A stretch of DNA of 64,000 nt from Maricaulis maris MCS10 (lineage in GTDB: Bacteria; Pseudomonadota; Alphaproteobacteria; Caulobacterales; Maricaulaceae), in assembly GCF_000014745.1 (NCBI RefSeq), contig NC_008347.1:930001-994000 (forward strand), written 5' to 3'. Shown here in pieces: positions 1 to 64,000 of this stretch; position 1 is the first letter of the stretch, and each line of letters opens with the position of its first letter. The notes below the pieces were generated by a model. The model worked only from the letters and a program-made list of their open reading frames with translations. It was not told where the DNA came from and did not search any database. Made by a program: the position numbers and the translations under genes.

Positions 1-36
1 TATTGCCCGCGCGGCCGGGTCTGGGGCGGGCTGTAG
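1..36 (+). CDS. C-terminal end of an upstream gene (possible)
   Basis: An open frame runs from the window edge to a TAG at 34-36, giving only about 11 codons. The next gene starts 4 bases later, a spacing typical of an operon. Nothing in these few residues identifies the product, and the frame could be open by chance. Confidence 0.25.
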   Translation, partial: YCPRGRVWGGL

Positions 37-39
37 GCC

Positions 40-669
40 ATGTGGCGCTGGGTTGCGGGTCTGGGTCTGATTGTTTTCGGCCTAGCCTCCAGCCTGTTCT
101 CCAGCCTGGCCCTGTTTTCCACGCAGGCGATGAGCATGATGCCGGCCGTCGAGCCCGGACAGCGTTTCATCGTCAACAAGCTGGCCTATGGCTACAGCAC
201 GGTCAGCCTGCCGCTGGTCGGTACCCGGCTTGATCCGAACAGGCTGGTTGCCGGACCGGCGCCGCGGCGCGGTGATATCATCGTTTTCCTGGACACGACG
301 CAGAGCCCGGCGCGGACGATTGTCAGCCGCGTCGCTGCCGTGGCGGGTGACGAAGCCGCCTATGATGGTGGGCGCCTTGTCATCAATGGCGATTATGTCC
401 AACGCGACGCACTCGGCCCGGAGACGCTTGTCACCCGGGGCAGGCCACAACAGGTGACCCGATATCGCGAAACGCTTCCCGGTGGCATGTCACACGAGAT
501 TTTCGAGCTGGGTGATGAAGGACCGATGGATCAGACCTGGCCCGTTACCGTGCCGGAGGGCCATGTCTTCGTGCTTGGCGACAATCGGGATCAATCTCGT
601 GACAGTCGCGCTCCGGGCGGCCCGGGCATGGTCCCGCTGGCGCGCATTCTGGGTCGTGTCAGCGACTAG
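40..669 (+). CDS. Signal peptidase I-like protein (S26 family), catalytic Lys replaced
   Basis: Type I signal peptidases cut leader peptides from exported proteins at the outer face of the inner membrane. This 209-residue protein has an N-terminal membrane segment (about 5-30), the serine box SMMP with Ser32, the following GQRFIVNKLAYG box, and the C-terminal box GDNRDQSRDSR (180-190). The box that normally carries the general-base lysine (KRVxGxxGD) reads SRVAAVAGD, with Ser96 at the lysine position. It may therefore be a divergent or inactive paralogue rather than the housekeeping LepB. An in-frame stop at 34-36 fixes the N-terminus at or after this ATG. The fold assignment is firm; activity is uncertain. 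Confidence 0.8.
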   Translation: MWRWVAGLGLIVFGLASSLFSSLALFSTQAMSMMPAVEPGQRFIVNKLAYGYSTVSLPLVGTRLDPNRLVAGPAPRRGDIIVFLDTTQSPARTIVSRVAAVAGDEAAYDGGRLVINGDYVQRDALGPETLVTRGRPQQVTRYRETLPGGMSHEIFELGDEGPMDQTWPVTVPEGHVFVLGDNRDQSRDSRAPGGPGMVPLARILGRVSD

Positions 670-732
670 TCTGGCGCCAGCTCCGGCACCGCTCTAGTCT
701 CTTCCCAAATCACTCAATCGGGGAGAGGGCGC

Positions 733-1605
733 ATGAGCCTCAAGGGAAAGACGATTTTCATCACCGGCGCTTCGCGCGGGATTGGTCTGGCCATTGGCGA
801 GCGCTGTGCCCGTGATGGCGCCAATATCATCATCGCCGCCAAGTCCGACACGGTCGATCCGCGTCTCGAGGGCACGATCCACACTGCCGCCGCGGCGATC
901 GAAGCAGCCGGCGGACAGGCGCTGGCGGTCAAGTGTGATATCCGTGACGAAGCCCAGGTCGAAGCGGCAGTGGAGGCCGGGGTCGAGCGCTTTGGCGGTA
1001 TCGACGCCGTTATCAACAATGCCTCCGCCATCTATCCGCGGCCGACGGCTGACGTACCGATGAAGCGCTATGACCTGATGCATCAGGTCAATGGCCGCGG
1101 CACTTTCCTGACCACGCAGAAATGCCTGCCGCATCTGATGAAGGCGGAAAACCCGCACATCATCGCCCTGGCGCCGCCGCTCGACATGCGCGGCCTGTGG
1201 TTCGGACCGCACGTCGCCTATACCTCGGCGAAATACCAGATGAGCCTGTGCATCCTGGGCTGGGGCGAGGAGTTCAAGGGCAAGATCGGCGCCAATGCGA
1301 TCTGGCCGCGTACTGCGGTCGCCACCGCCGCGATCTCGAACGTTTTGGCCGGCGAAGAGGCGATGAAGAGTTGCCGCAAGCCGGAAATTCTCGCTGACAC
1401 CGCCTATGCCGTCCTCAACAAGCCGGCGGCGAGCTTCACCGGCAATTTCATCATCGATGACAGCTTCCTGTGGGATGAGGGCGAGCGCGATCTCGACAAG
1501 TATTCCTACGATCCGTCGATCGAGCTCCTGCCCGACTTCTTCGTGCCGGAAGAGCCGGCTGCGCCTCCGGGCGTGAAGATCATGGCGATCCCGGCGGCAC
1601 ACTGA
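733..1605 (+). CDS. SDR family NAD(P)-dependent oxidoreductase (HSDL2-like)
   Basis: This is a classical short-chain dehydrogenase/reductase of 290 residues. It has the cofactor glycine motif TGASRGIG at 11-18, NNAS at 95-98 and the active-site YTSAK (Tyr163, Lys167). The stretch around APPLDMRGLWF and the C-terminal half resemble the short-chain domain of hydroxysteroid dehydrogenase-like protein 2 rather than FabG. The substrate cannot be read from sequence. The start follows a GGGGAGAGGGC ribosome-binding stretch. It is probably a cytoplasmic oxidoreductase of lipid or alcohol metabolism. The gene is monocistronic or loosely linked to the signal peptidase-like gene 60 bases upstream. Confidence 0.88.
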   Translation: MSLKGKTIFITGASRGIGLAIGERCARDGANIIIAAKSDTVDPRLEGTIHTAAAAIEAAGGQALAVKCDIRDEAQVEAAVEAGVERFGGIDAVINNASAIYPRPTADVPMKRYDLMHQVNGRGTFLTTQKCLPHLMKAENPHIIALAPPLDMRGLWFGPHVAYTSAKYQMSLCILGWGEEFKGKIGANAIWPRTAVATAAISNVLAGEEAMKSCRKPEILADTAYAVLNKPAASFTGNFIIDDSFLWDEGERDLDKYSYDPSIELLPDFFVPEEPAAPPGVKIMAIPAAH

Positions 1606-1666
1606 GCCGGCTCGCGACAATCCCCGGTCATTGCTCCAGGCCCCGATTTGGCGCAAAACGGACGCA

Positions 1667-2845
1667 ATGACCGACACTTTCCTCACCATGGCCTATGCCA
1701 TCGCCGCCGGATCGATCGGCTTTGCGCTGGCCATCGCGCTGACCCGTGGCGGTCAGCGCGGCGACCGGTCCTTGTATTTTTGCCTGGCGCTGATCGCGCT
1801 GCTGGCACATGTGCTCGGCCAGCTGGTCATTGTCACGGGCGCCTACCGCTATGCGCCGCACCTGGTCGGGGCTGACCTTGTGTTCAAGATGGTGCTGGGC
1901 CCGGCGGTCTACTTCTTCGCCCGTGCCCTGATGTCGACGGATAAGCCGCGTTTTGGCGGCTTCGACTGGCTGGTGCTGCTCGGCCCGGTGCTGGTCCTTG
2001 TCGCGACCCTGCCCTTCGCCAGCCTGAGCGCCGAACAGAAGCTCGCCCTGGCCGACCCGGCGACCCGAAATCCCGACCACTTCCGGATCGCGCTCTACAC
2101 CTGCACTGCGTCGCTGGTCATCTTCCTGGCCTTCACCGGTTGCTACCTCGTCGCCGCGCTGAGGCTGCAGGTGCGTCACAGGCGGCGCATGTTGGAAGAG
2201 TTTGCGAATGTCGAACGCAAATCCCTCGACTGGCTGCGTACCATCCTGCTGGTATTCGCCGGCGCCTGGACGTTTTTCGCCATCAAGCAGGTCCTGTGGG
2301 TCACCGGTACGTCCATCCCGGCCTTCAACATTGCCTTGGCCTTCACGGAAACCCTTGCCATCGCGGCCTTTGCCTATCTCGGTGTGCACCAGCCCGAGCT
2401 GCCCTCCGAGCGGAATACCAAGGACAGGGCGAGCACAGCCGACGCGTCAGCCAGACGCCCGATCCTGACCGAACAGCGCATGAGCCGGACGGCCGCGAAA
2501 CTGGTCGGCGCGCTGGAGGCCGACAAGCTTTACGCCGACAGTGATCTGTCGCTGCGCAAGCTGTCCGACATCACGGGCGTCACCAAGAACCATATCTCCG
2601 AGACGCTATCCCAGCATCTCGGCGTCAATTTCTTTGACTTTGTGAACAGCCACCGGGCTGACGAGGCCAAGCGACTTCTGAGCGAGACCGAGCTGAATAC
2701 GCTGGAAGTCGCCTTCGAGGTCGGGTTCAACTCCCGGTCGACCTTCAACGCGGCGTTCAAGAAACATGTCGGCGCACCGCCGAGCCAGTATCGGGCCGAG
2801 GTGCGCAGCGCCGGGCCGCGAGACCTGGAAAACGCCCTCCACTGA
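1667..2845 (+). CDS. Membrane-anchored AraC-family transcriptional regulator
   Basis: The protein is about 392 residues. The N-terminal two thirds contain roughly seven hydrophobic segments (from about residue 5 to 250). The C-terminal 100 residues are an AraC/XylS double helix-turn-helix, with KLSDITGVTKNHIS as the first helix pair and the conserved signature around AFEVGFNSRSTFNAAFKK. This 7-TM plus AraC architecture senses a signal in the membrane and binds DNA from the inner face. An earlier in-frame start at 1631 lacks a ribosome-binding site and would add hydrophilic residues, so ATG 1667 is preferred. Its target may be the DUF4386 gene directly downstream (inference). Confidence 0.87.
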   Translation: MTDTFLTMAYAIAAGSIGFALAIALTRGGQRGDRSLYFCLALIALLAHVLGQLVIVTGAYRYAPHLVGADLVFKMVLGPAVYFFARALMSTDKPRFGGFDWLVLLGPVLVLVATLPFASLSAEQKLALADPATRNPDHFRIALYTCTASLVIFLAFTGCYLVAALRLQVRHRRRMLEEFANVERKSLDWLRTILLVFAGAWTFFAIKQVLWVTGTSIPAFNIALAFTETLAIAAFAYLGVHQPELPSERNTKDRASTADASARRPILTEQRMSRTAAKLVGALEADKLYADSDLSLRKLSDITGVTKNHISETLSQHLGVNFFDFVNSHRADEAKRLLSETELNTLEVAFEVGFNSRSTFNAAFKKHVGAPPSQYRAEVRSAGPRDLENALH

Positions 2846-2965
2846 CACACGTCGATGTCCGAATGGCCCCATTCGGACGACAGGCAGGCCAACCTCCCGC
2901 ATCAACGGGGGGCCGGTGACCGCGCCGGCTTGGTTCACTGCTTGGTCGACGGAGACGCTCACGCC

Positions 2966-3703
2966 ATGTCTGCAATTCAACATTCTGAACAATCAGCTCG
3001 CCGCATGGCACGGCTGGCTGGTTTGTCCTATCTCATCTACACCCTCGCAGGGCTGTACATCACCTTTGGACCGCTACCCGGGCTGAGTACGCTTCTGAGC
3101 GGCGAGGCGCCGCCCGAGCGCGACGAATTCCTGTTCCGGACCGGATTTCTGGCCGAGATGGTCATGTATATCTTCGTCGTCGTTTCTGCTGCCGCCATGT
3201 ATGCCGTGCTGAGGTCGGTGAGCCAGGGCACGGCCATGGTCGGTGCTTTTTGCCGGCTGATCGAAGGCGCGATGGGCGCAACCTTCATCGTCTTCAAATA
3301 TGCCGCGTTTGCGGCGGTCGTGAATCCCGATCTGAGTCCCGGCTTTTCCGGTGAGGAGCGGTCAGCGCTCGTGACGCTCCTGCGCGACGTCTACGGGTCG
3401 ACGATCTATTTGCTGCTGATCCCGATGGCCGTTGGCGGTGTCCTCTACTTTGCCCTGTTTTTCCGGGCGCGCTTCATCCCGCGCTGGCTCGCGGCCTGGG
3501 GCGTTTTAACCTATTTCGTGATCGGAACGCTGGCCGGTGTGATCATCCTGTTCCCGTCCGTGAGGGAGCACGTCATGTTGTTCTTCATTCCGGGCGCCCT
3601 GTTTGAATGGGTTGTGGCGTTCTGGCTGCTCTTCGCAGGGATCAACACCCGGCACTGGTGGGGCAAGTCCTCCGGCGCCACTGAGGGTGCCACTGCTCCC
3701 TGA
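2966..3703 (+). CDS. DUF4386 family membrane protein
   Basis: About 245 residues with six or so hydrophobic segments and the N-terminal pattern RMARLAGLSYLIYTLAGLY typical of DUF4386 proteins, whose role is unknown. The frame stays open upstream to 2855, but that part is hydrophilic and low in coding character, so the ATG at 2966 just before the first membrane segment is chosen. It lies 120 bases downstream of the membrane AraC regulator on the same strand. DUF4386 proteins are often found beside one-component regulators, so co-function is possible. Confidence 0.8.
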   Translation: MSAIQHSEQSARRMARLAGLSYLIYTLAGLYITFGPLPGLSTLLSGEAPPERDEFLFRTGFLAEMVMYIFVVVSAAAMYAVLRSVSQGTAMVGAFCRLIEGAMGATFIVFKYAAFAAVVNPDLSPGFSGEERSALVTLLRDVYGSTIYLLLIPMAVGGVLYFALFFRARFIPRWLAAWGVLTYFVIGTLAGVIILFPSVREHVMLFFIPGALFEWVVAFWLLFAGINTRHWWGKSSGATEGATAP

Positions 3704-3714
3704 CGGCGCCTCTG

Positions 3715-3744
3715 CACAGGGTGTGATGGTCGTCACACCCTGTG
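3715..3744 (+). terminator. Perfect 12-bp hairpin after the DUF4386 gene
   Basis: CACAGGGTGTGA and its exact complement TCACACCCTGTG are separated by a 6-base loop, 12 bases after the stop codon. The downstream tract is only weakly T-rich (GTAAGTCTTT), so it could be a terminator, an operator or an mRNA-stabilising hairpin. Confidence 0.5.
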
Positions 3745-3839
3745 TAAGTCTTTGCCGCACAACACAACTTTGACATTGTATGAATCCGATTCACCATTAG
3801 CGTCGGCCTTGTCAAAACAGGACAGTGAGGGGCGGAGCA

Positions 3840-3947
3840 ATGCGGACGCGATCAGGGGGTGGTTGGATCAGTGTGGTGGTGATAGCCGGCGTGGCCATCG
3901 GCTTCGCGATCGCCTGGATACAGGGGGGCTCGCCCTACGGTTTCTGA
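3840..3947 (+). CDS. Small single-span membrane protein (candidate)
   Basis: A 35-codon frame starts with ATG 6 bases after GGGGCGGAG, a good ribosome-binding sequence. The product begins MRTRSGGGW, has one hydrophobic segment (about 10-27, ISVVVIAGVAIGFAIAW) and ends in GGSPYGF. Positively charged residues precede the span, predicting a cytoplasmic N-terminus. A longer overlapping frame (3752-4228) in another phase shows no protein-like features. The function is unknown; conservation in relatives would decide whether it is real. Confidence 0.45.
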   Translation: MRTRSGGGWISVVVIAGVAIGFAIAWIQGGSPYGF

Positions 3948-4110
3948 CGGGCACCCGCGGGTCGCATTGCGGCACGAAAATCCCGCTTGCGCTTTTTCAA
4001 AATTCGCCAATATGGGAGTTGGAGCGTCGCACTCTGCGGCCGGGCTCACATGATGAGCTGCCGCTGATCCTTCGCCTGCCGTCGACGCGGCCGGCCGGAG
4101 TGACCCATTC

Positions 4111-4518
4111 ATGCTTCTCGTGGACACCTATCTGGCTCCCAGCCCCCTGGAAGGGCTGGGCGTTTTTGCTTCTCAAACCATCCCCGCCGGCACGCTGGTC
4201 TGGGTGCTCGACCCGGCCGTCGACCTGATCCTGACCGAGGCCCAGCTGGCCGAACGGCCGCAGATCTACCGTCAGTTCATGCAGCGCTATGCCTATTTCG
4301 ACCGCAGCCTGAACGGCTATCTGCTCGATGGCGATCATGCCCGCTTTCTCAATCATGCCGCCGAGCCGAATATCGATTTTCGGGCCGACGGCAATGGCGA
4401 AGCCCGCCGCGAGATCCTGCCGGGAGAGGAAATCCTGTGCGACTACAGCCAGTTCATGGAGAATGTCGTGCTCCTGCCAAGCTCGGCCCGTCCGGGCGCG
4501 GCCATTGTCGCGGCCTGA
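4111..4518 (+). CDS. SET domain-containing protein
   Basis: A compact 135-residue protein consisting almost entirely of a SET fold, the S-adenosylmethionine-dependent lysine methyltransferase domain. Visible motifs are the N-terminal LEGLGVFASQTIPAG, FLNHAAEPN (79-87, the NHxxxPN SAM/active-site knot) and GEEILCDY (105-112, carrying the catalytic-type tyrosine). There are no pre-SET or post-SET cysteine clusters. The target is unknown; in bacteria such proteins may modify ribosomal or DNA-associated proteins. It sits 66 bases upstream of a histone-deacetylase-fold gene on the same strand. Confidence 0.85.
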   Translation: MLLVDTYLAPSPLEGLGVFASQTIPAGTLVWVLDPAVDLILTEAQLAERPQIYRQFMQRYAYFDRSLNGYLLDGDHARFLNHAAEPNIDFRADGNGEARREILPGEEILCDYSQFMENVVLLPSSARPGAAIVAA

Positions 4519-4584
4519 ATTTGTGGGCCAGGCAGGCCGTGTCGGGACTGGCCAGCGCGGCGTGACCGCCGCACACTGGCCGCC

Positions 4585-5517
4585 ATGAAAACCACGATCT
4601 TTGACAGTCCCGCCAGCCGTCTCCATCTCGTCCCGCCCGGTCATCCCGAGCATGTCGGCCGCTATGAGGCGGTGCGTGAGGCATTGCTGGCCCTGCCAGG
4701 CTGTGACTGGCGCGAGGCGCCGACGGCGGCGATGACCGATGTGGCCCGTTTCCATAGCGCCGCCCATGTTGATCGCGTCCTGACCGCCTGTGCCGATGCG
4801 CCGGCCGGCCAGTGGCTGGCGCTGGACCCGGACACGCTGGTCTGTGACCGCTCGGCGGCCGCCGCCCTGGGCGCTGTCGGTGCGGCTGTTGCCGCGGTCA
4901 ATCAGGTGATCGCCGATGAAGGCGGCGCGGCTTTTGTGCTGGCCCGTCCGCCCGGCCACCACGCCGAGCCTGACCGGCCGATGGGCTTTTGCCTGTTCAA
5001 CACCATCGCCATTGCCGCTGCCCATGCGCTGGAGGTGCATGACCTGACCTCGGTCGCCATTGTCGATATCGATGTCCATCACGGCAATGGCACGCAATGT
5101 CTGGCCGAGCGTGAGGCGCGGGTCTTTTTCGCCTCGCTGCACCAGGCGCCGCTCTATCCCGGGACGGGCGGCGAGGGCGAGACCGGTCTCAATGGCAATG
5201 TCCTCAATTGCCCGATGCCGGATGGGGTGACGGGGCAGCAATGGCGTCAGCGATTCGAGGCCGCTGTCCTTCCGGCGCTGCGCCGGGCGCGGCCGCAACT
5301 GGTTCTGGTCTCGGCCGGATTTGATGCGCATGCGGACGATCCGGTCGGTGGCTGGGGCCTGCGCAGCAATGACTATGCCTGGGCGGCCGGACAACTGGCT
5401 GGCATTGCGCGAGATTTTGGCGGCTCGCGGCTTGTTTCCGTGCTGGAGGGTGGCTACGACTGTCCGGCCCTGGGGCGATCGGCGGCGGCATTTGTCGACG
5501 CGTTGTCCCAGGCGTGA
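4585..5517 (+). CDS. Histone deacetylase family protein (class II-like amidohydrolase)
   Basis: A 310-residue arginase/deacetylase fold enzyme. Catalytic histidines are in RPPGHHAEP (His125-His126). The zinc ligands are in DIDVHHGNG (Asp163, His165) and SAGFDAH (Asp247). LEGGYD lies near the C-terminus. All catalytic residues are present, so it should be an active zinc hydrolase. Bacterial members act on acetyl-lysine, acetylpolyamines or acetoin-type substrates; sequence alone does not choose. Its neighbours are the SET protein upstream and a histidine phosphatase 85 bases downstream, all on one strand. Confidence 0.9.
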
Positions 5518-5602
5518 GATCCGAATTCTGCCAGGCTGCGACGGGGCGTGCCGGCTGCCGAGCTTGCCCCGCGCTGGCCCCCGCGCGTGACCGTGACATT
5601 GC

Positions 5603-6214
5603 ATGACCGAGATCGACACCACCGGCGCCGCGCGGCGCGGCTACATCACCATCGCCCGCCACGGCCAGCCGCTCGCCAATCGCGAGGCGATGATGGACTG
5701 GCGCGGCTATGAGGACTGGTGGGACAATATCTACCAGCCGGCTCCGCTGGTTGAAGGCCAGGTCGCGCCCGAGCCGCTGAAGGACCAGGCGGTCGGCGCC
5801 CGGACGATATTCGCCTCGACACTGCGCCGGGCGATCGAGACCGCCCAGGCGGTCGCGCCGGGCCGTGAGCTGGTGATCGAGGGCGATTTTGTCGAGGCCG
5901 AATTGCCGCCGCCGCCCTGGCCCGGGCGTTTCATGGCCAAGACCTGGGGCGTGTTTGCGCGCTGTACCTGGTGGCTGGGCCAGTCGCGTGGCCGGGAAAG
6001 CCGCATCGAAGCCGACCAGCGCGCCGCCCGCGCTGTTGGCCGACTGATCGAGGCTGCCGAGAGCGGACCTGTGGTGTGCTGCGCCCATGGCTGGTTCAAC
6101 CGCATGATGCGGCCCCATCTCAAGGCGGCCGGCTGGGTCTGCGTGCGCGATGGCGGGGATAGTTACTGGTCCTGGCGCCGCTATGAGTATCGCGGCGATC
6201 GGGGCGCTGACTGA
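5603..6214 (+). CDS. Histidine phosphatase family protein
   Basis: 203 residues. The phosphohistidine motif ARHGQP carries His20, Arg75/Arg76 lie in STLRRAIET, and the second catalytic histidine is His162 in CCAHGWFNRMM. This is the branch-1 phosphoglycerate-mutase-like pattern. The TRP-rich middle (WRGYEDWWDN and CTWWLG) is not typical of PhoE or SixA, so the substrate is open. The protein is cytoplasmic by lack of a signal peptide. It lies between the deacetylase and xseB on the same strand. Confidence 0.85.
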   Translation: MTEIDTTGAARRGYITIARHGQPLANREAMMDWRGYEDWWDNIYQPAPLVEGQVAPEPLKDQAVGARTIFASTLRRAIETAQAVAPGRELVIEGDFVEAELPPPPWPGRFMAKTWGVFARCTWWLGQSRGRESRIEADQRAARAVGRLIEAAESGPVVCCAHGWFNRMMRPHLKAAGWVCVRDGGDSYWSWRRYEYRGDRGAD

Positions 6215-6291
6215 ACGGGCGATTGCGGCGCCGGACGGGGCTTTCTATGGTGGCCCCCCAATTCCGACCCGACCGATGACGGAGAGACAGG

Positions 6292-6546
6292 ATGGCGTCC
6301 GAGCCGCATGCCGACATTGCGACCCTGAGCTTTGAAAATGCCCTTGCCGAGCTGGAAGGCATTGTCCGCCAGCTTGAGTCCGGCGAGGTCGAACTGGAAC
6401 GCTCGATCGAGATTTATGAACGCGGCGCTGCCCTGCGGGCCTATTGCGACAGCAAGCTGAAAAGTGCCGAGCTGAAGGTCGAGAAAATTGTCCGCGGCGA
6501 GGACGGCCAGCCGGCAACGGAGCCGGCCGGGCTCGACCCGGCATGA
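6292..6546 (+). CDS. xseB: Exodeoxyribonuclease VII small subunit
   Basis: An 84-residue protein with the XseB signature: SFENALAELEGIVRQLESGE, then VELERSIEIYERGAALRAYC. It partners with XseA in single-strand exonuclease VII. The start is preceded by GGAGAGACAGG. The stop overlaps the start of the next gene (ATGA at 6543-6546), indicating translational coupling. The xseB-ispA-dxs linkage is widespread in proteobacteria. Confidence 0.93.
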   Translation: MASEPHADIATLSFENALAELEGIVRQLESGEVELERSIEIYERGAALRAYCDSKLKSAELKVEKIVRGEDGQPATEPAGLDPA

Positions 6547-6896
6547 CGGATACGGCGCCCGGAACCGCGTCGATCGAGGATTTTCTCAAACTCGACATCC
6601 GGGTCGGCACCGTGGTGCGGGCTGAAGACTTCCCCGAAGCCCGCAAGCCGGCCATCCGCCTGTGGATCGATTTCGGTGGCGAGCTGGGGACGAGGAAATC
6701 CTCGGCCCAGATCACGGCTCATTATACGCCGGACGCGCTGATCGGCCGCCAGGTGCTGGCGGTGGTGAATTTTCCGCCGCGCCAGATCGGCCCGATGCGC
6801 TCTGAAGTGCTGACTCTCGGCGTTTCTGATGGCATGGGAGAGATCGTGCTGATGGCACCGGATCAGGCGGTGCCGGATGGCTCGCGCCTGCACTAG
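6543..6896 (+). CDS. csaA: tRNA-binding (EMAP/OB-fold) protein, CsaA-like
   Basis: 117 residues forming a single tRNA-binding OB domain: IEDFLKLDIRVGTVV, KSSAQIT, VVNFPPRQIGPMRSEVL and MAPDQAVPDGSRLH are diagnostic of CsaA, a dimeric protein with export-related chaperone and tRNA-binding activity. ATG 6543 overlaps the xseB stop by 4 bases. A longer in-frame reading to 6444 lies inside xseB and is rejected. The insertion of csaA between xseB and ispA is uncommon but conservative. Confidence 0.9.
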   Translation: MTDTAPGTASIEDFLKLDIRVGTVVRAEDFPEARKPAIRLWIDFGGELGTRKSSAQITAHYTPDALIGRQVLAVVNFPPRQIGPMRSEVLTLGVSDGMGEIVLMAPDQAVPDGSRLH

Positions 6897-6970
6897 GCAT
6901 GCAAGCGGGTCCGCGCTGGCAATGGCGCGACCCGGGGGACAGGACAGTCAGGGCAGGACAGGCAGGGCCA

Positions 6971-7858
6971 ATGGAGAATTTCGAACAGCGACTCAATGAG
7001 CATGCCGACCGCGTCACGGTCGCGCTTGATGCGTTGCTGCCGCGCGCCGAGGGACCGGAAGCCCATCTCAATTCCGCCATGCGCTATGCGGCCCTGGGGC
7101 CGGGCAAGCGCCTGCGTCCCTTCCTGACCATCGAGGCCGGCCATCTTGTCCATGCCGATGAGCGCGGCGTCCTGCGGGCCGCCTGCGCGCTGGAATGCAT
7201 CCATGCCTATTCGCTCATCCATGACGACCTGCCCTGCATGGATGATGACGACATGCGTCGCGGTCGCCCGACCGTCCACAAGGCCTATGACGAGGCCACT
7301 GCGGTCCTCGCCGGCGACGGTCTGCAGTCGATCGCCTATGAGATCCTCGCCCATCCCGACACCCATCAGCGCGGCAGTGTGCGGGCCCGTCTGGTCGAGC
7401 GCCTGTCTCGCGCCTCGGGTCCCTATGGCATGGTCGGCGGCCAGATGATCGATATCCGCGCCGAGACCGAGCAGTTCGACATTTCCGTGGTCACCCGCAT
7501 GCATCGCATGAAGACCGGGGCGCTGATTTCCTACGCCGTCGAAGCCGCCACCATCCTCAAGGATGTTGATGATCCTGTACGCCGGGCGCTGGAAGGGTTT
7601 GCCCATGATCTCGGCTTGGCCTATCAGATCACGGATGATCTCCTGGATGCCACAGGCGATGAGGATGAGGCGGGCAAGGCGGTCGGCAAGGATGCCGGTC
7701 AAGGAAAAGCCACCTTTGTCACCATTCTGGGCATTGAGGGCGCGCGTGACCGTTCGCGGCACTTGGCCGCACAGGCCAAGGAACACCTTGATCCATTTGG
7801 TGCGCGGGCAGATGTATTGAGAGAGGCCGTCGACTTCATTCTGGCGCGGCGCTCGTGA
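6971..7858 (+). CDS. ispA: (2E,6E)-farnesyl diphosphate synthase (geranyltranstransferase)
   Basis: 295 residues, the usual length. It condenses IPP with DMAPP/GPP to farnesyl diphosphate. The first aspartate-rich motif is [10 protein letters not shown] (85-94) followed by [10 protein letters not shown]. The second is [12 protein letters not shown] (from 222). The chain-length-determining region upstream of the first motif, [10 protein letters not shown], fits C15 synthases. The ATG at 6971 follows GGACAGGCAGGG. The upstream frame to 6899 has no protein-like content. The dxs gene follows immediately and supplies the precursor pathway. Confidence 0.95.
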
Positions 7859-7866
7859 AAGGCCGC

Positions 7867-9798
7867 ATGTCCATGACGCCGAAAACCCCGATCCTAGACA
7901 CCGTCAATTCGCCGGCAGACCTGAAAAACCTGCCGCTCGACCGGCTCAAGTCGCTGGCCGATGAAGTGCGGGCCGAAACCATTGACGCTGTCTCGGTCAC
8001 CGGCGGGCATCTGGGTGCCGGTCTCGGCGTGGTCGAGCTGACCACGGCGCTCCACCACGTCTTCGACACCCCCACCGACACGCTGATCTGGGATGTCGGA
8101 CACCAGTGCTATCCGCACAAGATCCTGACCGGTCGCCGCGACCGTATCCGCACCTTGCGCCAGCCCGGCGGCCTGTCCGGCTTTACCAAGCGCTCGGAAA
8201 GCGAATACGACCCGTTCGGTGCGGCCCATGCCTCGACCTCCATTTCGGCCGCGCTCGGCTTTGCCGTGGGGCGCGACCTCAAGGACGAGAACCGCAATGT
8301 GATCGCGGTCATCGGCGATGGCTCGATGTCGGCCGGCATGGCCTATGAAGCGATGAATAATGCCGGTCATATCGGTGGCCGGCTGATTGTCATCCTCAAC
8401 GACAATGACATGTCCATCGCCCCGCCGGTCGGCGCGATGAGCCATTATTTCGCCCGCCTGGTCTCCTCGCAGCGCTACCGCTCCATCCGCAAGCTCGGCA
8501 AGGGTGTCGCCAAGGCGCTTCGGGTCGAAGAAGCGGCACGCCGGGCCGAGGAATACATGCGCGGAATGGCCATGGGCGGCACGCTGTTTGAGGAGATGGG
8601 CTTTCGCTATGTCGGCCCGATCGACGGCCATGATCTCGACCAGCTGGTCCCGGTCCTGCGCAATGTGCGCGATGGCGATAACGGCCCGGTCCTGATCCAT
8701 GTCGTGACCCAGAAGGGCAAGGGCTATGCGCCCGCCGAGGCGTCCGACGACAAGTATCATGGCGTCGCCAAATTCAACGTCATCACCGGCGAGCAGCAAA
8801 AGTCCAAGGCCGCCGCACCGTCCTACACCAAGGTCTTCGCCCAGCAGCTGATCCGTGAAGCCGAGGCCGACAGCCGCGTTGTCGGCGTCACCGCGGCCAT
8901 GCCGGGCGGTACCGGGCTGGACCTGTTCGGGGAACGCTTCCCGGACCGCATGTTTGATGTCGGCATTGCCGAACAGCACGCCGTCACCTTCGCCGCCGGC
9001 CTTGCTGCCGATGGCATGAAGCCCTTCGCGGCGATCTATTCGACCTTCCTGCAGCGCGGCTATGACCAGGTCGTGCATGATGTGGCGATCCAGAAACTGC
9101 CCGTCCGCTTTGCCATCGACCGGGCCGGTCTGGTCGGTGCCGATGGTGCCACCCATGCCGGCAGTTTCGATATCGGCTATCTTGGCGCCTTGCCGGGCAT
9201 GGTGCTGATGGCCGCTGCCGACGAGCTGGAATTGTCGCGCATGGTCAAGACTGCCGCCCTGATCGATGACGGCCCGTCCGCCTTCCGCTATCCGCGCGGC
9301 AATGGCACCGGCATTGAAATTCCCGACCAGATCGAGCCGCTGGAGATCGGCAAGGGCCGTATCGTCCGCGAGGGCTCGCGCATCGCCATCCTGTCGCTCG
9401 GCACCCGCCTCGAGGAAAGCCTCAAGGCCGCCGACGCGCTGGCCGCCCAGGGTTTCTCGACCACCGTCGCCGATGCCCGCTTCGCCAAGCCGCTGGACGA
9501 GGATCTCATTCTGCGCCTGGCGCGCGAGCATGAAGTCCTGATCACGGTGGAAGAGGGCGCGGTCGGCGGTTTCGGCGCCTTCGTCCTGCACATGCTGGCC
9601 GACAAGGGCGCCCTTGATCGCGGCCTGCGCATCCGCACCCTGACCCTGCCGGACGTCTTCCAGGACCAGGAAGCCCCGTTCGACATGTACGAAACCGCCG
9701 GCCTCAACGCCCGCCACATCGCCGCCAAGGCACTGGAAGCCATGGGCAAGGATGATGCGGCTGCGGAACGTGTCGCGGCGGCGTTGATTGCGGGTTAG
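7867..9798 (+). CDS. dxs: 1-deoxy-D-xylulose-5-phosphate synthase
   Basis: About 643 residues. It joins pyruvate and glyceraldehyde-3-phosphate using thiamine diphosphate in the first step of the MEP pathway. Visible are [17 protein letters not shown] (His48), [16 protein letters not shown], the ThDP/Mg motif [18 protein letters not shown] (150 onward) and [18 protein letters not shown] with the catalytic glutamate. GTG 7855 overlaps the ispA stop and is an alternative start; ATG 7867 is preferred because GAAAGG lies 4 bases upstream. ATG 7873 is also possible. Confidence 0.96.
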
Positions 9799-9850
9799 GG
9801 GCGACCAGCCCGTGGCTTCGTGCGCCTCGCGCAGATCAGCCAATCCAGTG

Positions 9851-9970
9851 TTGTCATCCCGGATGGACGCCCCGCGAAGGCGGGGCGAAAGTCCGGGACC
9901 AATATGTTGCCATCAGTGAGGTCCCCGTCTTGCGTCCGGCCTTCGCCGGACATCCAACGGGGATGACAAG
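9851..9970. repeat. Bipartite REP/BIME-like double hairpin, copy 1
   Basis: Starts TTGTCATCCC and ends GGGATGACAAG. It contains two GC-rich hairpins, CGCCCCGCGAAGGCGGGGCG in the left half and GTCCGGCCTTCGCCGGAC in the right half. It belongs to the family at 20242, 24473, 41460, 41957, 47953, 57918, 58172 and 62705. Confidence 0.85.
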
Positions 9971-9997
9971 CGCTGTGTGCCCGGCACGATTTCAAAG

Positions 9998-10130
9998 GTC
10001 CTCGCCCAGACAAGGCGCGGGGGACCGCGAAGCGGCGGAGTGGGTGACGGGCCGTCAGTGACGGAACGCTGGCGCGTTTCACCCCTTCCGGCCCTTCGGG
10101 CCACCTTCCCCATCAAGTGGAAGGACCTGT
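9998..10130 (+). repeat. Second repeat family, left copy flanking usp-sulP
   Basis: Begins GGTCCTCGCCC, contains GACGGAACGCTGGCGCGTTTCA and CCACCTTCCCCATCAAG, and ends GGAAGGACCT. A direct copy lies at 12836-12985 on the other side of the usp-sulP block. Confidence 0.75.
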
Positions 10131-10270
10131 TTCCGGCGATGAGCGCGGCCTCACACCCAGCTTCTCCCCTTCCGGGGAGAAGTGGCCCGCAGGGCCGATG
10201 AGGGGCGGCGCGTCAGCGCCATCCAAATCTCTTTCTTGCGCCGCGGCGCCGCACCCCTACCGGAACAGCA

Positions 10271-11125
10271 TCACCGGAACAGCATCACCGGGATGTGGCA
10301 ATTGCGGATCATGTCGGTGGTGGTGGAGCCGATGACCAGGTTGCGCATGCGCGAATGGCCGTAGGCGCCCATGACCAGGAGCGAGATGGCTTCGTCCTCG
10401 ACATAATCGACAATCACCTTGTCGGGATCGCCGGCGCGAATGGCGGTGGTGACGGTGTGGCCGGCCGCGCGCAGGTCCTCGGCGGCGGATTCCAGGGCGT
10501 CGATGCGAGTGGTGTCGTCCTTGCCGACCGTCAGCAGGTGCAGCGGGATGCCCTTGAAAAGCTGGCCGCCGGCAATGTGGCTGACGGCTTTGCGTGCACT
10601 CGCACCGCCGTCAAAGGCAATCAGCGCCCGTGTCACCGGGGCGTATTTGCGCGAGGCGACCATGACCGGCTTGTGGGCGGCGCGGACAATGCGTTCCAGG
10701 TTCGAGCCGAGATGCTCGGCTGCAAAGTCAGCCGCTTCGCCGCGCTTGCCGATCAGGATCAGGTCGGCATCACCCTCCACCTGTTGCAGCGCCTCAACCA
10801 GATCGCCGTGCCGCAGGCGGAGGGCGATGTCGGTCACGCCCTTGTCGGTGAGATAGGCTGCCGCCGCATCGAGAATGGCGCGGCCACGCTCCTTGGCCAG
10901 CTTGGCGCGTTCCTCGTCATGGGCAGCGAGCTTGTCCAGCAGGTCGTGCTTGGCGCCAAAGCCCAGCGATCCGGACAGGTTGGCGGGCAGGCTCTGCGTG
11001 TCGCGGCGTCCGAGCACATGCAGCAGTTCGATCTCGGCGCCCATGGTCGCGGCGACCCAGGCGGCGTGGTCACAGACGCTTTCGCCATAGGCCGAACCGT
11101 CGACGAGAAGGATGAGTTTGGTCAT
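10271..11125 (-). CDS. Universal stress protein, tandem UspA domains
   Basis: 284 residues built of two UspA folds. The first starts KLILLVDGSAYGESVCDHAAW. The second starts around VTRALIAFDGGASARKAVSHIA and ends with VIDYVEDEAISLLVMGAYG, HSRMRNLVIGSTT, a GxxGx9GS(S/T)-like ATP-binding motif. Tandem Usp proteins of this kind often accompany transporters. The gene lies 11 bases downstream of sulP on the same strand, so the two are probably one transcript and Usp may modulate the transporter. Confidence 0.9.
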   Translation of the reverse strand: MTKLILLVDGSAYGESVCDHAAWVAATMGAEIELLHVLGRRDTQSLPANLSGSLGFGAKHDLLDKLAAHDEERAKLAKERGRAILDAAAAYLTDKGVTDIALRLRHGDLVEALQQVEGDADLILIGKRGEAADFAAEHLGSNLERIVRAAHKPVMVASRKYAPVTRALIAFDGGASARKAVSHIAGGQLFKGIPLHLLTVGKDDTTRIDALESAAEDLRAAGHTVTTAIRAGDPDKVIVDYVEDEAISLLVMGAYGHSRMRNLVIGSTTTDMIRNCHIPVMLFR

Positions 11126-11136
11126 GGCAATCGCTC

Positions 11137-12645
11137 CTAATGGCCCATCAGCTTGTCGAGTGCGCCGGGCGTATCGTGGATGCCCAGGCGGTCGACCAGC
11201 GTCTTGCTGGCCTCGTTCATGCCCAGCAGCTGGACCTCGGCACCTTCGCGCCGGAATTTCAGGACGGCCATGTCGACCGCGGCGACGCTGGACAGATCCC
11301 AGACATGCGCCTGTCCCAGATCAATGATCACGGTGTCGACCGCATCCTTGAAGTCGAAGGCACGCAGGAAGTCCTCGGTCGAGGCGTAGAAGAGCTGGCC
11401 ATCGACGCGATAGGTGCGGGTCCGCCCGTCAGCGGACACCTCGCTGGTGACCGTGAAGGCGCGGGATATCCGCCAGGCGAAGAACAGCCCGCTGAGCAGC
11501 ACGCCGACACCGACACCGATGGCCAGATTGTGGGTGGCAACGACGCCGATCACGGTGGCAACCATGACGAAGCTGGAGCTCTTGGGGTGTTCCCGCAGAT
11601 TGCGGATCGAACTCCACGAGAAGGTGCCGACCGAGACCATGATCATGATCGCCACCAGGGCCGGCATCGGGATTTGTGCGACCAGATCGCCGAGTACCAG
11701 GATCATGAACAGCAGCACCGAGCCGGCGGTCAGCGCCGACAGTCGACCGCGGCCGCCTGATTTCACATTGATCACCGATTGCCCGATCATGGCGCAACCG
11801 GCCATGCCCCCGAAGAAGCCGGTGATCGAATTGGCGATACCCTGACCGATACATTCGCGATTGCGGTCGCTGGGCGTGTCGGTGAGATCATCGACAATCT
11901 GGGCCGTCATCAGAGATTCCAGCAGACCCACGGCGGCCACGGCGGCCGAGTAGGGCAGGATGATCATCAAGGTCTCGAGATTGAACGGGATGTCCGGGAT
12001 CAGGAAGACCGGCAGCGTGGTCGGCAGCTCGCCCATGTCGCCGACCGTGCGCACATTGTCCCAGCCGAAGAAGAGCGCCAGGCTTGTCAGGACGATAATG
12101 CAGACCAGCGGCGAGGGGATGGCCTTGGTGATGTAGGGGAAGCCGTAAATGATCACCAGGCCGGCGGCGACCAGCACATAGGTGAAGGCGCTGACATTGG
12201 TCAGCTCCGGCAGTTGCGCCATGAAGATCAGGATCGCCAGCGCATTGACGAAGCCGGTGATCACCGAGCGCGAGACAAAGCGCATCAGGTCGCCCAGCTT
12301 GAGGAAACCGGCGCCGATCTGCAGCAGGCCAGCGACCACGGTCGCGGCGAGCAGGTATTGCAGCCCGTGTTCGCGCACCAGGGTGACCATGAGGACGGCG
12401 GTCGCCGCGGTGGCCGCACTGATCATGCCCGGACGGCCGCCGGTGAAGGCGATGATCACCGCGATGGAGAAGCTGGCATACAGCCCGACCCGCGGATCGA
12501 CCCCGGCGATGATGGAAAAGGCGATCGCTTCCGGGATCAGCGCCAGCGCCACCACAATGCCGGCCAGCACGTCACCGCGCAGGTTGAAAAACCAGGTGCG
12601 GCGGATCTGATCGAAAAGGGCCGGGTCGAGTGTGGGAAGTCGCAT
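11137..12645 (-). CDS. SulP/SLC26 family anion transporter with STAS domain
   Basis: About 502 residues. The N-terminal 400 residues contain the SLC26 transmembrane core ([42 protein letters not shown]). The C-terminal 100 residues form a cytoplasmic STAS domain ([20 protein letters not shown]). Family members move sulfate, bicarbonate or dicarboxylates; the substrate is not evident. The start is placed at ATG 12645 because [15 protein letters not shown] is the usual SulP opening; the frame extends further upstream without support. It is cotranscribed with usp. Confidence 0.92.
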
Positions 12646-13063
12646 GGTGGTGTCCGTTCGTTCACGCGGGCATCCGGGCAATGGGTGCTCGTTGCGCAGT
12701 GTTCTGGCGGCCAAGCCGCAAATGGTCGGAACGCGTTGTGAGATCAGCGCTGCCCCGCAAAGGGCCACGCCGCAGCGGTGCGCGAGGCGATAGCACAGAC
12801 AACGGACTTGGCAAACCGGGAAGGAGGAGGTGACAGGTCCTCGCCCTTGATGGGCGAGGTGGCTGGGCGCGTAGCGGCCAGACGGAATGGGTGATGGGCG
12901 GTCGGGGACGGAACGCTGCGCGTTTCACCTCATCCGACCCGGCGCAATGCGCCGGCCCACCTTCCCCATCAAGGGGAAGGACCTCTTTCATGCGGCGCAT
13001 ACTGGTCCACCTCGCGGCCCCCGCTAAACTGGCCTCCCAACCAACCCCAACCGGACCTCGCCC
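12646..13063. other. Intergenic region upstream of sulP and tlyA
   Basis: The divergent promoter region for sulP (minus) and tlyA (plus). It contains the second copy of the flanking repeat (12836-12985). No reading frame with protein-like composition is seen. Confidence 0.65.
12836..12985 (+). repeat. Second repeat family, right copy flanking usp-sulP
   Basis: Shares with 9998-10130 the opening GGTCCTCGCCC, the middle GGACGGAACGCTGCGCGTTT and the end CCACCTTCCCCATCAAG...GGAAGGACCT in the same orientation. Internal hairpins include TCGCCCTTGATGGGCGA. Confidence 0.75.
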
Positions 13064-13798
13064 ATGCGTGCAGACCTCTATCTCGTCGAACACGGTCATT
13101 TCGACACGCGCGCCCGTGCCCAGGCGGCGATTGCGGCGGGGAAGGTGTCGGTGAATGGGATCAAGGTGTCCAAGCCGTCGCAGAAGATCGCGGACGGGGC
13201 GCAGATCATCGCCGAGGCGGCGCATCCCTGGGTGTCGCGGGCGGCGCTGAAACTGGTGGCGGGGCTGGACGGGTTTGGCGTGGATCCGGCGGACCGGGTC
13301 TGTCTGGATGTCGGCTCATCGACGGGTGGTTTTACCGAAGTCCTGCTGTCGCGCGGGGCGCGGCATGTCTATGCCGTGGATGTCGGGCGGGACCAGTTGC
13401 ACGCCTCGCTTCAGGCCGACCGGCGGGTCACTTCGCTGGAGGCGACCGATGCCAGGTCATTGGCAGGGGAGATGTTTTCCGAGCCGCCCTCGCTGGTGGT
13501 CTGCGATGCCAGCTTCATCTCGCTGCTCAAGGTCATCGCCCGGCCCCTGGCATTGAGTGCCGCGACGAGCGATCTGATCGCGCTCGTCAAACCCCAGTTC
13601 GAGGTCGGCAAGGCCTTGATCGGCAAGGGCGGTCTGGTGAAAAGCGACAGCGCGCGAGATGACGCGGTCGCGGCCGTACGGGCAGGCCTGGAAGGCCTGG
13701 AAGGCTTTTCGGTACACGCGGTCATGGAAAGTCCGATCGAAGGCGGCGACGGCAACAGGGAATACCTTATCGCCGCCAGCCGCTGTCTTCAAACCTGA
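13064..13798 (+). CDS. tlyA: TlyA family rRNA (cytidine-2'-O)-methyltransferase
   Basis: 244 residues. An N-terminal S4 RNA-binding domain (about 1-60, MRADLYLVEHGHFDTRARAQ, KVSVNGIKVSKPS) precedes an FtsJ-like Rossmann methyltransferase with the SAM motif LDVGSSTGGFTEVLLSRGA (from 81). TlyA methylates 16S and 23S rRNA; older annotation calls it hemolysin A. Lys63 in SRAALKL and the later VKPQFEVGK match the K-D-K-E type active site. In many alphaproteobacteria tlyA directly follows dxs; here the usp-sulP block intervenes. Confidence 0.92.
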   Translation: MRADLYLVEHGHFDTRARAQAAIAAGKVSVNGIKVSKPSQKIADGAQIIAEAAHPWVSRAALKLVAGLDGFGVDPADRVCLDVGSSTGGFTEVLLSRGARHVYAVDVGRDQLHASLQADRRVTSLEATDARSLAGEMFSEPPSLVVCDASFISLLKVIARPLALSAATSDLIALVKPQFEVGKALIGKGGLVKSDSARDDAVAAVRAGLEGLEGFSVHAVMESPIEGGDGNREYLIAASRCLQT

Positions 13799-13831
13799 AT
13801 CCCCTGTGACGTGTTGTCTGGGGCGTGAGGT

Positions 13832-14638
13832 CTACTGACCGTAGGTGTCGGCCGGGCGCCAGATACCGTCGTTGCCCTGACACATATAGACCTGGTCGGT
13901 GACGGTCTGGCCGTAGGCGTCCATGCGGCGGGTCTGCGACCAGTGACAGGCACCGGTGGCCGAGTTTACCTGATAGCCGGCGCTGCTCTGCGACTGGCCG
14001 TCATAGGCCGAGGCATTGTAGGTGCGGGCCTGGTCAGCGCGCTCGGCGCCACCCAGCAATTCACCTGACGAGCCGTAATTGTCGGCGTGGTAGGCATTGT
14101 CGTCGTAATAGGCGCTGTCGTCATAACCGGCCTGGTACTGGTCGTCATAGTACGCATCATTCTGGTTGTAGGCGCTGTTGTCGTAATAGCCGCCTGGCTT
14201 GCCCGGATAAGGGTTTTGCGGATTGGCGCGGACGGCATTGCAGTCGCCGCCACCGGCAATGCCGGCTCCGATCACCGCGCCGACACCGGCGCCGGCAATG
14301 GTGCCAACTTCCTCGGCATTGCCGCGATCACGGTGTTGATAGCGATTGCCACGACCGCGGCCCCAGCTGCCATGCCCACCGCGTCCACCGCGACCATAAT
14401 GGCGGTCGCGGCCATGGCGGTTATTATTGCTGTCATCGGCGAGTTCATTACCGATCACGGCGCCGAGCAGGCCACCGATGATGGCGCCGGCGACCTGACG
14501 GCCCTGGCGTTCGGACTCGCAGTCCTGATAATTCTGGGCCTGATAATTCTGGGCCTGATAGCTCTGGGCCTGGGCCATGGACGGCAGGGCGACACTCAGG
14601 GCCGTTGCGGCGAGAAGCGTTGGGGTCAGCAGTTTCAT
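13832..14638 (-). CDS. Exported glycine-zipper protein, Tyr/Asp/Asn-rich
   Basis: About 268 residues. A signal peptide (MKLLTPTLLAATALSVALPSMAQA) is followed by a triplicated NYQAQ-type repeat encoded by 18-bp tandem repeats (14526-14578). Next come two glycine-zipper segments (VAGAIIGGLLGAVIGNELAD and GTIAGAGVGAVIGAGIAGG) flanking a charged GRG/H-rich linker, then a Tyr/Asp-rich tail (YYDDQYQAGYDDSAYYDD). The domains resemble 17-kDa-surface-antigen and YMGG-like outer membrane proteins. ATG 14638 is chosen because it opens the signal peptide. Role inferred: cell envelope. It shares an upstream motif with the next gene. Confidence 0.75.
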   Translation of the reverse strand: MKLLTPTLLAATALSVALPSMAQAQSYQAQNYQAQNYQDCESERQGRQVAGAIIGGLLGAVIGNELADDSNNNRHGRDRHYGRGGRGGHGSWGRGRGNRYQHRDRGNAEEVGTIAGAGVGAVIGAGIAGGGDCNAVRANPQNPYPGKPGGYYDNSAYNQNDAYYDDQYQAGYDDSAYYDDNAYHADNYGSSGELLGGAERADQARTYNASAYDGQSQSSAGYQVNSATGACHWSQTRRMDAYGQTVTDQVYMCQGNDGIWRPADTYGQ

Positions 14639-14706
14639 CTCTACCTCCGACTTGGGGCTGCCCGACGGATGTCGCCGGTGTTGATCCAAGGTCTAGCGCG
14701 CCGTCG

Positions 14707-14724
14707 ATGAGCCGCACATGAACG
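14707..14724 (-). promoter_or_regulatory. 18-bp motif shared upstream of both glycine-zipper genes (copy 1)
   Basis: The plus-strand sequence ATGAGCCGCACATGAACG recurs with one mismatch at 16393-16410. Both copies lie about 65-85 bases upstream of the start codons of the two minus-strand glycine-zipper genes. It is probably a binding site for one envelope regulator or part of a promoter. Confidence 0.55.
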
Positions 14725-14743
14725 GCACAATGAACAATACGCA

Positions 14744-14778
14744 AGAAAAAGGCCGACCCGGCTGGATCGGCCTTTCTC
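14744..14778 (-). terminator. Rho-independent terminator of the repeat-rich glycine-zipper gene
   Basis: AAAGGCCGA (14748-14756) pairs with TCGGCCTTT (14767-14775). On the minus strand the stem is followed by TTTTTCTTGCG. It lies 48 bases after the stop at 14826 and separates the two glycine-zipper genes. Confidence 0.85.
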
Positions 14779-14825
14779 CTTCGTGACCCCACGCACACAG
14801 GGTCACCGGTCTGTCTGGCTTGCGC

Positions 14826-16328
14826 CTACTGGTATTGCGAGACCTGCCAGTCGCCATAGGCGTCCCGGCACATGCGAACCCGGTCGTAATTATAGGTGCC
14901 GTCGGGCATGTAGATTTCGGCATCACCCCAGCGACATTCGACGCCGGCATTGTAATAGGTCTCGCGGATGATCACCGCACCGCGCACGCCGGAATAGGGA
15001 TTGCCCCAGTAATAGGGTTGTCCGTACTCGAAGGCGTAATTCATCGCGTAGTGATACTGGGCGCGATCGCAATCATCGAAACGGCTGACCGTGCTGCCCA
15101 GGGCCGCACCGAAGCCTGCGCCGAGCAGGATGCCGGCACCGACACTGTCATCGCCTGCGGCTGCGCCGCCGATGATGGCGCCCAGCAGGGCGCCGACCAC
15201 GGCACCGTCACCATTGTTGTTATAGCGGCAAATGCCGTCGTAATAGGCGAACTGGCGGTTGGAATAGCCGTAATCATAATAGCGCGTGTTGTAGCGCCAG
15301 CGGCTGGACGGTCCCCAGCTGCCGTAATAGCGCGAGTTCGACCAGCCATGGTTCATGTGGCGGATCCAGCGGCGCTGGGCCTGATGTCGACGTTGGTCGT
15401 GATAGAAGTTGTAACGCCGCTGCGCGCGTTCCCAGCGTCGACGGTCACGACGGTCATCCCGGTCACGCCATTCGCGCCAGTCGCGTCGGTATCCGGGGCG
15501 GTGTGCGTCCGGCCGGCGCCGGTCACGATCCCAACCGGTATCCCGGTGGCCGCGGCCTGGCCGGCTGTCAGGTCGACGGCCGCCCGGGCGGGTGTCTGGG
15601 CGACGGGGCCGGTCTGGCCGCGTATCGGGACGACGGCCATCACGGCCCCGCGTGTCCGGGCGGCGATCGCCGGGCCCGCGTGTGTCGGGGCGTCCGGGGC
15701 GACCCGGGCGGGTATCGGGGCGTGTGCCGCCGGGGCGGCGAGCATCCGGGCGGCGGTCATTCGGGTTCACACCGACCGGGCGACCTGGACGTCCGGGGCG
15801 GGTATCGGGGCGTGTACCGCCGGGGCGGCGAGCATCCGGGCGGCGGTCATTCGGGTTCACACCGACCGGGCGACCCGGACGTCCGGGCCGGGTATCGGGG
15901 CGCGTGCCGCCGGGGCGGGTTGCAGGACGACCGGGACGGGTGTCCGGTCCGCGGCCACCGGGGCGGGCGTCCGGACGGCGACCACCCGGACGGGCGTCGG
16001 GGCTGCGGCCACCTGGGCGTGATTCAGGGCGTCGCGGTCGGTCCGGACGGGATGTCGGACCCGGGCGGTCGCGTGAGGTCGGCCGGGTGACCGGTGGTGC
16101 ATCGCGTCGCGTCGCTGCATCGCGTCGCGTCCGCTCTGTCCGCGCTTCGCCGCGTTGCGGATTGCCGCCACGACGGGCCCCACGACCGGAATCATTGCCA
16201 TCCGAGCGCCGGACCTCATCGCCACCGCCGCGGCGCTGGGCCTCGGCCGGTGCCGTTGCGAAAGCTGTCGGCAGGAGGATGAGTGTGGCGAGCGAGGCGC
16301 AAAGCCATTTGTGCTTGAGCAGCTGCAT
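14826..16328 (-). CDS. Exported Arg/Pro/Gly/Asp repeat protein with glycine zipper
   Basis: About 500 residues. A signal peptide (MQLLKHKWLCASLATLILLP...AEA) is followed by some 230 residues of very basic low-complexity sequence built on RPDTRPGRPGRP and RRPDARPGG units, including a 30-residue repeat (PVGVNPNDRRPDARRPGG core). Then come an Arg/Tyr/Trp-rich part (RRRWERAQRRYNFYHDQRR), a glycine zipper (VVGALLGAIIGGAAAGDDS, GILLGAGFGAALGS) and a Cys/Tyr-containing C-terminus. It is probably an envelope protein binding a polyanion such as LPS, peptidoglycan or DNA (inference). ATG 16328 opens the signal peptide. Confidence 0.7.
   Translation of the reverse strand: MQLLKHKWLCASLATLILLPTAFATAPAEAQRRGGGDEVRRSDGNDSGRGARRGGNPQRGEARTERTRRDAATRRDAPPVTRPTSRDRPGPTSRPDRPRRPESRPGGRSPDARPGGRRPDARPGGRGPDTRPGRPATRPGGTRPDTRPGRPGRPVGVNPNDRRPDARRPGGTRPDTRPGRPGRPVGVNPNDRRPDARRPGGTRPDTRPGRPGRPDTRGPGDRRPDTRGRDGRRPDTRPDRPRRPDTRPGGRRPDSRPGRGHRDTGWDRDRRRPDAHRPGYRRDWREWRDRDDRRDRRRWERAQRRYNFYHDQRRHQAQRRWIRHMNHGWSNSRYYGSWGPSSRWRYNTRYYDYGYSNRQFAYYDGICRYNNNGDGAVVGALLGAIIGGAAAGDDSVGAGILLGAGFGAALGSTVSRFDDCDRAQYHYAMNYAFEYGQPYYWGNPYSGVRGAVIIRETYYNAGVECRWGDAEIYMPDGTYNYDRVRMCRDAYGDWQVSQYQ
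15721..15917. repeat. 90-bp in-frame tandem repeat in the Arg/Pro-rich gene
   Basis: Two near-identical 90-bp units (15721-15810 and 15811-15900) plus a partial third encode a 30-residue repeat. The units differ at only a few positions, pointing to recent slippage or unequal exchange. Confidence 0.85.
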
Positions 16329-16392
16329 GGGGCGTTCTCCGGCTGTCGCCGGGCAGACCCGGCCAATCTGCAGCAAGCCTAGAGATTCGCGT

Positions 16393-16410
16393 ATGAGCCG
16401 AACATGAACG
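16393..16410 (-). promoter_or_regulatory. 18-bp motif shared upstream of both glycine-zipper genes (copy 2)
   Basis: The plus-strand sequence ATGAGCCGAACATGAACG differs from 14707-14724 at one base. It lies 65 bases upstream of the ATG at 16328. CTAG plus a CTTG-like stretch follows at similar distance in both copies. Confidence 0.55.
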
Positions 16411-16428
16411 CCGGGTTCACCTTTGGGG

Positions 16429-17520
16429 TCAGTACGCCGATTGGCCCGCATGGCGCAGCTTCTGGTCGGCCAGGACCAGCGCTGCCATGGCCTCGCCGAC
16501 CGGGACGGCACGGATGCCGACGCAGGGGTCATGGCGGCCGCGGGTCTCGATCACGGTCTCCTCGAAATTGCGGTCCAGCGTGTTGCGCTCGACCGTGATC
16601 GAGGAGGTCGGTTTGACGGCAAAGCGGACCACCAGGTCCTGCCCGGTCGAAATGCCGCCCAGCACGCCGCCATTATGGTTGGACAAAAAGACCGGCCCGT
16701 CCTCGCCCATGCGCATCTCGTCCGCGGCGTCTTCACCGCGCATCGCGGCCGAGCCGAACCCGGCCCCGATCTCGACGCCCTTGACCGCATTGATGGTCAT
16801 CATGGCGGCGGCCAGCTCACTGTCGAGCTTGGCATAGACGGGGGCACCCCAGCCGACCGGGACGCCGGAGACCACGACTTCGACGATGGCGCCGGTCGAT
16901 GAACCAGCCCGGCGCAGCGCGTCCATGTCCGCTTCCCACAGGGCGGCGGTTGTGGCGTCGGGGCAGAAGAAAGGGTTGTTGCTCACCTCGTCCCAGTCCC
17001 AGCGGCTACGGTCGATGGCGCGATCACCCACTTGCACCAGCGCGGCGCGGATCGAGATGCCGTCGCCCAGCACCTTGCGGGCAATGCCGCCGGCGGCGAC
17101 CCGCATGGCCGTCTCACGGGCCGAGGAACGGCCACCGCCGCGATAATCGCGGATGCCGTATTTCATGTCATAGGTGTAGTCGGCATGGCCGGGACGCCAT
17201 TTGTCGCGGATGGCGCTGTAATCCTTCGAGCGCTGGTCGGTATTCTCGATCATCAGGCTGATCGGCGCGCCCGTCGTCACCGGCCCGTCCGTGCGGTCAT
17301 CCTCGAACGTGCCGGACAGGATGCGGACCTGGTCGGGTTCCTGGCGCGGCGTGACATGGCGCGAAGTGCCCGGACGGCGCAGGTCGAGGAAGGGCTGAAG
17401 ATCGGTTTCGGTCAGCGGAATGCCGGCCGGGCAACCATCGACGACCGCGCCGATGGAGGGGCCATGGCTTTCGCCCCAGGTGGTGACCCGGAAAAGATGT
17501 CCGAACGTGTTGTGTGACAT
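16429..17520 (-). CDS. aroC: Chorismate synthase
   Basis: 363 residues, the normal length. It converts EPSP to chorismate with reduced FMN in the last step of the shikimate pathway. Signatures include [20 protein letters not shown] (His18 region), [16 protein letters not shown]-like [13 protein letters not shown], and [17 protein letters not shown]. It is intact, with a normal start. The J-domain gene lies upstream on the same strand, 49 bases away. Confidence 0.96.
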
Positions 17521-17569
17521 GATGTATCCGCCTTGAGTGCGGGCAGATTAGACACAGGCCGTGGCTACG

Positions 17570-18079
17570 TCACGCCGCCGACTGCGCTTTGCGGACCCAG
17601 CGGGCGAGGCGGGTGGTCACCGAGGGGCGTGAGAATTCGTGCATGAAGGCGTCGAGGTCGGCGGCGTCGGGGAAATCGGATCGCGGATCGACCGGCGCCT
17701 CCTCGGCGGACTGCACGCGGATCGTCACGCTGATGCGCTCTTCGCCGACGGCGGCCAGGTCTGTCCCGTCACGTGTGCCGGGCGGAATGCGAACCAGCAG
17801 GGATTTGTCGCCGTGGCGCAGGGTGCGGGTCAGACCGCGTTCTGCCTGCGCCGCCGTGATCTCGATTTCCAGACAGACCGGCGCCGAAGCGCGGATATAG
17901 TCCATGGCGGCGACAATCCGGGCGAGTTCGGCCAGCGTCGCAGCAGTCGGCGGCGTGACATCGGGATGCAGGCGTTTGACGCGGCTGCGAAACGCCGCAC
18001 GCGCCGCCGCAACACCGTCCACCGGGGCGACGCCCAGGACAGCGAAAGCCGCATCCAAACTCACAACACGCGATGTCAT
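17570..18079 (-). CDS. Short J-domain protein (DnaJ-like)
   Basis: 169 residues. The N-terminal 60 residues form a J-domain-like helical hairpin with HPD at 38-40 (RSRVKRLHPDVT). The remainder resembles a shortened DnaJ C-terminal substrate-binding segment (LEIEITAAQAERGLTRTLR, LLVRIPPGTRDGT), with no G/F region and no zinc finger. It could be a dedicated DnaK co-chaperone. The next gene downstream on the strand is aroC, so the two may be cotranscribed. Confidence 0.75.
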   Translation of the reverse strand: MTSRVVSLDAAFAVLGVAPVDGVAAARAAFRSRVKRLHPDVTPPTAATLAELARIVAAMDYIRASAPVCLEIEITAAQAERGLTRTLRHGDKSLLVRIPPGTRDGTDLAAVGEERISVTIRVQSAEEAPVDPRSDFPDAADLDAFMHEFSRPSVTTRLARWVRKAQSAA

Positions 18080-18191
18080 GAGCTTGATCTAACACGAGAA
18101 GATTCCTGAAAGGTTGACGGGCGGGAAACCTGGATAGACGGGAAAGAACAGGGACACGTACTGATTTCACGCGCGCCCCGCGCGCGATGAA

Positions 18192-18321
18192 CCATAAATC
18201 CCATGTCAGCCAGCGGGCCGTATCGGGGTATTGAGGTCAAGGGCGGCGCAGCCGCCGCTTCGCGGTTTCACCCTTGAGCTCAATACCCCGATACGGCGAA
18301 CTCCCGGCAAGGGATTTATGG
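18192..18321 (+). repeat. 130-bp palindromic element with variable arms, copy A
   Basis: The outer ends CCATAAATCCC/GGGATTTATGG are perfect complements. The perfect 19-bp arms are GCCGTATCGGGGTATTGAG (18217-18235) and its complement (18279-18297). The 43-bp core runs from GTCAAGGGC to CACCCTTGAG. Orientation is taken from the TCAGCCAGC flank on the left, with the core in forward orientation. Confidence 0.9.
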
Positions 18322-18492
18322 TGCAACAGGCGCGCGGGTGCGCCTGACCTGACGTCGTACCGCCTTCTGTATGACGCTTCTGTACTAACTGAAATTAGTG
18401 CCAGTCCCGGTTATTCCTTTCCAATAAACGGGGACACGTACCGTTTTTCACTAACGCCCCTCTACTCCCCCGCGCCCCCAGCGCAAACCCCA

Positions 18493-18622
18493 CCATAAAC
18501 CGCTTGCCGAGAGTTCGCCGTATCCGGTTCTTCAGGTCAAGGGCGCCGCAGGCGCCGCTCCGCGGTTTCACCCTTGAGCTGAAGAACCGGATACGGCCTG
18601 CTGGCTGACAAGCGATTTATGG
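18493..18622 (-). repeat. 130-bp palindromic element with variable arms, copy B
   Basis: The flanks are inverted relative to copy A. The 19-bp arms are GCCGTATCCGGTTCTTCAG (18517-18535) and its exact complement (18579-18597). The core reads in the same plus-strand direction as in A, so it is inverted relative to its own flanks. Confidence 0.9.
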
Positions 18623-18747
18623 ATCGGCCTGCGCGCAGCGCTCCTGTTCTAGCCACCAGCCCGTCCGCGGGCGAATGACGCACCGCCAAAGCTTGACGCG
18701 GCGTGCCATGGGCTTACCTAGGCGCACGTGTTCCAGGAGCGCCCGAC

Positions 18748-19416
18748 ATGTCTGACGACAAACTCATTCCCGCCACACCCGATGCCGACGCCTATGCCAA
18801 GACGGCAGACGCCAATGCCGCGGAGATCTTTGATAGGGATGAGCCCTTTGCCCTGTTTGCCGACTGGCTGACCGAGGCGAAGAAGAAAGAGCCCAATGAC
18901 GCCAACGCGATGGCGCTGGCGACGGCGGATGCGTCCGGCCTGCCGGATGTGCGCATGGTGCTTTTGAAGGATGTCGATGCCGACGGTTTCGTCTTCTACA
19001 CCAATCTGGAAAGCGGCAAGGGCGGGCAGCTGGCGGACAATCCGCAGGCGGCGCTGTGCTTTCACTGGAAGTCCCTGCGTCGTCAGGTGCGGGTGAGGGG
19101 GGCGGTCGAGCCGGTTAGCGCCGGGGAGGCCGATGCCTATTTCGCCTCCCGGGCGCGGGACAGCCGGATCGGCGCCTGGGCCTCGAAACAGTCGCGCCCG
19201 CTGGAAAGCCGTTTCGCCCTGGAAAAGTCGGTTGCTCGCGAGGCGGCGCGCTTCGGTCTGGGCGAGGTGCCACGGCCGCCGCACTGGTCGGGCTTTCGCA
19301 TCCGCCCGTTGAGCCTCGAGTTCTGGCGCGACCGGCCCTTCCGTCTCCATGATAGAATGTTTTTTGACAGGCCGGATTTGGGGTCGACTTGGACGGTAAC
19401 CCGGTTGTATCCCTGA
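18748..19416 (+). CDS. pdxH: Pyridoxamine/pyridoxine 5'-phosphate oxidase
   Basis: 222 residues. An FMN enzyme that oxidises PNP/PMP to pyridoxal phosphate. Family marks are [60 protein letters not shown] and the C-terminal [17 protein letters not shown]...RLYP. The start at 18748 follows CCAGGAGCGC; the longer frame from 18703 lacks a ribosome-binding site. It is intact. Confidence 0.94.
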
Positions 19417-19421
19417 ACCGG

Positions 19422-20234
19422 ATGCCTGAGGGGGCCCGAGTTGTGGACGCTTTGACGAATATTCTGCGCCTGGTGATCCAGACGCTCGGCTGGATCCTGG
19501 TCCTTCTGGTGCTGGCGACGCCGCTCTGGTTCCTGGTCGCCGCACTTGGCACCAAGCTGGGCTTTTGGGGCTATGAGTTCGGTCTCGACTGGATGACGCT
19601 GGAAATCGGGCCGCATCTGGTTCTGGCCTGTGCTGTTGCCGGCGTGCTGATGGGCATCCTGCTTGTCGCCCACCGGTTTGCGGCGCGGCGCTGGGTCGGT
19701 GTGGTCAGCCTGCCCATCCTGGCCCTGGTGATCGCGGGCGGCGGCTATGCCGGGCGCTATGTTTACGACGGGCTGACCGCCAGCCGCCCCTATGTGCTGG
19801 ACGTGACCACCGACGCTGCCGAACCGCCGCACTTCACCGCCGCCTATGCGTCGCGCCGCGGCGATGCCCGCCGCTCGCTGGACTATGATCCGGACTCGGC
19901 TGTCGTCCAGGCCGAGCATTATCCGCACCTCACCAGCCTGATCATCGAACAGGACGCCCGCTCCGCCTTCCGCGAAGCCCTGGTCTATGCCCGCGACAGT
20001 GGCTGGCGGATCGGGACCGCCTCGGATTCAGCCGGCATGTTCGAAGCCGGCGCCGAAGGCCTGGTTTACGGTTTTCGGGACGATATCTCGGTGCGTGTGC
20101 GCGAACTCGAAGACGGGCGCACGCAGATCGACATCCGCTCCCTGGCCCGCCAGCCCGTCCACGATCTCGGCCGCAATGCGCGCCGGGTCGAGCGGTTCCT
20201 GGCCGTGATGGGCGGCGAGGGCGACGCCGGGTAG
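19422..20234 (+). CDS. DUF1499 domain membrane protein
   Basis: About 270 residues. There are three hydrophobic segments in the first 125 residues, then a DUF1499 domain (IEQDARSAFREALVYARDSGW, EGLVYGFRDDISVRV, IDIRSLARQPVHDLGRNARR). The function of the family is unknown. ATG 19422 is used; a GTG at 19443 has a better-placed GAGGGG 9 bases upstream and may be the real start, and a TTG at 19389 overlaps pdxH. It lies 5 bases after pdxH and is likely cotranscribed. Confidence 0.82.
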   Translation: MPEGARVVDALTNILRLVIQTLGWILVLLVLATPLWFLVAALGTKLGFWGYEFGLDWMTLEIGPHLVLACAVAGVLMGILLVAHRFAARRWVGVVSLPILALVIAGGGYAGRYVYDGLTASRPYVLDVTTDAAEPPHFTAAYASRRGDARRSLDYDPDSAVVQAEHYPHLTSLIIEQDARSAFREALVYARDSGWRIGTASDSAGMFEAGAEGLVYGFRDDISVRVRELEDGRTQIDIRSLARQPVHDLGRNARRVERFLAVMGGEGDAG

Positions 20235-20241
20235 CTCGGCG

Positions 20242-20363
20242 CTTGTCATCCCTGATGGACGCCCGGCGAAGGCCGGGCAAAAGTCAGGGACCTATGTGAT
20301 TGCGGGCAGTTAGGTCCCCGCCTTGCGTCCGGCCTTCGCCGGACATCCAGCGGGGATGACAAG
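20242..20363. repeat. Bipartite REP/BIME-like double hairpin, copy 2
   Basis: Runs CTTGTCATCCCTGATGGACG to GCGGGGATGACAAG. The left hairpin is GCCCGGCGAAGGCCGGGC bracketed by CCCTGA/TCAGGG. The right hairpin is GTCCGGCCTTCGCCGGAC bracketed by CCCCGC/GCGGGG. It sits between convergent genes and may double as a terminator. Confidence 0.88.
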
Positions 20364-20369
20364 GTGTGC

Positions 20370-21284
20370 CTAGGCCGCGTCGGCCAATCTGAACGTCGCT
20401 GTCAGGCCGATCGGGTCGGCCGTGTCGCTGGCGACCTTGCCCAGTTCCACGAGGTGGATCACATGCGCCAGCACCGAATGGGCGGCGGCGGGGTGGAGGC
20501 GTTTGTCGACATCGACATACATCACCTCGACCATCTCGCGGATCGTCGTATGGCCGTCGGCGAGACAGGCGAGAATCTGGTCCTCGCGGGCCAGGCGGTG
20601 GTCGATATAGGCCTGGATGAAGGCGCTGGGACTCTCGATCGCCGGGCCGTGGGTCGGCCAAAGGCGATCGAAATCGCGGTCCCGCATGCGGCCCAGCTGG
20701 TAGAGATAATCGCCCATATGCCCGTCCGGCGGACTGATCACGCTGGTCGACCAGGCCATCACATGGTCGCCGGAAAACAGCGTATTCTCCTCCAGCAGCG
20801 CGTAGCAGACATGGTTGGACGTGTGCCCGGGCGTGTGCAGGGCCTGCAAGGACCATCCTTCGCCCTGGAAGACCTGGCCGTCGATAATCTGGATGTCCGG
20901 CTGGAAACCGACATCATCGCCGGCCTCGAGGCGGACCTCGCCGCCGGCCGGTGCCGTCTGCTGCGGACCGAAGCCATAGACTTTCGCCCCATGTTTTTCG
21001 GCCAGCGGGTGGGCGAGGGGCGAATGATCGAGATGATGATGGGTGACAAAGACGTGGCTGACAGTCTCGCCCTCGAGGGCCGCGTCCAGCGCGGCGATGT
21101 GGTCCGGGTCGACCGGGCCGGGGTCAATGACGGCGACTGAGCCATGCCCGATGATGTAAACACCGGTACCCGTGAAGGTGAAGGGGCCGGGATTGGGCGC
21201 GACGACGCGCCGGATCAGCGGGGAGAGCGTGTCGCAACGCCCGTATTCGAAGTCGAAATCGCGTACGAAGGGAATTGAACTCAT
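20370..21284 (-). CDS. MBL-fold metallohydrolase (LACTB2/glyoxalase II-like)
   Basis: 304 residues. The metal site is THHHLDHSP (81-89), with further ligands in TPGHTSNHVCY and SGDHVMAWS. The C-terminal winged-helix extension (TIREMVEVMYVDVDKRLHPA) is the one seen in LACTB2-type endoribonuclease/hydrolase proteins. The substrate could be RNA or a thioester. The start overlaps the upstream ATP-grasp-like gene by 4 bases (21281-21284), indicating a two-gene operon. Confidence 0.88.
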   Translation of the reverse strand: MSSIPFVRDFDFEYGRCDTLSPLIRRVVAPNPGPFTFTGTGVYIIGHGSVAVIDPGPVDPDHIAALDAALEGETVSHVFVTHHHLDHSPLAHPLAEKHGAKVYGFGPQQTAPAGGEVRLEAGDDVGFQPDIQIIDGQVFQGEGWSLQALHTPGHTSNHVCYALLEENTLFSGDHVMAWSTSVISPPDGHMGDYLYQLGRMRDRDFDRLWPTHGPAIESPSAFIQAYIDHRLAREDQILACLADGHTTIREMVEVMYVDVDKRLHPAAAHSVLAHVIHLVELGKVASDTADPIGLTATFRLADAA

Positions 21285-22231
21285 GGGATCTGCTTGGCCG
21301 GTTCCGGTTTGGGGTGGCCGAGGAATTCCAGGAATGCCGCGGCCAGCCGTCTGGTGACTTTGATCTTGTCATCCAACTGCATTGCGACCGGCGGACCCAT
21401 ATCAGTTTTGTTCACATCCACGACATAAAGCCGTCCGTCCTCGCGATCGCGGAGCACGTCCAGCCCGCCCCAGTCCAGCCCCATGGCGCGCGTGAAGGCC
21501 GCCAGCTGATCACGCTCGCGCGCCGTGAAGACGTCATTCGTCTCGGCGCATTCGATTTCGTGATTGGAATTGGAAAAGCGGGTGGCAAGCTTGCGGCGCT
21601 TGCGGATGACGATGGGGATCTGACCGTCCATGGTGGCGCAGCGCAGGTCCTCGACCATGCCGCCCGGCACGGTGTTGTCGATCACGCGCTGGTAGACCTG
21701 GCCGGGCCGCGCGGCCTCGATCGGCCCCTGGATCACACGGCCGTCATGGGCACCATTGAGCTCGGACTTCTCCACCATCGGGCCGGTCCAGCTCGTCGGG
21801 TCGACCGCCAGGGAATAGCCGAAGGATTGCTCGAACACGCGCGCCACATGGCTTTTCTCGATGCTCTGGCAGTCGCGATTGATGACGCGCGCGCCTGGCG
21901 GGACCTGGCAGGGCTGGCAGGTGGTCGAATCATCGAACACGAAGACCGCGTCGGCTTCGCTTGGCTGACGGGCGATGCGGGCGCCGGCGGCGTGCAGGAC
22001 GGACCAGATCAGGTACCAGGGCCGCGGCCGGTCCGGTGCGAACCAGATCTTCGGCCCGTCGGTGCGCAGGGCCGACTTGATCCGCCAGCCCTCGACGATG
22101 AAGTAGAAGGGAAACCAGGACAGGACCTCGCCGATCAGTCCCAGTTTGAGCGGAAGGCGGGCACCCGTCTTCTTGACGGTGACGATACCGTCCTGGAACT
22201 CGAAATCTCGCCACCACAGCGCACTGTGCAT
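21281..22231 (-). CDS. Uncharacterised protein with ATP-grasp-like C-terminus
   Basis: 316 residues, no signal peptide. The C-terminal third reads like an ATP-grasp catalytic end (MGLDWGGLDVLRDREDGRLY, VVDVNKTDMGPP, with Asp and Asn as possible Mg ligands). The middle holds RKRRKLATRFSNSN. The N-terminus has a short hydrophobic stretch (LSWFPFYFIVEGW). It may be a ligase or kinase-like enzyme of unknown substrate. It is translationally coupled to the MBL hydrolase. Confidence 0.6.
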   Translation of the reverse strand: MHSALWWRDFEFQDGIVTVKKTGARLPLKLGLIGEVLSWFPFYFIVEGWRIKSALRTDGPKIWFAPDRPRPWYLIWSVLHAAGARIARQPSEADAVFVFDDSTTCQPCQVPPGARVINRDCQSIEKSHVARVFEQSFGYSLAVDPTSWTGPMVEKSELNGAHDGRVIQGPIEAARPGQVYQRVIDNTVPGGMVEDLRCATMDGQIPIVIRKRRKLATRFSNSNHEIECAETNDVFTARERDQLAAFTRAMGLDWGGLDVLRDREDGRLYVVDVNKTDMGPPVAMQLDDKIKVTRRLAAAFLEFLGHPKPEPAKQIP

Positions 22232-22361
22232 GGATAGGCCTTTCTACTCGCAACCGCGCCGCATCCTAGGCATTCGCCGGACACTTGCAATTCACTCCGG
22301 ATCACGGACGGCGCGGATTTTGCGTAACCGGCGTGTGTCGTCTTGGTCACGGGAGGGGAAT

Positions 22362-22541
22362 GTGAACGCCGGTCGATTTCTAGGCAAGCGCATCTTGCGG
22401 CTGGGTTGGCTCATGTTGGCGCTGATCATGACCCAGTTTTTTATCAGTGAGGCGACAGTCGAGCCCACACTATCGCGGACGGCTCCCTTGCCGCCGCTGG
22501 CAGCCGATGATGCTGCATTACAGCAACAGACCCTTCATTGA
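22362..22541 (+). CDS. Small membrane or exported protein (candidate)
   Basis: A 59-residue frame from GTG 22362, preceded by an excellent GGGAGGGG. The product starts MNAGRFLGKRILRLGW, has one hydrophobic span (WLMLALIMTQFFI) and a short Pro/Ala/Gln-rich tail. It lies 54 bases before the peptide-permease gene. Not recognised; the strong ribosome-binding site is the main support. Confidence 0.5.
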   Translation: MNAGRFLGKRILRLGWLMLALIMTQFFISEATVEPTLSRTAPLPPLAADDAALQQQTLH

Positions 22542-22595
22542 CATCAGGCGTCTCGCATAGAAACTGCGCGAACCTTGGACTGAGCCGAACAATTT

Positions 22596-23531
22596 ATGCT
22601 TGGATTTGTACTCAGACGCTTCAGCGTCGCCATCCCCACGATTCTGGTGATCATCACGGTCGCCTTTTTCATGATGCGTGTCGCCCCGGGCGGACCGTTC
22701 GATCTCGAACGTCCGATGCCGGAGGAGACGCGCCAGGTCATCATGGCCAGCTATGGCCTCGATAAGCCGCTGATTTTTCAGTATTTTGACTATATGGGGA
22801 ACCTTTTCCAGGGCGACCTCGGACCGTCATTGAAACTGCGCGACAAGCAAGTCGCCGAGATCATCGCGGAAGGCTTCCCGGTCTCTGCCACCATCGGCCT
22901 GTGCTCGATGTTGCTGGCCATCGGGCTCGGGAGCCTGCTCGGATCGATCGCCGCCCTGAAGCAGAATACCGGCACCGATTTCTCGGTGATGACCTTCGCC
23001 ATGGTCGGGATATCCATTCCGCCCTTTGTGATGGGTCCCATTCTGGCGCTGGTCTTCGGTCTCTATCTGGGACTGGTACCCACAGGCGGCCTCGATCCGC
23101 GCTATGGCATGACGCCGGACCGGCTCATCCTGCCGGTCATCACGCTGGCCCTGCCGCAGATCGCCATCATTGCCCGCCTGATGCGGGCCTCGATGATCGA
23201 GGTTGTCCGCTCCAACTATATCCGCACTGCCCGGGCCAAGGGCCTGTCGGCGCCGGCGGTGATCATCCGCCACGCCCTGCGCTCGGCCATCCTGCCGCTG
23301 GTCTCCTATCTCGGACCGGCTTCGGCGGCCGTGATTTCCGGCTCGCTGGTGATCGAGCTGGTCTTCCAGCTGCCGGGCATCGGCCGGCATTTCGTCGACG
23401 CCGCCCTGCAGCGCGATTACACCGTCGTGATGGGCGTGGTCATCGTCTATGCGACCCTGATCATCGTTTTGAACCTGCTCGCTGACCTGCTTTACGGCGT
23501 GCTCAATCCGAAGGTGAAATACGAGTCATGA
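22596..23531 (+). CDS. oppB: Oligopeptide ABC transporter permease (OppB type)
   Basis: 311 residues with six membrane spans. The N-terminus MLGFVLRRFSVAIPTILVII is typical of OppB/DppB. The EAA loop lies around ARLMRASMIEVVRSNYIRTA, RAKGLSAPAVIIRHALRSA. It forms the membrane channel with OppC. The stop overlaps the next start by 4 bases. Confidence 0.92.
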   Translation: MLGFVLRRFSVAIPTILVIITVAFFMMRVAPGGPFDLERPMPEETRQVIMASYGLDKPLIFQYFDYMGNLFQGDLGPSLKLRDKQVAEIIAEGFPVSATIGLCSMLLAIGLGSLLGSIAALKQNTGTDFSVMTFAMVGISIPPFVMGPILALVFGLYLGLVPTGGLDPRYGMTPDRLILPVITLALPQIAIIARLMRASMIEVVRSNYIRTARAKGLSAPAVIIRHALRSAILPLVSYLGPASAAVISGSLVIELVFQLPGIGRHFVDAALQRDYTVVMGVVIVYATLIIVLNLLADLLYGVLNPKVKYES

Positions 23532-24433
23532 CCATGCTCACCACACCGCAGGAAAAGGCCGAGCTGCTCGAGAAAGCCGCCGTCCAGGGCCGTTCGCTCT
23601 GGGATGATGCGCGCGCGCGCCTGATGCGCAACCGGGCCGCCGTGGCGTCGATGATCGTTCTGGGCATCCTGGTCTTCCTGGCCACGGTTGGCCAGCTGCT
23701 CTGGGTGCATGATTACGACACCATCTACCGTGACCGCGTGTGGATCGGGCCGACCATGGAAAACCTGCACATCCTCGGCACCGACGCCCAGGGCCGCGAC
23801 ATGGTCGCGCGCATCCTGGTCGGGCTGGGCGTGTCGCTGATGGTCGGCATTGTCGCAACCTTTGTGTCGCTGGTGATCGGTGTGACCTGGGGCGCGACGG
23901 CGGGCTTCATCGGTGGCCGCGTCGACCAGCTGATGATGCGCTTTGTCGACATCCTCTACTCGCTGCCCTTCATCTTCTTCGTGATCATCTTGATGGTCAC
24001 CTTCGGGCGCAATATCGTCCTCATCTTCGTCGCCATCGGTGCCGTCGAATGGCTGACCATGGCGCGGATCGTGCGCGGCCAGACCATTGCCCTGAAGGGG
24101 ATGGAATTCGTCGAGGCTGCCCATGCCGCCGGTGTCTCGCGTCCGAACATCATCCAGCGCCACATCATCCCCAACGTGCTCGGCCCGGTCGTGGTCTATG
24201 TCACGCTGATGATCCCGGTCGTGATCCTGGCCGAAAGCTTCCTCAGCTTCCTCGGCCTGGGTGTCCAGGAACCCCTGACCTCGCTCGGTCGCCTGATCTC
24301 GGCCGGCGCCCAGGACATGGAACCGGCCCCCTGGACACTGATCGGACCCGCCGTGACCATGATGGTGACCCTGTTCTGCCTCAACTTCATCGGCGACGGC
24401 CTGCGCGACGCGATCGATCCCAAGGATCGGTAG
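23528..24433 (+). CDS. oppC: Oligopeptide ABC transporter permease (OppC type)
   Basis: 301 residues. A cytoplasmic N-terminus (SLWDDARARLMRNRAAVASM) is followed by a first span, then HILGTDAQGRDMVARILVGL (the DppC/OppC N-terminal signature) and the EAA loop VEAAHAAGVSRPNIIQRHII. No ATPase gene (oppD/oppF) follows; the transporter must use ATPases encoded elsewhere. Confidence 0.92.
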   Translation: MTMLTTPQEKAELLEKAAVQGRSLWDDARARLMRNRAAVASMIVLGILVFLATVGQLLWVHDYDTIYRDRVWIGPTMENLHILGTDAQGRDMVARILVGLGVSLMVGIVATFVSLVIGVTWGATAGFIGGRVDQLMMRFVDILYSLPFIFFVIILMVTFGRNIVLIFVAIGAVEWLTMARIVRGQTIALKGMEFVEAAHAAGVSRPNIIQRHIIPNVLGPVVVYVTLMIPVVILAESFLSFLGLGVQEPLTSLGRLISAGAQDMEPAPWTLIGPAVTMMVTLFCLNFIGDGLRDAIDPKDR

Positions 24434-24472
24434 GCGCGCCGGACAGCGATATCAAAGGGCTCTTACGCTCTT

Positions 24473-24593
24473 TTGTCATCCCCGCGGGATGTCCGGCGAA
24501 GGCCGGACGCAGGGCGGGGACCCATGTGGTCGCCACCAGCTAGGTCCCTGACTTTCGCCCCGCCTGCGCGGGGCGTCCATCAGGGATGACAAT
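24473..24593. repeat. Bipartite REP/BIME-like double hairpin, copy 3
   Basis: Left half begins TTTGTCATCCCCGCGGGATG and right half ends CATCAGGGATGACAA. The halves are in swapped order relative to copy 2. Confidence 0.88.
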
Positions 24594-24616
24594 CATTGGG
24601 TAGGCACACAAAAAAG

Positions 24617-24646
24617 AAAGGCCGCCGGATCGCTCCGACGGCCTTT
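24617..24646. terminator. Terminator hairpin copied from the 25.5-kb gene
   Basis: AAAGGCCGCCGGA pairs with TCCGACGGCCTTT around a short loop. The same hairpin family stands at 25502-25534 after the intact exported-protein gene. It may now terminate oppC transcripts. Confidence 0.75.
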
Positions 24647-24649
24647 CAA

Positions 24650-24720
24650 TTTGCCCTGTGTATTCGCCCTGGCGCTGGCATTCGACGCGGATGGCGGCCG
24701 GAGCCGTTGATGCGACAGAA
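24650..24720 (-). pseudogene. Decayed 3' end of a paralogue of the 25.6-kb exported protein
   Basis: Reading on the minus strand gives RING-SG and then AIRVECQRQGE in shifted frames, matching the last residues LLRINGQGRAIRVERQR of the gene at 25561-26325. The adjoining terminator (24617-24646) is also shared. The original stop codon is lost and the frame is broken. Only the last 20 codons or so remain. Confidence 0.7.
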
Positions 24721-24779
24721 AAATGGTGCCAGGCACCGATTAATCCCAACTGCAACGCGGGCGCCGCGCGCGGGGCTGT

Positions 24780-24909
24780 CCATAGATCGCTTGTCAGCCA
24801 GCAGGCCGTATCCGCTTCTTCAGCTCAAGGGTGAAACCGCGAAGCGGCGGCTGCGCCGCCCTTGACCTGAAGAAGCGGATACGGCGAGGTCTCGGCAAGC
24901 GGTTTATGG
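24780..24909 (+). repeat. 130-bp palindromic element with variable arms, copy C
   Basis: The left flank is CCATAGATCGCTTGTCAGCC. The 19-bp arms are GCCGTATCCGCTTCTTCAG (24805-24823) and its exact complement (24867-24885). The 43-bp core is identical to that of copy A but inverted relative to the flanks. Confidence 0.9.
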
Positions 24910-24940
24910 TGCGGTTTGCGTCAGGCGCGGACGTCGAGGG

Positions 24941-24998
24941 GTGGGAATTGTGTCTGTCCCGTTTTTCAGGTGGGAATTGTGTCTGTCCCGTTTTTCAG
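24941..24998 (+). repeat. 29-bp tandem repeat of RAYT/REP type
   Basis: Two exact adjacent copies (24941-24969 and 24970-24998) of a unit starting GTGGGAATTGTGTCTGTCCC. Such phrases commonly surround REP-associated transposase genes, none of which is present here. A related inverted phrase, GGTACGTGTCCCCGG, follows at 25010. Confidence 0.8.
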
Positions 24999-25059
24999 GC
25001 CAGAAACCGGTACGTGTCCCCGGTTTCGGTACCGGTTTTTGGCAATTTGGGAACCAATA

Positions 25060-25284
25060 ATGTTACTTCCTTTTAAAAGAAAGTTCGCCGTGGTGGATTT
25101 CATCATGATATTTTCTTTTTTTCTGGGAATTGGTGTATTTGGAAACTCATTCTTCCCTTACGTATTTTTCTCATTGTTATTCGTTTGGGCAGCGGCATGC
25201 GTTTATATTGGTAGAGATAAGAGAATTGTAGCAGTCTTATCTGTAGTATTATTGTTGGCGGGTGTTGCAGTTTTTGTAAATTAA
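25060..25284 (+). CDS. AT-rich small membrane protein, probably acquired
   Basis: 74 residues from ATG 25060: MLLPFKRKFAVVDFIMIFSF and two or three hydrophobic spans (FVWAAACVYIG, VLSVVLLLAGVAVFV). Base composition is strikingly AT-rich compared with every neighbour (many ATT, TTA and AAT codons). It sits between RAYT/REP-type repeats, which suggests horizontal transfer. No family recognised and no clear ribosome-binding site, so expression is uncertain. Confidence 0.5.
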   Translation: MLLPFKRKFAVVDFIMIFSFFLGIGVFGNSFFPYVFFSLLFVWAAACVYIGRDKRIVAVLSVVLLLAGVAVFVN

Positions 25285-25403
25285 AGGGAAAAGTGACAGA
25301 GAAAAGCAGGGACATGGCCGTAATCGTGGCTGGTAACGCTCCGTGACGGAACGCAGGGTGACAGGCACCATTTAGAATCGCCGCTACATCCCCGCGGGTG
25401 ATC

Positions 25404-25488
25404 AAAAGGGGACAGGTATAATTAGCGCCCTGTCCCGTCAGCGCTGATCGTCCATGTCGCGATGCGTTAATTACACCTGTCCCCTTTT
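25404..25488. repeat. 25-bp imperfect inverted repeat (RAYT/REP-like)
   Basis: AAAAGGGGACAGGTATAATT at 25404 and its near complement ending CACCTGTCCCCTTTT at 25488 differ at two positions and enclose about 35 bases. This is a palindrome of the type mobilised by REP-associated tyrosine transposases. Confidence 0.75.
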
Positions 25489-25501
25489 GGGCGCGCCCCA
25501 C

Positions 25502-25534
25502 AAAAAAGGCCGCCGGATCAGTTCCGGCGGCCTT
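25502..25534 (-). terminator. Rho-independent terminator of the 25.6-kb gene
   Basis: AAGGCCGCCGGA (25506-25517) pairs with TCCGGCGGCCTT (25523-25534). On the minus strand a run of six T follows. It is 26 bases past the stop at 25561. Confidence 0.88.
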
Positions 25535-25560
25535 GTTGGTACTGTGTCGGGTAGTCCGGA

Positions 25561-26325
25561 TCAGCGTTGGCGCTCGACCCGGATGGCGCGGCCCTGGCCA
25601 TTGATGCGCAACAGGTAGCTGGTCATCGCGCCGCGGCGGATTTCGGCGGTGAGATTGTCGCCGCGCGGCACGCGGACGCGGCCGCTGTCGGTCTGGCGCC
25701 AGACCTGGCCATTGGTCATGTAGAAGACCGTGGTGTTGTAGCCGACCGTGCGGGTGCGCTCGATCTGCATCTCGACCCGGAAGACGTCGCCGTCCTCTGT
25801 CCGCTCGACGATGGCGACCGAACTCTCGGTGGCTGCGGCGGCCGGAGCGGCGGGAGCGGCGGGGGCCGGAGCCGGTGTCGGAGCAGCAGCAGAATCAGAC
25901 GCAGAAGCGGAGGCGGGCGCCTGGGCGGTTGCCGGCGGCGTCGCATCGGCCACAGCAGCAGGCGCGTCGTCCGTCCGGTCGACCATGTCAGCGCCGGCCA
26001 GGGCGTCGTGCTGGCGGTCGGCGGCGGCAATTGTCAGGCGCGGCAGGCGCAGGCGGGGCAGGGACGGCATGGAGAAGCCGAAGCTGTCACCCTCGACGGC
26101 GGCAATATCGCTGCGCGTCACCATCATCAGCTCGCCGCTGTCGCGGTCGCTGGCCAGGCGTTCGGCGGCGCCGTCGAAACAGGCCAGCCGGGCTGCGGTC
26201 TCGGTGATGCCGCGGCAGGCGAGGATGCCATCCACCGCGTCATCGGCCTGCTGGCCGAGCGCGCTGGCGGGCAGCGCGGTGGAAAGAAGAAGCGCGGCGA
26301 TCACCGCGTGACGTGAGATTGTCAT
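25561..26325 (-). CDS. Exported protein, paralogue of the adjacent gene, Ala/Pro linker
   Basis: 254 residues. A signal peptide (to about ALGQ) is followed by a short Cys pair motif (LACRGITETAARLACFDGAA) often seen at the N-terminus of periplasmic alphaproteobacterial proteins. Then comes an Ala/Pro/Ser-rich linker (about 120-165) and a C-terminal domain with MTNGQVWRQTDSGRVRVPRG and a basic end. It is homologous to the gene at 26341-26943 over both ends. The function is unknown. Its 3' end and terminator are duplicated at 24617-24720. Confidence 0.72.
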   Translation of the reverse strand: MTISRHAVIAALLLSTALPASALGQQADDAVDGILACRGITETAARLACFDGAAERLASDRDSGELMMVTRSDIAAVEGDSFGFSMPSLPRLRLPRLTIAAADRQHDALAGADMVDRTDDAPAAVADATPPATAQAPASASASDSAAAPTPAPAPAAPAAPAAAATESSVAIVERTEDGDVFRVEMQIERTRTVGYNTTVFYMTNGQVWRQTDSGRVRVPRGDNLTAEIRRGAMTSYLLRINGQGRAIRVERQR

Positions 26326-26340
26326 GAGACCCTCGATTGG

Positions 26341-26943
26341 TTACTCGACACGTTCGGCCCGGAAACGGCGGCCGCCATTGTCCAGGCGCATGAAATGGGA
26401 GCCCAGGGCTCCGTTGGAGATGGTCGCTGTGTATTCGGTTACGCCGCGACGGCGCGACAGCTGGACATGGGTGTTGTCGGTCTGGCGCCAGACCTGGCCA
26501 TTGGCGAGGCGGACGATCAGGTCGCCGGAGCGGTTCTCGGAAATCTCGACCACGCGAAGACCTTCAATGCGCTCGATCTGGCCGTTGTCATCACGAATAA
26601 TTGTCCGGTCCGGCGAGGCGGTTTCGGCTTCCAGGGCTGCCAGCTCGACATCTTCGCCCCCGCCGGGCAGGGACAGGCCCGGCAGACGCAGCTGCGGAAT
26701 GCTCAGCCCGTAGGTCGCCTCCTCGGCGGCCTCGATCTGCTCGCGGTCGACCGCGACCACATCGCCGCGTTCGGTGTCGCCGCGCAGGGCGTCGACAGCC
26801 GCATCCAGACAGGCCAGGCGGGCGCTGTCATCGACAATGTCGCGGCAGGTGAACAACGGGTCCAGCGGTGAGCTGTCACCCTGACCAAGCGCCGGAGCGG
26901 ATATCAGGGCGGCGGGCAGAAGAATCAGTAATCGCGCGTTCAT
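26341..26943 (-). CDS. Exported protein, shorter paralogue
   Basis: About 200 residues from ATG 26943 (MNARLLILLPAALISAPALG is the signal peptide; an earlier frame start adds nothing likely). It shares with its neighbour the motif FTCRDIVDDSARLACLDAA and the C-terminal RLANGQVWRQTDNTHVQLSR, but lacks the Ala/Pro linker. It lies 15 bases upstream of the paralogue, probably in one transcript. Probably a periplasmic or outer-membrane-associated domain; no family name can be assigned. Confidence 0.72.
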   Translation of the reverse strand: MNARLLILLPAALISAPALGQGDSSPLDPLFTCRDIVDDSARLACLDAAVDALRGDTERGDVVAVDREQIEAAEEATYGLSIPQLRLPGLSLPGGGEDVELAALEAETASPDRTIIRDDNGQIERIEGLRVVEISENRSGDLIVRLANGQVWRQTDNTHVQLSRRRGVTEYTATISNGALGSHFMRLDNGGRRFRAERVE

Positions 26944-27074
26944 GGTCACTCGTGTAAATCTGATAACTTGATCGACTATGCGCGACCGGTCGGCCACTGT
27001 CGACCGGCCGATGATGTTCAGCTAGAACATCGGCCACTGACTCGTCGTGCTGCTTCGGAGGGGAGACCGAAACC

Positions 27075-28709
27075 GTGATCCGCACAAAGATTTTCAATAC
27101 CATCCTCATGTCAGCCTCGGCGCTGGCCCTGGCCAGTTGTGGCGCCAATGACGCCGCCGATTCCGATCGGGTTCTCCTGAACCGGGGCAATAATGCGGAG
27201 CCGCTGTCGCTGGATCCGCACAAGGCCTCCGGCACCTGGGAAAACAATATCATCGGCGACATGTTCCTCGGTCTGTTCACCGATGATCCGGATGGGGCAC
27301 CGATCCCCGGCATGGCAGAGAGCTGGGATGTCTCGGAGGACGGCCTGACCTGGACCTTCACCCTGCGTGAAGCGACCTGGTCTGACGGCGAGCCGGTCAA
27401 GGCGAGCGATTTCGTCTTCGCCTGGCAGCGCATCGCAACCCCGACCACCGGCGCGCAATACGTCTCCCTGCTTTATCCGATTGCCGGTATCGAAGAAGCC
27501 GCAACCGGAGCGGCCGATCCGTCGACTATCGGCGTCCGTGCCATTGATGACAGCACGCTGGAAATCCAGCTGGTCAATCCGGCGCCCTACCTGCCGGGCC
27601 TGTTGAGCCATTACACCACCTTCCCGCTGCCGCAGCATGTGGTTGAGGTCTATGGCGATGAATGGGTACGTCCGGGCAATATGGTCTCCAACGGCGCCTA
27701 CACGCTGGAAGACTGGCGGACGAACAACTACGTCCATCTGGTGCGCAATGAGCGCTTCTACGACAACGCCAATGTCTGCATTGACGATGTCTACTTCTTC
27801 CCGACCGTCGACAATTCGGCGGCCGGACGCCGGGTCCGCAATGGCGAACTCGACCTGAACATGGAATTCCCCGGCCAGCAGATGGAATTCCTGCGCCGCG
27901 AAATTCCCGATTATGTCCGCGTCCACCCTTTCATGGGCACGATCTATTTCTCGGTGAACACCACACTCGAACAGTTTGACGATGCCAATGTCCGCAATGC
28001 GCTGGGCATGGCAATCGACCGTGATTTCATCGCCAATGAGATCCTGCGCGCTGGTCAGCAGCCGGCCTATTCGATGATCCCGCCGGGCGTGGCCAATTAT
28101 CCGGGTGGTGTCGAGGCACAATGGGCGGACATTCCCGTCGAACAGCGTCGCGAAAATGCCCGCGCCCTGTTGGAGGCGGCTGGTTATGGCCCCGACAATC
28201 CGTTCGAGTTCGAATACACCTACCGCGCCACGGGTGATAATCCGCGGATCGCACCGGTGGTGCAAAATGACTGGTCGGCGATTGCCGAATGGGTCCAGCC
28301 GGAGCTGATCGTCAACGACACCCAGATCCATTACGACAATCTGCGCGCCTCGGACTTCCAGGTCGCCGATGGTGGCTGGATTGCCGACTATAATGACCCC
28401 TACAACTTCCTCTTCCTCGGCGAATACCGGTCGGTGCCGATGAATTATGCCCGCTACAACAATCCGGAATTCGACAGCCTGGTCACCGAGGCCAATGGCG
28501 AGCTGAACCAGGAATTGCGCGGGCAGATGCTGGCCGAGGCCGAGCAGATGCTGATCGACGACATGCCGATCATCCCGCTCGTCTTCTACGTCAACAAAAG
28601 CCTGGTGAACCCGCGCGTTACCGGCTGGGTAGACAATCTCACCAATATCCACCGCTCGCGCTATCTGTGCTTTGCGGATCTGGAAGAAACCGACGCCGCG
28701 GAACAGTAA
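27075..28709 (+). CDS. oppA: Oligopeptide ABC transporter substrate-binding lipoprotein
   Basis: 544 residues, family 5 extracellular solute-binding protein. A lipobox, LALASC, ends the signal peptide. Typical OppA marks are PLSLDPHKASGTWENNIIGD, LTWTFTLREATWSDGEPVKA and GGWIADYNDPYNFL near the C-terminus. The GTG start follows GGAGGGGAGACC. It is separated from oppBC by 2.6 kb of repeats and minus-strand genes, so it is probably transcribed from its own promoter (26944-27074). Confidence 0.92.
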   Translation: MIRTKIFNTILMSASALALASCGANDAADSDRVLLNRGNNAEPLSLDPHKASGTWENNIIGDMFLGLFTDDPDGAPIPGMAESWDVSEDGLTWTFTLREATWSDGEPVKASDFVFAWQRIATPTTGAQYVSLLYPIAGIEEAATGAADPSTIGVRAIDDSTLEIQLVNPAPYLPGLLSHYTTFPLPQHVVEVYGDEWVRPGNMVSNGAYTLEDWRTNNYVHLVRNERFYDNANVCIDDVYFFPTVDNSAAGRRVRNGELDLNMEFPGQQMEFLRREIPDYVRVHPFMGTIYFSVNTTLEQFDDANVRNALGMAIDRDFIANEILRAGQQPAYSMIPPGVANYPGGVEAQWADIPVEQRRENARALLEAAGYGPDNPFEFEYTYRATGDNPRIAPVVQNDWSAIAEWVQPELIVNDTQIHYDNLRASDFQVADGGWIADYNDPYNFLFLGEYRSVPMNYARYNNPEFDSLVTEANGELNQELRGQMLAEAEQMLIDDMPIIPLVFYVNKSLVNPRVTGWVDNLTNIHRSRYLCFADLEETDAAEQ

Positions 28710-28785
28710 ACACCCGCAACGCTTGTCAGATGAGGCCCCGCCGACCTAGCTTGTGTTCGCACAATGCCAGGGGCGGGGCTTTTTC

Positions 28786-30006
28786 ATGACCGGTAGTGAT
28801 CCCATCAGCGATGCCGTGATCGCCGACAGTGTCGGTGGCGAGCTGGGCGACTCGATCCAGGCATCCAAGCGCAAGAAGCGTGAGCGATTCACAGCCTTTG
28901 AGGCGCCGACACCGGCCGGTGTGTGTTCGAATTGTTCGACGCCCCTGTCCGGTCCGGTCTGCCATAGCTGCGGTCAGACCGCCGACACCTACCACCGTCC
29001 GATCTGGGATCTGCTGATGGACGTCCTCGACGGCCTGCTGGGCCTCGAGGGGCGTTTGTGGCGGACCATTCCGCCGCTGATGCTGCAGCCCGGCAAGATC
29101 ACGGCGGATTATCTCAGCGGCGTTCGCGCCCGCTATGTCATGCCCTTCCGGCTCTATCTGACCGCCAGTGTGCTGTTCTTCCTGCTGATCTTTGCGCTCG
29201 GCGGTTTTGGTGATGGCTCGGACCTGTCCGATCTGACCGATGAGCAGCGGGCCGCGGTGGAATCGGAACTGTCAACGCTCGACGAGGACCTCGCCGCGGA
29301 GGGCATGCCAGAGGTCGACCGCGAGCGCATCGCCGCAATTGCCGAATCCGGACTTGCCCAGGCAGAAGCCCTGGCAGACGCCAACCTGTCGCCAGAGGCT
29401 CGGGCCCAGCAACGCCAGGCGGGGCGCGAGGAGATGAAGCTGGAGTTTCGTCGCGCCTTGTTGCCGGAAATCTATGGCGATGCCGAGGAAGAGCCGGCCG
29501 AGGGGCCGATTGATGTGGCAGACGGGGTGATGGTGGACGCAGCCGGCATTAGCGATTTGCCGCTGGAAATCCGTCAGGCCCTGGTGGTCAGGGTTGATCG
29601 CATCATCGACAGCGATGGCGCCACGCTGGTGGCGTCGATGCAGCGCTGGGCACCGACGATGATGTTCTTCCTGCTGCCGATCTATGCGCTGATGCTGGCC
29701 TTCCTGCATTTCTACAAGCGCGGCTATTTCTTCTATGACCACCTCGTGGTGTCGCTGCACTTCCACGCCTTCATGCTGTTCCTGCTCAGCGGCCTGTCGC
29801 TGGCCGCCTATATCATTCCGGGTTGGATCGCGGTTTTCATCGGGCTGATCTGGTCGAACTGGTATCTCTACCGGCTTCACCGCACGGTCTATTCGCACGG
29901 CCGCTTCACCTCGATCCTGCGCGTGATGATGCTGGATATCGGCTATTTCTTCCTGCTGAGCTTCGCCCTGACCGGCCTGTTTGTGGTCGGCGTGATGACG
30001 TCGTGA
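28786..30006 (+). CDS. DUF3667 domain membrane protein with zinc ribbon
   Basis: About 406 residues. Four cysteines, VCSNC and VCHSCGQ (C47, C50, C59, C62), form a zinc ribbon and are followed by the DUF3667 segment LLGLEGRLWRTIPPLMLQPG, SGVRARYVMPFRLYL. Then come a membrane span, a long acidic Ala/Glu-rich cytoplasmic or periplasmic loop (about 150-270), and four C-terminal spans. The function is unknown. The start is ATG 28786 after GGGGCGGGG. Confidence 0.85.
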   Translation: MTGSDPISDAVIADSVGGELGDSIQASKRKKRERFTAFEAPTPAGVCSNCSTPLSGPVCHSCGQTADTYHRPIWDLLMDVLDGLLGLEGRLWRTIPPLMLQPGKITADYLSGVRARYVMPFRLYLTASVLFFLLIFALGGFGDGSDLSDLTDEQRAAVESELSTLDEDLAAEGMPEVDRERIAAIAESGLAQAEALADANLSPEARAQQRQAGREEMKLEFRRALLPEIYGDAEEEPAEGPIDVADGVMVDAAGISDLPLEIRQALVVRVDRIIDSDGATLVASMQRWAPTMMFFLLPIYALMLAFLHFYKRGYFFYDHLVVSLHFHAFMLFLLSGLSLAAYIIPGWIAVFIGLIWSNWYLYRLHRTVYSHGRFTSILRVMMLDIGYFFLLSFALTGLFVVGVMTS

Positions 30007-30036
30007 AGCGTGGCGACAAAGGTGACAGGCACAAAA

Positions 30037-30064
30037 AAAAGGGCCCGCCGGAGCGGGCCCTTTT
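30037..30064. terminator. Bidirectional terminator between DUF3667 and sppA
   Basis: AAAAGGGCCCGC, loop CGGA, GCGGGCCCTTTT, with A8 upstream and T4 downstream. It serves convergent genes on both strands. Confidence 0.92.
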
Positions 30065-30087
30065 GCTGTTTCGGTCAAAGCCGCGTG

Positions 30088-31875
30088 TCAGTTCGGTACG
30101 GCAGTGCTTGAGCGCATCTGCATGCCGGGCTGGTTCATCTCCTGACGAGCTTGCAGGGCGGCGCGCACTTCCGGCATGTCCATCAGTGCATTGAGCCGGG
30201 CCGCTGACTGGGCCGTTTCGGCGGAGACACCGAACAATTCCTGGAACGCTTCCATCGGCGAGCGCTGGGCCGGGTAGCGACGCAGGCGGATGCGTGCTTC
30301 GGCGTCGATGCCGGCGAACTGGCGGGCGGCGCCAATGGCGTCGCGCAGGCCACCAATCTCGTCGACCAGACCCAGATCCAGCGCCTGGGCCCCGGTCCAG
30401 ATACGGCCGCGGGCGATTTCCAGGACACGTTCCAGCGGCAGGTCCCGGCCATCGGCCACGCGCTGGGTGAAGTCGTCATAAATGTCCGACATCTGCGAGC
30501 GATAGGCCGCCCGTTGGCTGTCAGTCCATTCCTGCTGGGCCGAGAAGGCGGTGGCGTATTCGCCGCCGACAGCAATGGTCTCGGCGTTCAGGCCGACGAG
30601 ATCAAACGTGCCCTCGAGGACGATCTTGCCGCCGAGCACCCCGATCGAACCGGTCAGCGTGGTTTCGTGGGCCAGCACATAATCGGCCGGTGCAGCGATG
30701 TAATAGCCGCCCGACGCTGCCATCGAGGCCATTGAAACGATGACCGGCTTGCCGGCCTCGCGGGCCCGGGTGATGGCGTGCCAGACCTGGTCAGAGGCAA
30801 TGGCGGAGCCGCCGGGGGAATCGACCCGGATCACAATGGCCCGGACCGAATTGTCATCGGCTGCGGCCAGGATGGCCTCGGACATGAAGTCGCCGCCGAT
30901 CATTTCCTCACCGCCGAACGGGCTGCCCGTTGGCGTGCCGGTGACAATGGCGCCCTGGCCTTCGATCAGGGCGATGATCGGGCCATTGTTCCAGGTCGGT
31001 GCGGCCTGGGCGTGGTATTGGGCGATCTCGACAAAGCTGGCCTCGCCGTCGAGACGGGCGCGGACGGCTTCGCGGGCTTCGACGACCTGGCCGAGCTGGT
31101 CGATCAGACCCAGCGACTGGGCTTCCTCGGCCGTGTGCGGCGCCGATTCGAACATGGCACGCAGGGCGTCTGCCTGAAGGCCGCGATCTTCGGCGATACG
31201 CAGCACGGCGGTGTCGTAGATCGATCCCAGGAAGGATTCGGTCGCTTCGCGGTGCGCCTCGGTGAAGTCGCTTTGGGTGTAGGTGTTGGCGGCGCCCTTG
31301 TACTCGTGGAACTGCTCGAATTGCGGGACGGCATCGAAATGGGCGAACAGCCCGCCCAGGAACATGGTCTCGGAGGCGAGGCCGGCGGCGGTGAAACTGG
31401 TCGTGTCCTGAAGCCAGATCTGGTCAGACCCGGAGACGGCGAAATAGCCGGTCACGCTGGTGCCTTCAAACCCCTGGGCATGGGTGACGACGAATTTGCC
31501 CGCGGCACGGAAATCCTCGATGGCACCGCGCAATTCTTCCGCCGCGCCCGGCGACATGCCGAACTCGTTGGCGCGGATGAACAGGCCGGCGACCCGGTCG
31601 TCGCTCTCAGCCCGCTCGAGTGTGCGGACGAGTTCGACCGTGGACAGCGGATCGGAAAAGCCAAAGGGCGATCGCGACGGGCTGTCCAGGCGACCATCAC
31701 GCAGGTCCAGTTCCAGCACCATGGCGGTCTGGGGCAGGGCGGTCTCGGTCTGCGCGCCCTCGACCAGGGCTCCGATCATCGCAAAAATGAGGAAGACACC
31801 GAGTACCAGGGTCAACAGGGATCCAACGACCACGCCGACTATGGACCCGAAGAATGTAATCCAGAACTGTTTCAT
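30088..31875 (-). CDS. sppA: Signal peptide peptidase SppA, 67-kDa type
   Basis: About 595 residues, the long tandem-domain form. An N-terminal membrane anchor (about 10-35) is followed by a first S49 domain with the catalytic lysine in HEYKGAANTYTQ, then a second with the nucleophile serine in SMASMAASGGYYIAAPADYV and the preceding IRVDSPGGSAIASDQVW. It degrades cleaved signal peptides in the membrane. The frame extends 16 codons upstream, but ATG 31875 opens the anchor and is preferred. Confidence 0.93.
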   Translation of the reverse strand: MKQFWITFFGSIVGVVVGSLLTLVLGVFLIFAMIGALVEGAQTETALPQTAMVLELDLRDGRLDSPSRSPFGFSDPLSTVELVRTLERAESDDRVAGLFIRANEFGMSPGAAEELRGAIEDFRAAGKFVVTHAQGFEGTSVTGYFAVSGSDQIWLQDTTSFTAAGLASETMFLGGLFAHFDAVPQFEQFHEYKGAANTYTQSDFTEAHREATESFLGSIYDTAVLRIAEDRGLQADALRAMFESAPHTAEEAQSLGLIDQLGQVVEAREAVRARLDGEASFVEIAQYHAQAAPTWNNGPIIALIEGQGAIVTGTPTGSPFGGEEMIGGDFMSEAILAAADDNSVRAIVIRVDSPGGSAIASDQVWHAITRAREAGKPVIVSMASMAASGGYYIAAPADYVLAHETTLTGSIGVLGGKIVLEGTFDLVGLNAETIAVGGEYATAFSAQQEWTDSQRAAYRSQMSDIYDDFTQRVADGRDLPLERVLEIARGRIWTGAQALDLGLVDEIGGLRDAIGAARQFAGIDAEARIRLRRYPAQRSPMEAFQELFGVSAETAQSAARLNALMDMPEVRAALQARQEMNQPGMQMRSSTAVPN

Positions 31876-32061
31876 AAGAGCCCTTTCGCCCCGCGCTTTC
31901 ATGACATGTGGCAGGCCCTGCAAGTTGCGGTCCTGTTCGGGTCATTATGTAGGGCGTAATCGCAAAAGGGGCGAGGGATATGCAGTCGCTCGGTCCCGCC
32001 GCGCGCGATATATGGCGACGTGGACGTCTTCAATGACGGGAATCATGAGGCGGGAAAAGAT

Positions 32062-32138
32062 TGGTCGGAGTAGCAAGATTCGAACTTGCGACCCCCGCCT
32101 CCCGAAGACGGTGCTCTACCAGGCTGAGCTATACTCCG
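32062..32138 (-). tRNA. tRNA-Pro (CGG anticodon)
   Basis: 77 bases with CCA encoded. Acceptor CGGAGTA/TACTCCG, D-stem GCTC/GAGC, anticodon loop TTCGGGA (CGG), and T-arm GCAAG TTCGAAT CTTGC. All stems pair, with one T-G in the anticodon stem. Confidence 0.96.
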
Positions 32139-32375
32139 AACCGAGGCGCGGCTTATAGCCAACTCTTCTGTCCCGTGCAACGCGCCAAAGACAGGTGTCC
32201 ACAGTGGGCCGCATGAGGGCTGCATCTACAGCCTGTCCGGGCAGGCGGGGGCGGCCCGGACAGCGACCGGCAACTGCAAAATCTGCGGGTTGAACTGAGA
32301 TGAACCGCACAGGGCCGTTGCATCCCTCTCAGGGGTTATGTATTTACGCCGCTCGCCGTCTTAGACGGCTCCGGT

Positions 32376-32450
32376 TGGGGCGTCGCCAAGTGGTAAGGCA
32401 CCGGTTTTTGGTATCGGCATTCCCAGGTTCGAATCCTGGCGCCCCAGCCA
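32376..32450 (+). tRNA. tRNA-Gln (TTG anticodon)
   Basis: 75 bases with CCA encoded. Acceptor TGGGGCG/CGCCCCA, anticodon loop with TTG within GGTTTTTGGTATC, and T-arm CCAGG TTCGAAT CCTGG. Confidence 0.96.
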
Positions 32451-33018
32451 TCTTTTCCAGGAATATGCGTCGGGCATGACCCGGCCGCGGCCCAGGGCGC
32501 GCATTGATTCGCCCGGTTATGGCGGCTTGTGGCCAGCGCGCTGACACCGTGATCACCCGATTGTGAGCGGATGGCGATGACGCGTGAGCACGGGCTTCCC
32601 GCCGGTATTCAGACGCAACTTTACGGAGCCGGCATTACCATCCTTGCGCGAACTGTGCGGCGAGGATGATCCTGAGAGGCGAATCCCGCCTTATTGTTCG
32701 CAGTTCCAGCCGCATTCCGGACACAAAGATGTATTGATCGTAGTATAACGCTGGTGTTAGCGTTCAACGGATTTTCAAGCGGCACACCTGTGCCGACGAG
32801 ATGGCGGGAAAAACCGTCGCGGATAGGGTGGTCTGCAGTTGCGGTAACCACTCGTGCAGACTTGGGACGCTAAGTCGCTGTCATTGGCGGCTTGGCTCGG
32901 CCGCTTGAACCAAGGGTAGGGGGCCAGGCCAGCAGGTTTTTGCTGGCTCAGCATCGAAGTTTTTTTGGGGCGGGGAGTCTTTCGGGACAAACCCGCATAG
33001 ACCATTGTGAGGCGAGAA
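32451..33018. other. Long non-coding leader upstream of the TonB operon
   Basis: About 570 bases without a supported gene. It is less GC-rich near 32690-32760 (GATGTATTGATCGTAGTATAACG), likely the promoter and regulatory region of the DUF3450-ExbB-TonB operon. No tRNA, riboswitch or repeat family was recognised. Confidence 0.55.
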
Positions 33019-33801
33019 ATGGTGAACTTGAAGAATTTGGTTCGCGCGTCGCTTATGGCGACTGTGGCGGCGGGCGCCTTTGGGGGGGCCGCCGTTGCGC
33101 AGCTGAACCAAACGCTCGAAGTCGCGCGTGGTGATACGGCGAACGGGGCTCAGACCCAGTCGCGCATCGAACAGCTGGACGACCAGCGCACGGACATCGA
33201 ACTGGAATATCGCGCATTGCTCGAGCAGATCGAGTCGCAGCGCCTGTTCGTCGAGCAGCAGCAGGTTTTCCTCCGCTCGCAGGAAAACGAGATCGCATCG
33301 CTCGAGCAGCAGATCGGTCGCGTTGACAATATCGAGCGTGATCTCGCTCCGATGATGCGCGAAATGGTCGTGCTTCTCGAAGAGTTCGTGACGCTTGACC
33401 TGCCGTTCCGCCTCGAAGGCGAAGCCGGCCGTCTGGCCCGCATCGAACGTCTCTACGAGCTGATCGACAATCCGAACATCTCCCCGGCTGAGCGCTACCG
33501 CGTCATCCTCAACGCCTATGACATCGAAGCCTCCTACGGCCGCGGTGTGAACGCGTATGACGAGGAAGTGCTGGAAGACGGCATTCCGGTTCAGGTGAAA
33601 GTCCTGCAGATCGGTCGTGTCGCGATGATCCGCCGCTACCCGGACAACTCCATGACGATCCTGCACAACGGTTCGTCGGACTGGGAAGCACTCCCGAGCA
33701 GCTATCTTGCCAATGTGACGCGTGCCATCCGCATCGCCGACGAAGTGACGACGCCGTCGATCTTCCTCGTGCCGCTGCCTGGCCCGCAGGTCGCCCAGTA
33801 A
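33019..33801 (+). CDS. DUF3450 periplasmic coiled-coil protein of the TonB system
   Basis: 260 residues. A signal peptide (to about AVAQ) is followed by a long coiled coil (about 45-110, rich in Glu/Gln/Arg heptads such as IEQLDDQRTDIELEYRALLE) and the DUF3450 body (MMREMVVLLEEFVTLDLPF, ERYRVILNAYDIEASYGRG). DUF3450 proteins are regularly encoded first in operons with long ExbB proteins and probably contact them in the periplasm. The ATG at 33019 is preceded by GAGGCGAG. First gene of the operon to 38886. Confidence 0.85.
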   Translation: MVNLKNLVRASLMATVAAGAFGGAAVAQLNQTLEVARGDTANGAQTQSRIEQLDDQRTDIELEYRALLEQIESQRLFVEQQQVFLRSQENEIASLEQQIGRVDNIERDLAPMMREMVVLLEEFVTLDLPFRLEGEAGRLARIERLYELIDNPNISPAERYRVILNAYDIEASYGRGVNAYDEEVLEDGIPVQVKVLQIGRVAMIRRYPDNSMTILHNGSSDWEALPSSYLANVTRAIRIADEVTTPSIFLVPLPGPQVAQ

Positions 33802-33823
33802 CGGCTTGGAACGGAGAGTTAAG

Positions 33824-35212
33824 ATGAAAACCACAATGAAGATGCTCGCCGCTGCCGTTTCTCTTGGCGTGGCTCTTTCCGCCGGTGCTGTGGCCCAGAC
33901 CCAGCCCGCCGGATCCCTCAACGAACTCCTCAATCGCGTGCGTTCCGACGCCCGTGAAGCGAGCGCCGACAATGCGGCCCGCCTGCGTGAGTTCCAGTCC
34001 TCCACCAACACCCAGCAGGCCCAGCTGAACAGCGCACGCGGTACTCTGGCCTCGCTCGAGCGTCAGGCGACCCAGCTGTCGGCTGATTTCGAGAACAACC
34101 AGGTCCGTATCGACGAGCTCGATGCCGAGCTTCGCCAGCGCCAGGGTGCGTTCGGTGAGCTGTTCGGTGCCGCGCGTCAGTCGGCCGGCGAATTCGCCGC
34201 CATGATCGATCAGTCGTTGATTTCGGGTCAGTTCCCGGGGCGTGCCGATGCACTGGAAACCCTGTCCAACTCTCGGACCCTGCCGACCCGTGCGGAACTC
34301 GACTTCATTCCGCGCCGTGTCATCGAAGAGATGATCCAGCAGCAACAGGTCGTGACCTATAACGGACGTGTCACCGGTCTGGGCGATGGCGCAGCTGTGC
34401 CGATCACCCGTGTCGGTGCGTTTGTTGCTTTCACCAACTACAACAACAACCAGCGTTTCGCGCTCTGGAGCCAGAGTGAGAACACCGGTGCCTACTCGCT
34501 GACCGACATGGCGGCCCAACCGCCGGCCAACTTTGTCAGCGCGGCCTCGGCCCTGTTCAATGCGGACACGGGTGAGATCGTCGAAGGTGTTGTTGATCCG
34601 TCGCGTGGCGCCCTGCTGAACATCTACAAGGACGTTCCGGACCTCAATGAGCGTATCGAGCAGTCGGGCAATGTCGGTAAGGTCATCATCGGCCTGCTCG
34701 TCATCTCCGCCCTGTTCGGTATCTTCCGCATGATCTCGCTGCTGATGACCCAGGCTGCCGTCGGCGGTCAGAAGCGCAAGTCTTCCGGTTCCAAGGGCAA
34801 CCCGCTGGGCCGCGTCATGCTGGCCTATGAAGGTGCCAAGGACAAAGACGTCGAGACCATGGAACTCAAGCTCGACGAAGCCATCCTGCAGGAAACGCCG
34901 AAGCTCGAATTCGGTCTCAACTTCCTCAAGCTGGCTGCCGGTATCGCACCGCTGCTGGGTCTTCTGGGTACCGTTACCGGTATGATCAAGACCTTCACCC
35001 AGATCACCCTGTTCGGTACGGGTGATCCGCGCATCATGGCCGGTGGTATCTCCGAAGCCCTGATGACCACGGTTCTGGGTCTCATCGCGGCGATCCCGCT
35101 TCTGTTCATCCACAGCTTCGCGCAAAGCTTCGCGCGCGGCGTTCAGCAGGTGCTCGAAGAGCAGGCGGCAGGCATGATCGCCCGTCACGCTGAAGAACGC
35201 GCACAAGGCTAA
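33824..35212 (+). CDS. Long MotA/TolQ/ExbB-family proton channel with periplasmic coiled coil
   Basis: 462 residues. A signal peptide and a roughly 230-residue periplasmic region with coiled coil (RLREFQSSTNTQQAQLNSAR) precede a TolQ/ExbB channel domain: first span VGKVIIGLLVISALFGIFRM, then the conserved LKLAAGIAPLLGLLGTVTGM and the last span GGISEALMTTVLGLIAAIPL. This matches the TtpC-type extended ExbB of marine bacteria, which couples proton flow to TonB. The start at 33824 follows GGAGAG. Next in line is the short ExbB. Confidence 0.9.
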   Translation: MKTTMKMLAAAVSLGVALSAGAVAQTQPAGSLNELLNRVRSDAREASADNAARLREFQSSTNTQQAQLNSARGTLASLERQATQLSADFENNQVRIDELDAELRQRQGAFGELFGAARQSAGEFAAMIDQSLISGQFPGRADALETLSNSRTLPTRAELDFIPRRVIEEMIQQQQVVTYNGRVTGLGDGAAVPITRVGAFVAFTNYNNNQRFALWSQSENTGAYSLTDMAAQPPANFVSAASALFNADTGEIVEGVVDPSRGALLNIYKDVPDLNERIEQSGNVGKVIIGLLVISALFGIFRMISLLMTQAAVGGQKRKSSGSKGNPLGRVMLAYEGAKDKDVETMELKLDEAILQETPKLEFGLNFLKLAAGIAPLLGLLGTVTGMIKTFTQITLFGTGDPRIMAGGISEALMTTVLGLIAAIPLLFIHSFAQSFARGVQQVLEEQAAGMIARHAEERAQG

Positions 35213-35226
35213 TCGGAGGAAGCGTT

Positions 35227-35763
35227 ATGGATTTCCAGGCCGTACAAACCGGCCTTCAGGAGTTCCTCGAGCGCGGGGGCCCCGTCCTGGTTGTCATCAT
35301 GGCAACAACATTTGTGATGTGGGCCTTTATCCTCGAGCGCTTCGCCTATTTCTACATGGCCCATGAGGGCTTTGCGAAATCGGCGAAGAGGGAGTGGAAT
35401 GCGCGGGCAGACCGGAATAGCTGGTATGCCCACGCCATCCGCGACCAACTCATCTCGGAGGTCAAATCGCGTTGCGATCAGAATGTCGAGCTGGTGAAAA
35501 CCCTCGTCGCTGTCGCTCCGCTCTTCGGACTGTTGGGAACAGTGACCGGCATGGTCTCGGTTTTTGACGTCATGTCGATTTCGGGTTCCTCGGACGCCCA
35601 GGCCATGTCGGCCGGTGTGTCCCGGGCCACGATCCCGACCATGGCTGGCATGGTGGCGTCCCTTTCGGGCCTCATCTTCGCCAACCAGATCGAACTTCTC
35701 GCCAAGCGTCGCGTGTCGAAGCTTGCTGATGAGCTCGAGATTGGTGAGGGGGCTGTGTCATGA
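35227..35763 (+). CDS. exbB: ExbB/TolQ-type biopolymer transport protein (short)
   Basis: 178 residues, three spans. VLVVIMATTFVMWAFILERF is the first, and the hallmark VAVAPLFGLLGTVTGMVSVF and ATIPTMAGMVASLSGLIFAN follow. It forms the pentameric proton channel with ExbD. Strong GGAGGA ribosome-binding site; the stop overlaps the exbD start. Confidence 0.93.
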   Translation: MDFQAVQTGLQEFLERGGPVLVVIMATTFVMWAFILERFAYFYMAHEGFAKSAKREWNARADRNSWYAHAIRDQLISEVKSRCDQNVELVKTLVAVAPLFGLLGTVTGMVSVFDVMSISGSSDAQAMSAGVSRATIPTMAGMVASLSGLIFANQIELLAKRRVSKLADELEIGEGAVS

Positions 35764-36167
35764 GGCGTCGTCAGCAGCACAAGGATGACCAGGCTGAAGT
35801 GAACATGACGCCGATGCTCGACATCGTGTTCATCCTGCTCATCTTCTTCATCGTCACTGCCACCTTCCTGTCGGAAGAGGGTATCGACATGAGACCTCCA
35901 CCCGATTCGGAGACACCGCCTGAAGAGCAGCCTGCGCCGCCGATCGTCATCCAGGTCGATGACGACAACGAGATCTTCGTCAACCAGGTCCGCACCGATG
36001 TCGACCGCGTGCTTTCGGCCGTCAACCGCTTCCGGGCGGAAGAGCCGAACTCCGCTGTCCTCCTCGAGGTCTATGACGAAGCCCATCACGGCATCATCGT
36101 TCAGATCTGGGATGAAATGGGCGCCAATGGCGTGCCGGTTTCGATCCAGCGTCAGAACGAAGGTTAG
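35760..36167 (+). CDS. exbD: ExbD/TolR-family protein 1
   Basis: 135 residues. A single N-terminal span is preceded by DDQAEVNMTPMLDIVFILLI, whose aspartate (Asp in PMLDIVF) is the proton-carrying residue of the family. A periplasmic C-domain follows. Translationally coupled to exbB (ATGA). Confidence 0.93.
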   Translation: MRRRQQHKDDQAEVNMTPMLDIVFILLIFFIVTATFLSEEGIDMRPPPDSETPPEEQPAPPIVIQVDDDNEIFVNQVRTDVDRVLSAVNRFRAEEPNSAVLLEVYDEAHHGIIVQIWDEMGANGVPVSIQRQNEG

Positions 36168-36178
36168 GGGAGGTTTCC

Positions 36179-36580
36179 ATGGCTAGACGTGCAAGCCGCG
36201 TGAATACCGACGAGGAAGAAGTCGAGCTGAACATGACGCCCATGCTGGACGTCGTCTTCATTCTCCTGATCTTCTTCATCGTCACCTCTGTCTTCATCAA
36301 GGAGCCGGGCGTGGATACCATCCGCCCCGACGCCGTGACTGAAGAGAGACAAACCCCGTCCATGCTTGTAGCCGTGACAGCGGACAACGAGATTTGGGTA
36401 AACAACCGGGTCTATGAAATGAACGAACTCCGCGGGGTTATCGAGCAATTGCTGCAAGAGAACCCGCTGGGCAAGGCCATGATCCAGGGTGATGAAGGTG
36501 CCAATATCGGTCTGATCCTCGACGTCCAGGAGCTCCTTACGGAGATGGAAGTCGAAGTGAAGATTTCGACGTTGCAGTAG
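36179..36580 (+). CDS. exbD: ExbD/TolR-family protein 2
   Basis: 133 residues with the same layout as the preceding gene (VELNMTPMLDVVFILLIFFI then a periplasmic domain). Its periplasmic part differs considerably from ExbD1, so the two may form a heterodimer, as in other two-ExbD systems. GGGGAGG lies 7 bases upstream. Confidence 0.93.
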   Translation: MARRASRVNTDEEEVELNMTPMLDVVFILLIFFIVTSVFIKEPGVDTIRPDAVTEERQTPSMLVAVTADNEIWVNNRVYEMNELRGVIEQLLQENPLGKAMIQGDEGANIGLILDVQELLTEMEVEVKISTLQ

Positions 36581-36594
36581 CTGGAGGAAAGAAA

Positions 36595-37212
36595 ATGGGA
36601 AGTTTCATACGTCTCGTTATCGGCGTTCCGGTTGCGGCCATCGTCACGGTGTTCCTGTTCTATGTGATGCAGGACCTCATCAAGGTTGATGAAGTCGATC
36701 AGCCTGACGAAGTCGATGACGTCACCTTCTCGATCAATGATGAAGTGGCCGAGGTGGAAGCCCGTGTCCGCGACACCACGATCGATGATGTGCAACAGGT
36801 CGACCCGCCACCCCCGCCGCCGCAGATCGAGCGGCAGCGTGCCGAGCAGCCGTCAGAAGGTCTGGCCACCGTCATGGGTGCCATTCCTGACTTCGAAGCG
36901 CCTCAGCTGAACTCGGACAGTGTCAGCTTCTCGGTCTCCGACCGTGACGCACAGCCGCTGGTCCGGATCGAGCCGCAATACCCGCTTCGTGCGGCAGAGC
37001 GCGGGATCGAAGGCAGCTGCTGGGTCCGTTTCGATGTGACGCCGGACGGTACGCCGACCAATATCGACATCTATCGTTGCGACAGCTCCTTCTTCGAGCG
37101 CGCATCGAGCCGGGCTGTCGAACGTTGGCGGTACAACCCGAAAGTCGAAAATGGTGTTCCTGTCGCCCGTCGTGGCGTGGAAACCCGCTTCGACTTCCGA
37201 TTGGCCGAATAG
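36595..37212 (+). CDS. tonB: TonB-family energy transducer 1
   Basis: 205 residues. One N-terminal span (about 5-24) is followed by a short Pro/Glu/Asp linker (DPPPPPPQIERQR) and a C-terminal TonB domain (VRIEPQYPLRAAERGIEGSC, VRFDVTPDGTPTNI, ERWRYNPKVENG). It passes the proton-driven force from ExbBD to outer membrane receptors. Ribosome-binding site GGAGG. Confidence 0.93.
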   Translation: MGSFIRLVIGVPVAAIVTVFLFYVMQDLIKVDEVDQPDEVDDVTFSINDEVAEVEARVRDTTIDDVQQVDPPPPPPQIERQRAEQPSEGLATVMGAIPDFEAPQLNSDSVSFSVSDRDAQPLVRIEPQYPLRAAERGIEGSCWVRFDVTPDGTPTNIDIYRCDSSFFERASSRAVERWRYNPKVENGVPVARRGVETRFDFRLAE

Positions 37213-37368
37213 TGATCCGGGCGCGGCGGGCTTTATGTCTGCCGCGCTCCACTGGCCGCCAGGGCTGAACCGTCGCCAGGGATGAACCAGGACCGAAGCG
37301 GTCCGCATCCCAGTGAGTTTTTGGAAAGCCGACCCCGGGGAGTTGGGGGCGGTATGAAGGAGCCATCG

Positions 37369-38886
37369 ATGATCCGTTTCAACGGTTTCGATACATCGGG
37401 CCTGCTGCGCTCTGTCGCGACCCTTGCCCTCGCCGTCACCATGGCCGGGGTCATGATTTCCGACGCCGATGCCCAGCGCCGGCGGAACAATAATAACGAG
37501 GAAGACTCCGAGCAGAACCAGGCCGAGCGTGTCTTCTCGGCTGCGATCGGTCAGATCGTGCTCGAAGCCCAGGAATTCCAGGCCAATGGCCAGTTCCAGG
37601 AGTCGGTCACGGCCCTGACGCGGGCCTTGGGCAATTCCAGCATCAATCCGTATGAGCGGATGATCTCGCTGCAGATGCGCGGTCGTGCCTATTACGAGAT
37701 GGATCAGATCACCCGGGCCATCCAGGACTGGGAATCGGCCATTGGCACCGGTGCCATGCTGCCGCAGGAAATTGCCGATCTGCAGATCAATATCGGCCAG
37801 CTCTATATCGCGGAAGGTAACTACAACTCGGGCATCCGCGCCCTGGAGTCGGCCGTTGCCGTGCTTGGCAATGAGGGTCTCAACCCGCGCATCATGCGTA
37901 TGCTGGCCCAGGCCTATGCCCAGGCCGAGCGCTACAGGGATGGCGTTGTGTGGGCCGAGCGTTTCTGGAATGCCCAGGCGCGGGCCGACCGGGTTCGTGG
38001 TGACTATTCGCTGATGCTGTTCTTCTACCAGCAGCTCGAGCGCATTCCGGACCAGTTCCGTATCATCGAGGAGATGGTGGGGCGCTGGCCGGCCGAGAAG
38101 AATAACTGGCGCTCCTACGCCTCCCTGCTGGCCCAGACGGGTCGCGAGCAGGATGCGTTTGAAGCCAACAAGATCATGTACATCAACGGCATGCTCACCG
38201 AGAGCCGTGAGATCGTGGCGCTGGCCCAGTATTACTCCTTCTATGAATACCCCTATCGCGGTGCTGTCATCCTCGAGCGCGAGCTCAATGCCGGTGCTGT
38301 CGAGCGGACCCGCAACAATCTCAACCTGCTCGCCAATATGTGGCGCCAGGCGCGTGAGTGGGAACGGGCCATTCCGGTCCTGCGTCAGCTGGCTCAACTG
38401 AGCGGCGATGGCGATGACTTCCTCAAGCTGGCCGAAGCCCTGTGGCAGCGCCGTCAGCTGGACGAGGCCGAAGATGCCTTCACCGAAGCGCTCAACCGCG
38501 GTGGTCTCGACCGTCCGGGCGATGCGTGGACGCTGCTGGGCAATGTGCGGGCCGAACTGGGTCGTGAAGAATCGGCCCTGGCTGCCTTCCGCGAAGGCGC
38601 GCGTTACCCGTATTCGCGGCGTACCGCCAATGGCTGGGCGACCTTCATCACCAACCGCCAGCGGGCTGCCCGTGACCGGGTGCGGATCCGTGAACAGGTC
38701 CGTCAGGATGAGTGCCGCTTCTCGATCAGTGACCTGATGGAGACGGCGACCCTGCTGGGTGATGTCGACGAGAATGGTCGCATCGTGGTGGACGTGCCGG
38801 AACGCTGTTCCGATCTCTACAATGTCCACGGCGAACAGCTCAGCGCCGTCGCCGAGGCTGAAGCCGACGCGGCCGACGCCGGCTGA
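37369..38886 (+). CDS. Exported TPR-repeat protein of the TonB operon, 1
   Basis: 505 residues. A signal peptide (to about DADA) and an Asn/Glu-rich stretch are followed by about eight TPR-like helical repeats (SVTALTRALGNSSINPYERM, RGRAYYEMDQITRAIQDWES, ALWQRRQLDEAEDAFTEAL). A C-terminal segment has two cysteines and DVDENGRIVVDVPERCSD. TPR proteins of this type close TonB-ExbB-DUF3450 operons and probably dock partners in the periplasm. ATG 37369 has GAAGGAG 5 bases upstream; ATG 37354 is the alternative. Confidence 0.85.
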   Translation: MIRFNGFDTSGLLRSVATLALAVTMAGVMISDADAQRRRNNNNEEDSEQNQAERVFSAAIGQIVLEAQEFQANGQFQESVTALTRALGNSSINPYERMISLQMRGRAYYEMDQITRAIQDWESAIGTGAMLPQEIADLQINIGQLYIAEGNYNSGIRALESAVAVLGNEGLNPRIMRMLAQAYAQAERYRDGVVWAERFWNAQARADRVRGDYSLMLFFYQQLERIPDQFRIIEEMVGRWPAEKNNWRSYASLLAQTGREQDAFEANKIMYINGMLTESREIVALAQYYSFYEYPYRGAVILERELNAGAVERTRNNLNLLANMWRQAREWERAIPVLRQLAQLSGDGDDFLKLAEALWQRRQLDEAEDAFTEALNRGGLDRPGDAWTLLGNVRAELGREESALAAFREGARYPYSRRTANGWATFITNRQRAARDRVRIREQVRQDECRFSISDLMETATLLGDVDENGRIVVDVPERCSDLYNVHGEQLSAVAEAEADAADAG

Positions 38887-38912
38887 TCCCGTCGTTCAGG
38901 TCTGACATGATC

Positions 38913-38942
38913 AACGCCCCGGCAATTCGCCGGGGCGTTTTT
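38913..38942 (+). terminator. Rho-independent terminator of the TonB operon
   Basis: AACGCCCCGGC, loop AATTC, GCCGGGGCGTT, then TTTCG. It lies 27 bases after the TPR gene. Confidence 0.9.
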
Positions 38943-39097
38943 CGTTGTGGCGCCGGGCGGCCCTGCAATCGACGGCTCGGTCTGCCATCAAAACAACCCC
39001 AAATCGCCCCATTCCCGCCTCGAACCGCGCCGAAGCTTTCATGACATGACGGTAATGCCGGGCTGGGGAGTTCGCGTCATGGATTGGGGAGAGGCAC

Positions 39098-40576
39098 ATG
39101 GAGATTTCAATCAGAGCGGCCCTTGCGGCCGCATGGCAGCGCGTGGTCAGGGCCGCGGCGGTCCTGACCCTGGCGGGAGCGGTGTCCGGTCTGACACTGC
39201 CGGCCGTCCACGCGGCCAGGATGGACAACTCGCCGGGCGTGCTGTCGCCCTCGGTCGGCAACCGGTTGCTGGAGCTGATCGAGATGGAGGGCGAGGAACG
39301 CTGGCGCGAGGTGGAGGCCGGCTATAGCGAGATGATCGACAATGGTTCGCTGAGCCCTTATGAGCGCGCCGTCCTGCTGCGCCAGCGCGGCCGGGCCCGT
39401 TACGAGCTGGACAATCTCGCGGGGGCCATCAGCGACTGGCGCTCGACCATCGCCCTGGCGGTCCTGCCCGAGGACGATGCCAACGCCCTGCGCATCAATA
39501 CCGGCCAGCTGCTGATGGTCGCCGACGACTACCGCGCCGGCATCAATCTGATCGAGGCGGCGATCGCCCGCGGTGTGCCGCTCAACCGTGATCTGGCCGC
39601 GCGCCTGGCCCAGGCCCATGCCCGGGTCGAGGACCATGAAGGCGGTCTGCCCTATGCCCGCTTCGCCTTTGCAAGGGCCGAGGAAGAGGAAGCCGGCGGC
39701 GCCGACCGCCAGACCTATTCGCTCCTGCTCTACTATTACCAACAACTCGCGATGTTGCCCGACCAGCTCGCCCTGATGGAAGCGATGGTCACGCGCTGGC
39801 CGACCGAGAAGGCCAACTGGACCAGCTATGCCAGCCTGTTGGCACAGCTCGGTCGCGAGGCCGATGCCTTCGAGGTCAACCGGATCATGTATCTGAACGG
39901 CATGCTGACCTCGAGCGCCGAGCTGGTCCGTCTGGCCCAGTATTACTCCTGGTATGACTACCCCTATGGCGGGGCTGTGATGCTGGAGCGCGAGCTCAAT
40001 GCCGGGCGGGTCGAACGCTCGACCGCCAACATGCAATTGCTGGCCAATCTCTGGCGCCATGCGCGCGAGTGGGAGCGGGCCATGCCGGTGCTGGAACGCG
40101 TCGCCACCACTTCCGGCGCCGGGCCCGACTTCGAGGCCTATGGCGAGGCCCTCTACCAGGCCGGCCGCTTTGAAGAAGCGGAGGCCATTTTCGTGCAGGC
40201 CCTCAATCGCGGCGGCCTGTCGCGCCCGGGTGATATCTGGACCTATGTCGGCAATGCCCGCATGGAGCAGAATGATCTGGGCGGCGCCGCCCGCGCCTTC
40301 CACCGGGCCCTGGAATGGGAGTATTCCCGCGCTGGCGCACAAGGCTGGCTCGAATTCATCGCCAGCAAGCGCGCCATCCTCGCTGTTGCAGCAGAGCTGG
40401 AACGCCAGATCACCATCGAGGACTGCGAAATCGAGGTCGAACGGGCCCGCCGGCAGATTGTCGTCTCGCCGGATGAGTATGACAGCGAGGGTAACCGCAT
40501 ACTGGACATCCCGGAGCGGTGTGAGCCCTGGTTCGACACCAATGGCAATCGCCTGCCCGACCCCGAGCGCATCTGA
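39098..40576 (+). CDS. Exported TPR-repeat protein, paralogue 2
   Basis: 492 residues, closely similar to the gene at 37369 along its length (shared QYYSWYDYPYGGAVMLEREL, LLANLWRHAREWERAMPVL, FVQALNRGGLSRPGDIWTY). It has an N-terminal signal (LAGAVSGLTLPAVHA). The charge and copy-specific residues differ, and it has its own upstream region (about 155 bases after the operon terminator), so it is probably regulated separately. Together with the following tonB it looks like a duplication of the end of the operon. Confidence 0.85.
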   Translation: MEISIRAALAAAWQRVVRAAAVLTLAGAVSGLTLPAVHAARMDNSPGVLSPSVGNRLLELIEMEGEERWREVEAGYSEMIDNGSLSPYERAVLLRQRGRARYELDNLAGAISDWRSTIALAVLPEDDANALRINTGQLLMVADDYRAGINLIEAAIARGVPLNRDLAARLAQAHARVEDHEGGLPYARFAFARAEEEEAGGADRQTYSLLLYYYQQLAMLPDQLALMEAMVTRWPTEKANWTSYASLLAQLGREADAFEVNRIMYLNGMLTSSAELVRLAQYYSWYDYPYGGAVMLERELNAGRVERSTANMQLLANLWRHAREWERAMPVLERVATTSGAGPDFEAYGEALYQAGRFEEAEAIFVQALNRGGLSRPGDIWTYVGNARMEQNDLGGAARAFHRALEWEYSRAGAQGWLEFIASKRAILAVAAELERQITIEDCEIEVERARRQIVVSPDEYDSEGNRILDIPERCEPWFDTNGNRLPDPERI

Positions 40577-40796
40577 GCCGCCAAGCGATAACCCCGCAAT
40601 CGCCCCAATTGACCGCGATTGCGCCCCGCTTCCGCCCCGACCACGGGCGAGGCTGACAGTGCGGCGAGGCCTCGTGTTGTGAGGCCGACCCGCACCGGCC
40701 AACCCGGCGCCGGTGGACGGTGCCGGGCCCCTGGCCGGATCTTGGGGCATACCTCTGTGAGGCCATGCAGAACGCGCCCGTGGGGAGGCCTGTTCA

Positions 40797-41414
40797 ATGA
40801 CAGCCATGATCCAACACTTGCGTACACCGATGGTGCTGCCGATAGCCGGCGCGGTCACCATCGGACTTTTCCTGATGATGAAAGACCTGATCGCCGTTCC
40901 GGGAGTGGAGCGGGTGGAGCAAAGCGAGACGCCGCGTTTCGTGATCAACGACGTTCCGGATGACACCGAGCTGGATGTCCGCATCGACATCACGGAAATC
41001 CCGCCGGTCGAACCGCCGCCGCCGATTGAACGCTTGCCGGTGGATCGCGCGGTGCCGACCGATCCGGGCGAGGGCGTCACCTACGCCCTGCCGCCGGTGG
41101 CGCCGACGGAGATCAGCGACACAGGTGGCCTGGTCACGCCGGATCGTTCTCCCATGCCCATTGTCCGTATCGAGCCGGTCTTCCCGGCCCGAGAGGCCTC
41201 CCGGGGCAATTCCGGCAGCTGCACAGTGATTTTCGACATCACGCCGCAGGGGCAAACGACCAATATCCGGTCCCTGGCCTGCGACAGCCGCGCCTTCGAA
41301 CAGGCGACACTGAACGCCGTCAGCCGCTGGCGCTACAACCCGCAGATCGAAAATGGCGAGCCCATTTATTTCCGCGGTGCGACGACAAGGCTGGACTATC
41401 GCCTTGATGGGTAA
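40797..41414 (+). CDS. tonB: TonB-family energy transducer 2
   Basis: 205 residues, same length and layout as TonB 1. One span (AGAVTIGLFLMMKDLI) is followed by ITEIPPVEPPPPIERLPV and a TonB C-terminal domain (VRIEPVFPAREASRGNSGSC, IFDITPQGQTTNIRSLAC, SRWRYNPQIENG). The usual YP of the domain start reads FP. GGGGAGG lies upstream. No ExbB/D gene accompanies it, so it probably uses the upstream ExbBD. Confidence 0.9.
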   Translation: MTAMIQHLRTPMVLPIAGAVTIGLFLMMKDLIAVPGVERVEQSETPRFVINDVPDDTELDVRIDITEIPPVEPPPPIERLPVDRAVPTDPGEGVTYALPPVAPTEISDTGGLVTPDRSPMPIVRIEPVFPAREASRGNSGSCTVIFDITPQGQTTNIRSLACDSRAFEQATLNAVSRWRYNPQIENGEPIYFRGATTRLDYRLDG

Positions 41415-41459
41415 GTAAGGGGCGTGGGGGGCTGTACCCCCCACGCCACCCATCCAATG

Positions 41460-41581
41460 TTTGTCATCCCCGTCGGATGTCCGGCGAAGGCCGGACGCAG
41501 GACGGGGACCTAACGGGTCGCAACCACATAGGTCCCTGACTTGCGCCCGGCCTGCGCCGGGCGTCCATCAGGGATGACAAG
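41460..41581. repeat. Bipartite REP/BIME-like double hairpin, copy 4
   Basis: Begins TTTGTCATCCCCGTCGGATG and ends CATCAGGGATGACAAG. It lies 28 bases upstream of the GIY-YIG gene and is nearly identical to copy 5 on its other side. Confidence 0.9.
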
Positions 41582-41609
41582 GCATCAGATGCAATCTATA
41601 ATTGCATTC

Positions 41610-41951
41610 ATGTTTCACGTTTACCTGCTCACCTCCCACAAGAACGGCACGCTCTATTGCGGGGTCACGCGCGAATTGCTGGCGCGGGTCTATGCGCACA
41701 AGGTTCGCAAGGCGGGCGGGTTCACGGCGCGCTACGGCGTCGATCAGCTGGTCTGGTTCGAGAGCCATGAGCTCGTCAATAACGCGATCACGCGGGAAAA
41801 GCGGATCAAGCGCTGGCGGCGGGCCTGGAAAGTGAATCTGATCGAGACGACCAATCCCGACTGGCGGGACCTCTATTGGGAAATGGGCGGCATTGATCCG
41901 CGCGAGGTCGTGCCGGATGGCATGCGGGCATGGGAAAGCGATAAGGTCTGA
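41610..41951 (+). CDS. Small GIY-YIG nuclease-fold protein, flanked by repeats
   Basis: 113 residues. The GIY-YIG domain opens VYLLTSHKNGTLYCGVT (Tyr5, Tyr16) and has the catalytic-type Arg22 or Arg26 and Glu63 in NAITREKRIKRWRRAWK. Stand-alone UPF0213/YhbQ-like proteins of this size are common in alphaproteobacteria and of unknown role. REP-like elements end 28 bases before the start and begin 5 bases after the stop. An earlier in-frame ATG at 41589 is possible. Confidence 0.85.
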   Translation: MFHVYLLTSHKNGTLYCGVTRELLARVYAHKVRKAGGFTARYGVDQLVWFESHELVNNAITREKRIKRWRRAWKVNLIETTNPDWRDLYWEMGGIDPREVVPDGMRAWESDKV

Positions 41952-41956
41952 CGCCG

Positions 41957-42077
41957 TTTGTCATCCCCGTCGGATGTCCGGCGAAGGCCGGACGCAGGAC
42001 GGGGACCTAACAGGTCGCCACCGGTTAGGTCCCTGACTTTCGCCCGGCCTTCGCCGGGCGTCCATCAGGGATGACAA
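41957..42077. repeat. Bipartite REP/BIME-like double hairpin, copy 5
   Basis: Same orientation and almost the same sequence as 41460-41581, differing in the hinge. It starts 5 bases after the GIY-YIG stop codon. Confidence 0.9.
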
Positions 42078-42095
42078 CGGCAAGGGGAAACGCAC

Positions 42096-42128
42096 AAAAA
42101 AAGCCCGGTCCAAGGCCCGGGCTTTTTC
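42096..42128. terminator. Bidirectional terminator after the S9 peptidase gene
   Basis: AAAAAAGCCCGG pairs with CCGGGCTTTTT around a short loop. It lies 21 bases past the stop of the minus-strand peptidase gene. Confidence 0.9.
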
Positions 42129-42148
42129 CATTTCACTCACACGCGCCG

Positions 42149-44419
42149 CTACTCCGCCGCGATGGCGTCCACTTCATCATCGGCGAGGCCGACGACCATC
42201 AGGGCGAAGGCCCAGTTGAGGGCGGTTTCGCGCAGGCTGTCGAAGCGGCCTGAGGCGCCGCCATGGCCGGCGCCCATATTCATCTTGAGCAGGGTCAGGC
42301 CGTCATCGGTGCGGCGATCGCGCAGCCGGGCGACGAATTTGGTCGGCTCCCAATAGGTGACGCGCGGATCGGTGAGGCCGCCCGTGGCCAGGACATGGGG
42401 ATAGGCCATTTCCTGGATCTGGTCGTAGGGCGAGTATTCGATCATCGTCTGATAATCGTCCGCGCTCTCGATCGGATTGCCCCATTCCGGCCATTCCGGC
42501 GGCGTCAGCGGCAATTCGGGATCCGACATGGTGTTGATCACGTCGACGAAGGGAACAGCGGCAATGGCACCGGCAAACAGGTCGGGCTGCAGGTTGATCG
42601 CCGCACCGACCAGCAGGCCACCGGCCGAGCCGCCATAGGCAACGATCTGGCCGCGAGAAGTATAGCCCAGCTCGGCGAGGGCTTCACCGGAAGAGACGAA
42701 GTCCCGGAAGGTGTTGATCTTCTGCTCCAGCTTGCCATCGAGATACCATTGATAGCCATTGGCCATGCCGCCGCGGATATGGGCGGTGGCATAGACCATG
42801 CCGCGATCGACCAAGGATAGCGGGGTGACGCGGAAGGCGGCCGGAATGGTGATCCCGTAGGAACCATAGCCATAGAGCATCAGCGGCGCGCTGCCGTCGA
42901 TCGGCGTGTCGCGGTGGTGCAGGATGGTGACCGGGATCTGCGCCCCGTCATGACCCGGCGCCATGATGCGGCGGACGACATAGTCGTCCGGATTGTGACC
43001 TGAGGGGACTTCCTGGCGCTTCAGCAGCGTGCGCTCCTGGCTGCGCAGGTTGAAGTCATAGGTTTCTTCCGGCGTCGACGGGCTCTCATAGGAGAAGCGC
43101 AGAATGTCGGTCGCGAACTCGTATCCGGCCGAGGCGCCCAGCGAATAGGCCTCCTCGTCGAAGTCGATATTGTATTCCTCACCGGTGGCGTATTCGTGCA
43201 CGACGATGCGCGGCAGGGCGTTTTCGCGCTCGACGCGGACCTGCCAGTCGGCAAAGCCGATCACGCCATTGATCAGCGTGCCGGGGCGGTGCGGGACAAA
43301 GTCCTCCCAGTTTTCGCGGCCCGGATTGTCGAGCGGGGCCGACATGATCTTGTAGTCGACCGCGCCGTCGATATTGGTGCGGAAGTAGAAACGGTCCGAG
43401 GCTTCGGTGAGATAGTATTCGACATCATCCTCGCGCGCCGCGATCAGCACCGGCTCGGCAGCCGGATCATTGGCGTCGATCAGCCGCATCTCGTTGGAGG
43501 TATGACCGCCGGCATTGATGACAATGTGGTTGTTGTTATCGCTCAGGCCGACCGAGACGAAAAAGCCGTCATCGGGCTCCTCATAGACCAGTTCGGACGG
43601 GCCGCCATTGGCCGGCTGGCGATAGACGCGCTTGGAGCGGCCATTATCGTCGCGCCAGACCCAGTACAGGGTGGCGCTGTCATTGGCCCAGGTGAAATCG
43701 CCCGAGCTTTCATCGGTCAGGGTCGCGACGATGGCGCCGGTGGCGACATCCTTGACCCGGATCTCGTAATATTCCGAGCCGCGCACATCGACGCCGAAGG
43801 CGACATAGCGGTGGTCGGGCGAGTGTTCCATGTCGGAAAAATCGAGATAGTCGAAATCGGCTGCTTCGGCGTCACCATCGACCAGGACTTCCTCATCGCC
43901 CATCGGCTCGCCGGTTTCCGGATTGACCGGACGGCGGGCGAAGACCGGATACTGGCCGCCTTCGCGATAGCGGGTGTAGTAGGCATAGTCGCCATCGCGC
44001 TCGGGCACCGAGCTGTCATCTTCCTTGATGCGGCCGCGGATCTCCTGGAAGATTCGTTCCTGCAGCGCTTCGGTCGGTGCCATGACATTGTCGAGATAGG
44101 CGTTCTCGGCGTCGAGGAGCTCGCGGACATCGCTGTCCAGCACCTCAGGCTCGCGCATCACCTGCTGCCAGTTCTCGTCCTTGATCCACTGATACTCGTC
44201 GACCCGGGTGAAGCCGACCTGTTCGATCGTGACCGGGCGCTGTTCGGCGCGCGGCGCCTCGAGCCCCTGGGCGCGGGTGATCAGCGCCCCGTGCGTGGTG
44301 ACGGATGAAGTATTGGCGGCCGAAGTGTCGGTCGTCATGGCAGTCTCCTGGCTACAGGCGGCAAGGGCGAGGCCGAGAAGGCCCGCACCGAGACGCCCGG
44401 CAAGCGGCAAATAACGCAT
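42149..44419 (-). CDS. S9A family peptidase lipoprotein (oligopeptidase B-like)
   Basis: About 756 residues. A lipoprotein signal with LALAAC anchors it outside the cytoplasm. The N-terminal propeller (YAYYTRYREGGQYPVFARRP) precedes the hydrolase domain, with the serine in AYGGSAGGLLVG and the histidine in GAGHGGASGR; HIRGGMANGYQWYLDGKL is typical of oligopeptidase B, which cuts after Lys/Arg in short peptides. Most PtrB proteins are cytoplasmic, so the lipoprotein form suggests peptide scavenging in the periplasm. ATG 44419 opens the signal peptide. Confidence 0.9.
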   Translation of the reverse strand: MRYLPLAGRLGAGLLGLALAACSQETAMTTDTSAANTSSVTTHGALITRAQGLEAPRAEQRPVTIEQVGFTRVDEYQWIKDENWQQVMREPEVLDSDVRELLDAENAYLDNVMAPTEALQERIFQEIRGRIKEDDSSVPERDGDYAYYTRYREGGQYPVFARRPVNPETGEPMGDEEVLVDGDAEAADFDYLDFSDMEHSPDHRYVAFGVDVRGSEYYEIRVKDVATGAIVATLTDESSGDFTWANDSATLYWVWRDDNGRSKRVYRQPANGGPSELVYEEPDDGFFVSVGLSDNNNHIVINAGGHTSNEMRLIDANDPAAEPVLIAAREDDVEYYLTEASDRFYFRTNIDGAVDYKIMSAPLDNPGRENWEDFVPHRPGTLINGVIGFADWQVRVERENALPRIVVHEYATGEEYNIDFDEEAYSLGASAGYEFATDILRFSYESPSTPEETYDFNLRSQERTLLKRQEVPSGHNPDDYVVRRIMAPGHDGAQIPVTILHHRDTPIDGSAPLMLYGYGSYGITIPAAFRVTPLSLVDRGMVYATAHIRGGMANGYQWYLDGKLEQKINTFRDFVSSGEALAELGYTSRGQIVAYGGSAGGLLVGAAINLQPDLFAGAIAAVPFVDVINTMSDPELPLTPPEWPEWGNPIESADDYQTMIEYSPYDQIQEMAYPHVLATGGLTDPRVTYWEPTKFVARLRDRRTDDGLTLLKMNMGAGHGGASGRFDSLRETALNWAFALMVVGLADDEVDAIAAE

Positions 44420-44442
44420 GAAATTCCCCTCAAGATACCGGT

Positions 44443-44850
44443 CTATTCTTCGCTGGCGGCCGGCTGGAAGTCCAGCACGCCGCCATTGGTACAAAAACGC
44501 TGACCGGTCGGCTGTGGCCCGTCCGGGAAGACGTGGCCCAGATGGGCGCCGCAATTGGCGCAATGGATTTCGGTTCGCGGCAGGCGCAGTTTGAAGTCGG
44601 TCTTGGTCTCGACCGTGTCGCTGTCCAGCGGTTGCCAGAAGGAGGGCCAGCCCGAGCCGCTGTCATATTTGTGGTCCGAGGCAAACAGGGGCGTATCGCA
44701 GACCTTGCAATGATAGCTGCCGTCGCGCTTTTCGGCGTTGAACGGGTGGGTGAAGGCGTGCTCGGTGCCTTCTTCGAAGGCAATGGCATAGGTGTGCGGG
44801 TCAAGCCTGGCCTTGAGGGCCTCGATCTCGGCTGCGCTCAGTCGCGGCAT
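44443..44850 (-). CDS. msrB: Peptide-methionine (R)-S-oxide reductase
   Basis: 135 residues. Zinc cysteines are C48/C51 (HCKVCDTPL) and C97/C100 (HCANCGAHLGHVF), and the catalytic Cys120 is in GQRFCTNGG. Signature KYDSGSGWPSFWQPL. It repairs oxidised methionines. It lies 23 bases upstream of the peptidase gene and 4 bases after the MFS gene, so the three may be one operon. Confidence 0.95.
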   Translation of the reverse strand: MPRLSAAEIEALKARLDPHTYAIAFEEGTEHAFTHPFNAEKRDGSYHCKVCDTPLFASDHKYDSGSGWPSFWQPLDSDTVETKTDFKLRLPRTEIHCANCGAHLGHVFPDGPQPTGQRFCTNGGVLDFQPAASEE

Positions 44851-44854
44851 GTCT

Positions 44855-46180
44855 TTACTCCGGCGTGACGGGGGGCGTGGCGGGGGGCGTGGGGGTGGTC
44901 CCGGCAGCGGGCAGCGCGTGGGGCTGGCCTCGCCTCACTGACAATATGGGGGTGGTCAGGCAGATGACCAACAGCACGGCTCCCAATCCGAACATCGGGA
45001 TGAGGGCCGAGACATTGGGGCCCAGCTGCCCGACGACCACGCCCATCAGGACCGCGCCCGCGGGCATGCCGCCGAACAGGCCGAGCTGATAGACCGACAT
45101 GACGCGGGCCAGCTTGTCCGGCGGGGCCTGTTCCTGCACCACCGAGCGCGACAGCGAAATGGCCACGCCGGCGCCCAGCCCCCAGCCGAAGACCAGCAGG
45201 TAGAGCGACCAGAAGGGCAGATGGAAATAAAAGGCACCGGTCGCCATCACCGTCACCGCCTGGGCCAGGATCAGCGCCCGTCCGGGGCGTTCGATCTGAC
45301 CGAATTTCACCAGTGCCACATTGGCCACCAGGGCGCCGACCCAGAAGGCGACCATCAGGCTGGCAATCTCCGGAAAGCCGCCGCCATAGCTTTCGCGGAT
45401 GATGAGCGGGATCAGGACGAGGAAGGAGCCGCCGACCACCAGAATGCCCAGCGCGATCATGATCAGTGTCATCGGCATCAGGACCGGCGAGGTGAAAACC
45501 GCTTTGACGCCATCGGCGAGATCGGCCATCGGGTGGGCGGTCGAGGTGTCCCGCTTGGAACCCAGGCGCGGCAGGAAGGCGGCGGAAATGCCACCAATGC
45601 ACAGCCCGGCCGCCTGCATAAGAAAGAGCGCGCCCGGGCCCGTATAGGCCGCGAAATAGCCCACTGCCATGCCGGCGATCTGGGCGCCGAACTGCACCGC
45701 CGAGGCCATCACCACGGCGCGCTGCAGCTCAATCCCGCCATGACGGGTGCGGGCCGAGATGCGGACCACCGGATTGATGGCGCTGTCACGGGCCGGCATG
45801 ACAAAGCCGCCGGCGACCCCGATCAGCAGGGCAAAGCCGACCATCACCCAATAGGTCAGGTGACCGGTCAGCAGCATCAGGCCCAGCGCGCCCGCCGACA
45901 GGCCGGCGAAAATGTAGAAATAGAAGACAATGCCGCGCCGGTCCTTGCGTTCGGCGAGGACGCCGGCGAAGGGCAGGAGCAGCATCATCGGTGCCGTCAG
46001 CGCGGCCTGCGCCAGTCCGAGCCGCTCCGGGCTTTCCTGCAGGGTGAAGGTGATGACACCGGGGAACAGGGTGGTCTGCAGGCCGAAGCCGAAAAACCAG
46101 CCCGCCACCAGCACCAGATAGGCACCGAAGGGCGGCATGCGAAGCTTGCGATTGCCGGCAAGGGGGCGAAAGACGGGCAA
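44855..46180 (-). CDS. MFS transporter
   Basis: 441 residues with 10-12 hydrophobic spans. The loop LAERKDRRGIVFYFYIFAG is the MFS A-motif-like loop. The layout resembles the MFS_3/enterobactin-exporter-type group, with DSAINPVVRISARTRHGGIE in the middle. The substrate is not evident; drug or small-molecule export is plausible. A Pro/Thr-rich C-terminal tail (TTPTPPATPPVTPE) is unusual. Confidence 0.87.
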   Translation of the reverse strand: MPVFRPLAGNRKLRMPPFGAYLVLVAGWFFGFGLQTTLFPGVITFTLQESPERLGLAQAALTAPMMLLLPFAGVLAERKDRRGIVFYFYIFAGLSAGALGLMLLTGHLTYWVMVGFALLIGVAGGFVMPARDSAINPVVRISARTRHGGIELQRAVVMASAVQFGAQIAGMAVGYFAAYTGPGALFLMQAAGLCIGGISAAFLPRLGSKRDTSTAHPMADLADGVKAVFTSPVLMPMTLIMIALGILVVGGSFLVLIPLIIRESYGGGFPEIASLMVAFWVGALVANVALVKFGQIERPGRALILAQAVTVMATGAFYFHLPFWSLYLLVFGWGLGAGVAISLSRSVVQEQAPPDKLARVMSVYQLGLFGGMPAGAVLMGVVVGQLGPNVSALIPMFGLGAVLLVICLTTPILSVRRGQPHALPAAGTTPTPPATPPVTPE

Positions 46181-46315
46181 GGTGTGATCGGAGCTCGTGC
46201 GGACTGTGGGTCGCCGTTCTTGTGATCCGGCGTGATTTGTATTGCGCCTTGTCTAGCAACATGTTGGCCTTAAGCAAATCAACCACACCCGCAACAGGGT
46301 CAAATGAGGCGAATA

Positions 46316-46747
46316 ATGAAATTCATCAAACCCGGCTTCGGCCTCCTGCTGGCGGCCTTCCTGATCTTCATGGGGTTACAGAAATTTGGCGCGGCCAATC
46401 CCGTCTTCAGCCATATCGCCGAAGCGTCGGGTCTGGCCTTCTTCGAACCGCAGGTGCGGATGCTGACGGGCGTGCTGGAGATTCTCGCTGCCGCGCTCCT
46501 GCTTGTCGGCGTCTTCATGAAGCGTTTTGAGGGTTTCGGAGCGGCCCTGTCGCTGGCCGTCATTGCCGGTGCCATCGTCTTCCACCTCTCGCCCTGGCTG
46601 GGCATCAACGCGCCGGTCGCCTTCACCGCGGATGGCGGCTATGAGCGCTCGCCAATGCTGTTTGGCATGGCGGTTGTGTTCGGCGCGATCTCGGCCGTGC
46701 TGGTCTGGATGGACCGGGAGAAGCTGCCTGTCATCAGCAAAGGGTGA
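46316..46747 (+). CDS. DoxX-like small membrane protein
   Basis: 143 residues, four hydrophobic spans, with FLIFMGLQKFGAANPVFSHI and GVLEILAAALLLVGVF resembling the DoxX/DoxD fold. Members take part in quinone or thiosulfate redox or in surface maintenance, but no role can be assigned here. ATG 46316 follows GAGG at the right distance. Confidence 0.75.
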   Translation: MKFIKPGFGLLLAAFLIFMGLQKFGAANPVFSHIAEASGLAFFEPQVRMLTGVLEILAAALLLVGVFMKRFEGFGAALSLAVIAGAIVFHLSPWLGINAPVAFTADGGYERSPMLFGMAVVFGAISAVLVWMDREKLPVISKG

Positions 46748-46833
46748 CAGGTCGGTCCGCGCCGCACACACCCACGATTCGTTAACGCGCAGGCCTCATC
46801 CTGCCTGTCAGACCGGATCTGACAGGCCCCATC

Positions 46834-47925
46834 ATGGCGAATGCCGAACCCTTTGAGCTCAGCGAGCCCGTGACCACGCGTACCCGCGCCGTACTGGCCA
46901 AGCGGCTGGCCGATATTGTCGGCTTGCCGTCTAGCCGGATTACGCCGCGAGAGCGCTGGATCGTCGGTGACCTTCTGTTTGATGTGATCCGGGCCAGCGA
47001 TATTGATCTGCGCAAACGCTGCGCCAAGCGCCTGTCAGGCCTGACCGATGCGCCGCATCGTCTGTTGCGCACCCTGGCCTGCGACGAGTTTGAGGTCGCC
47101 GAGCCGATCCTTGCCGATTGCCTCGCCCTGTCCGATTTCGACATGATGGAGATCGCGCGGGTCGGCAAGCTGCAGCACCGACTGGCCCTGGCCAATCGCG
47201 AGAACCTGTCGGCGACCGTGTCGGCCTCGCTGGCGGCGGCTGGCGAAACGCCGGTGATCGAACGCCTGCTGCGCAACAAGACCTGTGTCCTGGCCATGCC
47301 CACGGTCGACCATCTGGTCGGCATGGCGGCGGAGGAGGGCAATCTCGCCCACCTTCTGATCAAGCGCGAGGAGCTGCGTCCGACCCAGGCCTTCCGCCTG
47401 TTCTGGACCTGCGAGCACATGGCGCGGGCGCAGATACTCGAACGCTTTGCCGTTGACCGGACCATACTGATCGATGCGTCCGAGGATATCTTCCCGATGG
47501 CCGCCGCCGAGGATTGGTCCGACCCGATGGTCACCCGCATCCTGCGCTATATCGATCGCCGCCAGCGCAATCGCGAAGCCGCCGAGCTGAGCCCCTATGG
47601 CTCGCTGGAGGGCACGCTGGAAGCCATGGCGATGGACGGTGCCCTGCCGGAAATCGTCACCGAAATCTCGACCCTGGCCAATGTCGACCGTCGGCTGGTC
47701 CTGCAAATGGTCGACGACATGGCTGGCGAAGCAATCGCGGTCCTGTGCAAGGCAACCGGTCTGAAATGGCCCAGTTTCGAGAATTTCTGGCGCGGTCTCG
47801 GTCGTTCCCTGACCAGCGAACCCGTCCCGCAGGCCCGCAAGGTCTATGACAGCCTCTCGGTCGAAAAAGCCCAGACCGTGCTGCGCTACTGGAACCTGTC
47901 AATGGAAGACAAGGGCGGGAAATAG
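46834..47925 (+). CDS. DUF2336 domain protein
   Basis: 363 residues, helical and cytoplasmic. DUF2336 proteins are alphaproteobacterial, HEAT-like helical proteins with regulatory associations. Visible: LAKRLADIVGLPSSRITPRE, LLRTLACDEFEVAEPILADC, LALANRENLSATVSASLAAA. A C-terminal extension (SFENFWRGLGRSLT, KAQTVLRYWNLSM) follows. A monocistronic unit. Confidence 0.85.
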   Translation: MANAEPFELSEPVTTRTRAVLAKRLADIVGLPSSRITPRERWIVGDLLFDVIRASDIDLRKRCAKRLSGLTDAPHRLLRTLACDEFEVAEPILADCLALSDFDMMEIARVGKLQHRLALANRENLSATVSASLAAAGETPVIERLLRNKTCVLAMPTVDHLVGMAAEEGNLAHLLIKREELRPTQAFRLFWTCEHMARAQILERFAVDRTILIDASEDIFPMAAAEDWSDPMVTRILRYIDRRQRNREAAELSPYGSLEGTLEAMAMDGALPEIVTEISTLANVDRRLVLQMVDDMAGEAIAVLCKATGLKWPSFENFWRGLGRSLTSEPVPQARKVYDSLSVEKAQTVLRYWNLSMEDKGGK

Positions 47926-47952
47926 GGGGCAGCTTTGCGAAGCTCCACCCCG

Positions 47953-48095
47953 CTTGTCATCCCCGTCGGATGTCCGGCGAAGGCCGGACGCAGGACGGGG
48001 ACCTACATGTGGCCGCCAGCTAGGCCCCTGACTTTCGCCCGGCCTGCGCCGGGCGGGAACCTGCGCCCGCGCAGGCGGGTGGCAGGGGTGACAAG
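47953..48095. repeat. Bipartite REP/BIME-like element, copy 6 (extended)
   Basis: Left half as in copies 4 and 5. The right half is interrupted by CTGCGCCCGCGCAGGCGGG (around 48061-48079), a small additional palindrome, before ending GGGGTGACAAG. Confidence 0.82.
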
Positions 48096-48214
48096 GATGA
48101 GTGTCGCGGTTCTGCGCCGGTTGCCTGTCCCCGGTTTCCCGGATGATTGAGTGGCGCCGTCCAGTGTGTCGGTATGCGTGGCGGCTCAATGAATCCGTAT
48201 CGGCTTCGCCCGAT

Positions 48215-48330
48215 CGTCATCCTGACGAAAGTCAGGACCCAGTCGGCGCCGACGGATTGAGAGGGAATATGCGACCGCCTGTTTTCATTCGGACCGTCCA
48301 TCTGGGTCCTGACTTTCGTCAGGATGACGG
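48215..48330. repeat. REP-like element with 27-bp perfect inverted ends
   Basis: GTCATCCTGACGAAAGTCAG at 48216 continues to 48242 and is exactly matched by its complement ending at 48328. The outer GTCATCC/GGATGAC ends and the CCTGA/TCAGG stem resemble the main family, but the GCCCGGC hairpin is missing. It ends 13 bases from the stop of the second GIY-YIG gene. Confidence 0.85.
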
Positions 48331-48343
48331 TTGGAGGGAGGTT

Positions 48344-48688
48344 TTAGTCCATAGGCGCCCACATCTGGATGCTCTCATAGAGGTCCTCCCAGCCAGGATT
48401 CATCTGCTCGATTAGAGTCAGTTTCCATTTTCGCCGCCATACCTTCAGTCGCTTCTCGCGTTCGATGGCAAAGCCGAAATCCTGGTGAAATTCATACCAG
48501 ACGAGGTGCTTGACCCCGTATTTCCGCATGAAGGCAGAGCCTTTGCCCTCGCGATGCAACATGACGCGCATGGCGATATTCCCGGTCACCCCGATATAGA
48601 GGGTGCCGTTTCGTTGACTGGCCAGAATGTAAACGCACGGATGCTTCGCCAATGTGGCCCCCGCCGGCTTGGCCTTTCGTCGCGTCAT
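48344..48688 (-). CDS. Small GIY-YIG nuclease-fold protein 2
   Basis: 114 residues. A basic N-terminus (MTRRKAKPAG) precedes the GIY-YIG core, VYILASQRNGTLYIGVT (Tyr20, Tyr31), then HREGKGSAFMRKYGVKHLVW and Glu77 in AIEREKRLKVWRRKWKLTLI. Homologous to the gene at 41610. A REP-like element ends 13 bases beyond its stop codon. Confidence 0.88.
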   Translation of the reverse strand: MTRRKAKPAGATLAKHPCVYILASQRNGTLYIGVTGNIAMRVMLHREGKGSAFMRKYGVKHLVWYEFHQDFGFAIEREKRLKVWRRKWKLTLIEQMNPGWEDLYESIQMWAPMD

Positions 48689-48859
48689 AGTGATGCGTGG
48701 TCCGGGGCGGGGCTGTGACCCCGGTCACGCCGCGTTGTGACGCCCGGCAAGAAAAACCCTACGACGAGTGCGTCTGCATCTTCCCCGCCGCTTCGTCTGG
48801 TCAAGGCTCGCCTGTCGGGCTAATTACCGGGAAGCAGCGTTATCGCGCGGGGAGTTTCC

Positions 48860-49363
48860 ATGTTCTATGGCATCAGCCTGACCGCCATTCTGGTGGCGCT
48901 CTGGCTCACCTTGTCCGGCCCGTTCACCCTGTCGGGGGATTATCCCATCGTGATGGGACTGGGCGTGCTCAGCATTATCGGCACGGTCGCCCTGACCTAC
49001 CGCATGCGCATTGTCGATCGCGAGACCGTGCCGATCGGTCCGGCGCTGGCCCTGTTCACCTATTGGGGCTGGCTGGGCGGCGAGATCGTCAAGGCCAATC
49101 TGGCGGTTCTGCGGCTGGTGATGAAGCCGGAAATCGAAGTCGAGCCGCGCCTGATCCGGGCGCCGGCGGAGCAGCGCACCGACCTGGGCCGCTGCGTGTT
49201 CGCCAACTCGATCACCCTGACCCCGGGCACGGTGACGGTCGATGTCGAGGATGACGGTTTCCTGGTCCACGCGCTGGACAAATCCTTCACCGATCCGGCC
49301 GGATTCGCCGAGATGGGCGCCCGCTCCGACATCGCGTCGGATGGCAAGAAGAGGACGGACTGA
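48860..49363 (+). CDS. mrpE: Mrp-type Na+/H+ antiporter subunit E
   Basis: 167 residues with two N-terminal spans and the MnhE-type tail (VEPRLIRAPAEQRTDLGRCV, ANSITLTPGTVTVDVEDDGF). GGGGAG lies upstream. First gene of a ten-gene operon; its stop overlaps mrpF by one base. Confidence 0.92.
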   Translation: MFYGISLTAILVALWLTLSGPFTLSGDYPIVMGLGVLSIIGTVALTYRMRIVDRETVPIGPALALFTYWGWLGGEIVKANLAVLRLVMKPEIEVEPRLIRAPAEQRTDLGRCVFANSITLTPGTVTVDVEDDGFLVHALDKSFTDPAGFAEMGARSDIASDGKKRTD

Positions 49364-49680
49364 TGCATATCCTGATCTTTTTCGTCGCCATCGGCGTCGT
49401 CTTGGCCATGGCCATCATGCTGGCCCGCCTGTTCGCCGGGCCGACCCTGTATGACCGTGTGCTGGCCGCCAATTCATTCGGCACCAAGACGGTTCTCTTC
49501 TTACTCGTCTTTGCGGCGCTGGTGGGCCGTCAGGACGCGATCGACATCGCGCTCCTCTACGCCCTGATCAATTTCGTCGCGACCATCGCCATCCTGAAAT
49601 TCTTCCGCTACCGCTCGCTGGAGATCGCCCTGGCGCAGATGTCGCTGCGCAAGGCGCTGGATGGGGAGTACGAGAAATGA
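49363..49680 (+). CDS. mrpF: Mrp-type antiporter subunit F
   Basis: 105 residues, three spans, MrpF signature ARLFAGPTLYDRVLAANSFG. The stop overlaps mrpG by 4 bases. Confidence 0.92.
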   Translation: MHILIFFVAIGVVLAMAIMLARLFAGPTLYDRVLAANSFGTKTVLFLLVFAALVGRQDAIDIALLYALINFVATIAILKFFRYRSLEIALAQMSLRKALDGEYEK

Positions 49681-50048
49681 GCCCCGCCGAGATTTTCCAG
49701 CATGCCCGTGACGTGTTCGCGATCGGGGCCATGGCCGTGGGCCTGGTGTTCGTGATTGCCGGCGCCACCGGTGTGATGCGCCTGCCCGATTTCTACACCC
49801 GCATGCATGCGGCCGGTGTCACCGACACGCTGGGTGCCGAGCTGATCATTGTCGGCCTGATCGCCCAGGCCGGCGACTGGCAGACGGCCGCCAAGCTGGC
49901 CCTGGTCGGCCTGCTGCTCTTCCTGACCAGCCCGACCGCCACCCATGCCATCGCCAATGCGGCCCACCGGGCCGGGCAGAAGCCGGATCTGGCCCATTTC
50001 AAGCCGAAACATCCCGCTGATGCGGCGTCCTCGGAGGCTTCCAAATGA
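49677..50048 (+). CDS. mrpG: Mrp-type antiporter subunit G
   Basis: 123 residues. Three spans, GVMRLPDFYTRMHAAGVTDT and FLTSPTATHAIANAAHRAG are characteristic of MrpG. Coupled to the next gene by ATGA. Confidence 0.93.
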   Translation: MSPAEIFQHARDVFAIGAMAVGLVFVIAGATGVMRLPDFYTRMHAAGVTDTLGAELIIVGLIAQAGDWQTAAKLALVGLLLFLTSPTATHAIANAAHRAGQKPDLAHFKPKHPADAASSEASK

Positions 50049-50614
50049 GCCACGCCGACCTGACCCAGTATCTGGACTACACGCTGATCGCCATGTTGCT
50101 GGCTGTCGGTTTCTCAATTGTCCGTCTGCGCAACCTGTTCGCCGTGGTCATCCTGATGGGCGTGTACTCGCTGCTCTGCGCCGCCTGGTTTGTTTCGCTC
50201 GACGCGGTCGATGTGGCCTTTACCGAAGCCGCTGTCGGGGCCGGTATTTCTACCGTTCTGATGCTCGGCGCCATGCTGCTGACGGCGCGCGAGAGCGAGC
50301 CGGCCGGGGCCGGGCGTCACTGGGCCGCCTTCGCTGTCGTCGCTTCAGCCGGTGCCGCACTGTTCTTCGCCATTCCCGACATGCCGGTCTATGGCGATGC
50401 GGAAAGCCCGGCCAATGCCTATCTCGGCCGTGAATTCATGGAACGCACGCCGCAGGACATCGCCGTGCCCAATGTCGTCACCGCCGTGCTGGCCAGCTAT
50501 CGCGGTTATGACACCTTCGGCGAAACGGTCGTGGTCTTCACGGCTGCGCTGGGTGTGATGCTGCTGCTGGGCTTTGGCTCCGGCGGCCGCCGCAAGGAAG
50601 AGGAGGAGGACTGA
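50045..50614 (+). CDS. Antiporter subunit equal to MrpA C-terminus (MbhD-MbhE-like fusion)
   Basis: 189 residues. The first half is a DUF4040/MbhD-like segment (LLAVGFSIVRLRNLFAVVIL, AFTEAAVGAGISTVLMLG). The second half matches the end of MrpA or MbhE (PNVVTAVLASYRGYDTFGET). In Bacillus Mrp these parts sit at the C-terminus of MrpA; here they are a separate protein. Coupled to mrpG by overlap. Confidence 0.85.
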   Translation: MSHADLTQYLDYTLIAMLLAVGFSIVRLRNLFAVVILMGVYSLLCAAWFVSLDAVDVAFTEAAVGAGISTVLMLGAMLLTARESEPAGAGRHWAAFAVVASAGAALFFAIPDMPVYGDAESPANAYLGREFMERTPQDIAVPNVVTAVLASYRGYDTFGETVVVFTAALGVMLLLGFGSGGRRKEEEED

Positions 50615-50615
50615 C

Positions 50616-51074
50616 ATGTCACCGCACCTGATCCTTCGCGTTGTCTCCAAACTTCTGATCCCGCTGATCGTGATCTTTGGCCTTTATGTGCAGTTCCACG
50701 GTGATTTCGGTCCCGGGGGCGGCTTCCAGGCGGGCGTGATCATCGCCGTCGCCGTGATCCTCTATGCGCTGATCTTCGGCATGGACGAGGCCCGCCGCGC
50801 CGTGCCGCCGGGTGCCGTGCGCTATGGCGCCGCGCTGGGCGTGCTGATCTATGCCGGTGTCGGCGTCGCCACCCTGTTCATGAACGGCGCCGGCGAACCG
50901 CTCAATTTCCTCGATTATGACGCGCTGCATCCCGACCAGGGTCACCATACCGGTCAGCATTACGGCATCCTGCTGGTCGAGCTGGGCGTGCTGACCACGG
51001 TCGCTTCGGTCATGCTGGCGATCTTCTATGCCTTCGCCGGCCGTGTGCCGGACATCCCGGATGAGGAGTGGTAG
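50616..51074 (+). CDS. mrpB: Mrp-type antiporter subunit B
   Basis: 152 residues, four spans, MnhB signature FGLYVQFHGDFGPGGGFQAG and GQHYGILLVELGVLTTVASV. ATG 50616 directly follows the previous stop; ribosome-binding site GAGGAGGA. Confidence 0.92.
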   Translation: MSPHLILRVVSKLLIPLIVIFGLYVQFHGDFGPGGGFQAGVIIAVAVILYALIFGMDEARRAVPPGAVRYGAALGVLIYAGVGVATLFMNGAGEPLNFLDYDALHPDQGHHTGQHYGILLVELGVLTTVASVMLAIFYAFAGRVPDIPDEEW

Positions 51075-51076
51075 CG

Positions 51077-51592
51077 ATGCTGGAGATCCTCGCAGAGCGC
51101 TTCAACTACATTCCCATCATCATCCTGATGATGATCGGGCTGTATGTGGTCATCGCCACCGGCAATCTGGTCAAGCGATTGGTCGGCCTGTCGCTGTTCC
51201 AGACCTCGGTCTTCCTGCTCTACATCACCATCGGCAAGGTGTTTGGCGGTTCGCCGCCCATCATCGCCGATGACGGCCATCATGGTGAAGACGCCGGCCA
51301 TGGAGCCGAGGCCGGATATGGTGCCGAAGCCGCCGTCGCGCATGGCGCGGATGCTGGCGAGCACGCCACCGAGGCCGCCGACCATGCCGTCGACGCTGCC
51401 CACCAGGTGGCTGAAATCGCCTATTCCAACCCGCTGCCGCACGTCCTCATCCTGACCGCGATCGTGGTCGGCGTGGCGACCCTGGCGGTCGGTCTGGCGC
51501 TGGTCGTGCGCATCCGGGAGGCCTACGGGACCATCGAGGATGACGCCCTGAACACCGCCGACTACTCGCTTGAATCCGGGAGCGCCGAATAA
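51077..51592 (+). CDS. mrpC: Mrp-type antiporter subunit C with a His/Ala-rich insert
   Basis: 171 residues; usual MrpC proteins are about 110-125. NuoK-like spans 1 and 2 (YIPIIILMMIGLYVVIATGN, LFQTSVFLLYITIGKVFGG) are followed by about 50 residues rich in His, Ala, Glu and Asp (about 64-113, such as DDGHHGEDAGHGAEAGYGAE), then span 3 (PHVLILTAIVVGVATLAVGL) and a short tail. The insert lies on one side of the membrane between spans 2 and 3 and could bind metal ions. The stop overlaps mrpD by one base. Confidence 0.9.
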   Translation: MLEILAERFNYIPIIILMMIGLYVVIATGNLVKRLVGLSLFQTSVFLLYITIGKVFGGSPPIIADDGHHGEDAGHGAEAGYGAEAAVAHGADAGEHATEAADHAVDAAHQVAEIAYSNPLPHVLILTAIVVGVATLAVGLALVVRIREAYGTIEDDALNTADYSLESGSAE

Positions 51593-53115
51593 TGCAGTTT
51601 CTGGCCGATTTCCTGCCCGCCGGCATCGCCATGCACGCGCCGGCGCTGATCGTCGTCATCCCGCTGATCATGGCCGCAGTGTCCGCCCTGATGCCGAATG
51701 GCCGGCTGGGCTGGCTGGTGACGCTGATCACCTCCGCCCTGGTCGCCGTCCTCGCCCTCAACCTTTTGGGCCAGGTCGCGACGCAGGACGTGATTTCCTA
51801 TCATCTGGGGGGCTGGGCACCGCCGCTGGGCATCGAATACCGCGTCGATATGCTCAATATCCCGCTGCTTCTTGTGGTCGGGATTGTCGGCTTCCTGTGC
51901 GTCATCTACGCCCTGCCGAGCGTTGCCGACGAGATCGCCGAGAACAAGCAGGCGCTGTTCTATTCGGCCTTCCTGGTCTGTTTCGCCGGCCTTCTGGGCG
52001 TGACCATCACCGGCGACGCCTTCAACGTCTTCGTCTTCCTCGAGATCTCCTCGATCTCGACCTATGTCATCATCGCCATGGGCGCCGGCAAGGATCGCCG
52101 TGCCCTGACGGCCAGCTATAACTACCTGATCCTCGGCACGATCGGCGCCACCTTCTTCGTCATCGGTGTCGGCTTCCTCTATATGGCGACCGGAACGCTG
52201 AACATGGCCGACATGGCCGCGATCCTGGAAGAGACCGGTCACAACCGGGTCACCCAGGCGGCCTTCGCCTTCATCGTGGTCGGCCTCGGCCTGAAGGCGG
52301 CGATGTTCCCGCTGCACCTGTGGCTGCCCAACGCCTATGCCTTTGCGCCGAACTTCGTCACCGCCTTCCTCGCCTCGACGGCGACCAAGGTGGCGTTTTA
52401 CGCGCTGATCCGCTTTTTGTTCTCGGTCTTCCATCCCGATGTCAGCTTCGTGTCGATGTCCTTCACCTGGCTGTTTGCCGTGGTCGGGACGATTGCGATG
52501 GTCGTCGCCTCCCTGCAGGCGGTCTTCCAGACCGATGCGCGCCGTTTGCTGGCCTATTCCTCGGTGGCCCAGGTCGGTTACATGATGCTGGGACTGGGCA
52601 TGGGTACGGCCTCGGGCCTGTCGGCCGGCCTGTTGCACCTGATGAACCACGCCCTGATGAAGGGCGCCCTGTTCATGGCGCTGGGCGCTTTCGCACTCAA
52701 TTTCGGCGTCCGCCGGGTCAAGGACCTGGCCGGAATGAGCAAGACCATGCCGGCGTCGGCGACCGCCTTCACCATTGCCGGCCTGTCGCTGGTCGGCGTG
52801 CCGCTGACGGTCGGTTTCACCTCGAAATGGTATCTCGTCACCGCCGCGCTCGAACGTGGCTGGTGGTGGGCTGTGGCGGCCTTGATGCTGTCCTCGCTGC
52901 TGGCCCTGGCCTATGTCGCCCGGCTGCTGTCGGCGATCTGGATGGACGCTCCGCCCAGCCATCATGGCGAGCTGATGCAGCGTCGCCTGGCACCGTGGAT
53001 GGTGCTGGTGCCGATGAGCTTCCTGGCCCTGGCCAATGTCTATTTCTTCTTCCACGCCGACCCGCTGGTCTGGCTGGCCCGGTCCGCGGCGGAAGCCGTG
53101 ATGGGAGGGAATTGA
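51592..53115 (+). CDS. mrpD: Mrp-type antiporter subunit D (ND2/ND4-like)
   Basis: 507 residues, about 14 spans. Proton-pumping subunit with LKAAMFPLHLWLPNAYAFAP (Lys and His in the channel), SVAQVGYMMLGLGMGTASGL and LLHLMNHALMKGALFMALGA. Part of the membrane antiporter complex. Confidence 0.93.
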   Translation: MQFLADFLPAGIAMHAPALIVVIPLIMAAVSALMPNGRLGWLVTLITSALVAVLALNLLGQVATQDVISYHLGGWAPPLGIEYRVDMLNIPLLLVVGIVGFLCVIYALPSVADEIAENKQALFYSAFLVCFAGLLGVTITGDAFNVFVFLEISSISTYVIIAMGAGKDRRALTASYNYLILGTIGATFFVIGVGFLYMATGTLNMADMAAILEETGHNRVTQAAFAFIVVGLGLKAAMFPLHLWLPNAYAFAPNFVTAFLASTATKVAFYALIRFLFSVFHPDVSFVSMSFTWLFAVVGTIAMVVASLQAVFQTDARRLLAYSSVAQVGYMMLGLGMGTASGLSAGLLHLMNHALMKGALFMALGAFALNFGVRRVKDLAGMSKTMPASATAFTIAGLSLVGVPLTVGFTSKWYLVTAALERGWWWAVAALMLSSLLALAYVARLLSAIWMDAPPSHHGELMQRRLAPWMVLVPMSFLALANVYFFFHADPLVWLARSAAEAVMGGN

Positions 53116-53119
53116 GCTG

Positions 53120-54601
53120 ATGTGGACGCCTGAACTCTCTCTCGCCCTCGCCCTGGTCCTGCCGGCCCTGGGCGGTGTCTTCGTGGCCCTGCTGGGCTCG
53201 CGGCCCAATCTGCGCGAGGCAGCGACGCTGATCGCGGCGGTGCTGCTGGCCTTCAATGTCGCCTATCTGGTCGAGATCGCCCAGGGCCATCCGACCCTCG
53301 ATCTCGCCACCCTGGCGCCGGGCCTGCACCTGGTCTTCAAGCTGGAACCGCTGGGCGCGATCTTTGCCGCTGTCGCCTCGGGTCTGTGGATCGTCAATTC
53401 GCTCTATTCGATCGGCTATATGCGCGGCAATAACGAGAAGAACCAGACGCGTTTCTATGTCTGTTTCTGTATCGCCATTGCCGGTGCCATGGGCGTGGCC
53501 CTGTCGGGCAATTTGCTGACCATGTTCCTCTTCTACGAGGTTCTCACCCTGTCGACCTATCCGCTGGTCACGCACAAGGGTGACGCCAAGGCCAAGCGCG
53601 GCGGCGCGATCTACCTGTCCATCCTGCTGGGCACCTCGATCGGCCTGTTGCTGCCGGCGGTCATCGCCACGCATTTCCTCGCCGGATCGACCGATTTCGT
53701 CGCCGGGGGCCTTTTGGCCATCAACGAGATCACGCCGGCAATCTCCAGCGTATTGCTGGTATTGTTCGCCTTCGGGATCGGCAAGGCGGCGCTGATGCCG
53801 GTCCATCCCTGGCTGCCCAATGCCATGGTTGCGCCGACCCCGGTCTCGGCCCTGCTGCACGCGGTGGCCGTCGTGAAGGCCGGTGTCTTCGCCATGCTGA
53901 AGGTTGGCACCTATATCTTCGGACCGGCGCTGATCGCCATCACCCCGGCCGCCGATGCGCTGGCCTGGATTGCCGGCATCTCCATCGTGCTGGCCTCCGT
54001 GGTCGCCATGACCAAGGATAATCTGAAAGCCCGTCTGGCCTTTTCGACCGTCTCGCAGCTGTCCTATGTGACGCTGGGCGTGATGCTTGGCTCGCCGCTG
54101 GCCATGCTGGGCGGCGCGTTGCAGATCGTCATGCATGCCTGGGGCAAGATCACCCTCTTCATGAGTGCCGGCGCGATCTATACCGCCACCGGCAAGACCG
54201 AGATCTCGCAGATGGACGGGCTGGGCCGCTACATGCCCTGGCTGTTCATTGCCTACACCGTCGGGGCGCTGTCGATCATCGGCCTGCCGCCACTGGGCGG
54301 ATCCTGGCCGAAACTCTTCCTGTTGCAGGGCGCCTGGGAAAGCGGGCATGGCTGGCTGATGGTGGCGCTGATTGCCTCCTCCATCCTCAATGTCGCCTAT
54401 CTGCTGCCCTTGTCCGCGCGCGGTTTCTTCTCGCCGCCGGCCGAGGCCAAGCTGAAGAAGCAGCCGCCGATGCTGGTCATCCTGCCGCCGGTCATCACGG
54501 CTGCCGGCGTGGTGGTGCTCTTCTTCCTCATCGGACCGCTGCGTGACTATCTGGCGCCGGTCTTCCTGTCGTCGACCCTTGCTGCGGAGGCCGCACTGTG
54601 A
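53120..54601 (+). CDS. Second ND2/ND4-like antiporter subunit
   Basis: 493 residues. FLFYEVLTLSTYPLVTHKGD, ALMPVHPWLPNAMVAPTPVS, VVKAGVFAMLKVGTYIFGP and STVSQLSYVTLGVMLGSPLA define a proton-translocating antiporter subunit. It is a paralogue of MrpD but diverged. It starts 4 bases after mrpD stops. Confidence 0.9.
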   Translation: MWTPELSLALALVLPALGGVFVALLGSRPNLREAATLIAAVLLAFNVAYLVEIAQGHPTLDLATLAPGLHLVFKLEPLGAIFAAVASGLWIVNSLYSIGYMRGNNEKNQTRFYVCFCIAIAGAMGVALSGNLLTMFLFYEVLTLSTYPLVTHKGDAKAKRGGAIYLSILLGTSIGLLLPAVIATHFLAGSTDFVAGGLLAINEITPAISSVLLVLFAFGIGKAALMPVHPWLPNAMVAPTPVSALLHAVAVVKAGVFAMLKVGTYIFGPALIAITPAADALAWIAGISIVLASVVAMTKDNLKARLAFSTVSQLSYVTLGVMLGSPLAMLGGALQIVMHAWGKITLFMSAGAIYTATGKTEISQMDGLGRYMPWLFIAYTVGALSIIGLPPLGGSWPKLFLLQGAWESGHGWLMVALIASSILNVAYLLPLSARGFFSPPAEAKLKKQPPMLVILPPVITAAGVVVLFFLIGPLRDYLAPVFLSSTLAAEAAL

Positions 54602-54915
54602 GCGATCCTAACGGCAAACATGATGAACTGATCCACCCGGTCGCCCGGCCTTTCCTGTGGCTCGACTCGGGCTGGCTGAAGTCCTCGATGATCTGGATTT
54701 TCCTGGTCGCGACGCTGGGTTTTGTCGCCGTCGACTTCTTCCATCACCGCCATGAATACGTCCACCTGGCCGAATTCTACGGCTTCTACGCCATGTGGGG
54801 CTTCGGCGCCTTCGTGCTGGCCGTGATGATCGGCTGGTTCGTGATCCGCGGCCTGTTGGGCCGGGAAGAGGATTACTGGGACGGCGACAGTTCCGATGAG
54901 GAGGGCCAGTCATGA
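54598..54915 (+). CDS. Small membrane protein within the antiporter operon
   Basis: 105 residues, GTG start overlapping the previous stop by 4 bases. Two spans (SSMIWIFLVATLGFVAVDFF, GFYAMWGFGAFVLAVMIGWF) and an acidic tail (REEDYWDGDSSDEEGQS). Position between two pump subunits implies a structural role in the complex. No name can be assigned. Confidence 0.8.
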   Translation: MSDPNGKHDELIHPVARPFLWLDSGWLKSSMIWIFLVATLGFVAVDFFHHRHEYVHLAEFYGFYAMWGFGAFVLAVMIGWFVIRGLLGREEDYWDGDSSDEEGQS

Positions 54916-56639
54916 TCGAAGCCCTCTACGACGTCTCACCGGCCTGGCCGGTCATCATCGCCGGCCTGCTGGCCGCGGCCTTCCCCTTCCATACCGCACG
55001 CAAGGGCCTGGCCCTGATCGCGCCGGTGCTGGCGCTGGGCCTGTGGTTCAATGCGCCCTCGGGTGACCATGTCGGCGGGCTCATCGAGCTGGGCGGTTTC
55101 ACGATGGAAACCTTCCGCTTCGACGGGCTGTCGCGCATCTGGGGCCTGATCTTCATCATCGCCGCCTTCATCAACGGGCTTTATGGCCTGCACGAGAAGG
55201 ACCGCATCGCCGATGCAGCCGGGCTGATCTATGCCGGTGCCGGCCTGGGCGCCGTCTTTGCCGGTGACCTGTTGTCCCTGTTCGTGTTCTGGGAGCTGAC
55301 GGCGATTTCCTCGGTCTTCCTGATCTGGGGCGCCCGCAACAATGCCGCCTACAAGGCCGGCCTGCGCTATCTGGCCATCCACGTCCTGTCCGGCGTGCTG
55401 CTGCTGACCGGTGCGGTGATCCGGGCCAGCGAGACCGGTAGCTGGGCCTTCGACGAGACACTCTCGATCGAGACGCTGGGCGGTTTCCTGATCTTCATCG
55501 CCTTCGGCATCAAATGCGCCTTCCCCTTCCTGCACAACTGGCTGCAGGACGCCTATCCGAAGGCCACCATCACCGGCGCGGTCGTCCTCTCGGCCTTCAC
55601 CACCAAGCTGGCCGTCTATGCGCTGGCGCGGGGCTATGCCGGAACCGACCAGCTGATCTGGATCGGCGCCATCATGACGGCCTTCCCGGTCTTCTTTGCC
55701 GTGGTCGAGAATGATCTGCGCAAGGTGTTGTCCTATTCGCTCAACAACCAGCTGGGCTTCATGGTCGTGGGCATCGGTGTCGGCACCGAGCTGGCGATCA
55801 ATGGCGCGGCGGCGCATGCCTTTGTGCACATCATCTACAAGGCGCTGTTGTTCATGAGCATGGGCGCGGTGCTGCTGCGGGTCGGCACGGTGAAAGCCTC
55901 CGAGCTGGGCGGCCTGTTCAAGTCGATGCCGGCCACGACGGTATTCTGCCTGATCGGGGCGGCCTCGATCTCGGCCTTCCCGCTCTTTTCCGGCTTTGTC
56001 GCCAAGGCGCTGACCCTGGCCGCCGTGGCCCAGGAGGGCCATTGGATGGTCTGGCTGGTACTGGTCTTTGCCTCCGCCGGTGTGCTCGAGCATTCGGGCA
56101 TCAAGATCCCGTATTTCGCCTTCTTCAGTCACGACCGTGGCCATCGCGTCCGCGAAGCACCGGTCAACATGCTGATGGCGATGGGGATGGCGGCGCTGAT
56201 CTGTGTCTATCTGGGTGTGAATTACGGCGTGCTCTACGAGCTCGTGCCTTTCCCGGAGGCGGCGCTGCACTATGAGCCCTACACCTTCGACCATATCGTC
56301 GGACAGATGCAGCTCTTGCTGGGGGCCATGTTCGCCTTCGCCTTCCTGGTGCGGATGAAATGGTATCCGGACGAAAAGCGCGGTGTGAATATCGACACTG
56401 ACTGGTTCTACCGCCGCTTCCTGGCCAACACGCTCAATTGGTGCCACGCAATGTTCAGCCGTCTCTGGGCCTCGATCGGCAATGTGCTGGGCGGAGTCCG
56501 GCGCCGGACCGGCGGAAAACTGTTCGAGGTTTTCAGTCCTATCGGTGCCTTGAGCCGGGATATCCCCAGTGGTTTGCTGGCCATCTGGACCAGCGCCCTC
56601 CTGGCGATCGTCCTGCTGATCGCCTATCTCGCGCCTTAA
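54912..56639 (+). CDS. Third antiporter subunit, NuoL/MrpA N-terminal-like
   Basis: 575 residues. FWELTAISSVFLIWGARNNA, FPFLHNWLQDAYPKATITGA, FTTKLAVYALARGYAGTDQL and SYSLNNQLGFMVVGIGVGTE place it in the ND5/NuoL/MrpA group. It lacks the MrpA C-terminal part, which is encoded at 50045. Last gene before a terminator. Confidence 0.9.
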   Translation: MIEALYDVSPAWPVIIAGLLAAAFPFHTARKGLALIAPVLALGLWFNAPSGDHVGGLIELGGFTMETFRFDGLSRIWGLIFIIAAFINGLYGLHEKDRIADAAGLIYAGAGLGAVFAGDLLSLFVFWELTAISSVFLIWGARNNAAYKAGLRYLAIHVLSGVLLLTGAVIRASETGSWAFDETLSIETLGGFLIFIAFGIKCAFPFLHNWLQDAYPKATITGAVVLSAFTTKLAVYALARGYAGTDQLIWIGAIMTAFPVFFAVVENDLRKVLSYSLNNQLGFMVVGIGVGTELAINGAAAHAFVHIIYKALLFMSMGAVLLRVGTVKASELGGLFKSMPATTVFCLIGAASISAFPLFSGFVAKALTLAAVAQEGHWMVWLVLVFASAGVLEHSGIKIPYFAFFSHDRGHRVREAPVNMLMAMGMAALICVYLGVNYGVLYELVPFPEAALHYEPYTFDHIVGQMQLLLGAMFAFAFLVRMKWYPDEKRGVNIDTDWFYRRFLANTLNWCHAMFSRLWASIGNVLGGVRRRTGGKLFEVFSPIGALSRDIPSGLLAIWTSALLAIVLLIAYLAP

Positions 56640-56662
56640 GTCTCAGGCACTTGCGGATTAGA

Positions 56663-56697
56663 AGAGGGCGCAACCCGCACAGGTTGCGTCCTCTTTC
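56663..56697 (+). terminator. Rho-independent terminator of the antiporter operon
   Basis: GAGGGCGCAACC, loop CGCACA, GGTTGCGTCCTC, then TTTCTTT. It lies 23 bases after the last gene. Confidence 0.92.
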
Positions 56698-56799
56698 TTT
56701 ACAACAAAAATAGGAATATTATCCCCACCTGGGTGTAGCCATCTTAGCATCACGTCGGTCGCGGCCATCGGGGCGCCGCGTCAGAACGGGAGCGTTCGG

Positions 56800-57186
56800 A
56801 TGAGCCGTATCATGTGCAGACTGGAAGAGGATGTCGCCCGGGCCCGCCTGGCCCAGAGCGCCGTGGCTTACGCCTTCGGGATCTCGCAGCGCGAGCTGGA
56901 GGCACCGACCCGGCGATCGCGGGAGGCCGCTCTGGCCAGGCAGGCGGCGATGTATCTGGCCCATGTTGCCTTCGAGCTGCCGCTGACCCGCGTGGCGCTC
57001 GCCTTCGGGCGCGACCGCACGACAGCGGCCCATGCCTGTCATCGCATCGAGGACCGGCGCGATGACCGCGCCTTTGACGACTATATGGACGCGCTGGAAG
57101 CCGCCCTGCGCACCGCGCCGCGACTGAGCGGGCTGCAGCGTCTGGCCGGTCTGGAACGTTTTGAACGCCCGGAGCGCCTGACATGA
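56800..57186 (+). CDS. DnaA domain IV-only DNA-binding protein
   Basis: 128 residues. The central part is the DnaA C-terminal helix-turn-helix: QAAMYLAHVAFELPLTRVAL, then AFGRDRTTAAHACHRIED (68-85), matching the DnaA signature that reads the DnaA box. There is no AAA+ ATPase domain. It may bind DnaA-box-like sites as a regulator of replication or transcription. The stop overlaps the next start by 4 bases. Confidence 0.85.
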   Translation: MSRIMCRLEEDVARARLAQSAVAYAFGISQRELEAPTRRSREAALARQAAMYLAHVAFELPLTRVALAFGRDRTTAAHACHRIEDRRDDRAFDDYMDALEAALRTAPRLSGLQRLAGLERFERPERLT

Positions 57187-57896
57187 GCGCGCCGCGCTGG
57201 ATGCGCGCCCTGGCCCGGCCGGGCGCCCGCATGGTGCCGCCCGGGGATATCGAGGCGAGGGCGGTGGTGCTGCCGCAAGGAGATCGCCGCCGCCGCCCGA
57301 CCTCACGCCTGTCGCCCAGCCGTTTCGAGGAGGCGATGCGCTGTGGCTGGCTGGCCAGGCGGGACAATGGCCTGGTCCTGTCCGCCGACGGTCAAGCGGC
57401 CCTGAAAGCTGGTACACGCGGAGAAGACCCCGACCCGGCCAGTCGACATCGTGAGATGGAGGAACGGCCGGTGATGGACCGGGAAGGTCACGTCTCAACA
57501 GCCAGGGCCAATCGCCGGGAAGGCCCGCTCGGTCCCTGGCTCGATGGCCTCGAGCCTCATCAGCGCCAGGCCGGCGAGCGCTTTATCGCCGACTATCACC
57601 GATCAACCCTGATGAGCCCGGTCACCCGCAACTGGTCCCCCACCGCCCAGCGCCGCAGCGAGGGCCGCCGTCATGGTCCCGAGGACGCAGCGGTAAGCGC
57701 CCTGGCCGCCAAGGAGCGGGTGATGAATGCGCTGGACGCCCTCGGCCCCGCCTTCGCCCGCGTCATCGAAGCCGCCCTGGTCCACGAAGACAGCGCCGCA
57801 GCGCTGGAGCGCCGTTTCGGCTGGGCGGCAAGGTCCGGGCGGACCGTGCTCGGCCTGGCGCTGACACGGCTGGCGGAGATCTATCGGCTGGTTTGA
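57183..57896 (+). CDS. DUF6456 domain protein
   Basis: 237 residues. Basic N-terminus, then a DUF6456-type C-domain (RANRREGPLGPWLDGLEPHQ, AGERFIADYHRSTLMSPVTR, AKERVMNALDALGPAFARVI). These proteins are limited to alphaproteobacteria and often act in cell-cycle or DNA-binding contexts. Translational coupling with the DnaA-like gene suggests they act together. Confidence 0.8.
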   Translation: MSAPRWMRALARPGARMVPPGDIEARAVVLPQGDRRRRPTSRLSPSRFEEAMRCGWLARRDNGLVLSADGQAALKAGTRGEDPDPASRHREMEERPVMDREGHVSTARANRREGPLGPWLDGLEPHQRQAGERFIADYHRSTLMSPVTRNWSPTAQRRSEGRRHGPEDAAVSALAAKERVMNALDALGPAFARVIEAALVHEDSAAALERRFGWAARSGRTVLGLALTRLAEIYRLV

Positions 57897-57917
57897 GGGA
57901 GGGCGGTCTCACCAAAG

Positions 57918-58101
57918 CTTGTCATCCCTGATGGACGCCCGGCGCAGGCCGGGCGAAAGTCAGGGACCAAACTGGTGGCCACCACATGGGTCCCCCCGCA
58001 ACATTTTTCCCGGGCGTAGACCCGGGACCCACGAAACGACCCGGCAAGCGACAAGTCTCCCGTAGGTCCCGGATCGCGCTTGGGCGCGTCCGGGAAAAAT
58101 G
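57918..58101. repeat. Composite REP-like element, half copy 7 joined to another palindrome
   Basis: The first 50 bases are the standard left half (CTTGTCATCCCTGATGGACG). The right half is replaced by a palindrome with ends CATTTTTCCCGGGCGTAG and its partner GTCCGGGAAAAATG, enclosing CCGGGACC units. It looks like a fusion of two repeat families. Confidence 0.75.
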
Positions 58102-58171
58102 GAGTGTATGGCGGGATGCGAGCGGCGGCTCGCCCAGCGGGGGATGACGGCGACAGGCAAGCCACCAAACG

Positions 58172-58291
58172 CTTGTCATCCCTGATGGACGCCCGGCGCA
58201 GGCCGGGCGAAAGTCAGGGACCTATATGTTGCAACCACTTAGGTCCCCGCCTTGCGTCCGGCCTTCGCCGGACATCCAGCGGGGATGACAA
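58172..58291. repeat. Bipartite REP/BIME-like double hairpin, copy 8
   Basis: CTTGTCATCCCTGATGGACG to AGCGGGGATGACAA; the same orientation as copy 2 and very similar to it. Confidence 0.88.
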
Positions 58292-58314
58292 AGGGGGCGG
58301 GCCAGCCCGTCCCC

Positions 58315-58734
58315 TCAAATCGCCGCCGCTTCACCCCGTATCCGGCTGATCATCGAGGCCAGACCGTTCGAGCGTTGCGGGGAGAGGTGTTCGGCGAGGC
58401 CGATCTTTGCCAGCACGTCGCGGGCGTCGACGGACAGGATTTCTTCGCCCGTGCGGCCGGAATAGAGGCGCACCATCAAGGCGGCGAGGCCGCGCACGAT
58501 GTGGGCGTCGCTGTCGGCGCGGAAGGTGAGGGTATTGCCGGCAGTCTCGGTGACCAGCCAGACCTGGCTGACGCAGCCCTTGACCCGATTGTCCTCGGAA
58601 CGTTCGTCCTCGGGCATGTCCGGCAGCGCCTTGCCCATGTCGATGAGATAGCGGTAGCGCTGCTCCCAGTCGTCCAGGAGGTCGAACTCGTCCACGAGAT
58701 CGTCGATTTCGGTTTGGATGTCTTGTGCCGTCAT
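58315..58734 (-). CDS. sufE: SufE-type cysteine desulfurase activator
   Basis: 139 residues. It carries sulfur from SufS to the iron-sulfur scaffold. The active cysteine is Cys54 in NRVKGCVSQVWLV. Other marks are DWEQRYRYLIDMGKALPDMP and ADSDAHIVRGLAALMVRLYS. Upstream on the same strand is the DUF5330 gene, a pairing common in alphaproteobacteria. Confidence 0.94.
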   Translation of the reverse strand: MTAQDIQTEIDDLVDEFDLLDDWEQRYRYLIDMGKALPDMPEDERSEDNRVKGCVSQVWLVTETAGNTLTFRADSDAHIVRGLAALMVRLYSGRTGEEILSVDARDVLAKIGLAEHLSPQRSNGLASMISRIRGEAAAI

Positions 58735-58844
58735 GTCAGCGCCGACGTAGTGCGGGCGAGGCGGCGAGGCAAGCCGTCTGTGCGGTTTGCGGGCAGTCAG
58801 AGGGTCGTCAGGTCAGTGCGTCGGGCGGGTCGGGATGGTCGCGG

Positions 58845-59174
58845 TCAGGACTTCGCGCGGGACGGGGCGGATGCGTTGGACGGAGCGGAATGGCTGGCGG
58901 TCTGGCGGTCCTGATGGGTTTCGATGGCGTCACCGATCCGGTCCATTGCCATGCCCCCGAGGAAGGTGCCGAGGCGGGCGGCTTCCGAGCCGGCTTCACA
59001 GATGACTTCATTGTCGACGCACCATTCCGACACCTTGGCCGAGGCGTCGATCCGCGTTTCTGCCGTGTTGAACGGCAGATCCATCGCTTCGCCCGCAAAA
59101 TCCTGCGGGACAAAGAAACTGACGACAGCAACCCAGAAGGCAGCGCGCAGCAGGAACATCATCTTCGACCTCAT
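58845..59174 (-). CDS. DUF5330-like small exported/membrane protein
   Basis: 109 residues. N-terminal span FLLRAAFWVAVVSFFVP, then a short region with two cysteines (SEWCVDNEVICEAGSEAARL), the pattern of DUF5330, and a Ser/Ala-rich tail. The function is unknown. The start could be ATG 59174 or ATG 59162, which has GAGG 6 bases upstream. Confidence 0.7.
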   Translation of the reverse strand: MRSKMMFLLRAAFWVAVVSFFVPQDFAGEAMDLPFNTAETRIDASAKVSEWCVDNEVICEAGSEAARLGTFLGGMAMDRIGDAIETHQDRQTASHSAPSNASAPSRAKS

Positions 59175-59391
59175 TCATGACCGAAACCGGGTGTACCGGT
59201 CTCAATGCAGGATAGAGGCTAGGAAGAATTCTGAGTAATAGCGAGCGATTACGGGCTTTACCGAAAACGGTGTGCGAATTCGATCCGCGAATTTTGTGTA
59301 AAATTGTCGACAAATTCTATCTTGTCCCTGATCGGGACACGATTTGTTAAGGATTGGCCGGAAACCGCAAACCTTTCCGATCAAATTTGAC

Positions 59392-60432
59392 TCAATTCGC
59401 GCTGCTTCCCAGACAGCGGCTGACATCCATCAGCGCGTGTTCGGCGATGCAGAAGCTGTCCTCATACATGAAATGCCCGGCGGCGACGCATTGTTGCAGG
59501 TCAAGCCGGACCCAGGCGAGGCAGCGTTCAACCACCGGATCCGACAGCAGGGCCTCGACCACCTGGTCGGTGCGGGCCGGGTCGTCATTGTTCAGCGATT
59601 GCAGCGCCGCGACCGAAAGGATGCGGCCGATGCGGTCGCGATCGGGGTCGGGTGCCGCTTCACCCACGGTCAGGGTCAGCTGCGGCGCGACCGACGGGCG
59701 GTCGGACAGGGGGACCGACTCGATGCGGTCAAACAGGGCCGAGGCCGGCAGGCCCTGGTCGAAACCGCCGCTCAGCGTCATCAGCACTTCATCGGTCATG
59801 TCGATCGGCGCGCTGCCCATGTGCGACAGCTCGGCCAGGCGATCGGTGCGGTCGCCATGGCTGCGATTGGCCCAGCGCTCGCTCTGCAGGTCATAGGCGG
59901 CAGCGCGGTAACGAACCGACACATCCATGATCTCGGCGCTGTCGGCGGCCATGGCATCGACGACGGAGGCCTGGGCGTCCTCGGACGAGGCAAAGCTGGT
60001 GGCGTAGGTCGGGTCATACATCAGGCCGGTCATCGCGGCTTCGGGGCCGTAATAGTCTGCCAGCTCGCGGACTTCATCGAGATATTCCGGATGGCGGGCG
60101 GCGATGATGGCGGCATAGGCGATCCAGGCGCGGACCAGGCGTTCCTCGCCATAAAAGGCGGTCAACCGGTTCATGGCATCGTCGAGATCGCGTCCCGAGG
60201 CGATCGGTGCCGAATGAAGGTCGGCAATCACGGAATGATAGGCGGCGTATTCCCCGGCCGAGCGTTCGATCAGGGTCGGTTCGCGCGGGGTGGCCTGGTC
60301 AAGTTGCAGGACGGGCGCCGAGGCGGGAGCGTTGCTTGTCGGGGCCGCGGTATCCGGCGCGGTATTGTCCTGGGCAGCCAGGTTCATACTCATGCTCAGC
60401 GCGCCAATAGCAAGGACAGTCGTCAACATCAC
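59392..60432 (-). CDS. Exported protein of unknown function
   Basis: 346 residues. N-terminal signal peptide (MMLTTVLAIGALSMSMNLAA) and Thr/Ala/Pro-rich spacer precede a helical body (DLDDAMNRLTAFYGEERLVR, AWIAYAAIIAARHPEYLDEV). The C-terminal 40 residues have four cysteines (VERCLAWVRLDLQQCVAAGH, DSFCIAEHALMDVSRCLGSS), possibly two disulfides. No family recognised. It is divergent from the kinase gene, 187 bases away. Confidence 0.7.
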   Translation of the reverse strand: MMLTTVLAIGALSMSMNLAAQDNTAPDTAAPTSNAPASAPVLQLDQATPREPTLIERSAGEYAAYHSVIADLHSAPIASGRDLDDAMNRLTAFYGEERLVRAWIAYAAIIAARHPEYLDEVRELADYYGPEAAMTGLMYDPTYATSFASSEDAQASVVDAMAADSAEIMDVSVRYRAAAYDLQSERWANRSHGDRTDRLAELSHMGSAPIDMTDEVLMTLSGGFDQGLPASALFDRIESVPLSDRPSVAPQLTLTVGEAAPDPDRDRIGRILSVAALQSLNNDDPARTDQVVEALLSDPVVERCLAWVRLDLQQCVAAGHFMYEDSFCIAEHALMDVSRCLGSSAN

Positions 60433-60619
60433 ACATGCTCCTTTGAACCCGTCTCATACTGCCTCGCCTTGATGGCGCATCCAAGGGGCAGATGCGGATG
60501 AATTATCATGAGGCTTAGCCAATGAGACCGGTAAACGGACAAAGTTTAAGATTCAGCATTTGTTAACGTCGAAGGCGAAGATTCCATGCAGCTACAAAAG
60601 CGAGTCGCACCGGTTCAAG

Positions 60620-62359
60620 ATGAAGCCGAAATCGCCTGCCATAACAGCCTGGTTCGCACGCCAGGGCGGAATGCTCGTCAACCTGATCTGGCTTGGCACG
60701 CTGGCGGCTGCCTTGCCGCGGCTGTGGCCAATCATTGACGGGACCGCCGTCGAGAAGTCGCTGCTGGTCGCGGCCATCGCCGCGCCGGCCCTGCTTTCCT
60801 TCATTCTCGTCCCGCGCATGGACCGCGCCTTCGAGCGTTTCCTGCTGGCGCTGGTCTGGACCGGCTTTGCGGTCGGCGTGACCCTGACCGGTGGCGGTGT
60901 CACCGGGATCGGCGTGCTGGCCTTCCTGCTGGCCCCGGCCATGGCGGCCGCCTGCGGTGAGCGCGACGGTGTGATCAAGGCGGCGGCCCAGTCCGGACTG
61001 GCCGCCCTTGTCATCAGCGGCCTGCAGCTGACCGGTTTTGTCGCGCCGGCGCCGATGGCCATCGAATTCCATCTGCCCTTCGTACTGGGCTGCGTGCTCA
61101 CCCTGTCGACCGGCTTTGCCTTTGGTGCCCTGCGTGCCGTGCATGATGCCGACCTGGCGCGCGCCGAGGCTGAACGGGGGCGTGTCCGCGCCAAGGCCTT
61201 CGACGCCTCACCCGTACCGCTGGTCGCTTGCGATGCTGACGGCCATATCCTGGCCGCCTCGCGGGGCTTGCGTGACCTGTCGCCCGGCCTGCCGCGTGAC
61301 CTGAAGGGCCTGCCGCTGGCCGATCTCGGTTTCGACGATGATGACCGCGCCCAGCTGGCCGCCTCTGGCCGCCGTGCCGCGCTGCGCGATGTCGAGGGAC
61401 CACTCGTTGTGCGCGGGCCGCGCGGTCACAGCGAAGACGTGATCGTCAAGACGCGGCCCATCCATGGCGGCTCGGTCATCACCCTGTCCAAGGATAGTGG
61501 TCCGGCCCTGCAGGCCGCGCTGACCCAGGCCCGGCACGACCGCGAGGCCGCCGAAGAGGACGCCCGCGCCAAGTCGCAATTCCTGGCCTCCGTCAGTCAC
61601 GAGCTGCGCACCCCGCTCAATGCCATTATCGGTTTTTCCGATGTCATGAAGGCGCGCCTGTTCGGGCCGCTGCCGGCGCGCTACGCCGAATATGCCGACC
61701 TGATTCATGAAAGCGGCCAGCACCTGATGGAGCTGATCGGCGACGTGCTGGACATGTCCAAGATCGAGGCCGACCGCTATGAGCTGGTCCGCGAGACCTT
61801 CGATATCGGGGAAGTGGTCAACCTGTCGGCCAAGATGATGCGCCTGCAGGCAGAAGAGGCCGGCATCAATCTCAAGATCAAGCGCCATGACGGCCCGCTT
61901 CTGGTCGATGGTGACCGCAAGGCCCTGCGCCAGATCCTGCTGAACCTGCTGTCCAATGCCGTCAAGTTCACGCCGAAGGGCGGTGCCATCGTGGTCATGG
62001 CCCGGGCCAGCGGTGGCCAGCTTGTGATGGCCGTCGGCGATAGCGGTGTCGGCATCGATCCGGAAGAAACCGCCCGTCTTGGCCAGCCCTACCAGCAGGC
62101 CGCCAATGCGCGTGACATCGAAAAGCGCGGCACGGGCCTCGGCCTGTCACTGGTTCGCGCCCTGTCGGAATTGCATGGCGGCTCGATGAATATCGCCAGC
62201 CGCAAGGGCGAGGGCACCACGGTGACCATTTCCCTGCCCATCCTCGCCGAAGACAAGGCCGACGTGGAACCCCATCCCGGCCTCGACGTCCGCCAGCAGA
62301 TCCAGCGGGCCCAGGAAGCCAGCCAGGACATGACGGTGGTGAAGGCGGATGTGGCCTAG
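60620..62359 (+). CDS. PAS-containing sensor histidine kinase (DivJ/PleC/PdhS-like)
   Basis: About 579 residues. Up to six N-terminal spans (20-175), a linker and PAS-like domain (about 195-290), then HisKA with the phospho-acceptor His327 in ASVSHELRTPLNAIIGFSDV and an ATPase domain (LLNLLSNAVKFTPKGG, VGDSGVGID, GTGLGLSLVRALSELHGG). The segment LFGPLPARYAEYADLIHESG, HLMELIGDVLDMSKIEADRY is characteristic of the DivJ/PleC/PdhS kinases that act on DivK and control cell-cycle asymmetry. The length and membrane domain fit DivJ. ATG 60620 chosen; the upstream frame is hydrophilic. Confidence 0.85.
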   Translation: MKPKSPAITAWFARQGGMLVNLIWLGTLAAALPRLWPIIDGTAVEKSLLVAAIAAPALLSFILVPRMDRAFERFLLALVWTGFAVGVTLTGGGVTGIGVLAFLLAPAMAAACGERDGVIKAAAQSGLAALVISGLQLTGFVAPAPMAIEFHLPFVLGCVLTLSTGFAFGALRAVHDADLARAEAERGRVRAKAFDASPVPLVACDADGHILAASRGLRDLSPGLPRDLKGLPLADLGFDDDDRAQLAASGRRAALRDVEGPLVVRGPRGHSEDVIVKTRPIHGGSVITLSKDSGPALQAALTQARHDREAAEEDARAKSQFLASVSHELRTPLNAIIGFSDVMKARLFGPLPARYAEYADLIHESGQHLMELIGDVLDMSKIEADRYELVRETFDIGEVVNLSAKMMRLQAEEAGINLKIKRHDGPLLVDGDRKALRQILLNLLSNAVKFTPKGGAIVVMARASGGQLVMAVGDSGVGIDPEETARLGQPYQQAANARDIEKRGTGLGLSLVRALSELHGGSMNIASRKGEGTTVTISLPILAEDKADVEPHPGLDVRQQIQRAQEASQDMTVVKADVA

Positions 62360-62531
62360 CCGCTGAGTCTCGCGACTCGTCGGCACTTCAAACATTTCCA
62401 CCGTCATCCCCGGCTTGCCCGGGAGGGCAGCCCTTCAGTCGAAGGGCTAGCACGGCTCCCGCGGGCCGCTGCTGGGCGGCGATTGTTGAATGTCGGTGTG
62501 GGTATTCGAAGGCTGCGCCTCGCGCAGACCT

Positions 62532-62659
62532 GCCCTTACATCGCTTGTCAGCCAGCGCGCCAGACGCGATTTGCGAGGTCAAGGGCGCGAAGCGCCGCTG
62601 CGCGGTTACACCCTTGAGCTCGCAAATCGCGTCTGGCCATCTCTCGGCAAGCGATGAAT
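62532..62659 (+). repeat. 130-bp palindromic element with variable arms, copy D
   Basis: Arms GCCAGACGCGATTTGCGAG (62557-62575) and its exact complement (62617-62635), a sequence unrelated to that of A-C beyond the first bases. The core is 41 bp with forward orientation as in copy A. The left flank has CATCGCTTGTCAGCCAGC. Confidence 0.9.
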
Positions 62660-62704
62660 GGGGACGTGGGCGCTGGCGCGCCGTTTCTTGGCTGCAGGTA
62701 CATG

Positions 62705-62825
62705 TCGTCATCCCTGATGGACGCCCGGCGCAGGCCGGGCGAAAGTCAGGGACCTGGCTGGTAGCGACCACTTAGGTCCCTGCCCTGCGTCCGGCCTTCG
62801 CCGGACATCCGGCAGGGATGACAAG
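62705..62825. repeat. Bipartite REP/BIME-like double hairpin, copy 9
   Basis: GTCATCCCTGATGGACGCCC to GGCAGGGATGACAAG. In the right half the outer stem reads CCCTGCC/GGCAGGG, a compensatory change relative to copy 8. Confidence 0.88.
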
Positions 62826-62875
62826 GAAACGTGGTGCGGCCCGTTCCTCCCCACGCGTTGGGGAAAGGGAGCCGT

Positions 62876-64000
62876 CTAACCCTTCGGCTTGCGCTTCAGC
62901 GTGGCGCCCTTCTCGAACGGTTTTCCGCCATCCTTCTTGAAGCCGGGCTTCTTGCCGGCGGGCTTGTCATAGCCGCCGCCCTTTTTCTTGAAGCCACCGG
63001 CGGCCGGTTTGCGCTTGCGGGCCCAGGAGCTGTCCTCGCCCTTGTCGGGGCGGGCATTGGGATTGGTCAGGTCGCCAGCGGGGCGAGCCTTGGCGGCCGG
63101 GCGGTCGTCGCTCGAGGATGTTGGCTTGTCGGCACGGGGACGGCGCGGCTTGTCGTCCTTTTTCCAATCGGACTTGTCGGCCCGGGGCTTTTTCTCCCAG
63201 GGTTTCTCATCGCCACCAACCGGGCTTTCGGCGCGGTCATAGTCCGGCTTTGGCTTGCCCTTGTAGGGACGGTCGCCATCGGCGGCCTTGCCATAGGGTT
63301 TCTTGTCGCCGAATGATTTCTTCTCGTACGGCTTCTTGTCGCCATAAGGCTTCTTGTCGCCATAGGGCTTTTTGTCGCCGAACGGTTTCTTGTCACCGTA
63401 GGGCTTCTTCTCATACGGCTTTTTCTCGTAGCGCGGCTTGTCGCCAGAGCTTTCACCCTCGCGTTCGCGCTGGTCGTGCGGCTTGCGGTCCTCATAGGAG
63501 CGCGGGGCGCTGTCATCGCGATTGCGGCTGACCGGATAGCCGTCACTGTCGGTCTCGCGATGGCGCGACTTCTCGCGGTGACGCATTTTCGGCGTGCGGG
63601 CATCGGTCGGGCCGTCATTGGGACCGGCGCGTTCCATCTGCGAGCCGTCATCCGGGCTGACGCGGATATTGTTCTCGCCGCCGCCATTCTCGGCCAGCGC
63701 CTTGGCGAAGCGGTCGGCATGTTCGGCGTCGATCTCGAAACGGGTTTCGGTCTCGCCGATCTGGATCGAGCCGATCTCGCGCTTGGTGACATGTCCCAGG
63801 CGGCAGATCAGCGGCAGCAGCCAGCGCGGCTCGGCCTTGGCCTTGCGACCGGCCGACAGGCGGAACCAGACACTGGCCTTGAAGTTCTCGCGCGGCTTGC
63901 GCTCGGGACGGTCATTCTGTGCTGCCGGGCCGGACAGAAGGTCCTCGGCCGAGGGCAGGGTCGCCAGGCGGGCGCGCAGGAAGGCGGCGGCCAGTTGCTC
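62876..64000 (-). CDS. DEAD-box RNA helicase, C-terminal part with DbpA-like domain (partial)
   Basis: The frame is open to the window edge, so the helicase core lies outside. Visible first is a linker, then a DbpA-type RNA-binding domain (SVWFRLSAGRKAKAEPRWLL, PLICRLGHVTKREIGSIQIG, ETRFEIDAEHADRFAKAL). After it comes a roughly 250-residue basic tail with many KKPYGDKKPFG units encoded by 18-bp repeats (about 63296-63430) and a terminal Lys/Gly-rich stretch. Such tails bind RNA non-specifically; ribosome assembly or cold adaptation is likely. Confidence 0.85.
   Translation of the reverse strand, partial: EQLAAAFLRARLATLPSAEDLLSGPAAQNDRPERKPRENFKASVWFRLSAGRKAKAEPRWLLPLICRLGHVTKREIGSIQIGETETRFEIDAEHADRFAKALAENGGGENNIRVSPDDGSQMERAGPNDGPTDARTPKMRHREKSRHRETDSDGYPVSRNRDDSAPRSYEDRKPHDQREREGESSGDKPRYEKKPYEKKPYGDKKPFGDKKPYGDKKPYGDKKPYEKKSFGDKKPYGKAADGDRPYKGKPKPDYDRAESPVGGDEKPWEKKPRADKSDWKKDDKPRRPRADKPTSSSDDRPAAKARPAGDLTNPNARPDKGEDSSWARKRKPAAGGFKKKGGGYDKPAGKKPGFKKDGGKPFEKGATLKRKPKG

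What the first reader, a model, noticed from the sequence alone, without database searches (positions are those of the whole stretch)
18192..18622. 130-bp palindromes with copy-specific perfect arms and a core in both orientations
Four elements (18192, 18493, 24780 and 62532) share outer ends (CCATAAATCGCTTG and complement) and a roughly 43-bp core, but the 19-bp arms between them differ from copy to copy while remaining perfectly complementary inside each copy. The arms are GCCGTATCGGGGTATTGAG, GCCGTATCCGGTTCTTCAG, GCCGTATCCGCTTCTTCAG and GCCAGACGCGATTTGCGAG. This is strong covariation, so the folded arm is under selection or is re-copied as a unit. Relative to the outer flanks the core is forward in A and D and reversed in B and C; the cores of A and C are identical when one is inverted. 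Perfect inverted arms around an invertible core look like a site for DNA inversion or cruciform processing. It could also be a structured RNA with variable specificity.
Basis: seen in the sequence. Interest (0 to 1): 0.85.

Follow-up and report, generated by a model that had tools for sequence, protein, structure and literature searches.

The report
Arm-variable palindromic repeats in Maricaulis
A marine bacterium carries about forty scattered copies of a 130-base palindrome whose two arms change together and whose centre sometimes flips, which looks like DNA copying itself across the fold of a small mobile repeat rather than a genetic switch.

Summary
The four window copies belong to an intergenic palindrome family with at least 38 intact copies in this genome; by DNA search 14 of 31 genomes carry it, all of one genus (Maricaulis). 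In 132 copies from six genomes, 96 have perfect 19-bp arms. At the same locus in different species, arms change in Watson-Crick pairs (45 columns in 30 ortholog groups), somewhat more often by transversions, with no G.T preference. The outer stem does not do this (5 columns against 100 with mismatches). The core is inverted at a few loci, marked by a junction mismatch that turns with it, but orientation mostly follows two subfamilies. Best reading: a MITE-like repeat of unknown mobiliser whose inner hairpin is re-templated by replication template switching, which mends the arms and occasionally turns the core. A programmed switch and an RNA-pairing cause are not supported. Unexplained: the junction mismatch escapes mending, and copies stay about 92% identical at loci whose flanks are 64-69% identical, so in-place selection is likely too. 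Relatives with a similar core but different paired arms occur elsewhere in Alphaproteobacteria. New variant of a known kind.

The parts
18192..18321 (+). Copy A, complete element: outer stem 18192-18205/18308-18321, left loop 18206-18216, arms 18217-18235/18279-18297, junction G.G 18236/18278, core 18237-18277 (forward), right loop 18298-18307
18493..18622 (-). Copy B, complete element on the minus strand; arms 18517-18535/18579-18597, core 18537-18577 (reversed relative to its outer flanks)
24780..24909 (+). Copy C, complete element; arms 24805-24823/24867-24885, core 24825-24865 (reversed; exact reverse complement of the core of A)
62534..62661 (+). Copy D, complete element with divergent but perfect arms 62559-62577/62619-62637, core 62579-62617 (forward)
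   Evidence: G006 shares it with one arm base changed
18171..18185 (.). Small GCGC hairpin on the left of copy A, a regular neighbour of the family
   Evidence: GCGC columns conserved just outside the element in 32-34 of 38 copies
18327..18346 (.). Small hairpin on the right of copy A (7-bp stem)
   Evidence: GCGC columns conserved in 32-36 of 38 copies

Best explanation
This is a MITE-like family of small intergenic palindromic repeats, about 130 bp plus short flanking hairpins, spread by an unknown mobiliser. Its inner part (26 paired bases around a core of two mini-hairpins) folds back on one DNA strand, probably during replication. A polymerase then copies one arm from the other (template switching or quasipalindrome correction). 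One event therefore rewrites both sides of the stem, so the arms drift in sequence yet stay complementary; an event that crosses the core and returns turns the core in place. Shown: the family, paired arm changes at fixed loci, in-place core inversion at a few loci, no G.U signature, internally deleted forms, a copy missing at its locus in relatives. Inferred: that template switching is the cause, that the repeat is mobile, and that some selection keeps copies in place.
For: Arms: 96 of 132 copies perfect over 19 bp, 56 mismatched of 2508 pairs. In 30 ortholog groups, 45 arm columns carry two or more different Watson-Crick pairs and 35 hold a mismatch; 28 of 48 alternative pairs are transversions. 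The outer stem of the same copies has 5 and 100. In the closest pair, copy A and L031, the only two differences in 130 bp are one complementary arm pair. In 82 close pairs (not independent) arms show 38 paired, 33 single and 3 two-sided unpaired changes; the outer stem 4, 155 and 6. No wobble bias in arms: G.T 11, A.C 16. 9 of 20 changed perfect arms in G000 and G018 occur at no other fetched locus of that genome, so a donor copy is not needed there. Core inversion in place: G016_L162 forward, four orthologs reversed, inverted alignment scores 29-35 against 20-22; also copy C with L081 and L110 with L169. Forms of 51-60 bp lacking core and most of the arms, 8 among 144 paired ends, look like deletion at a palindrome. 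A is missing at its locus in G018 and G015, and in G010 the flanks abut. Arm mismatches are not related to loop changes (p=0.24). Stem fixing and rare whole-loop inversion are both described for template switching in PMC8794818 (discussion read).
Against: The junction mismatch next to the arm is kept in 109 of 132 copies (56 G.G, 53 C.C, 23 G-C, 0 C-G), although its neighbours are mended; simple copying should mend it as well. A full-length decayed copy (L052) has many arm mismatches, and arm mismatches rise weakly with outer-stem mismatches (rho 0.18, p=0.03), so mending may fail, or selection lapse, in decaying copies. Single-sided arm changes are almost as frequent as paired ones in close pairs (33 and 38). 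No autonomous relative and no target-site duplication was found. Orthologous copies are 92% identical where flanks are 64-69% (random floor 58%), which suggests selection in place beyond a passive repeat.
Confidence: 0.53

Rival explanations
1. Selection on a DNA hairpin or cruciform: a host protein reads the folded element (conserved loops, TCAAGGG stem and junction mismatch), and pairing of the arms is kept by selection at each locus, by two separate mutations.
For: Elements are conserved in place while flanks are not; loops and the TCAAGG/CCTTGA stem are nearly invariant; the junction mismatch is kept and turns with the core (56 of 56 G.G forward, 53 of 53 C.C reversed); single-sided changes do occur.
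Against: The closest copies already differ by a complete pair; transversion pairs are common; 5 of 18 related species have no DNA match (some of these assemblies are incomplete), so an essential role is unlikely.
Confidence: 0.24
2. Structured RNA, transcribed in the orientation of the outer flanks, with pairing kept by RNA function.
For: Very stable predicted folds; intergenic; strong covariation.
Against: No G.U preference in the arms; the outer-stem G.T excess (106 against 35 A.C) is below column-shuffle expectation (127 and 47); core found in either orientation; no Rfam family at its gathering score, only two weak sub-threshold matches.
Confidence: 0.1
3. Re-copying between loci: arms and core are replaced as a unit by gene conversion from other copies.
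For: Common arm types recur (61 distinct left arms in 132 copies); 11 of 20 changed arms do have a like elsewhere in the genome; at the L018/L161 locus arms are the same but the core is replaced.
Against: 9 of 20 changed perfect arms have no donor among fetched copies (fetched sets are incomplete); the unusual arms of G018_L120 and G010_L148 differ by one pair only; orthologs (median 92%) resemble each other more than random copies do (81%).
Confidence: 0.08
4. Programmed inversion switch: a site-specific recombinase flips the core between the arms.
For: Core in both orientations, also at one locus between species.
Against: Orientation is uniform in 25 of 30 ortholog groups and follows subfamily; arms vary between copies, so they make a poor recombinase site. 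Both orientations at one locus within a strain could not be looked for (one assembly per species).
Confidence: 0.03

Closest known systems
Bacterial MITE-like palindromic repeats (ERIC/IRU, Correia/NEMIS, RUP, RPE)
   Same: About 100-170 bp, tens of copies, mostly intergenic, end-to-end pairing; compared with the table seen in PMC2229807 (passages)
   Different: Outer ends pair imperfectly while an inner arm is variable but nearly always perfect; core found in both orientations; no TSD or autonomous partner found; no blastn match of copy B in 20,395 E. coli records
Caulobacter CIR repeats (Chen and Shapiro 2003; paper not held, known here only through PMC2229807, section 7)
   Same: Alphaproteobacterial intergenic repeats of about 110 bp with inverted repeats
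   Different: CIRs carry GANTC in an exposed loop and have two arms with a linker; here only 11 of 132 copies hold any GANTC, against 47 in one mononucleotide shuffle, and one central hairpin dominates
REPINs and RAYTs (PMC3116915, search listing only; the RAYT link is recalled)
   Same: Small repeats in inverted pairs that fold as hairpins
   Different: Linked to a Y1 transposase; the window genome has no Y1_Tnp match yet at least 38 copies
Template-switch (quasipalindrome) mutation at hairpins (PMC8794818, abstract, part of the introduction and discussion read)
   Same: One event makes multi-base compensatory changes and can turn the loop in place
   Different: There described for RNA genes; here a genome-wide DNA repeat family
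Parvovirus terminal repeats, flip and flop (recalled)
   Same: T-shaped palindrome with an inner part in two orientations through fold-back copying
   Different: Internal chromosomal repeat, no known nickase or replicating genome

Membership tests
MITE | Short, multicopy, intergenic | tested here: met
   38 of 38 intact copies overlap no predicted gene by more than 60 bp (one overlaps a gene end by 49 bp; home-made gene caller); about 130-170 bp
MITE | Terminal inverted repeats | tested here: met
   14-bp outer stem, 89.8% of cells are standard pairs, G.U included
MITE | Target-site duplication | tested here: inconclusive
   No clean empty site: the locus of A in G018 differs in its flanks; the locus of L031 in G016 and G015 holds other repeats
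MITE | Autonomous element with the same ends | tested here: not met
   Own-genome end pattern (95 matches): those inspected were complete, short, broken or chance matches (about six weak ones not inspected). Of 31 solo left ends in fetched loci, six had a further right end 326-1154 bp away, all six belonging to a neighbouring copy. Fetched flanks of 1.5-2.5 kb could hide a longer element.
MITE | Presence/absence at the same locus | tested here: met
   A present in G000, missing in G018 and G015; in G010 the flanking sequences abut
REPIN | RAYT (Y1 transposase) in the genome | tested here: not met
   No PF01797 match in G000; 5 of 19 genus genomes have one (G003, G005, G009, G010, G012), with 0 to 42 element matches, while G006, G015, G016 and G018 with 28-48 matches have none
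CIR | Conserved GANTC site | tested here: not met
   11 of 132 copies
CIR | Sequence similarity to published CIR1-CIR4 | not testable with these tools
   Original paper not held
ERIC | Sequence similarity | tested here: not met
   No blastn match of copy B in E. coli genomes at E 0.01
Template-switch hairpin | Watson-Crick pair replaced by another pair in place, including transversions | tested here: met
   45 columns in 30 ortholog groups; 28 transversions, 20 transitions
Template-switch hairpin | Mismatches anywhere in the copied stem are mended | tested here: not met
   Junction mismatch kept in 109 of 132 copies
Template-switch hairpin | Single mutational event observed | not testable with these tools
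   Needs mutation-accumulation or within-species data
Structured RNA family in Rfam | Match at the gathering score | tested here: not met
   Only two tRNAs in the window

The most novel reading that the evidence does not exclude
A class-wide family of DNA-hairpin elements that multiply and persist by fold-back copying: a conserved T-shaped core (TCAAGG, two mini-hairpins, CCTTGA) is recognised by shape by an unknown enzyme, arms are rebuilt from one another at each round as in parvovirus ends, and the core flips as a by-product. The similar core with wholly different, still paired arms in other Alphaproteobacteria, and the kept junction mismatch, would then be the enzyme's recognition features.
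Probability: 0.12. Interest if true: 0.85.

Novelty: new variant of a known kind. Interest (0 to 1): 0.55.

Why it matters
Covariation is normally read as proof of a functional RNA. Here dozens of copies per genome, matched across species by locus, show Watson-Crick covariation without a wobble signature, with in-place loop inversion at a few loci and with a little-corrected outer stem as an internal control. That makes the family a natural test bed for how far replication template switching, rather than selection, writes compensatory changes, and a warning for covariation-based RNA discovery. The kept junction mismatch and in-place conservation leave open a real function.

Tried and rejected
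Rejected: assembly artefact (same elements at orthologous loci in independent assemblies). RAYT mobilisation. A strand-specific RNA signal in the outer stem: G.T 106 against A.C 35 looked promising, but column shuffles give 127 and 47. CIR identity by GANTC. A hidden autonomous element with the same ends, within the flanks fetched. Plasmid (copy C), E. coli and phage records (copy B): no match. A preference for convergent gene ends: 12 of 34 classifiable copies, against 6 of 20 gaps of at least 130 bp in the window. Literature: no title or abstract start listed (no paper), 62, 63, 67 and 90 describes this family; only CC-licensed PMC papers are held, and I did not open those papers except PMC2229807 and PMC8794818.

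Weak or not followed: an IS110-family element in genome G475 (8 matches; the 7 loci compared fall in two sets of near-identical copies) carries a hairpin that the core model scores at E 1.8e-4; possibly a passenger or chance. Orthologous here means a match of at least 100 bp in both flanks; some pairs may be separate insertions in one gap (copy D with G018_L130, L168 with L097). In the 34-sequence alignment the number of further pair types (62) is not beyond shuffles (58.1; 65 of 500 reach it), unlike the other measures.

Rows dropped: the 38 own-genome copies were found by similarity to copy A and had to keep TCAAGGG/CCCTTGA with at most one change each side and 15 of 20 pairs; of the 40 places only two half copies (L030, L034) fell out. 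L060, a further full-length copy, came later. One search parsed 150 places; 142 had inner lengths of 72-92; 10 of these had fewer than 14 of 19 pairs. By inspection these 10 were spurious hits, half or short copies, one real perfect copy read out of register (L013) and one with an arm deletion (L159). L159 was kept in the ortholog listing and in the orientation and identity counts, but not in the arm counts. So 132 were counted. The cut-off favours paired arms; the decayed full-length copy L052 never entered because its right loop is lost. The loci labelled 'named' are contigs of G006, G015 and G016 under their public names; after relabelling there are six genomes, no copy counted twice and no same-genome pair among the 73.

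Match counts were given as places; they are two-strand counts. Confidence in the best explanation was lowered slightly for the outer-stem correlation.

Full report
Check of the observation. Arms are perfect in all four. The core of A equals the reverse complement of the core of C. Short GCGC hairpins flank the unit on both sides in most copies.

The family. A search of the own genome gave 58 matches, about 40 places because palindromes match on both strands. From loci fetched around them 38 intact copies were parsed; two of the 40 places are half copies. Further places are decayed, short or, in one case (L060), full length. Of 31 genomes searched by DNA, 14 have matches: the own genome and 13 of 18 others of the genus; 5 of 18 and all 12 from other genera have none. 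A pattern scan of named genomes returned 18 stretches, all Maricaulis; contig lengths show that G018 is M. maris DSM 4734. That the window genome is M. maris MCS10 is recalled from its size and not from a call.

Covariation. In the 38 own-genome copies 96.0% of cells pair against 85.5% in shuffles; two-sided changes are 136 cells against 32.7; in the 19 arm pairs no cell shows a one-sided (wobble) change. Pooling G000 (38), G018 (48), G010 (17), G006 (12), G015 (9) and G016 (8) gives 132 copies with arms placed by the flanking loops and with at least 14 of 19 pairs. 96 are perfect; 56 of 2508 pairs are mismatched, with G.T 11 and A.C 16. Eleven of the 19 positions use all four Watson-Crick pairs. 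A different set of 34 sequences, including other families of the order, gives 285 two-sided cells against 76.1 in shuffles.

Change at fixed loci. Matching both flanks gives 73 pairs in 30 ortholog groups. Arms have 45 columns with two or more Watson-Crick pairs in one group and 35 with a mismatch; alternatives are 28 transversions and 20 transitions. The outer stem in the same groups has 5 and 100. Per site, arms differ by 7.5%, loops by 9.8%, outer stem by 10.5% in 71 pairs, so arms change nearly as fast but in pairs. The sharpest case is copy A and its near twin L031: the only two differences in 130 bp are one complementary pair. These facts point to a DNA-level process that rewrites both sides at once. 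Selection through G.U intermediates cannot give the transversions. Against this, single-sided arm changes are about as common as paired ones in close pairs (33 and 38).

Core orientation. The junction is G.G in 56 copies, all with a forward core, C.C in 53, all with a reversed core, and G-C in 23, of either orientation. Orientation goes with a base in the left loop: forward with GG in 58, reversed with AG in 48, the crossed combinations in 11 and 9, seven other (133 copies). So most of the two orientations are two old subfamilies. Yet 5 of 30 ortholog groups are mixed, and in three of them (copy C with L081; G016_L162 with four orthologs; L110 with L169) the cores align much better when one is inverted. 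At the L018 locus the core looks replaced rather than turned. Inversion is thus real but rare.

Mobility and keeping. Copy A is missing at its locus in G018 and G015, which hold B there; in G010 the flanks abut without either. Copy D is shared with G006; G010 holds a remnant, and G018 another copy in the same gap. Eight forms of 51-60 bp lack the core and most of the arms, as palindrome deletion would give. All 38 copies are intergenic by a home-made gene caller, one overlapping a gene end by 49 bp. 24 of 38 lie in one 740-kb stretch (width chosen afterwards), against a maximum of 22 in 2000 uniform simulations. The own genome has no RAYT, and no autonomous element with these ends was found within the flanks fetched. 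Orthologous copies are 92% identical (median) while sequence 25-125 bp outside is 64-69%, with a random floor of 58%. That argues for selection in place and is a main result against a purely passive repeat.

Wider relatives. A covariance model of the whole unit matched 18 of 120 genomes of the order, 7 of them in the genus (counts are on both strands and capped at 28 scored candidates a genome). G003 has at least 19 diverged places, G080 eight, and G060 one full-length match that keeps a G.G junction. A model of arms plus core matched 9 of 385 genomes of the class, the own one included. Three of these matches have perfect, unrelated arms by eye (L276, L277, L278); others have several mismatches. 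E-values from short calibration are rough, so the weaker of these need confirmation.

Mechanism. Fold-back of one strand brings TCAAGGG and CCCTTGA together; the new strand then copies the opposite arm. This mends the arm and would explain why the outer stem, separated by unpaired loops, is not mended. Copying through the loop turns the core. PMC8794818 (abstract, part of the introduction, and discussion read) describes both outcomes for template switching. What the model does not explain is the junction: adjacent arm positions are mended but the junction mismatch is kept in 109 of 132 copies and is never C-G. Selection on that mismatch, or a copying tract that always starts beyond it, are the options; mismatches show no clear trend along the arm, which does not favour the second.

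Verdict. A real and strange property in a new family of a known kind of repeat. The inversion-switch and RNA readings are weakened by direct tests; template switching plus some selection is the best account, at 0.53.

Noticed in passing
window 62707-62824: A second, unrelated palindromic repeat of about 118 bp (GTCATCC...GGATGAC) with many matches in the genus; it has no GANTC here and could be tested for the same arm behaviour.
   Followed up: no
window 18151-18163, 18430-18448, 24724-24745, 24945-25025: Short motifs such as GGGACACGTACCG, GTGTCTGTCCCG and GTGCCAGGCACCGATTAAT recur beside the palindromes, in several copies as neighbours of the outer hairpins.
   Followed up: partly
G000:C1:0.63-1.37 Mb: 24 of 38 intact copies fall in 740 kb of a 3.37-Mb chromosome; the best DnaA match is at 1.2 kb. 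Four ortholog groups map from 0.90-1.13 Mb here to 1.95-1.73 Mb in G010, in reversed order.
   Followed up: partly
window 56854-57048: A second, weaker DnaA C-terminal-domain match in a short open frame (174 aa), also present in G010.
   Followed up: no
G475 loci L282-L303: An IS110-family element of about 1.5 kb (DEDD_Tnp_IS110, Transposase_20) carries a long perfect palindrome with a TCAAGG..CCTTGA core about 60 bp downstream of its transposase frame in L291.
   Followed up: partly
L236-L243 (G080): A related set in another family of the order has its own recurring outer ends (GCCTTACAGGCTTG..) and, in four copies, a T.T or A.A mismatch one step out from the junction.
   Followed up: partly
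L035, L054, L055, L057, L130, L134, L147, L180: Forms of 51-60 bp that keep outer ends but have lost core and most of the arms; in those read closely the join falls at short direct repeats.
   Followed up: partly
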